A DNA stretch of 20,760 nt from positions 1 through 20,760 of IMG/VR virus record IMGVR_UViG_3300029448_000549. The stretch is one strand, 5' to 3'. Positions 1 through 20,760 of the stretch are shown here, piece after piece (the first letter of the stretch is position 1; every line of letters begins with the position of its first letter). The stretch comes from a virus. A model generated the notes under the pieces. That model saw nothing but the letters and a program-made list of their open reading frames with translations, was not told the DNA's origin and did no database searches. Made by a program: the position numbers and the translations under genes.

Positions 1-342
1 ATTACAATAACAAAAGGGGGTAACAGAAAACAAGGCGTTAACCCCCTTGTCAAAAAGTTAAAAGATAATACTACAATACTTAATACTAATACTACGTATA
101 GTAATAAGAAGCCCTCTGTTGAAGAAATTAAACAATATTGTTTAGAACGTAACAACGGAATAGACGCAGAACAATTTTATGACTTTTACGAAAGTAAGAA
201 TTGGTATGTAGGTAAAAACAAAATGAAGAACTGGCAGGCGGCGGTTAGAACGTGGGAAAAACGAAAACAACAAAACCCTACATCTAAAATAGACCAACAG
301 CTAGACAATTATAATAACGCAAAAAAACATTTAGGACTATGA
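1..342 (+). CDS. Phage replication initiator / DnaD-like protein, C-terminal part (5' truncated)
   Basis: An open frame runs from the first base to a TGA at 340-342 (113 codons); its start lies left of the window. The first ~35 visible residues are a polar, Asn/Thr/Lys-rich linker. The rest is a compact domain containing FYDFYESKNWYVGKNKMKNW and AAVRTWEKR, the conserved C-terminal module of many phage replisome-organiser / helix-turn-helix replication proteins, which recruit the helicase loader or helicase at the origin. The missing N-terminal part would be expected to carry the winged-helix DNA-binding domain. The stop overlaps the next start (ATGA at 339-342), so translation is probably coupled. 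The linker DNA contains an inverted repeat and short direct repeats, listed separately. The family call is from remembered motifs; the exact role is inferred. Confidence 0.72.
   Translation: MTITKGGNRKQGVNPLVKKLKDNTTILNTNTTYSNKKPSVEEIKQYCLERNNGIDAEQFYDFYESKNWYVGKNKMKNWQAAVRTWEKRKQQNPTSKIDQQLDNYNNAKKHLGL
14..48. repeat. Imperfect inverted repeat in the replication gene linker
   Basis: The arms AAGGGGGTAAC (14-24) and GTTAACCCCCTT (37-48) are reverse complements apart from one bulged base and enclose a 12-base loop. The G5/C5 runs stand out in very AT-rich DNA. No T-run follows, and the repeat lies inside an open coding frame, so a terminator is unlikely. It sits directly before the AATACT repeats and could be part of an origin; this is inference. 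Confidence 0.5.
67..93 (+). repeat. Four short direct repeats (AATACT), possible origin iterons
   Basis: AATACT occurs at 67-72, 75-80, 82-87 and 88-93, twice extended to AATACTAC. The repeats lie in the linker region of the replication initiator gene. Lambda-type phages carry their origin iterons inside the initiator gene at the equivalent place, so an origin role is possible. The same bases encode an Asn/Thr-rich linker, so codon repetition in AT-rich DNA could also produce them. Confidence 0.35.
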
Positions 343-599
343 GAACAAAGAAACAAGAAGTACATAGATTTTTTCGCAAAGGACAATATAATACTTTAGA
401 TAAAAGTTTGTTTCATCAGTGGCTAAAAGAAGAAGGCTACAGCCGTTACGGTTTAGCAATAGACTTAGATAAAACACCTTTGACTATAGACAGGTATATG
501 GACGAACCTGAACGACTTACATTAAAACAGATTAAAATCATTTGCGAAGAAACAGACGTAGACGCTAACTTTATAATGGACTTAATTTATGAAAAATAA
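339..599 (+). CDS. Small helix-turn-helix-like protein
   Basis: This 86-residue protein has a basic N-terminus followed, at about residues 36-80, by a helical segment (YGLAIDLDKTPLTIDRYMDE, then LTLKQIKIICEETDV) that reads like a Cro/CI (XRE)-type helix-turn-helix: a short helix, a turn with Thr and Leu, a recognition-like helix, then a helix ending in a hydrophobic cluster. Such proteins bind phage operators or help at the origin; its position directly after the replication initiator fits either. The ATG overlaps the upstream stop (ATGA), and the end overlaps the next gene by 11 bases. The HTH assignment is a pattern reading without a clear named family. Confidence 0.6.
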   Translation: MRTKKQEVHRFFRKGQYNTLDKSLFHQWLKEEGYSRYGLAIDLDKTPLTIDRYMDEPERLTLKQIKIICEETDVDANFIMDLIYEK

Positions 600-1440
600 A
601 AAACTATTAGTATGCACCTTTTCAGGTGGTAGAACATCTGCATTTATGGGTAAGTTTTTAAATGAATATGATAAATATAAAGATTACGAAAAACTTTTTG
701 TATTTGCTAATACAGGCAAAGAAAAAGAAGAAACCCTAAAGTTTATAGATAAGTGTTCTAAAGAGTGGAATATACCTATTGTTTGGTTAGAAGCTTCCAT
801 AATAAACGAAAAAGGTAAAGGAACTACATATAAAATAGTAGACTTTGAAACAGCAAGTAGAAATGGCGAACCCTTTGTAGATATGTTAAATAAATACCCA
901 ATGCCAAACAATTTTGCTAGTAATTGTACTAGAGAATTAAAACAAAGACCAATAGACAAATTTGTAAAAGACTTAGGTTTTAACGAAGTTATAACTGCTA
1001 TGGGTATTAGATACGATGAACGACACCGTAAAAGTTTAACTGCAAAAGAACAAAATATAATATATCCTTTATGTGACGACATAAAAGTAGATAATTTATT
1101 TATTCGTAACTGGTGGTCTAGTCAATGTTTTGACTTAGAGTTAAAAGACTACGAAGGTAATTGTGATTTATGTTTTAAAAAGTCTTTACGAAAAAGATTA
1201 ACTTTAATAAAAGAAAACCCTAATATTGCTAAATGGTGGTTAGATACTGAAAATAAATATAGTACAGAAAAAGTACCACGTTTTGATTTAAGAAGTAATA
1301 AAAGTGTAGAGGAAATTATTGAACTATCAAAACAACGTTTTAAAACTGTAGAAGACGTTTACGAATTAAGTAAAAAGCAAGGTAACTTATTTGAAGAAGA
1401 ATTAGATATAGAAACGGATTGTTTTTGCAAAGCAAATTAA
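589..1440 (+). CDS. PAPS-reductase-like PP-loop ATPase family protein
   Basis: The 283-residue protein begins with a hydrophobic strand and the PP-loop SGGRTS (residues 12-17), the nucleotide-binding signature of the adenine nucleotide alpha-hydrolase / phosphoadenosine phosphosulfate reductase superfamily. Further matching blocks are FANTGKEKEET (39-49), SNCTRELKQRPI (111-122, Cys113) and GIRYDERHR (139-147). A C-x2-C pair (Cys192, Cys195) and Cys-rich end (DCFCKAN) could bind metal or an Fe-S cluster. Phage members of this family are common near replication genes; true sulfate assimilation, nucleobase thiolation or other chemistry cannot be told apart here. The gene overlaps its upstream neighbour by 11 bases and ends one base before the next start, so it belongs to the same operon. 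Confidence 0.8.
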   Translation: MKNKKLLVCTFSGGRTSAFMGKFLNEYDKYKDYEKLFVFANTGKEKEETLKFIDKCSKEWNIPIVWLEASIINEKGKGTTYKIVDFETASRNGEPFVDMLNKYPMPNNFASNCTRELKQRPIDKFVKDLGFNEVITAMGIRYDERHRKSLTAKEQNIIYPLCDDIKVDNLFIRNWWSSQCFDLELKDYEGNCDLCFKKSLRKRLTLIKENPNIAKWWLDTENKYSTEKVPRFDLRSNKSVEEIIELSKQRFKTVEDVYELSKKQGNLFEEELDIETDCFCKAN

Positions 1441-1441
1441 T

Positions 1442-1813
1442 ATGAAAATAAAAGAAATAGAAACTTCACAATTAAAGTTAAAATGTTTAGATCTTATAAC
1501 AAAGACTTTTGTAGAACTAGGACAAGTAAAAGACGACAAGACTTTAGCAATACTTGCACAGACGTTATCTACAGACCTTTTAGAAGACTTTCCTAACTTG
1601 ACCTTCGAAGACATACAACAGTCCTTTAGAAACGGTGTTAGACATACAGACACCTTTGTATTGAACGTACAGACATATTACAAGTGGATAAAAGCACACA
1701 GGGCTATAATATGGAATAACGAAGGTAAAGAACACACAGACAAACGACTAAGATACAGAAGCCGTAAAGGAACGGGTTTAAAATCAATTACTAATATAAA
1801 AAAATTAAAATGA
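1442..1813 (+). CDS. Conserved phage protein of unknown function, possibly replication-linked
   Basis: This 123-residue protein is mostly alpha-helical in appearance. The centre (FEDIQQSFRNGVRHTD, then FVLNVQTYYKWIKAHR) resembles a motif seen in small proteins next to replication genes of Bacteroidota phages and mobile elements, where a helical domain is followed by a conserved NV(K/Q)TYxxW segment. The C-terminal ~25 residues are strongly basic and look disordered. It starts one base after the PP-loop gene and its stop overlaps the next start. A helicase-loader or accessory replication role is only a guess from position. Confidence 0.6.
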   Translation: MKIKEIETSQLKLKCLDLITKTFVELGQVKDDKTLAILAQTLSTDLLEDFPNLTFEDIQQSFRNGVRHTDTFVLNVQTYYKWIKAHRAIIWNNEGKEHTDKRLRYRSRKGTGLKSITNIKKLK

Positions 1814-2031
1814 AAAAAGAAAGTAAAATACCAAAACAAATTGAAGTAATGTTATACGCGCAAAGGTGGTGTGGTGAAAATGATATTGAATTTTACACAA
1901 AAGAAATAACAAGGTTATTTGTAGTAATAAGGCAAAATAACGAAATATACGAACTAGAATTATCACAAACCGAAATAGAATTAAGAGCAGAAGAATATAA
2001 AAAACAAATAAGTGAAAATAAAAGAATATGA
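1810..2031 (+). CDS. Hypothetical small protein
   Basis: This 73-residue protein is charged and mixed alpha/beta in appearance. I recognise no domain. It starts with ATGA overlapping the previous stop and ends 20 bases inside the next gene, so it is embedded in the operon. The tight coupling and uninterrupted frame support it as real. Confidence 0.6.
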   Translation: MKKESKIPKQIEVMLYAQRWCGENDIEFYTKEITRLFVVIRQNNEIYELELSQTEIELRAEEYKKQISENKRI

Positions 2032-2416
2032 AGTTATAGACATATTAAGAAGTGTAAAGAAAAACATACAACCTTGCGAATATGAGTATAACAGGTTCGA
2101 CGCAGAAGACGAGAAAAACATATACGAAATAAAAATACGAACTAAATACTACAAAGAAACATTTATAGAGTTTGACAAGTACAGTTACAACACAATGTAC
2201 GCACAAGAATTTGATAAGATATTTATATATGTCGTTAAAATGGAAAACACTATATACTTATTTAATGTTAGTCTTTTATATATGAGGGGTTACAACTTTA
2301 ACTGGGAACTGAAGAAACTAAATAGAAACACAGAATTTAACCAGACCGAGAAAATACAAAAGATTGTAGGGGTTATAAACACAGACGAAGCTATATACAC
2401 AATAGACTGTTTATAA
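2012..2416 (+). CDS. Hypothetical protein, possible PD-(D/E)XK-type nuclease
   Basis: The 134-residue protein starts at a GTG that overlaps the previous gene by 20 bases; no in-frame ATG occurs near this point. The segment from Asp30 to IYEIKIR (Glu39-Ile-Lys41), followed by TFIEFDKY and then IFIYVV and TIYLFNV strands, matches the order of elements in small PD-(D/E)XK nucleases of phages: acidic residue, E-x-K on a strand, helix with Lys, then paired strands. The protein ends with a beta-rich segment (IVGVINTDEAIYTI). If correct it would cleave DNA, perhaps as a recombination or restriction-like nuclease alongside the NinG-like gene downstream. The catalytic assignment is a pattern inference. 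Confidence 0.55.
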   Translation: MKIKEYEVIDILRSVKKNIQPCEYEYNRFDAEDEKNIYEIKIRTKYYKETFIEFDKYSYNTMYAQEFDKIFIYVVKMENTIYLFNVSLLYMRGYNFNWELKKLNRNTEFNQTEKIQKIVGVINTDEAIYTIDCL

Positions 2417-2450
2417 CTATATAAAAAAATAGTAAAATAAAACTAAAATA

Positions 2451-2466
2451 TTTATATTATTGAATT
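2451..2466 (+). promoter_or_regulatory. Weak copy of the phage promoter-like element
   Basis: The 50-base gap before the ninG-like gene is almost pure A/T and contains TTTATATTAT at 2451-2460, six bases before the GTG start. It matches the first ten bases of the strong elements at 5300, 6987 and 20455 but then diverges (TGAATT instead of ATADT). It may be a weaker or earlier-acting version of the same promoter. Confidence 0.35.
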
Positions 2467-2859
2467 GTGAAAACTATAAGTAAATTAAAAAAGGAGTTAG
2501 ACAAATGGTTTAGTTTATTTATTAGATTAAGAAACGCAAGTAAAGACGGAATAGTAGAGTGTTGGACTTGTGGAAAAACAGCACACTATAAAAAGATGCA
2601 CGCAGGGCACTTTATGAGTAGGAAACACCACGCTACAAGGTGGAACGAAGAAAACGTACAGGTGCAATGTCCTAAGTGTAACTTATTCGGACAAGGGGAA
2701 CAATATACATTCGGGAAACTTATAGACGTTAGGATCGGTGAGGGCAAGAGTGAAGAACTACAAGAACTAAGTAGAACGACTGTTAAGTATATGCGACACG
2801 AATATGAAGATATGATAAAACACTACAAAGAAAAAGTAAATGCTATTAAAACCGATTAG
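2467..2859 (+). CDS. ninG: NinG/Rap-like recombination endonuclease
   Basis: This 130-residue protein carries the zinc-binding pattern of lambda NinG (Rap): ECWTCGK with Cys32 and Cys35, HAGHFMSR with His45 and His48, a conserved Trp-Asn (RWNEENV), then QCPKCN with Cys68 and Cys71. In lambda, Rap is a structure-specific nuclease that resolves D-loops and Holliday-type junctions during phage recombination. Length is shorter than lambda NinG but typical of Bacteroidota phage versions, which lack part of the N-terminal region. The start is GTG, downstream of a 50-base A/T-rich gap with a promoter-like element. The gene overlaps the next one by 20 bases. Confidence 0.85.
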   Translation: MKTISKLKKELDKWFSLFIRLRNASKDGIVECWTCGKTAHYKKMHAGHFMSRKHHATRWNEENVQVQCPKCNLFGQGEQYTFGKLIDVRIGEGKSEELQELSRTTVKYMRHEYEDMIKHYKEKVNAIKTD

Positions 2860-3208
2860 TATAAACTACCAGCACGAAATAGCTTTACAAGTGTATTTAG
2901 ATATGATAACTACAAGTATAAAAGACGTTACAAAAAACGAAGACAAATATAAAGACTTTATAGACGTAGCAAATATAATTATAGAACACCACAACAACTA
3001 TAGAAAAGATGTATTAGTACTTGCAAACTATCAAGACTTTATAAGTCTAATACCTACACATTTCACAGCTATGTTAAACGGATATTTAACAGGAATAGAA
3101 AACGAAAATAATAAAAATTCTGTTAGATTATATAAACACTTACTAAGTGAAGAAGCATATAACTTTATAGATAAAGTACAAGATTTAAAAATTGAACAAG
3201 ATATATAA
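2840..3208 (+). CDS. Hypothetical helical protein
   Basis: This 122-residue protein looks almost wholly alpha-helical, with heptad-like hydrophobic spacing (IALQVYLDMITTSI, FIDVANIIIEHHNNY). I recognise no family. The ATG lies within the end of the ninG-like gene and the end overlaps the sigma-like gene by 17 bases, which supports coupled translation in one operon. Confidence 0.6.
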   Translation: MLLKPISINYQHEIALQVYLDMITTSIKDVTKNEDKYKDFIDVANIIIEHHNNYRKDVLVLANYQDFISLIPTHFTAMLNGYLTGIENENNKNSVRLYKHLLSEEAYNFIDKVQDLKIEQDI

Positions 3209-3743
3209 AATATTAGCAGACCTAAGAGGTCACTTCGAGAAAATGACTTACGGACTTACTACCGACAAGAACGAAATAGACGAAGTAGTACAGGAATTTT
3301 ATTTATATATGTTACAGATGAACCCCGACACACTAAAAGGAATATACGACAAGGACGGAGAAAAGGGTTTAATAAGATACGGAGCAGTAGTAATACGTAG
3401 AAGTCTACAAAGTAAAAACAGTCCTTATTATTATAAGTATAAAAAATACTACACAAATTTAGCAGGTACTTCTACTTCAACTATTCTTAGTCAAGAAGCT
3501 TATCATAAAAGTATTTACAACTTACCAGAAGAAATAGTAGACAGTTACAAATGGAAAAAGTTAGAAGAAATAGATAAAGAGTTAGACAAGATGTACTGGT
3601 ACGACAGAGAACTATTTAAACTATATTATTACGAAACGAATACATTAGATAGTTTAGCAAAGAAAACAGGAATAAGTAGAAACAGTTTGTTTACTACAAT
3701 AGATAACGTAAGACAATTACTTAAAGATAAATTAAATGAATAG
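3192..3743 (+). CDS. Sigma-factor-like / helix-turn-helix transcription protein
   Basis: The 183-residue protein starts at TTG, overlapping the previous gene; the first in-frame ATG would remove 17 residues. The N-terminal half (EIDEVVQEFYLYMLQ, about 28-42) resembles the helical region-2 segment of extracytoplasmic-type sigma factors, where an E/D-rich helix followed by aromatic residues contacts RNA polymerase. The C-terminal part (YDRELFKLYYYETNTLDSLA then KKTGISRNSLFTTIDNVR, about 137-174) reads as a region-4-like helix-turn-helix. Small proteins of this kind in phages are often annotated as sigma-70-like. A role in switching transcription to the structural genes is inferred from position and from the repeated promoter-like element downstream. 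Confidence 0.55.
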   Translation: MNKIYKILADLRGHFEKMTYGLTTDKNEIDEVVQEFYLYMLQMNPDTLKGIYDKDGEKGLIRYGAVVIRRSLQSKNSPYYYKYKKYYTNLAGTSTSTILSQEAYHKSIYNLPEEIVDSYKWKKLEEIDKELDKMYWYDRELFKLYYYETNTLDSLAKKTGISRNSLFTTIDNVRQLLKDKLNE

Positions 3744-4131
3744 GTTCTTTGTAAATAAAGAAGTATATAAAGAACGGTTAGACACTTGTAGAAGTTGTGA
3801 CGAATATTTTAAACCTACAGGTAGCTGTAAAGTATGTGGTTGTTTTATGAGAATTAAAGCAAGTATGGGTGTTATGGAATGTCCTAACGAATACTGGTTA
3901 GCGACGCAAGAGTACGAAGCACCTAAAGAAATACCTACACACCTAAAAAACGAAATAAAGGAAGTATGGAAACTAATAGACAACGGACGAATAAAAGACA
4001 CAAAGAGTAAACAAAGACTAATAGAATTATATAATACAATACACGACACTACATACAGCGTAAATACAAATTGTAGTACCTGTTTAAAAAGTATGTATTT
4101 ATTTATGCAAGACGTAATAACTAAGATATGA
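3736..4131 (+). CDS. Zinc-binding phage protein of unknown function
   Basis: This 131-residue protein has a Cys-rich N-terminal half: Cys18, Cys21, Cys31, Cys34, Cys36 and Cys49 in the order C-x2-C-x9-C-x2-C-x-C-x12-C, ending in MECPNEYW. The arrangement is familiar from small zinc-finger proteins of many tailed phages. A second pair (NCSTCLK) lies near the C-terminus after a helical spacer. It starts inside the end of the sigma-like gene and its stop overlaps the next start (ATGA). Function is unknown; nucleic-acid or protein binding is a reasonable guess. Confidence 0.65.
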   Translation: MNRFFVNKEVYKERLDTCRSCDEYFKPTGSCKVCGCFMRIKASMGVMECPNEYWLATQEYEAPKEIPTHLKNEIKEVWKLIDNGRIKDTKSKQRLIELYNTIHDTTYSVNTNCSTCLKSMYLFMQDVITKI

Positions 4132-4256
4132 AGAAACGAAAATTAAATAGTAAGAACCCACGCTACAAAAAGAAAAAGGAAGTTAAAGAGTATAAAAGAG
4201 TATTAAAAAAAGTAGGTAAGAATTTTAAAATGTTTTTTTTATGGGAAATAAAATAA
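4128..4256 (+). CDS. Very small, strongly basic protein (42 residues)
   Basis: ATG at 4128 overlaps the previous stop (ATGA), and the frame ends with TAA at 4254-4256, 16 bases inside the DUF3310-like gene. Fifteen Lys and three Arg occur in 42 residues, with only the last eight residues hydrophobic (MFFLWEIK). It fills exactly what would otherwise be a ~110-base gap in a genome without gaps, and both junctions are overlapping, which argues for a real gene. A T8 run at 4233-4240 contains the heptamer T TTT TTA in frame; a -1 slip there would fuse this peptide to the next protein (see findings). Function is unknown; nucleic-acid binding would fit the charge. Confidence 0.5.
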   Translation: MKKRKLNSKNPRYKKKKEVKEYKRVLKKVGKNFKMFFLWEIK

Positions 4257-4621
4257 AAGGAAAAAGTAAACACTATTACGAGTACGATAGGAATTTAGAC
4301 AATGCAAAGATGAAGAATTGGCAAGAAGAAGTAATACAGGATAAAGAAAATAAATGGTCTGGCGGTAAGTTACCTAACTGGGAAAATGTAACACCAACGA
4401 AAAAAGATGATAGAGTACCAGAATACTACAAAGGGTTAAACGGTTACGAAGCTAGGAAGGTATGCGATAACTTCGATTTACCATACCACCTTGCGACAGC
4501 AGTAACTTATATATTAAGATCGTACCACAAACACGACACACCGATTGAATGTTTAACTAAAGCTAAGGCACACTTAGAATTTGAAATAGAAAAATATGAA
4601 GAACTGGAGAAACGCAGGTAG
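4241..4621 (+). CDS. DUF3310-family phage protein
   Basis: The 126-residue protein has a polar N-terminal ~58 residues, then a domain starting at RVPEYYKGLNGYEARKVC and continuing through LATAVTYILRSYHKHDTPIE and a helix rich in Lys/Glu. The order P-x-YY, a helix, a KY(I/V)xR-like segment (here TYILRSYHK) and a final helix with KA matches DUF3310, a small domain common in phage early regions and sometimes labelled nucleotide kinase. The biochemical role is not established. It overlaps its upstream neighbour by 16 bases and the next gene by 26. Confidence 0.75.
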   Translation: MGNKIKGKSKHYYEYDRNLDNAKMKNWQEEVIQDKENKWSGGKLPNWENVTPTKKDDRVPEYYKGLNGYEARKVCDNFDLPYHLATAVTYILRSYHKHDTPIECLTKAKAHLEFEIEKYEELEKRR

Positions 4622-4778
4622 GAAAACAAAGAAGTACTACTACAAAGAAAGTATAATAAAAAACGGTAAGGTAGTTTTACCTGAAATTATTACAGAAGAC
4701 TACGGTTTCGAAATGCAATTTGGAATAGAAGAAAAACATATAACAAAAGAAGAACAATATTTAAAATACAAAAGATGA
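4596..4778 (+). CDS. Hypothetical small protein
   Basis: This 60-residue protein has a basic N-terminal third (RNAGRKTKKYYYKES) and an acidic C-terminal part. No domain is recognised. It overlaps the DUF3310-like gene by 26 bases and its stop overlaps the next ATG, so it sits in the same coupled chain of genes. The start could also be elsewhere, but no better one was seen. Confidence 0.5.
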   Translation: MKNWRNAGRKTKKYYYKESIIKNGKVVLPEIITEDYGFEMQFGIEEKHITKEEQYLKYKR

Positions 4779-4852
4779 TAAACGCAATTATTTTTGGTCT
4801 AGGTTTTGTATTAGGAATGTATATATTAACACAAATAGAAGAAAGGTTATGA
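4775..4852 (+). CDS. Predicted 25-residue single-membrane-segment peptide
   Basis: ATG at 4775 overlaps the previous stop and the TGA at 4850-4852 overlaps the next ATG (4849), giving ATGA junctions on both sides. The peptide begins with a short polar end, then IIFGLGFVLGMYIL, a glycine-containing hydrophobic stretch long enough to cross a membrane, then a charged tail (TQIEERL). It fills the only space between two genes. Small membrane peptides are common in phage early regions, with roles in lysis control or host take-over; none can be assigned here. Confidence 0.5.
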   Translation: MINAIIFGLGFVLGMYILTQIEERL

Positions 4853-5067
4853 AGTTTATTTGTAACGAATGTAATAACACGACAGACATATACAAAGTAA
4901 AGTTTACAGCAACTACAGACGGGTTAGTATGTAAAGACGCTATATGTTGTAATAAATATATGGAACAAGTAAGAACAAAAGAATACGAAGGTATACCAGA
5001 GATTAAACGAAACGAAGAACATTGTAAAAGCAGTAACTACGTTAAAGGACTTATGAAAGGTGAATAG
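4849..5067 (+). CDS. Small zinc-ribbon-like protein
   Basis: This 72-residue protein starts with FICNECNN (Cys5, Cys8) and has VCKDAICCNK (Cys28, Cys33, Cys34) about 20 residues later, which is the spacing of a zinc ribbon with an intervening beta hairpin. A further Cys occurs near residue 59. The C-terminal half is charged. Function is unknown. It is joined by overlaps to both neighbours. Confidence 0.6.
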   Translation: MKFICNECNNTTDIYKVKFTATTDGLVCKDAICCNKYMEQVRTKEYEGIPEIKRNEEHCKSSNYVKGLMKGE

Positions 5068-5293
5068 AACACACGCACAAAACAAATATTATTTTAAGTG
5101 TATAGTAATACCATTAGGTAACTACTTAGGTTATCATAAGTTCGAAATGCACGAAATACTAAAAGATCTGTTTATAGCAGATACAAGTAAAGAACTTAAT
5201 ACAAACGAATTTAAAGACTATTGCGAACAAATAAGGGTGTGGTCTATGTCGGAGTTTAACTTTACCTTAGAAGAACCCGAAACAAACAAATAA
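5060..5293 (+). CDS. Conserved phage protein, possibly recombination/replication accessory
   Basis: The 77-residue protein starts at GTG overlapping the previous gene by eight bases. It opens with RTHAQNKYYFKCIVIPL, then GYHKFEMHEILKDLFI and LNTNEFKDYCEQIRVWSMSE, ending with an acidic Pro-containing tail. The sequence QNxYYW...E(M/L)HExLK...T.EF..Y...I..W is a pattern I recall from short proteins in the nin-like regions of many phages, some of which are grouped with NinB. I am not sure of the family name. The last early gene before the terminase promoter element. Confidence 0.5.
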   Translation: MNRTHAQNKYYFKCIVIPLGNYLGYHKFEMHEILKDLFIADTSKELNTNEFKDYCEQIRVWSMSEFNFTLEEPETNK

Positions 5294-5299
5294 GACTTA

Positions 5300-5314
5300 T
5301 TTATATTATATAAT
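5300..5314 (+). promoter_or_regulatory. Promoter-like element before the terminase genes
   Basis: TTTATATTATATAAT ends directly at the ATG of the small terminase gene. It matches the elements at 6987, 16721, 18017 and 20455 almost base for base. The upstream bases contain GAAACAAACA 22 bases before the TTATATTAT core, loosely like the AAATCAAATA at the same distance in two other copies. If the core acts as the -10 region, the transcript would have almost no 5' leader. Confidence 0.6.
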
Positions 5315-5671
5315 ATGGAAAACGAACAGAAACGAACACAAGAGAATAAAAAGAAACTTGTAGAAGCTTTAGAAAAATCATTAGGTATTGTTACAGAAGC
5401 TTGCGATAAAGCACAACTAAGTAGAACACAGTTTTACAAATGGTATAAAGAAGACGAACACTTTAGAAAAGAAGTAGATAGTATAGAAGGTAAGTTTGTA
5501 GACTTTGCAGAAACACACTTAAAAGAACAGATTAAGAATAACAATACACAAGCTACAATATTTTATTTAAAGACACGAGGACGTAAAAGGGGTTACGGTG
5601 ACAGTTTAGACTTAACAAGTAATAACGAACCTATTACAATTAACGTAAAGATAAACGGGGTTGAATATTGA
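5315..5671 (+). CDS. terS: Terminase small subunit
   Basis: The 118-residue protein lies directly before the large terminase and overlaps it by 11 bases. Residues ~22-50 (LGIVTEACDKAQLSRTQFYK, then WYKEDEHFRKEV) form a helix-turn-helix of the type found in small terminases, which bind the packaging initiation site on phage DNA. The centre is helical (oligomerisation region), and ATIFYLKTRGRKRGYG at ~80-95 is the conserved C-terminal block of the Bacteroidota phage version. The ATG directly follows a promoter-like element. Confidence 0.82.
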   Translation: MENEQKRTQENKKKLVEALEKSLGIVTEACDKAQLSRTQFYKWYKEDEHFRKEVDSIEGKFVDFAETHLKEQIKNNNTQATIFYLKTRGRKRGYGDSLDLTSNNEPITINVKINGVEY

Positions 5672-6971
5672 CGCTAAATTTACTAAAACACAAGGTCAAG
5701 CGTTAGAGTACCTATTCGACAATAATACTACAGAAGTTTTATACGGTGGTGCAGCAGGTGGTGGTAAAAGTTTTATAGGTTGTGCTTGGATTATATTACT
5801 TTGTATTAAATATCCTAAGACAAGATACCTAATAGGACGTAGTAAATTAGACACACTAAAGAAAACGACATTAAATACTTTATTTGAAGTATGTAGTATA
5901 TACGGTATTAAGTCAGGAGAGCACTATTCTTTTAATGGTTCTACTAATATAATAACTTTCTTTAATGGTAGTGAAGTAATACTTAAAGACTTATTCTTAT
6001 ACCCTTCAGATCGTAACTTTGATAGTTTAGGTTCTTTAGAAATAACAGGTGCGTTTATAGACGAATGTAACCAGATAACAGAAAAAGCTAAAAACATAGT
6101 AGCAAGTAGAATACGTTATAAGTTAGACGAATACGGACTTATACCTAAAATGTTTTTAAGTTGTAACCCAGCTAAGAATTGGGTATATACAGAATACTAC
6201 AGACCAGCTAAAACAAATACACTACCATACTATAGAAAGTTTATACAAGCTTTAGTAGACGATAACGAATTTGTAAGTAAACACTATAAAGGACAATTAG
6301 AAAAACTAGACAGACTAAGTAAAGAACGTCTACTATTTGGGAATTGGGAATACGACGCTTCAGACGATAACCTAATAGAATACAATAGTATATTAAACCT
6401 ATTTAGTCAGACAGGTTTAGAAGGTAATAAATACATAACTTGTGACGTAGCAAGGTTCGGTACAGACAAATCAGTTGTTATGTTATGGAGTGGTTTAACA
6501 GTAACTAATATTAAGACCTTCGACACTAACACAATAACAGAACTTGCAGACTATATAAAGACACTACAACAAAAAGAAGGAGTTACAACGAATAACATAC
6601 TAGCAGACGAAGACGGTTTAGGAGGCGGTTTAATTGATATACTAAGAATAAGAGGGTTTCAAAATAACAGTAGACCTTTAAAGAACGAAAACTACCAGAA
6701 CCTTAAAACACAATGTTACTATAAGTTAGCAGACTTAGTTAATAAAGGTCAAGTAGGAATAGTAAACGACAACATAACTACAAGACAACATATTATAGAA
6801 GAACTAGAACAAGTACGATCTAAAGACCAAGACAAAGACAATAAGAATAAGATAGTAGACAAAGACACAGTTAAGGCTATTATAGGAAGGTCACCAGACT
6901 ACGCAGACTGTTTAGCTATGCGTATGTATTACGAAATAGACAGTAATTTCGGTAAGTACTTTGTACAGTAA
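5661..6971 (+). CDS. terL: Terminase large subunit (packaging ATPase-nuclease)
   Basis: The 436-residue protein has the full motor and nuclease signature. Walker A is GGAAGGGKS (29-37), Walker B GAFIDE (130-135) with catalytic Glu135, and the coupling motif is LSCNPAKNWV (166-175). The RNase H-like nuclease domain shows CDVARFGTDKS (Asp262), ADEDGLGGG (Asp316/Asp318) and SPDYADCLAMR (Asp416) near the C-terminus. It pumps DNA into the procapsid and cuts the concatemer. The start is TTG, 11 bases inside terS; no ATG is nearby and this start keeps the N-terminal KFTKTQGQAL segment expected before the Walker A motif. The usual downstream portal gene is not here. Confidence 0.95.
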   Translation: MNIDAKFTKTQGQALEYLFDNNTTEVLYGGAAGGGKSFIGCAWIILLCIKYPKTRYLIGRSKLDTLKKTTLNTLFEVCSIYGIKSGEHYSFNGSTNIITFFNGSEVILKDLFLYPSDRNFDSLGSLEITGAFIDECNQITEKAKNIVASRIRYKLDEYGLIPKMFLSCNPAKNWVYTEYYRPAKTNTLPYYRKFIQALVDDNEFVSKHYKGQLEKLDRLSKERLLFGNWEYDASDDNLIEYNSILNLFSQTGLEGNKYITCDVARFGTDKSVVMLWSGLTVTNIKTFDTNTITELADYIKTLQQKEGVTTNNILADEDGLGGGLIDILRIRGFQNNSRPLKNENYQNLKTQCYYKLADLVNKGQVGIVNDNITTRQHIIEELEQVRSKDQDKDNKNKIVDKDTVKAIIGRSPDYADCLAMRMYYEIDSNFGKYFVQ

Positions 6972-6986
6972 ACTAAAAACAACAAA

Positions 6987-7001
6987 TTTATATTATATAC
7001 T
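6987..7001 (+). promoter_or_regulatory. Promoter-like element before the tail module
   Basis: TTTATATTATATACT ends directly at the ATG of the tail-chaperone-like gene, in the 30-base gap after terL. It is one of five near-identical elements. All genes from here to 16700 follow with almost no gaps and no other copy, so this element probably drives the whole tail module. Confidence 0.62.
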
Positions 7002-7622
7002 ATGAAAGTAAAACTATTGAACGGTAAGAAGAAGTTAAGTTTTAATATACCAGAAAGTTTTAACGAATTAAACTTAGGAAGGTATCAGAGACTTATGGCA
7101 GTTCTTAAAAAAGATGAGGACGTACACGACATCGAAAAGGTTATAAGAATACTTAATTGTATTACGGATATACCAAAAAGACAATTGTACGGTTTGGATA
7201 TGAAAAGTATAGGTAAGTTAGGTAAACACTTAACTACGTTTTTAGAAACAGTACCTACAGACGAACTTAAACACTTTATAGAAATAGAAGGTGTAGAGTA
7301 TGGTTTCCATCCGAAGTTAGTAGATATGACTTTAGGGGAATTTGTAGACTTAGAAACATATACAGAAAACTTAGAAGAAAATCTACATAACATTCTAAGT
7401 ATATTATACAGACCTGTTACAGCAAAGAAGGACGACAAGTATAGAATAGAAGACTACGAACCTAACGAAGAACGAGCAGACCTATTTAAGAAACACTTAA
7501 AGGTTGAAGACTTTAACGGTGCTTCGGTTTTTTTTTACGATTTAGGAACTCAACTTTTAATCAATTCGAAGAAGTCTTCAATAGAGAAACTGAAGAAGAC
7601 GGATTTAGTCAAGACGGACTAG
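7002..7622 (+). CDS. Tail-assembly-chaperone-like protein, zero-frame product
   Basis: This 206-residue product begins with a beta-rich segment (KVKLLNGKKKLSFNIPES), then helical repeats, then NLHNILSILYRPV (~127-139) and a helical region rich in Glu. This layout is familiar from Bacteroidota phage proteins placed at the start of the tail module and is consistent with a tail assembly chaperone that holds the tape measure before tail tube assembly. The C-terminal ~30 residues after FFYDLGTQLL become Ser/Lys-rich and look unlike a natural ending, while the -1 frame continues with a convincing protein (next entry). A T9 run at 7528-7536 lies at the expected switch point. Confidence 0.65.
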   Translation: MKVKLLNGKKKLSFNIPESFNELNLGRYQRLMAVLKKDEDVHDIEKVIRILNCITDIPKRQLYGLDMKSIGKLGKHLTTFLETVPTDELKHFIEIEGVEYGFHPKLVDMTLGEFVDLETYTENLEENLHNILSILYRPVTAKKDDKYRIEDYEPNEERADLFKKHLKVEDFNGASVFFYDLGTQLLINSKKSSIEKLKKTDLVKTD

Positions 7623-7789
7623 CTAAAAAGTGGGGGTGGTACAACGCTATCTATATGTTAGCAAACGAAAACTTTTTAAACGTCGAACAAGTAGTAAAGA
7701 AACCAGCGTACGAATGTTTAACATTTATGAGTTATAAAAAAGACGTAAACCAAAAAATAGAAAATGAGTATAGACAGCATAAGATTTAA
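7517..7789 (+). CDS. -1 frameshift extension of the tail-chaperone-like gene
   Basis: The -1 frame is open from 7517 (just after TAA at 7514-7516) to TAA at 7787-7789 and has no good start codon of its own; its only Met codons are far inside. It encodes LAKKWGWYNAIYMLANENF and KKPAYECLTFMSYKKD, a conserved-looking helical domain that I recall following this gene family in flavobacterial phages. It can be joined to the upstream gene by a -1 shift in the T9 run (zero-frame codons GTT TTT TTT TAC contain the heptamer T TTT TTT), giving a product of about 262 residues. It overlaps the next gene by 26 bases. Programmed ribosomal slippage, transcriptional slippage or a homopolymer sequencing error are all possible. 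Confidence 0.6.
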   Translation, partial: RCFGFFLRFRNSTFNQFEEVFNRETEEDGFSQDGLAKKWGWYNAIYMLANENFLNVEQVVKKPAYECLTFMSYKKDVNQKIENEYRQHKI

Positions 7790-8273
7790 AAGTTACAATA
7801 ACGTAATAGATACCTTAAAGTGTGTAGGAGAACAACACTTAAACATACATACTGTTACAAGTGGTGACATCTGGACTATTGACTTAGAGAAAAACACATT
7901 GTTTCCTTTGTTTCATATTAACCCCGTAAACGTAACGGTAGGACAAAATACCAGATCGTTTAACTTTCAGTTGTTTGTAATGAATTTAGTAGAACCAGAC
8001 AGTAGTAACGAACAAGAAGTACTTTCGGACTGTTTAGAAATAATGAACGACATAATAGCAGTATATAAACAAGGTGAGATACTATACGCATACGACGCAG
8101 CAGCAGGAGAGGAACAAAGATACTTTATAGACAACGACTTTACAATAGAACCATTTACAGAAGAATACGACAACGCTGTTACAGGTTGGGTTATGTCTTT
8201 TACAATAACAGTAGAAAACGAATTGAATAGTTGTATTGTACCAATAGACAATACTACAATATGTTCAAAATAA
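7764..8273 (+). CDS. Tail-completion / head-tail joining-like protein
   Basis: The 169-residue protein shows a mixed alpha/beta pattern: an N-terminal helix, DIWTIDLEKNTLFPLFHINP (35-54), paired strands (FNFQLFVMNLV), a helix (VLSDCLEIMNDIIAVYKQGE) and C-terminal strands (NAVTGWVMSFTITVENELNS). The order resembles tail-terminator and tail-completion proteins that form the ring between neck and tail tube, and I recall close relatives in flavobacterial phages at this locus. The specific ring position cannot be decided from sequence. Its start lies inside the frameshift extension. Confidence 0.55.
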   Translation: MSIDSIRFKSYNNVIDTLKCVGEQHLNIHTVTSGDIWTIDLEKNTLFPLFHINPVNVTVGQNTRSFNFQLFVMNLVEPDSSNEQEVLSDCLEIMNDIIAVYKQGEILYAYDAAAGEEQRYFIDNDFTIEPFTEEYDNAVTGWVMSFTITVENELNSCIVPIDNTTICSK

Positions 8274-8329
8274 GAATAGGAAAATTAACAATACAATTAA
8301 TACCACCAAAAATAACTTATGGACTATAA
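8261..8329 (+). CDS. Possible 22-residue coupling peptide
   Basis: ATG at 8261 opens a frame reading MFKIRIGKLTIQLIPPKITYGL and stopping at 8327-8329, overlapping both neighbours (13 and 11 bases). It fills the 45-base space between two genes in a genome where nearly all genes touch. The peptide looks like a short beta hairpin with a Pro-Pro turn. It may be a real mini-gene or only translate to keep ribosomes coupled; evidence is weak. Confidence 0.3.
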   Translation: MFKIRIGKLTIQLIPPKITYGL

Positions 8330-8669
8330 CGAAGTAATAGAGAAACTAGAAGAAATAAGTATAGAGTTAGAAAGTTATACAGACTATCCACAAGGAGCTA
8401 CTAACAACGCTAAAAGAGCTAGAAAATGGAAAGAGGAGAACGGAAGTTCTTGTGGAACAAAGGTGGGGTGGACGCGTAGCTCACAATTAGCAGGTAGAAA
8501 ACCGATTAGTCGTGACACAATCGCTCGTATGGCTTCATTTAAAAGACACCAACAACATAAAGACGTACCATACAGCGAAGGTTGCGGAGGTTTAATGTGG
8601 GATGCGTGGGGTGGTAGTAGTGGTATAAATTGGGCAATAAATAAACTTAAACAAATAGACAAAAAATAA
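8319..8669 (+). CDS. Phage protein with widespread GGLMWDAWGG module
   Basis: After a short helical N-terminus, residues ~27-112 hold a conserved module: NNAKRARKWKEENGSSCG, VGWTRSSQLAGRKPISRDTI, ARMASFKRHQQHKDVP and CGGLMWDAWGG followed by INWAINKLKQI. The same arrangement (RArdi-like helix, RM.SF..RH, then W..WGG..G..WA) is found in many phages and prophages, often joined to head proteins or proteases, but no biochemical function is established that I know of. Here it is a free-standing 116-residue protein in the neck/tail region. It ends two bases before the next ATG. Confidence 0.6.
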   Translation: MDYNEVIEKLEEISIELESYTDYPQGATNNAKRARKWKEENGSSCGTKVGWTRSSQLAGRKPISRDTIARMASFKRHQQHKDVPYSEGCGGLMWDAWGGSSGINWAINKLKQIDKK

Positions 8670-8670
8670 T

Positions 8671-9120
8671 ATGGCAGACTTACAAATTACAATTTCAGAA
8701 AGTGTAGTATTAAACGGAACTAACAGAGGTTCTACAAACACACTAACAACTACAGGTATAAACCACACTTACGAACGAGTAGAAACTTGTACGCATTCAC
8801 AAACTACAACTATTGTAGCTTTTGCAGCAAGTCCTCACTCATCTACAGGAGCTTTAGACAAAGACAACGCAAAGTATATTAGAATAACTAACTTAGACGA
8901 TACTAACGAAGCAGAAATAGCTTTTGTAGGAAGTGCTACGTTATACCAAGTAAGGTTAAGGGCGGGGGCTACACACGTAATATATAACGGTGACGATATA
9001 CTACTAGCAGAAGCAGACACTTCACCAAGTTTCGGAACTATGGAAGACTTAGCTAGCATACAAGTTAGACCTACAACTACTAACGATATTAAAGTAGAAG
9101 TATTTGTTGCTAGCGTATAA
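8671..9120 (+). CDS. Predicted beta-rich structural protein
   Basis: The 149-residue protein is rich in Thr, Ala and alternating hydrophobic residues (IVAFAASPHS, YIRITNLDD, YQVRLRAGATHVIYNGDDI), typical of an all-beta virion protein. It lacks Cys pairs or enzymatic motifs. Placement between the neck-like genes suggests a decoration, neck or tail surface role. The TAATG junction (stop TAA 9118-9120, next ATG at 9120) indicates coupling. Confidence 0.55.
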   Translation: MADLQITISESVVLNGTNRGSTNTLTTTGINHTYERVETCTHSQTTTIVAFAASPHSSTGALDKDNAKYIRITNLDDTNEAEIAFVGSATLYQVRLRAGATHVIYNGDDILLAEADTSPSFGTMEDLASIQVRPTTTNDIKVEVFVASV

Positions 9121-9659
9121 TGGCGTTTGGTTTAAAATACGACAGTTTAGAAAACTACTTAAAGTCTTACGGTAAGTATATTGTAAGACAAGCTAGAAGT
9201 ATTTTAAAAAAAAGAGGTAAGAACGTAACGGGTAAACTATCTAAATCTTTAAAGTATAAGATCGTAGAAAGTAAAGAAGGTTACGACATACAATTTTTAG
9301 CTAGTAAATATGCATCTTTTGTAAATAAAGGGGTTTCAGGTACTCAAGGACGTAGAACGTATATTGATAAAGACGGTAAAAGAAAAGTAAGTCCTTTTAA
9401 ATTTAAGAAACAACCCCCTAGTTCAGTTATAGAAGGTTGGATAAAAAACAGAGGTATACAAGGACGTGACCGTAAAGGTAGGTTTATAACTAGAAAGTCT
9501 TTAGCGTTTCTAATAGCTAGAGGTATTAAACGTAAAGGAATACCAGGCGTTAGTTTTTACACACAACCCTTAAGCTATAGTTTTGACAAATTTAAAAAGG
9601 ATATGATACAACATTTTAAAACAGATATATTAAACGAAATAAAAACATTTAAGAAATGA
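9120..9659 (+). CDS. HK97 gp10-like head-tail/neck protein
   Basis: The 179-residue, strongly basic protein starts with a helix containing YIVRQARSILKKRGKNVTGK followed by LSKSLKYKIVES, the arrangement of the HK97 gp10 family (helix, G-x-L..S, strand, then YA.FV..G). The segment KYASFVNKGVSG (~62-73) and the C-terminal IARGIKRKGIPGVSFYTQPL (~132-152) match closely what is seen in Bacteroidota members. These proteins join the head connector to the tail. Length is slightly above the family norm because of a loop around residues 75-120. Confidence 0.7.
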   Translation: MAFGLKYDSLENYLKSYGKYIVRQARSILKKRGKNVTGKLSKSLKYKIVESKEGYDIQFLASKYASFVNKGVSGTQGRRTYIDKDGKRKVSPFKFKKQPPSSVIEGWIKNRGIQGRDRKGRFITRKSLAFLIARGIKRKGIPGVSFYTQPLSYSFDKFKKDMIQHFKTDILNEIKTFKK

Positions 9660-11110
9660 GTTTAGTTATAGAACAAAAACCAAGATATAGACTTATACCA
9701 GCAGGTAGTAATATTATATACACACTATACGACGCAACAACTATAAACCCTACAAACAATAAGTTTAAAATAAAATATAAAGCAGAAGTATATGTAAGTA
9801 ACAAAACTTCTAATATAGTTTCAAGTGCTAATAGAGTAGGAGTATTTAAAGTAAGTCCTAACGGTGAAGGTTACGGAATATTTGACTTGTCACCTGTTTT
9901 ACAAAACTATGTAAGTCCTGAATATACAGGGGGCGTAGTACATAATGTAAACGATATATATAAGTCTAAATATAACGGCGTACAATTTTCAGAAAACACA
10001 CCACACACTATACACCAAATAGACGACTTCAGTACAAATAGAAATTGTGTTAGGTTTGTAGCAGTAAGGTTTAATATAGAAGCTGCAGATAGTGCTACAG
10101 GATCGGTAACAGAACAATATACATCTAATACTATTGCAGACACTGTTTTAATATATAACGGTGTTCTATACGATACAGACATTTTAAACCTAAGTAGTAG
10201 TTCGGGTAACTTTGGGTTTAACTTAGATCAAGCGGGTTTTATTATGAATAGTAATACAGACAAGTTTTTGACTAACGCACCGACTACACAATACATACGA
10301 GAAAACGACTACTTAACCTTATCTTATTTTAGTCAGTACAATTTTGACTTTTTAGTAGGTGGTGCATCAACAACACACCCTAGCGTAAAAACAATACAAA
10401 TACAATTCTACTATAACGGAAGTACAACGGGTTCTTTAATAACGAAAACAATACAAGCTTCGGCAGGTGGTCACGCAGGTTATATGAACGACAGTAACAC
10501 TAAACTACAATTTGCAGGTGTAGGTACAGGTAACTTAGTAGGAGCAGGTGAAACAATACCGACTAATTGGGATTACTATACAGTAAAAGCTTTAGACGAT
10601 AATTCAAATGTTATAAGCGGTACTTATAATTTTTACAAACAAACAGAAGACTGTAAAGAATACGAAACGATACGTTTAACGTGGTTAAATAAGTTCGGTG
10701 TATGGGACTACTACAACTTTACGAAAAAGTCCGTTAGAACCTTTAATACACAACGAATGTCTTATACACAAATAACGGGTACTTGGAATACAAGCAGATT
10801 TAGACCAGACGGACACACAGGCGGTACTAAATACTTTGGTAATAATGTAAAAGAAAGTATAACATTAAATACAGACTACATAACAGAAAACGAGGCTATT
10901 TGGTTAGAAGAACTATTTATAAGTAATGACGTGTATATATTAGAACAACGATCTACAGATGACGCAGATCAAGGTTATATGAGAAAGTATATAAAACCTA
11001 CAACTATAATAGATAAAAAACATACAAGAAAAACAAAGGCTAACGACAAACTAATACAATATACTTTTAAAATAGAAGTAGATAAAACGAAGAAAAGTCA
11101 ATTAATGTAA
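9656..11110 (+). CDS. Tail structural protein (distal-tail / tail-tip candidate)
   Basis: This 484-residue protein is beta-rich with many Asn, Thr and Ser. A conserved-looking block near 335-362 (CKEYETIRLTWLNKFGVWDY, then YNFTKKS) is one I recall from tail proteins of Bacteroidota phages, placed just before the hub-like gene. The C-terminal part (EAIWLEELFISNDVYILEQ, then helical Lys-rich end) may interact with the tail tube. The position between the gp10-like gene and the large hub suggests a distal-tail or baseplate role. No enzymatic motif is seen. ATGA overlap upstream and TAATGA junction downstream. Confidence 0.55.
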   Translation: MSLVIEQKPRYRLIPAGSNIIYTLYDATTINPTNNKFKIKYKAEVYVSNKTSNIVSSANRVGVFKVSPNGEGYGIFDLSPVLQNYVSPEYTGGVVHNVNDIYKSKYNGVQFSENTPHTIHQIDDFSTNRNCVRFVAVRFNIEAADSATGSVTEQYTSNTIADTVLIYNGVLYDTDILNLSSSSGNFGFNLDQAGFIMNSNTDKFLTNAPTTQYIRENDYLTLSYFSQYNFDFLVGGASTTHPSVKTIQIQFYYNGSTTGSLITKTIQASAGGHAGYMNDSNTKLQFAGVGTGNLVGAGETIPTNWDYYTVKALDDNSNVISGTYNFYKQTEDCKEYETIRLTWLNKFGVWDYYNFTKKSVRTFNTQRMSYTQITGTWNTSRFRPDGHTGGTKYFGNNVKESITLNTDYITENEAIWLEELFISNDVYILEQRSTDDADQGYMRKYIKPTTIIDKKHTRKTKANDKLIQYTFKIEVDKTKKSQLM

Positions 11111-13869
11111 TGAGCGTACAACTAATACTATACCCACAAAACTACGAAGGTCAATTTACGGCGCTATCTACACCCGTATTTAATCAATATGTATCTAACT
11201 TTAGTTTTAATTCTCAATACTCTGTAGCGTTTAATATGAGTAGCGCTACAAGCTTACCTTTAGATTTTTTACAAAGTTCTTTACCTCAAAATTACTGGTC
11301 TTTATTCTATAGTACAGGCGGTGCTTATGGAACAGTAACGGCACCTACAATTTCAAGTGGTAAAATTACATTTGACAGCGTAAGTAGTGGTACATCGGGA
11401 GCTACAGGTTGCGTACAAAAAATAAGTAACTTACAAATAGGGGCTACTTACGATTTAGACATTACAAGACTAACAGCAGGAGGTTTAACAACAATAGGTA
11501 CAGGTGGTAGTTATACAGTTAGTGGTGTTACATTCGATACTATAGGTAACTATGTTTTACCTACAACGGTAGGAACACACACAACACAATTTACAGCTAC
11601 TAATAGTACGATGGTTTTTGTATTAACTTATTTTAACAACGACAACACAAATTTAGAAATTAACGGAATATCTATAAGAGAAAATATAAGTAGTGCACCA
11701 ACAGTAGACGTATTCAAAGACGGACAAGTTATTTGCGACCTTTACGAAGAAAGTAATATACCTTTAAGTTTATCGGTAGACGACTTTAAAAACATACACG
11801 AAAAGAAACAAAGTTTTAGTAAACCTTTTAAACTACCAGCAACAAAAAGAAACAACAAAATATTTACTAGTTTATTTGATGTAACAAAGTCTGTTAAAGA
11901 CGATGTATTTAGTTTTCACCCGTATAAAAAAACTAAAGCAATACTTAAAGAAAATGGTTATACGATCTTTGACGGTTACTTAAGCTTAATAGATATTACA
12001 GAAAAAGAAAAAGAAATAAGTTATAATGTTAATTTGTTTGGTGATACAATAACTTTAGCAGACACTTTAAAAGATAAACAAATAGACGATTTAGATTTAA
12101 CAGAATTAGAACATAACTATACAATATCTAATATAGTTGCTAGTCAAACAGGTTCTGTAACTTACTTACAAACAAGTACAAGTACTTATAGGTCTGCAGA
12201 CAGTGTAAAGTACCCAGCGGTAAAATGGAACGGAAGCAGTTCTGTAAATAACAACGGTGATATACAACTAACAAAATTACAAGACTTTTTTAGACCTTTT
12301 GTAAATTGTAAGTATTTATTTGATAGGATAATTACAGAAGCAGGATTTACTTATAGTTCAGACTTTTTAAATAGTACAGATTTTACAAAACTATTTATGG
12401 ACTTTAATTTCGGTAAAAATGTACCTATAAATTTAAGCAATAGTACAAGAAGTGCATATAGTTACGCAATTCAAAACAGTACTACAAGTTATGCTAATAT
12501 AGCTACTCCTTACTGGGATTACTACGCACAATTACCAGGTGGAGAACCTTCTTATTGGGATAATACAAACCATAAGCTTACTGCTAGTTTCAACAGTACA
12601 CAAGTAAGTGTTACTTATGATTACCCTATACAATATAATGTTAGTGGTGGTGATGGTTCAGAAATTTTAAATTTTAGGTGGGTACACAAAGACACTAGCG
12701 GTAACGTAATAGAAGAAATAGATTTAATAAACCAGAGTTTTAGTTCTTTGTCATTCGGCGGCGTCGTTAATGCAAGTGGTTTTTTTACTAGAATATTAGA
12801 AGCAGGAGAAACACTAGAACCACAATTTAAAAGTGCTACAGCAAATGATTTTAGAATACAAAGTGGTAGTTTAGATGTTCCTCCAGGAACTGGACAAGGG
12901 AACAGTCCCGCGTCATCTATAACAATAGTACACGCTGTAAATGCTTTAGTAACGAATAGCGTACTACAGTCTATACGAGGTAAAAATAAACAATGGGAAT
13001 TTATAAAAAGTATATCTACTATGTTTAACCTTGTATTTATGCAAGACAAGGAAAACCAAACTAATCTTATTATAGAACCATACGAAGCAGTATTTTTAGA
13101 CGATACACAAAGTCAATACATAACGCATAAGACGTTAGACTGGACTTCTAAAGTAGATATATCAGAACACAAAAGTAAACCGTTAAAACTAAAGAAAAAC
13201 GTAAAAGTAAGATATAAAAACGACGATAAAGACTACAATTTAGGAATATACGAAGCGAGCACACAAAGACTATACGGACAAGCAGAACGAGAACAAACAG
13301 ACTTTACTTTATTACAAGGTGAAGAAAAAATAGAAACACTTTTATTTAGTGCTACATACGTAAGGCCTGTATTCGACAATTTTAGTTACGATCTTACAAT
13401 ACCTGTTATATATGAAGAAAAAGACGGCGAATACTTTGCATACGACAATAGACCTAGAATACTTTTTAACATAGGACAAAAGACGATAGACACAGGTAAA
13501 ATAAAAGTACCAGCACAAAACGGCGTAGCTGCACAGGACAGAACTAACTTTTTACAGTTTTCACACTTAACAGAAACACCAACAACAGCAAGTACAAAAG
13601 ACTATAATTTCGAAACAATACAACTTATAGGTAGTATGGGTAACAACCCCGTAGACAATTTATATAACTTGTATTGGTTTAACTATTACGACGAATTATA
13701 CAACCCAGATACTAGAGTAGTAAATATGAAACTATATTTAACACCAGCAGATATTGCTAACTTTGAGTTTTACTACAAAATAAGAATTAAAAATAGAGAA
13801 TATAGAGTTAATAAAATAGAATACAAACCATACGAATTAAGTAGTGTAGAATTTATACTAATAGGATAA
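11110..13869 (+). CDS. Large tail hub / baseplate protein with inserted beta-sandwich domain
   Basis: The 919-residue protein has a core beginning near residue 199 (VDVFKDGQVICDLYEESNIP) and continuing with HEKKQSFSKPFKLPATKRNN and IFDGYLSL...YNVNLFGDTI, the pattern of tail-hub proteins in Bacteroidota phages: a K-x-SFS-x-PF-x-LPAT motif, then repeated strands. The middle has a block ending in SIRGKNKQWEFIKSISTMFN. Between residues ~55 and 192 lies a separate beta domain (GCVQKISNLQIGATYDLDIT...LEINGISIRE) that reads like a carbohydrate-binding jelly roll and interrupts the N-terminus. It probably forms the tail tip and may contact cell-surface glycans; the insertion's role is inferred. Confidence 0.6.
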   Translation: MSVQLILYPQNYEGQFTALSTPVFNQYVSNFSFNSQYSVAFNMSSATSLPLDFLQSSLPQNYWSLFYSTGGAYGTVTAPTISSGKITFDSVSSGTSGATGCVQKISNLQIGATYDLDITRLTAGGLTTIGTGGSYTVSGVTFDTIGNYVLPTTVGTHTTQFTATNSTMVFVLTYFNNDNTNLEINGISIRENISSAPTVDVFKDGQVICDLYEESNIPLSLSVDDFKNIHEKKQSFSKPFKLPATKRNNKIFTSLFDVTKSVKDDVFSFHPYKKTKAILKENGYTIFDGYLSLIDITEKEKEISYNVNLFGDTITLADTLKDKQIDDLDLTELEHNYTISNIVASQTGSVTYLQTSTSTYRSADSVKYPAVKWNGSSSVNNNGDIQLTKLQDFFRPFVNCKYLFDRIITEAGFTYSSDFLNSTDFTKLFMDFNFGKNVPINLSNSTRSAYSYAIQNSTTSYANIATPYWDYYAQLPGGEPSYWDNTNHKLTASFNSTQVSVTYDYPIQYNVSGGDGSEILNFRWVHKDTSGNVIEEIDLINQSFSSLSFGGVVNASGFFTRILEAGETLEPQFKSATANDFRIQSGSLDVPPGTGQGNSPASSITIVHAVNALVTNSVLQSIRGKNKQWEFIKSISTMFNLVFMQDKENQTNLIIEPYEAVFLDDTQSQYITHKTLDWTSKVDISEHKSKPLKLKKNVKVRYKNDDKDYNLGIYEASTQRLYGQAEREQTDFTLLQGEEKIETLLFSATYVRPVFDNFSYDLTIPVIYEEKDGEYFAYDNRPRILFNIGQKTIDTGKIKVPAQNGVAAQDRTNFLQFSHLTETPTTASTKDYNFETIQLIGSMGNNPVDNLYNLYWFNYYDELYNPDTRVVNMKLYLTPADIANFEFYYKIRIKNREYRVNKIEYKPYELSSVEFILIG

Positions 13870-14711
13870 TGAACTTTAAAAAAGGATTTAATATAAAACC
13901 ATTAAAAGTATTAAAAACAGGTGAGGTTTTTTTTACAGACGGTACAACACCTGTACAAGCTAACCAAGTTGCGTGCGAAGCGTACGGTTATACATACGAC
14001 AAAGAACTAGGTATTTGTAAGTCTTTTATATACGATACACAACTAGAACGTAATATACACAAATCTACTAATAAATTATCGGGATCAAATAACGAAACAC
14101 AAAAAACAGATAATAGTATAGTAACGGGTGCAAACAATAGAACTTTAGGACGTAACAGTAATTCTATTATAGCAGGTGAAGAAAACATAATAGACCATAA
14201 AAAGAACAATGGTTTATTAGTTGGTAAAATGGGTAAAATAACACACGACAGCGAATTTTGTATAGGTGGAGGTAGTTTTAATAGTGAAGCAGGACTAACG
14301 CAATATTCAGTACTACAAGTTTCAGGTAAAACAACAAGTACGTCAGATGTAGATTTGTATATAGAAGGTAACGACGTTTTACAAAACGAAATATTGCTAC
14401 CAGCAAACAGTGTAACGACATACGAGATCTGGTTAAGTGGTTTAGTAACGGGTGGTTCTTCAGGAACACCAGGCGACTACGAAACTTACGAGTACCACGG
14501 TACAATTAGGTGTGGTAACACAGGAACACTTACACACAACGCAAAAATAGCTAGGTTATTAGGTCGTACAGGTAGTTTAGGAACAAAAACAATCGATACT
14601 GCTACAGCATATACATTAAAGATACAGATAGCAGGACAAAACAACGTAAATACAAGTTGGCACGCTGTAGTAAAATTACATATAAACAAAACAAACGCAG
14701 TAACATTTTAA
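13869..14711 (+). CDS. Fibre-like protein with 16-residue beta-roll repeats
   Basis: The 280-residue protein starts with a short basic region and GEVFFTDGTTPVQANQVACE, then EAYGYTYDKELGICKSF, a segment common at the N-termini of Bacteroidota phage fibre proteins. Residues ~82-135 contain four turns spaced exactly 16 residues apart: SIVTG, SIIAG, GLLVG and CIGGG, as in YadA-head-type parallel beta-rolls that form trimers. The C-terminal ~130 residues look like a beta-sandwich (DVDLYIEGNDV ... HAVVKLHINK). The protein is a candidate receptor-binding or tail-tip fibre. A T8 run at 13927-13934 is read in frame. It is followed by the tape measure after three bases. Confidence 0.6.
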   Translation: MNFKKGFNIKPLKVLKTGEVFFTDGTTPVQANQVACEAYGYTYDKELGICKSFIYDTQLERNIHKSTNKLSGSNNETQKTDNSIVTGANNRTLGRNSNSIIAGEENIIDHKKNNGLLVGKMGKITHDSEFCIGGGSFNSEAGLTQYSVLQVSGKTTSTSDVDLYIEGNDVLQNEILLPANSVTTYEIWLSGLVTGGSSGTPGDYETYEYHGTIRCGNTGTLTHNAKIARLLGRTGSLGTKTIDTATAYTLKIQIAGQNNVNTSWHAVVKLHINKTNAVTF

Positions 14712-14714
14712 AAT

Positions 14715-16700
14715 ATGAGTGAAAGAGTAGAGTTAGAATTAAAACTAAAAGGAGGCGACAAAGCCGTAAAGACTTTAGGACAGTTAGAAAAAGAACTAGA
14801 CCAAGCTAGACAATCTATAAAAGAAGTTGAGGTAGGTAGTGACGCTTTTAACAAATTAGCAACACAAATACAACAAGCAAGTTCTGAAGTAAAGACTTTG
14901 GAAAAACAAATGGAAGGTCTTGAGCCACAGCAAAAGGCTGAGGCATTTCTAAAAATGGGAGAGGGTATCGCCGGCGGGTTCGCAGTAGCACAAGGAGCGT
15001 TAGCACTTGCAGGTGTTGAAAGTGAAAACCTAGAAAAGTTACAAGTTAAGGTACAAGCGGCTATTAGTATAGCAATGGGTGTACGTATGATGAGTGAAGC
15101 GGCTTTAATGGCTACTACTGCTAAAAGGGTTGTCGCAGAAAAACTAGCTTTAGTACAGACTAAACTAGGTACTGCTTTAGCTTACGGTCAGTCTGTAGCT
15201 ATGGGTGTATGGGCTACAGCACAAGGAGTATTAACAGGTGCAGTTAGTGCTACTACTGCAGGTATGAAGTTACTAAGGTTAGCTATAGCAGCTACAGGTA
15301 TAGGTGCTTTAGTTTTAGCAATAACAGCAATAGGTGTAGCTGTTTATAATTGGGCTACAGCTACAGACGATACGGCAACTGCACAAGCAAAACTAAACGA
15401 AAAATTAGTTACACAAAACGAGGAATTTTTAAAAAACAGGGATCTACAAAAAGAATTAGCAGCAGCAGAAACAGACAACGAAAAAAAGTTAGTAAGAAAA
15501 ACAAACTCGTTAAACAATTATATAGAAGGGTTAAAGGAAAACAACGAAAGATTAAAAGAAAACGAAGAAAAACTTAAAAACATAAATGACTTTTCAAAAG
15601 AAGAACAAAGACAAATAAAGGCAACAACAGCACAACTCCATACTCGTAACAAAAGAATACAAGACGGAATTACACTATTAGATAAACAAATAGATAAAAC
15701 AAAAGAGGCTATAGCAGCAGACGAAGAAGCAAAACGAAAAGATGATGAAAGACAACAAAGAAGAGACCAAAGACGGGCAGACAGAAAAGCACAAAGAGAA
15801 AAAGACGCAGAAGACTTAAGAGCGTTACAAGAAGAAGCATACAGATTAACACTAGAAAGAATAGGAGACCAAGAAACTAGAGAACTAGCACTACTAAAAT
15901 TTGAAAAAGATTTACAACTAGAAAAGATACAAGACGCAACAAACTTCGAAGAACAAAGACTTTTAATAGAAGAAAAATTTGCAAGAAAACGTAAAGACAT
16001 AATAGCAGAACATACACAAGCACACAAAGACGGATTAAATGTAATGTCAGATGAAGACAAAGCTTTTTTTGCTAAACAAATGGAAGAAAGTGATCGACGA
16101 CGAGAAGAAGAAAAGGAACGTATTAAAGCAATGGAAGAAACTGCAAAAGAATTTAGAGCTACAGTACACCACCAAGTAATAGAACAACTACAAGCTCATA
16201 TGGGGGCTAGAATGTCAGAGTTAGACAAACAAAAAAACAAAGAAATAGCGTTAGCAGAAAGTCAGGGTAAATCTACAGACGGTATAGAAAAGAAATTCCA
16301 AGACAAAAGAGAAAAATTAGAAAGACGACAAAAAAAGATAGCTGTTTCACAGGCTATAATATCTACATACGAAAGTGCTAACCAGAGTTATAAATCTATG
16401 TCTGGTATTCCTTTTGTAGGCCCTGGATTAGGAGCAGCAGCCGCAGCAATAGCAGTTTCTGCAGGTTTAGCGAATGTTAGACAAATACTATCGCAAGACG
16501 TCGGCGGGGGTGCAGGGGGTTCTGTAGGTGGAGGTGGTGGTGGTGATTTTGGTGGTACTGAACCTATGTTACCGTCTAGTACAGGTGCTTTTACTTTAGG
16601 TGGTGTAGAACAACAAGCTGTTAAGGCGTTTGTTGTAGAAAGTGAAATTACGGATAGTCAAGCACAAATGGCAGACATAAATAGAAGAAGTACAATTTAA
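14715..16700 (+). CDS. Tape measure protein
   Basis: The 661-residue protein begins with VELELKLKGGDKAVKTLGQL, a typical start for tape measures, followed by long helices, an Ala/Gly-rich hydrophobic stretch (LRLAIAATGIGALVLAITAI, ~188-207) able to span a membrane, and a highly charged coiled coil (~220-430 and ~470-545). Residues 595-614 are a Gly-rich linker, and the end (VKAFVVESEITDSQAQMADI) matches the conserved C-terminus of Bacteroidota tape measures. It sets tail length by extending as an alpha-helix; at about 0.15 nm per residue, 661 residues imply a tail near 100 nm, consistent with a siphovirus. It is the last gene of the tail transcription unit. Confidence 0.85.
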   Translation: MSERVELELKLKGGDKAVKTLGQLEKELDQARQSIKEVEVGSDAFNKLATQIQQASSEVKTLEKQMEGLEPQQKAEAFLKMGEGIAGGFAVAQGALALAGVESENLEKLQVKVQAAISIAMGVRMMSEAALMATTAKRVVAEKLALVQTKLGTALAYGQSVAMGVWATAQGVLTGAVSATTAGMKLLRLAIAATGIGALVLAITAIGVAVYNWATATDDTATAQAKLNEKLVTQNEEFLKNRDLQKELAAAETDNEKKLVRKTNSLNNYIEGLKENNERLKENEEKLKNINDFSKEEQRQIKATTAQLHTRNKRIQDGITLLDKQIDKTKEAIAADEEAKRKDDERQQRRDQRRADRKAQREKDAEDLRALQEEAYRLTLERIGDQETRELALLKFEKDLQLEKIQDATNFEEQRLLIEEKFARKRKDIIAEHTQAHKDGLNVMSDEDKAFFAKQMEESDRRREEEKERIKAMEETAKEFRATVHHQVIEQLQAHMGARMSELDKQKNKEIALAESQGKSTDGIEKKFQDKREKLERRQKKIAVSQAIISTYESANQSYKSMSGIPFVGPGLGAAAAAIAVSAGLANVRQILSQDVGGGAGGSVGGGGGGDFGGTEPMLPSSTGAFTLGGVEQQAVKAFVVESEITDSQAQMADINRRSTI

Positions 16701-16720
16701 AATCAAATAATAACGAATAA

Positions 16721-16737
16721 CTTATATTATATAGTAT
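16721..16737 (+). promoter_or_regulatory. Promoter-like element before the head module
   Basis: CTTATATTATATAGTAT ends directly at the ATG of the protease-like gene. The exact ten bases AAATCAAATA lie at 16700-16709, 22 bases upstream of the TTATATTAT core, the same spacing and sequence as at 17996-18005 before the scaffold gene. The pair suggests a two-part promoter. Confidence 0.66.
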
Positions 16738-17601
16738 ATGAAAAAGAAAACAACTAAAATCACAGAATTAGTTATAGACGAACAGAACGAAGCATTAGCG
16801 ATTGACGCGATATCGCTTGTTACCTCTCCAGCCTTGGAAGTAGACTTTGTATTTTTTGGTAAAGAAAAGAACAACTTAACCTTTGCTAAAGTAGACGAAG
16901 AAAAAAGAGAACTTATAGCACCAGCGTTAATACCTAATAAACAAATATACAGATACGACGCAAATACAGATAGTGACTATTACGTATACTTTTCAAAAGA
17001 TACTGTAAAGAAGGCAGCTTATAGTTACTTAAAACACAATAACCACCACAAAGCAACATACCAACACGAACAAAGAGTAGCGGGAGTATTAACTGTAGAA
17101 AGTTGGATAAAAGAAGGTGACCAGGACAAGTCTAAACTTTACGGTTTTAATTTAGCAGACGGTACTTGGTTTGTAAAAATGAAAATAGAAAACGACGATC
17201 TTTGGAATAAGATAAAAGAAGGTGAACTTAAAGGACTTTCAATAGAAGGATATTTTGTAGACAAATTAGAAAAAATGGGAAAACAATACACAGACGAAGA
17301 AATTAGAACTGCATACAAAGAACTACAAGCAGAAGGTAAAATATATAACTTTAATTTAATTAAAGATTTTGAAACAGCGTGGGCGTCCGGTTTTAGATTT
17401 ATAGAAAAAGCAGATAAAGAGTTAAACGAAGTTAAAAAAACTTATACAGCAGCCATAAAAGAATACGAAAACGCAATAGAAGCTTCAGAAAAAATACAAA
17501 AAAGCGCTAAAAATATAGGTATTGATATACCGCAAGAAATTATAACTAAAACTAAACAAGCTAAACAAGATATTAAAGACGCAAAAAATAAAATAAAATA
17601 A
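16738..17601 (+). CDS. XkdF-like capsid maturation protease
   Basis: The 287-residue protein matches the phage XkdF-type serine protease family (related to peptidase S78). The N-terminus reads ALAIDAISLVTSPALEVDFV, then YRYDANTDSDYYVYFSKDTV. A histidine-containing strand (TYQHEQRVAG, His110) and ELKGLSIEGYF (Ser168 in G-L-S-I-E-G) are at the positions where the family has its likely catalytic His and Ser. GTWFVKMKIENDDLW lies between them. The last ~70 residues (220-287) form a Lys/Glu coiled coil, consistent with an internal scaffold-like or processing segment. It would cleave scaffold and capsid proteins during head maturation. It lies directly after a promoter-like element and before the scaffold. 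Confidence 0.78.
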   Translation: MKKKTTKITELVIDEQNEALAIDAISLVTSPALEVDFVFFGKEKNNLTFAKVDEEKRELIAPALIPNKQIYRYDANTDSDYYVYFSKDTVKKAAYSYLKHNNHHKATYQHEQRVAGVLTVESWIKEGDQDKSKLYGFNLADGTWFVKMKIENDDLWNKIKEGELKGLSIEGYFVDKLEKMGKQYTDEEIRTAYKELQAEGKIYNFNLIKDFETAWASGFRFIEKADKELNEVKKTYTAAIKEYENAIEASEKIQKSAKNIGIDIPQEIITKTKQAKQDIKDAKNKIK

Positions 17602-17602
17602 A

Positions 17603-17992
17603 ATGTATAAAGACTACGAAATAAAATTAAACGCTATCTTAGATAAGCATAAAGGAGTACAGAAAGTTGAGTTAGGTGTTGTAGATGACTTAGAAGACGG
17701 TTTAAAATGGTTAGAAGAAGACGATAAAATGATACAAAAAGGGTTAAAGTCAATAAAATCAGAATTTTCTTCGTTAAGAAAACAGGTTAATTTTTTAAAA
17801 GACACTTCACAAGATAGTATGCAGGGCGTTAAACAAGGTGAAGCTAATATTAAAAGTATAGAAAAACAATTAAAGAATTTAGGGATGGATAGTAACGCAA
17901 TACCTGTTATTAAGAAATTTAAAAATGCAGTTTCAAAAGCTAAAGAAAACAGAAAGAAAGTACAAAGTATACCAGACATACCAAAAATTTAG
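17603..17992 (+). CDS. Coiled-coil head-region protein of unknown function
   Basis: The 129-residue protein is almost entirely alpha-helical with heptad-like spacing (LDDLEDGLKWLEEDDKMIQK-like blocks, then a long Lys/Glu-rich helix). It starts two bases after the protease gene stops. Its place between protease and scaffold suggests a role in head assembly, for instance an internal core or scaffolding partner, but no family is recognised. Confidence 0.55.
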   Translation: MYKDYEIKLNAILDKHKGVQKVELGVVDDLEDGLKWLEEDDKMIQKGLKSIKSEFSSLRKQVNFLKDTSQDSMQGVKQGEANIKSIEKQLKNLGMDSNAIPVIKKFKNAVSKAKENRKKVQSIPDIPKI

Positions 17993-18016
17993 TAAAAATC
18001 AAATAGAACTTAAACA

Positions 18017-18033
18017 ATTATATTATATAGTAT
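18017..18033 (+). promoter_or_regulatory. Promoter-like element before scaffold and capsid genes
   Basis: ATTATATTATATAGTAT lies 14 bases before the ATG of the scaffold gene, the only copy separated from its gene; the space AAAACAAAATTAAA is A-rich like Bacteroidota translation start regions. AAATCAAATA at 17996-18005 is 22 bases upstream of the core, as at 16700. This element probably gives high expression of scaffold, capsid and tail-tube genes up to the terminator. Confidence 0.66.
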
Positions 18034-18047
18034 AAAACAAAATTAAA

Positions 18048-18749
18048 ATGGAATTAAAAACACAAATCTTAAAAGCTTTAGGTCTTAACAAAGACGAAGC
18101 AACTAACTTAGAATTTCAAGCTAAACTTATTGACGGTACTATTATTGTGAGTTCTGCTGACGAATTAGCAGCGGGTGTAGATATTGCTATACTTGCAGAA
18201 GACGGAACGACTATGGCGTTACCTGTAGGACAATACGAAACAGAAGACGGAGTAGGTTTTTCTGTAGAAGAAGAAGGTATTATATCTGAAATTAACGAAA
18301 CTGAAGAAACAGAAGAAGTTGAAACAGAAGAAGAGGAAGTAGAAATGGAAGAAGAAGTAGTAGAAGACGTTATAGAAGAAGTAGTAGAACCTTCAGAAGT
18401 AAACGAAAGGTTACCTAAGAAAATTAAAACAACAGAGGAAGTAGAATTTAATAAAGAAGAAGTTATCGAAGAAATCGGTGCTGTTATTAAAGAATTACTT
18501 ACTGAAGTTAGAAACGATGTTAGTAGATTATCGGCAGAACTTGACGAAATGAAAGGAACTAACGAAACATTAGAAATCGAAAAAGAAACTTTATCTGCAC
18601 AATTAGAAGAACTTTCTAAAGAACCAGCTTCTGAACCTGTAACTACAAACAAGTTTTCTAATAAAAAGAACACTAAAGAATTGTCTACCTCTGACTATAG
18701 AAGTATGAGTAGACAAGAAAAATACTGGTATAACATTAATAATAACTAA
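18048..18749 (+). CDS. Acidic scaffold-like head assembly protein
   Basis: The 233-residue protein has an N-terminal beta-like domain (LEFQAKLIDGTIIVSSADEL, ILAEDGTTMALPVGQY, ~20-75), then an extremely acidic tract (~82-120, mostly Glu with Val and Thr) and a coiled coil (~135-192). The last ~30 residues are basic and aromatic (SRQEKYWYN), which could bind the capsid shell. The layout and its position directly before the major capsid gene match scaffold proteins of Bacteroidota phages, which shape the procapsid and are removed or cleaved by the protease encoded upstream. It follows a promoter-like element by 14 bases. Confidence 0.68.
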   Translation: MELKTQILKALGLNKDEATNLEFQAKLIDGTIIVSSADELAAGVDIAILAEDGTTMALPVGQYETEDGVGFSVEEEGIISEINETEETEEVETEEEEVEMEEEVVEDVIEEVVEPSEVNERLPKKIKTTEEVEFNKEEVIEEIGAVIKELLTEVRNDVSRLSAELDEMKGTNETLEIEKETLSAQLEELSKEPASEPVTTNKFSNKKNTKELSTSDYRSMSRQEKYWYNINNN

Positions 18750-18763
18750 AAAATAAAAAAACG

Positions 18764-19615
18764 ATGGCATTAACTATTACATCAAGCTCGTATGCTGGAA
18801 AACACGCAGGGGCTTACGTATCGGCAGCTTTAAAAGCAGCGGATAGTTTAGAGTACTTAACTGTAAGAGAGAACGTAAATTACAAGGAAGTAATCAACAA
18901 GGTAGCAGGAGCAAACCTAGTAAAAGACGCAACTTGTGACTTTACTGAAAATTCTGCAACATTAACTTTAACAGAACAAGTTTTAGAAGTAGAACCTTTT
19001 CAAATTAACATTGACGTTTGTAAAAAAACTATGTTATCTGATTGGGCGTACCACCAACAAGACGACTTTGTAGCTTACGCAATGACTTACTTATCAGATA
19101 GTATTGCAGACAGTATCGAATTTAACATCTGGCAAGGTAACACTTCTACGTCAGGACAATTTAACGCTTTATCTGCTTCAGGTATGACTACTTCGTCTGC
19201 GTCTGCAGCTTATACAGCAGCAAACATCATTGCTAACTTAGGAACTTTAGCAGCTGATATACCAGCTTCTATTTACGGAAAAGATGATTTATATCTCTAT
19301 ATGAATAAGAAGACTTACAGATTTTACTTATCTGCTATTTCTGCTTTATCTGCATTCCCTTTCAACCATATGGGGCAATACACACCAGAATTTGAAGGTA
19401 TTAAGATTGCTGTTTGTTCGGGTGTAGCTGACAACGTAATGTTTGCAGGTACTAAGTCTAACGTATTCTTCGGAACTTCTTTAGAAAGTGACTTAACAGC
19501 TGTTAAAGTTTTAGATATGGCTGATTTAGACGGTTCAGATAACGTAAGAATGGTTTGTAGATATACTGCAGGTGTTCAAGTTGGAGTACCTTCAGACTTT
19601 ACTAAACAATCATAA
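18764..19615 (+). CDS. Major capsid protein
   Basis: The 283-residue protein follows the scaffold gene after 14 bases. The sequence has the mixed helix/strand pattern of an HK97-fold capsid protein: N-terminal arm, INKVAGANLVKDATCDF, ECxxTLTLTEQVLEVEPFQI-type strands, a central helix (FVAYAMTYLSDSIADSIEFN), and the later YLYMNKKTYRFYLSAISALS and a P-domain-like end. It is comparatively small for the family, which is common in Bacteroidota phages. I recognise the layout (scaffold, then capsid, then tail tube) from flavobacterial phages. Codons such as TCT and GCT look more frequent here than in the early genes, consistent with high expression. Confidence 0.78.
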   Translation: MALTITSSSYAGKHAGAYVSAALKAADSLEYLTVRENVNYKEVINKVAGANLVKDATCDFTENSATLTLTEQVLEVEPFQINIDVCKKTMLSDWAYHQQDDFVAYAMTYLSDSIADSIEFNIWQGNTSTSGQFNALSASGMTTSSASAAYTAANIIANLGTLAADIPASIYGKDDLYLYMNKKTYRFYLSAISALSAFPFNHMGQYTPEFEGIKIAVCSGVADNVMFAGTKSNVFFGTSLESDLTAVKVLDMADLDGSDNVRMVCRYTAGVQVGVPSDFTKQS

Positions 19616-19642
19616 TTATTAACCTTTAAAACCTAAAAACAA

Positions 19643-20206
19643 ATGGCTTGTAATTTAACAAAAGGACGTAACATAACTTGTAGAGATGGTATCGGTGGTA
19701 TCAAAGCTATCTATATCGCACAACACGACGAATTAACGTCTTACACAGCAGCTAGTGGTGAAGTAACAGACTTCGATTTAGGTTCAGGTGACGACTTATA
19801 TAAGTATTTACTTAAAAGAGGTACAGGGAGTGTTACAGAAACTATTAACGCATCTAGCGAAAATGGTACAGTATTTTATACACACTCTGTAAATGTAAAA
19901 CTACATAACTTAACTAAAGAAGACCAAAACGAAATTAAACTATTAGCACAGCAAAGAATGGTTATTTTCGCAGAACTAAACCAATTAAACAGTACAGGTA
20001 AAAATACTATTGTAGCTTTAGGTTTAGATAACGGTTGTGAATTATCTGCAGGTACTTCAGTTTCTGGAGCAGCTTTAGGTGATACAGTAGGTTACGATTT
20101 TACTTTCGAAGCTATGGAACCTAATCCAATGCAATTAGTAGCGGACTATACAACAACTCCGTTCGACAACTCAGCGTTTACAATTAACGCAATAGTGACT
20201 TCTTAA
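19643..20206 (+). CDS. Tail-tube / major tail protein candidate
   Basis: The 187-residue protein starts MACNLTKGRNITCRDGIGGI, then KAIYIAQHDELT, strands including KRGTGSVTETINAS and NVKLHNLTKEDQNEIKLLA, and ends with a beta-rich half. The sequence and its order (capsid, then this) match a family seen in Bacteroidota phages that is probably the tail tube subunit, with the beta-sandwich plus helix of tail tubes. A head-completion role cannot be excluded. It is separated from the capsid gene by 27 bases with no promoter-like element and is followed by a strong terminator, so it is probably cotranscribed with the scaffold and capsid genes. Confidence 0.55.
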   Translation: MACNLTKGRNITCRDGIGGIKAIYIAQHDELTSYTAASGEVTDFDLGSGDDLYKYLLKRGTGSVTETINASSENGTVFYTHSVNVKLHNLTKEDQNEIKLLAQQRMVIFAELNQLNSTGKNTIVALGLDNGCELSAGTSVSGAALGDTVGYDFTFEAMEPNPMQLVADYTTTPFDNSAFTINAIVTS

Positions 20207-20235
20207 AACCTTAAATGGTTTTGTTTTCATATTTA

Positions 20236-20268
20236 TTAAGGGGGTGGCAATAGCCGCCCCTTTTTTTT
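20236..20268 (+). terminator. Strong intrinsic terminator after the head/tail-tube operon
   Basis: A hairpin with 5' arm AAGGGGGTGGC (20238-20248), loop AATA (20249-20252) and 3' arm GCCGCCCCTT (20253-20262, with two G-U type pairs) is followed by an eight-T run (20261-20268). The stem is G/C-rich in otherwise A/T-rich DNA. It closes the transcription unit that starts at the 18017 element. Confidence 0.9.
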
Positions 20269-20285
20269 AACTTAAAATAAAAAAG

Positions 20286-20444
20286 ATGTATAAACTAAAA
20301 GAACAATACAAAGGTGTTACAGTAAATAAAACGGGTAGAATGATTATATTAGATAACGTAAGATCTAACGAAGTAGAATTATTAGGAGTAGAACACTTCT
20401 TTACAAAGACTAAGAAAAAAACAGTTTCAACAAAAGAAAAATAA
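20286..20444 (+). CDS. Small conserved head-region protein
   Basis: ATG at 20286 opens a 52-residue frame ending TAA at 20442-20444. It reads MYKLKEQYKGVTVNKTGRMI, then ILDNVRSNEVELLGVEHFF, and a Lys/Thr-rich tail. The LDN...E.LG.E.FF pattern is one I recall from short proteins next to head-completion genes in Bacteroidota phages; function is unknown. It is the first gene after the terminator and has only an A-rich stretch upstream, so it may depend on read-through or an unseen promoter. Confidence 0.55.
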   Translation: MYKLKEQYKGVTVNKTGRMIILDNVRSNEVELLGVEHFFTKTKKKTVSTKEK

Positions 20445-20454
20445 ATTACTTGTT

Positions 20455-20469
20455 TTTATATTATATAGT
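20455..20469 (+). promoter_or_regulatory. Promoter-like element before the gene at 20470
   Basis: TTTATATTATATAGT ends directly at the ATG at 20470. It is the fifth strong copy of the element, with AAGAAAAATA 22 bases upstream of the TTATATTAT core, partly like the AAATCAAATA of two others. It would start a new transcription unit running out of the window. Confidence 0.62.
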
Positions 20470-20760
20470 ATGATAACAGGAGTTTACGGGAGTACAGTAA
20501 CAGCATATTTAACGTTAGAAGAAAAGAGAATAAATACAACAGTAGCAAAAACTGCAATAAGATATTTATTTAAGTTTACTAACGATATGACTAAAGACGT
20601 AAAGTATAGTTACGCAGAAAGTTTAACGCATAACGACAGATACGTTAAATGTGAGTTCTTACACAATACTACAGACGACCTATATATGTATAAAATAAAC
20701 TTCAAACCGTACGGGTTTTGGAAATACGAAGTTTACGAGGTTAGTTGGACGGGTGCAGTA
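20470..20760 (+). CDS. Conserved phage structural protein, N-terminal part (3' truncated)
   Basis: ATG at 20470 directly follows a promoter-like element, and the frame is still open at the window edge (97 codons). The visible part reads VYGSTVTAYLTLEEKRINTT, IRYLFKFTNDMTKDVKYSYA and GFWKYEVYEVSW, a pattern I recall from conserved, beta-rich virion-associated proteins of Bacteroidota phages in the head/tail region. The molecular role is unknown. The rest of the gene is outside the window, so domains downstream cannot be judged. Confidence 0.6.
   Translation, partial: MITGVYGSTVTAYLTLEEKRINTTVAKTAIRYLFKFTNDMTKDVKYSYAESLTHNDRYVKCEFLHNTTDDLYMYKINFKPYGFWKYEVYEVSWTGAV

Follow-up and report, generated by a model that had tools for sequence, protein, structure and literature searches.

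Does a phage that carries a sigma-like gene also carry the promoters that its product reads? The question is raised by an IMG/VR virus record of 20,760 bases, analyzed here over its whole length and called the window. An earlier note on this DNA described an open reading frame starting at TTG, with a region-2-like helix and a region-4-like helix-turn-helix (HTH), upstream of five promoter-like elements. It proposed that protein and elements form a pair, and that structure prediction, profile searches against sigma factors, and the joint occurrence of gene and element among related phages would serve as checks. Our comparisons of sequences and predicted structures suggest that the reading frame encodes a phage sigma factor that would direct host polymerase to about five near-leaderless late phage promoters; we put the probability of this reading at roughly 0.88.

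The gene lies on the plus strand at 3192..3743 and encodes 183 amino acids. It belongs to a tight operon that runs from a NinG-like endonuclease gene (2467..2859, plus strand) through a gene of unknown function and the sigma-like gene to a DUF6171 gene (3736..4131, plus strand); the NinG-like and DUF6171 genes are conserved neighbors, upstream and downstream, respectively. We regard the reading frame as a real gene because one tblastn scan of IMG/VR confirmed 369 relatives and because dN/dS is 0.06 to 0.37 in eight pairs. The best 80 of these 369 relatives were retained, and after further scans the final set holds 218 gene-bearing loci, some of which share one contig, with 151 distinct proteins. 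At the codon aligned to residue 1, these proteins have ATG in 130 cases, TTG in 13, GTG in 4, another codon in 2, and a gap in 2; the TTG at 3192 is therefore very likely the true start. Among the named phages of INPHARED, searched with two members of the family as queries, the gene was not found; two Listeria matches to the protein were short and weak.

The protein has the ECF-like layout of sigma2, linker, and sigma4: a sigma2-like domain at about residues 1–91, a flexible linker at 90–117, and a sigma4-like domain at 119–181. An AlphaFold model of middling confidence (mean pLDDT 72.9) places helices within 2–91 and 119–180 and has low confidence at 90–117. The two domains stand in sigma order and leave no room for sigma1.1 or sigma3 domains. 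The PDB structures that match the model are almost exclusively sigma factors, the closest being SigL of Mycobacterium (VIA-align Z 8.9), with a best Foldseek E of just 1.6e-3. VIA-align aligns the model to SigL, SigH, RpoE, and others with Z up to 8.9, a size that helical proteins generally can reach without kinship; that a single family fills the match list nevertheless argues for sigma kinship despite the modest Z. Single domains superpose at 1.2–4.7 Å; taken together they give a large rmsd, since their arrangement is not the same.

Profile comparisons depend on the depth of the alignments. Taken alone, the window protein matches Pfam, PHROGs, and PDB sequences too weakly to decide its family; the family profile against PDB sequences reaches a best E of 0.12, to a designed protein, and hhalign against RpoE alone gives a probability of 0.3%. 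The match emerged only after both partners had been deepened into alignments: 150 phage rows and 22 ECF proteins give a probability of 96.8 over 151 columns, with an E of 2.3e-10 that applies to this one single comparison, and phage residues 10–177 are paired with RpoE 28–181. The window protein scores 25.9 bits against TIGR02937, below the curated cut-off of 42.9, and a relative that is 61% identical to it (L209) scores 50.7 bits, above the cut-off; 49 of 50 aligned members match this model at E≤1e-5. Pfam Sigma70_r4 is matched by the window protein at E 0.019 and by 29 of the 50 members at 0.01, Sigma70_r2 by just 2 of the 50 at 0.01, and the PHROG named RNA polymerase sigma factor by 36 of the 50. 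Viral matches to the protein include phage proteins annotated as sigma-70/ECF. The start codon, the two helical regions, and the sigma kinship proposed in the earlier note are all supported by the alignment of relatives, the model, and the family-level profile comparison.

The candidate promoter element was derived by a seed search and a weight matrix over relatives. Numbered with the first T of TATTATATA as 0, it consists of [AC]AA[AC]TAAA at -21 to -14, a 12-nt gap, and (A/C)TATTATATAnTA; the core within it is TATTATATA. Taken as a putative promoter, it would consist of a -35-like box followed, at the usual promoter spacing, by a -10-like TATTAT. The window holds five elements, all on the strand of the sigma-like gene and, as had been noticed before, downstream of it. 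E1 (5280..5315, core TATTATATA at 5304, ATG at 5315) precedes the genes for the terminase small and large subunits; E2 (6967..7002, core at 6991, ATG at 7002) precedes a block running up to a tape measure-like protein. E3 (16701..16736, core at 16725, ATG at 16738) stands before a gene matching head maturation proteases. E4 (17997..18032, core at 18021, ATG at 18048) stands before an acidic gene, which from its position may be scaffold-like, and a gene that weakly matches a head-structural family. E5 (20435..20470, core at 20459, ATG at 20470) precedes a gene of unknown function.

In the window, the weight matrix finds these five sites, with scores of 24–38, at every threshold from 12 to 20, and 40 dinucleotide shuffles per threshold yield at most one match, in one shuffle; the five belonged to the 72 sites from which the matrix was built. 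When as many as 3 mismatches are allowed, the plain 16-mer has 14 matches on both strands together, whereas 100 shuffles average 2.3 and never exceed 8.

Among relatives the element nearly always points one way: 166 sigma/terL loci, some overlapping and together 1.85 Mb, hold 271 plus-strand and 4 minus-strand matches. Of 37 long records (23–36 kb, all with the gene, given with no completeness estimate), 28 hold four to six copies, which follow the gene in a similar order. Five of the 37 have fewer at the threshold, namely none in G009 and one each in G010, G018, G026, and G028. One long record has a 123-base end repeat (G020), and another has part of the gene at both ends (G017). A weak element-like site (2431..2466, plus strand, score 11.3) precedes the operon that runs from NinG to the sigma-like gene in the window; sites scoring at least 10 occur at this place in 13 of 23 loci of the window's sigma clade versus 0 of 85 others. 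In that clade only, the operon may be under positive feedback, the sigma factor regulating its own expression through the weak upstream element.

The exact 16-mer core, TATATTATATANTATG, was tried as a specific marker and rejected: at least 120 stretches match it, and 3 of those listed show the sigma gene on the stretch itself. When the full matrix is applied to the stretches listed, at least 120 in number, 17 score 14 or more, and the gene is seen on 2 of these 17; the remaining 15 appear, for the most part, to be pieces of late regions from this phage group, and the matches in L105, L109, L190, and L194 may be due to chance. A k-mer enrichment was dominated by repeated coding words; the variant TTCTATTATATA first appeared there. 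Since TATATTATATANTATG requires an A before TATTATATA, the pattern is biased towards A, and the scan turned up one element with A in some contigs whose other elements have C. Because of this mixture within contigs, all elements of the 37 long records were read.

Immediately before TATTATATA, the window's clade has A and most other clades have C; this base is tracked by the identity of residue 76 of the sigma-like protein, which in the window is Asn (codon AAC, 3417..3419, plus strand). Among 213 distinct sites from gene-bearing loci, 162 pair Arg with C, 1 pairs Lys with C, 48 pair Asn, His, Tyr, or Thr with A, and 2 pair Arg with A; a rule of Arg or Lys with C, and of Asn, His, Tyr, or Thr with A, is obeyed by 211. 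This rule was first framed as Arg versus not-Arg and was widened after the one Lys-C site. Lys occurs in L404, G026 (L388), and G028 (L392), each with one scored element that has C, so that the rule extends to a second basic residue. Lower-scoring sites outside the earlier set obey it in 11 of 11 cases. The 37 long records, which share 68 of the 213 sites, agree at 139 of 144 sites: Arg or Lys goes with C at 106 of 111 and with A at 5, and Asn, His, or Thr goes with A at 33 of 33. The five exceptions have A despite Arg76, and four of them are at E3 (G005, G015, G021, and G030); E3 with A may be a differently tuned promoter. Six further stretches (L093, L110, L119, L133, L159, and L183) probably show the same E3 with A on contigs whose other elements have C; no sigma gene was found on these six stretches.

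The pair formed by residue 76 and this base ranks first of 3400 pairs of variable sigma column and element position and accounts for 92% of the base entropy; if Arg and Lys are treated as one class, residue and base agree for 121 of the 122 distinct proteins. On a tree from which residues 74–78 were left out, there are four changes of the base and four of the residue class. When 3–6 changes are placed at random, a procedure that is not a full evolutionary model, none of 100,000 trials reaches the observed agreement, and this holds for all eight settings. An independent-pairs test finds 2 pairs if starred branches alone are counted and 4 if every branch is, none of them in the opposite direction; with 2–4 pairs, significance is out of reach. 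On the sigma tree the element base changes 3 times for E1 and 3 times for E2; it changes 5 times for E1 on the terL1 tree, once for E1 on the terL2 tree, and 4 times for E2 on the gp7002 tree. On the terL2 tree the sigma clade likewise changes once. Tree congruence was rejected as proof of the pairing, the trees of neighboring genes being partly congruent with the sigma tree.

Sigma region 2.4 reads the upstream edge of the -10 box. The hhalign match puts residue 76 at A82 of RpoE, in region 2.4, and an alignment by eye puts it up to two helical turns later, so the claim is limited to the region 2.4 area; there, a residue that covaries with the base at the upstream edge of the -10-like box fits sigma geometry. 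The covariation provides a direct link between protein and element.

It also bears on the most serious alternative, in which the protein is an activator or repressor with a sigma-like HTH, the element is its operator, and a host sigma factor makes the start. The C-terminus does match other HTH families weakly (Mga, UPF0122, and DUF134), and region 2 is divergent and tyrosine-rich, both as such a regulator might have it. An activator or repressor, however, accounts poorly for sigma2-like and sigma4-like domains that are both present and in sigma order, for a covarying residue that sits in the sigma2-like domain and answers to the base at the -10 upstream edge, or for an element of fixed spacing and nearly uniform direction that mostly runs into a start codon. 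We consider this alternative quite unlikely.

The distribution of gene and element speaks for a sigma factor with its own promoters as well. Of 78 terL loci (L211–L288), 24 extend 6.7 kb or more upstream of terL, and all 24 carry the sigma gene; at 6.0 kb or more, the gene is present in 27 of 28, and the exception, L255, ends inside the region where its close relative L260 has it. In a sister clade, located through the terminase of Flavobacterium phage 11b, 83 loci (1.03 Mb) hold no sigma gene and one weak element match, on the minus strand, with a score of 15.5. These are 80 IMG/VR loci and three named phages (11b, Cellulophaga phi10:1 minus its first 4 kb, and Polaribacter P12002L); 11b is counted twice, as L290 among the 80 is 11b itself, and the absence rests partly on fragments, 24 of the 80 loci having at least 6.7 kb upstream of terL. 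Element and gene keep company as the earlier note had expected of a true pair, and the pairing is strongly supported by this distribution taken with the covariation of residue 76. Neither outcome that the note had named as refuting was observed: the predicted fold is sigma-like, and relatives with the element do have the gene wherever their sequence reaches far enough. The joint distribution alone could be explained by shared ancestry.

Speaking against shared ancestry as the whole explanation, this one element stands in front of either of two terminase types that are clearly different. Different large subunits lie between E1 and E2 (L048:4849–6060 versus window 5661–6971), even where the sigma genes are near-identical, as in the window and L002, whose sigma proteins are 96% identical; on the sigma tree the terminase type changes 13 times and the element base 3 times. 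The two types are called clearly different rather than unrelated: hmmsearch of type against type finds nothing, and hhalign gives a probability of 22%. Two short fragments (L063 and L204) matched both terminase profiles.

Shared ancestry is the ground of a second alternative: that a host sigma factor, either sigmaA or one of the ECF kind, uses the element as its promoter, and the phage protein is merely co-inherited. Gene and element are confined to one phage group as far as searched. We infer a Bacteroidota host from the terminase relatives and from a match to a MAG (L210); according to PMC9723704, the Bacteroidota consensus is TAnnTTTG for the -7 box and TTTG for the -33 box. The elements of clade A contain TATATT, in agreement with positions one to six of that box, but most relatives have TTTCTATTATATA, without its TA and TTTG. 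Across ten records, the pattern TTTG-N17-21-TAnnTTTG on the coding strand coincides with no element and has five matches elsewhere; its minus-strand matches include three at E2, antisense (G001, G020, and G008). A host factor would, moreover, leave unexplained why relatives that lack the gene also lack the element and why residue 76 covaries with an element base. We judge this alternative very improbable.

The distance from element to start codon is short under the favored reading of a phage sigma factor with its own promoters. Among 202 distinct sites with enough downstream sequence, an ATG stands exactly at offset 11 from the start of TATTATATA in 122, the first A of this ATG lying inside the scored matrix and its G outside; an ATG stands at offsets 9–15 in 157, and in 36 the start codon is at 34–46. 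Given elements so close to start codons, most transcripts would be leaderless or near-leaderless, provided that the -10 box and the transcription start are spaced as usual. For comparison, leaderless mRNAs make up 5.5% of those examined in Flavobacterium psychrophilum, according to PMC9723704. That the element is instead a translation or processing signal at start codons, and no promoter, is scarcely credible: the frequent offset-11 ATG would suit such a signal, as would the lack of Shine-Dalgarno sequences in Bacteroidota described in PMC9723704 and PMC6847099, but about five genes per genome carry the element, more than one in six sites has its start codon 34–46 nt off, the spacing of the upstream box is fixed and -35-like, and the element covaries with a residue of the protein.

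In the mechanism that we propose, a small two-domain (ECF-like, group IV) sigma factor would be expressed from the NinG operon, probably in early or mid infection, and would bind host core RNA polymerase. The polymerase would then be guided to about five phage promoters that host sigmaA would be unable to read: the sigma4 domain would contact the -35-like box [AC]AA[AC]TAAA, the sigma2 domain the -10-like box (A/C)TATTATATA, and residue 76 would read the base pair immediately upstream of the -10 box. Transcripts would begin at or beside the ATG, and the terminase, tail, and head genes would be expressed as leaderless or nearly leaderless late mRNAs. The comparisons show the gene, its fold class, the element, the shared distribution of the two, and the covariation of residue and base. 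Core binding, the transcription start site, and the early-to-late timing are what we infer in this scheme, which would amount to the complete temporal control circuit that the earlier note envisaged.

Phage proteins that redirect transcription are well known. T4 gp55 and SPO1 gp28 turn the polymerase of the host to promoters of late or middle phage genes, as is proposed for the protein described here; in T4, gp33 and the gp45 clamp also take part in late transcription. The sigma factors of phages phiEco32 and 7-11 are ECF-like. In the part of PMC4331800 considered, phiEco32 and Salmonella phage 7-11 have phage sigma factors with late promoters of their own: a conserved, low-copy motif accompanies the sigma factor, and the long form of the motif precedes structural (late) genes. 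The window likewise has a phage-encoded sigma-like gene and a phage-specific motif before late structural genes. The differences, within what that same part of the source covers, are several. The 7-11 motif is TGTGATGTTATA, 7-11 motifs sit downstream of an anti-sigma gene, and the hosts differ too; in the present group, most promoters extend into the start codon, and relatives show a visible switch of residue and base.

Measured against ECF sigma factors (group IV, TIGR02937), with Escherichia coli RpoE as a yardstick, the protein is alike in its sigma2-linker-sigma4 layout, its length, and its C-terminal HTH. It is unlike RpoE in sequence, with 11% identity in the 151-column hhalign alignment, and its -10 box is AT-rich; the likely ECF box of F. 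psychrophilum (SM6) holds CGT (PMC9723704). No description of this sigma family or of its element was found in the open PMC literature by title or abstract. The family and its specificity switch appear to be new, and phage late sigma factors as a kind are already known.

A more specific claim is that residue 76 and one base set the specificity of this late sigma factor, and that the two switched together about four times across the late promoters; we hold the chances for and against it to be evenly balanced. If it is true, these phages provide a natural, easily read sigma-promoter code and show a sigma factor and its whole regulon changing specificity stepwise, and the E3 sites with A for C in some Arg76 genomes could be intermediates. 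The switch may then also insulate the late programs of co-infecting relatives. A widespread group of uncultured phages gains a concrete candidate for its late-gene switch, and a phage sigma family is added that the two INPHARED queries of named phages did not show. The rule of one residue and one base is testable, with natural variants on both sides, so that coevolution of sigma factor and regulon can be studied directly. Short promoters that end in the start codon are possible orthogonal promoter parts for Bacteroidota.

Several further observations concern single records or neighboring features. The L209 relative (PAPR01000004.1) is a 36-kb phage-like contig in a MAG labelled Pseudooceanicola (Alphaproteobacteria), where it is perhaps misbinned. 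Close to the ends of record G033 (L483 and L484) lie two NinG pieces together with two sigma genes that differ from each other; the record is either a strain-mixed circular assembly or a case of a second copy. A PAPS reductase-like gene lies at 589–1440 of the window (phrog_424, E 2.2e-44). Just 3' of the element, 40 of the 213 sites have a palindrome (TTGATTAATCAA, TTGGTTAATCAA, TTGAATAATCAA, or CAGTTAACT); the window has none downstream of its elements. The palindrome lies 14–18 nt past the start of the E1 core (L002, L004, L024, L034, L048, L052, L056, L057, and others). At palindrome-bearing sites the ATG is displaced by about 28 nt, and the second terminase type follows in the cases inspected; the palindrome is a possible operator.
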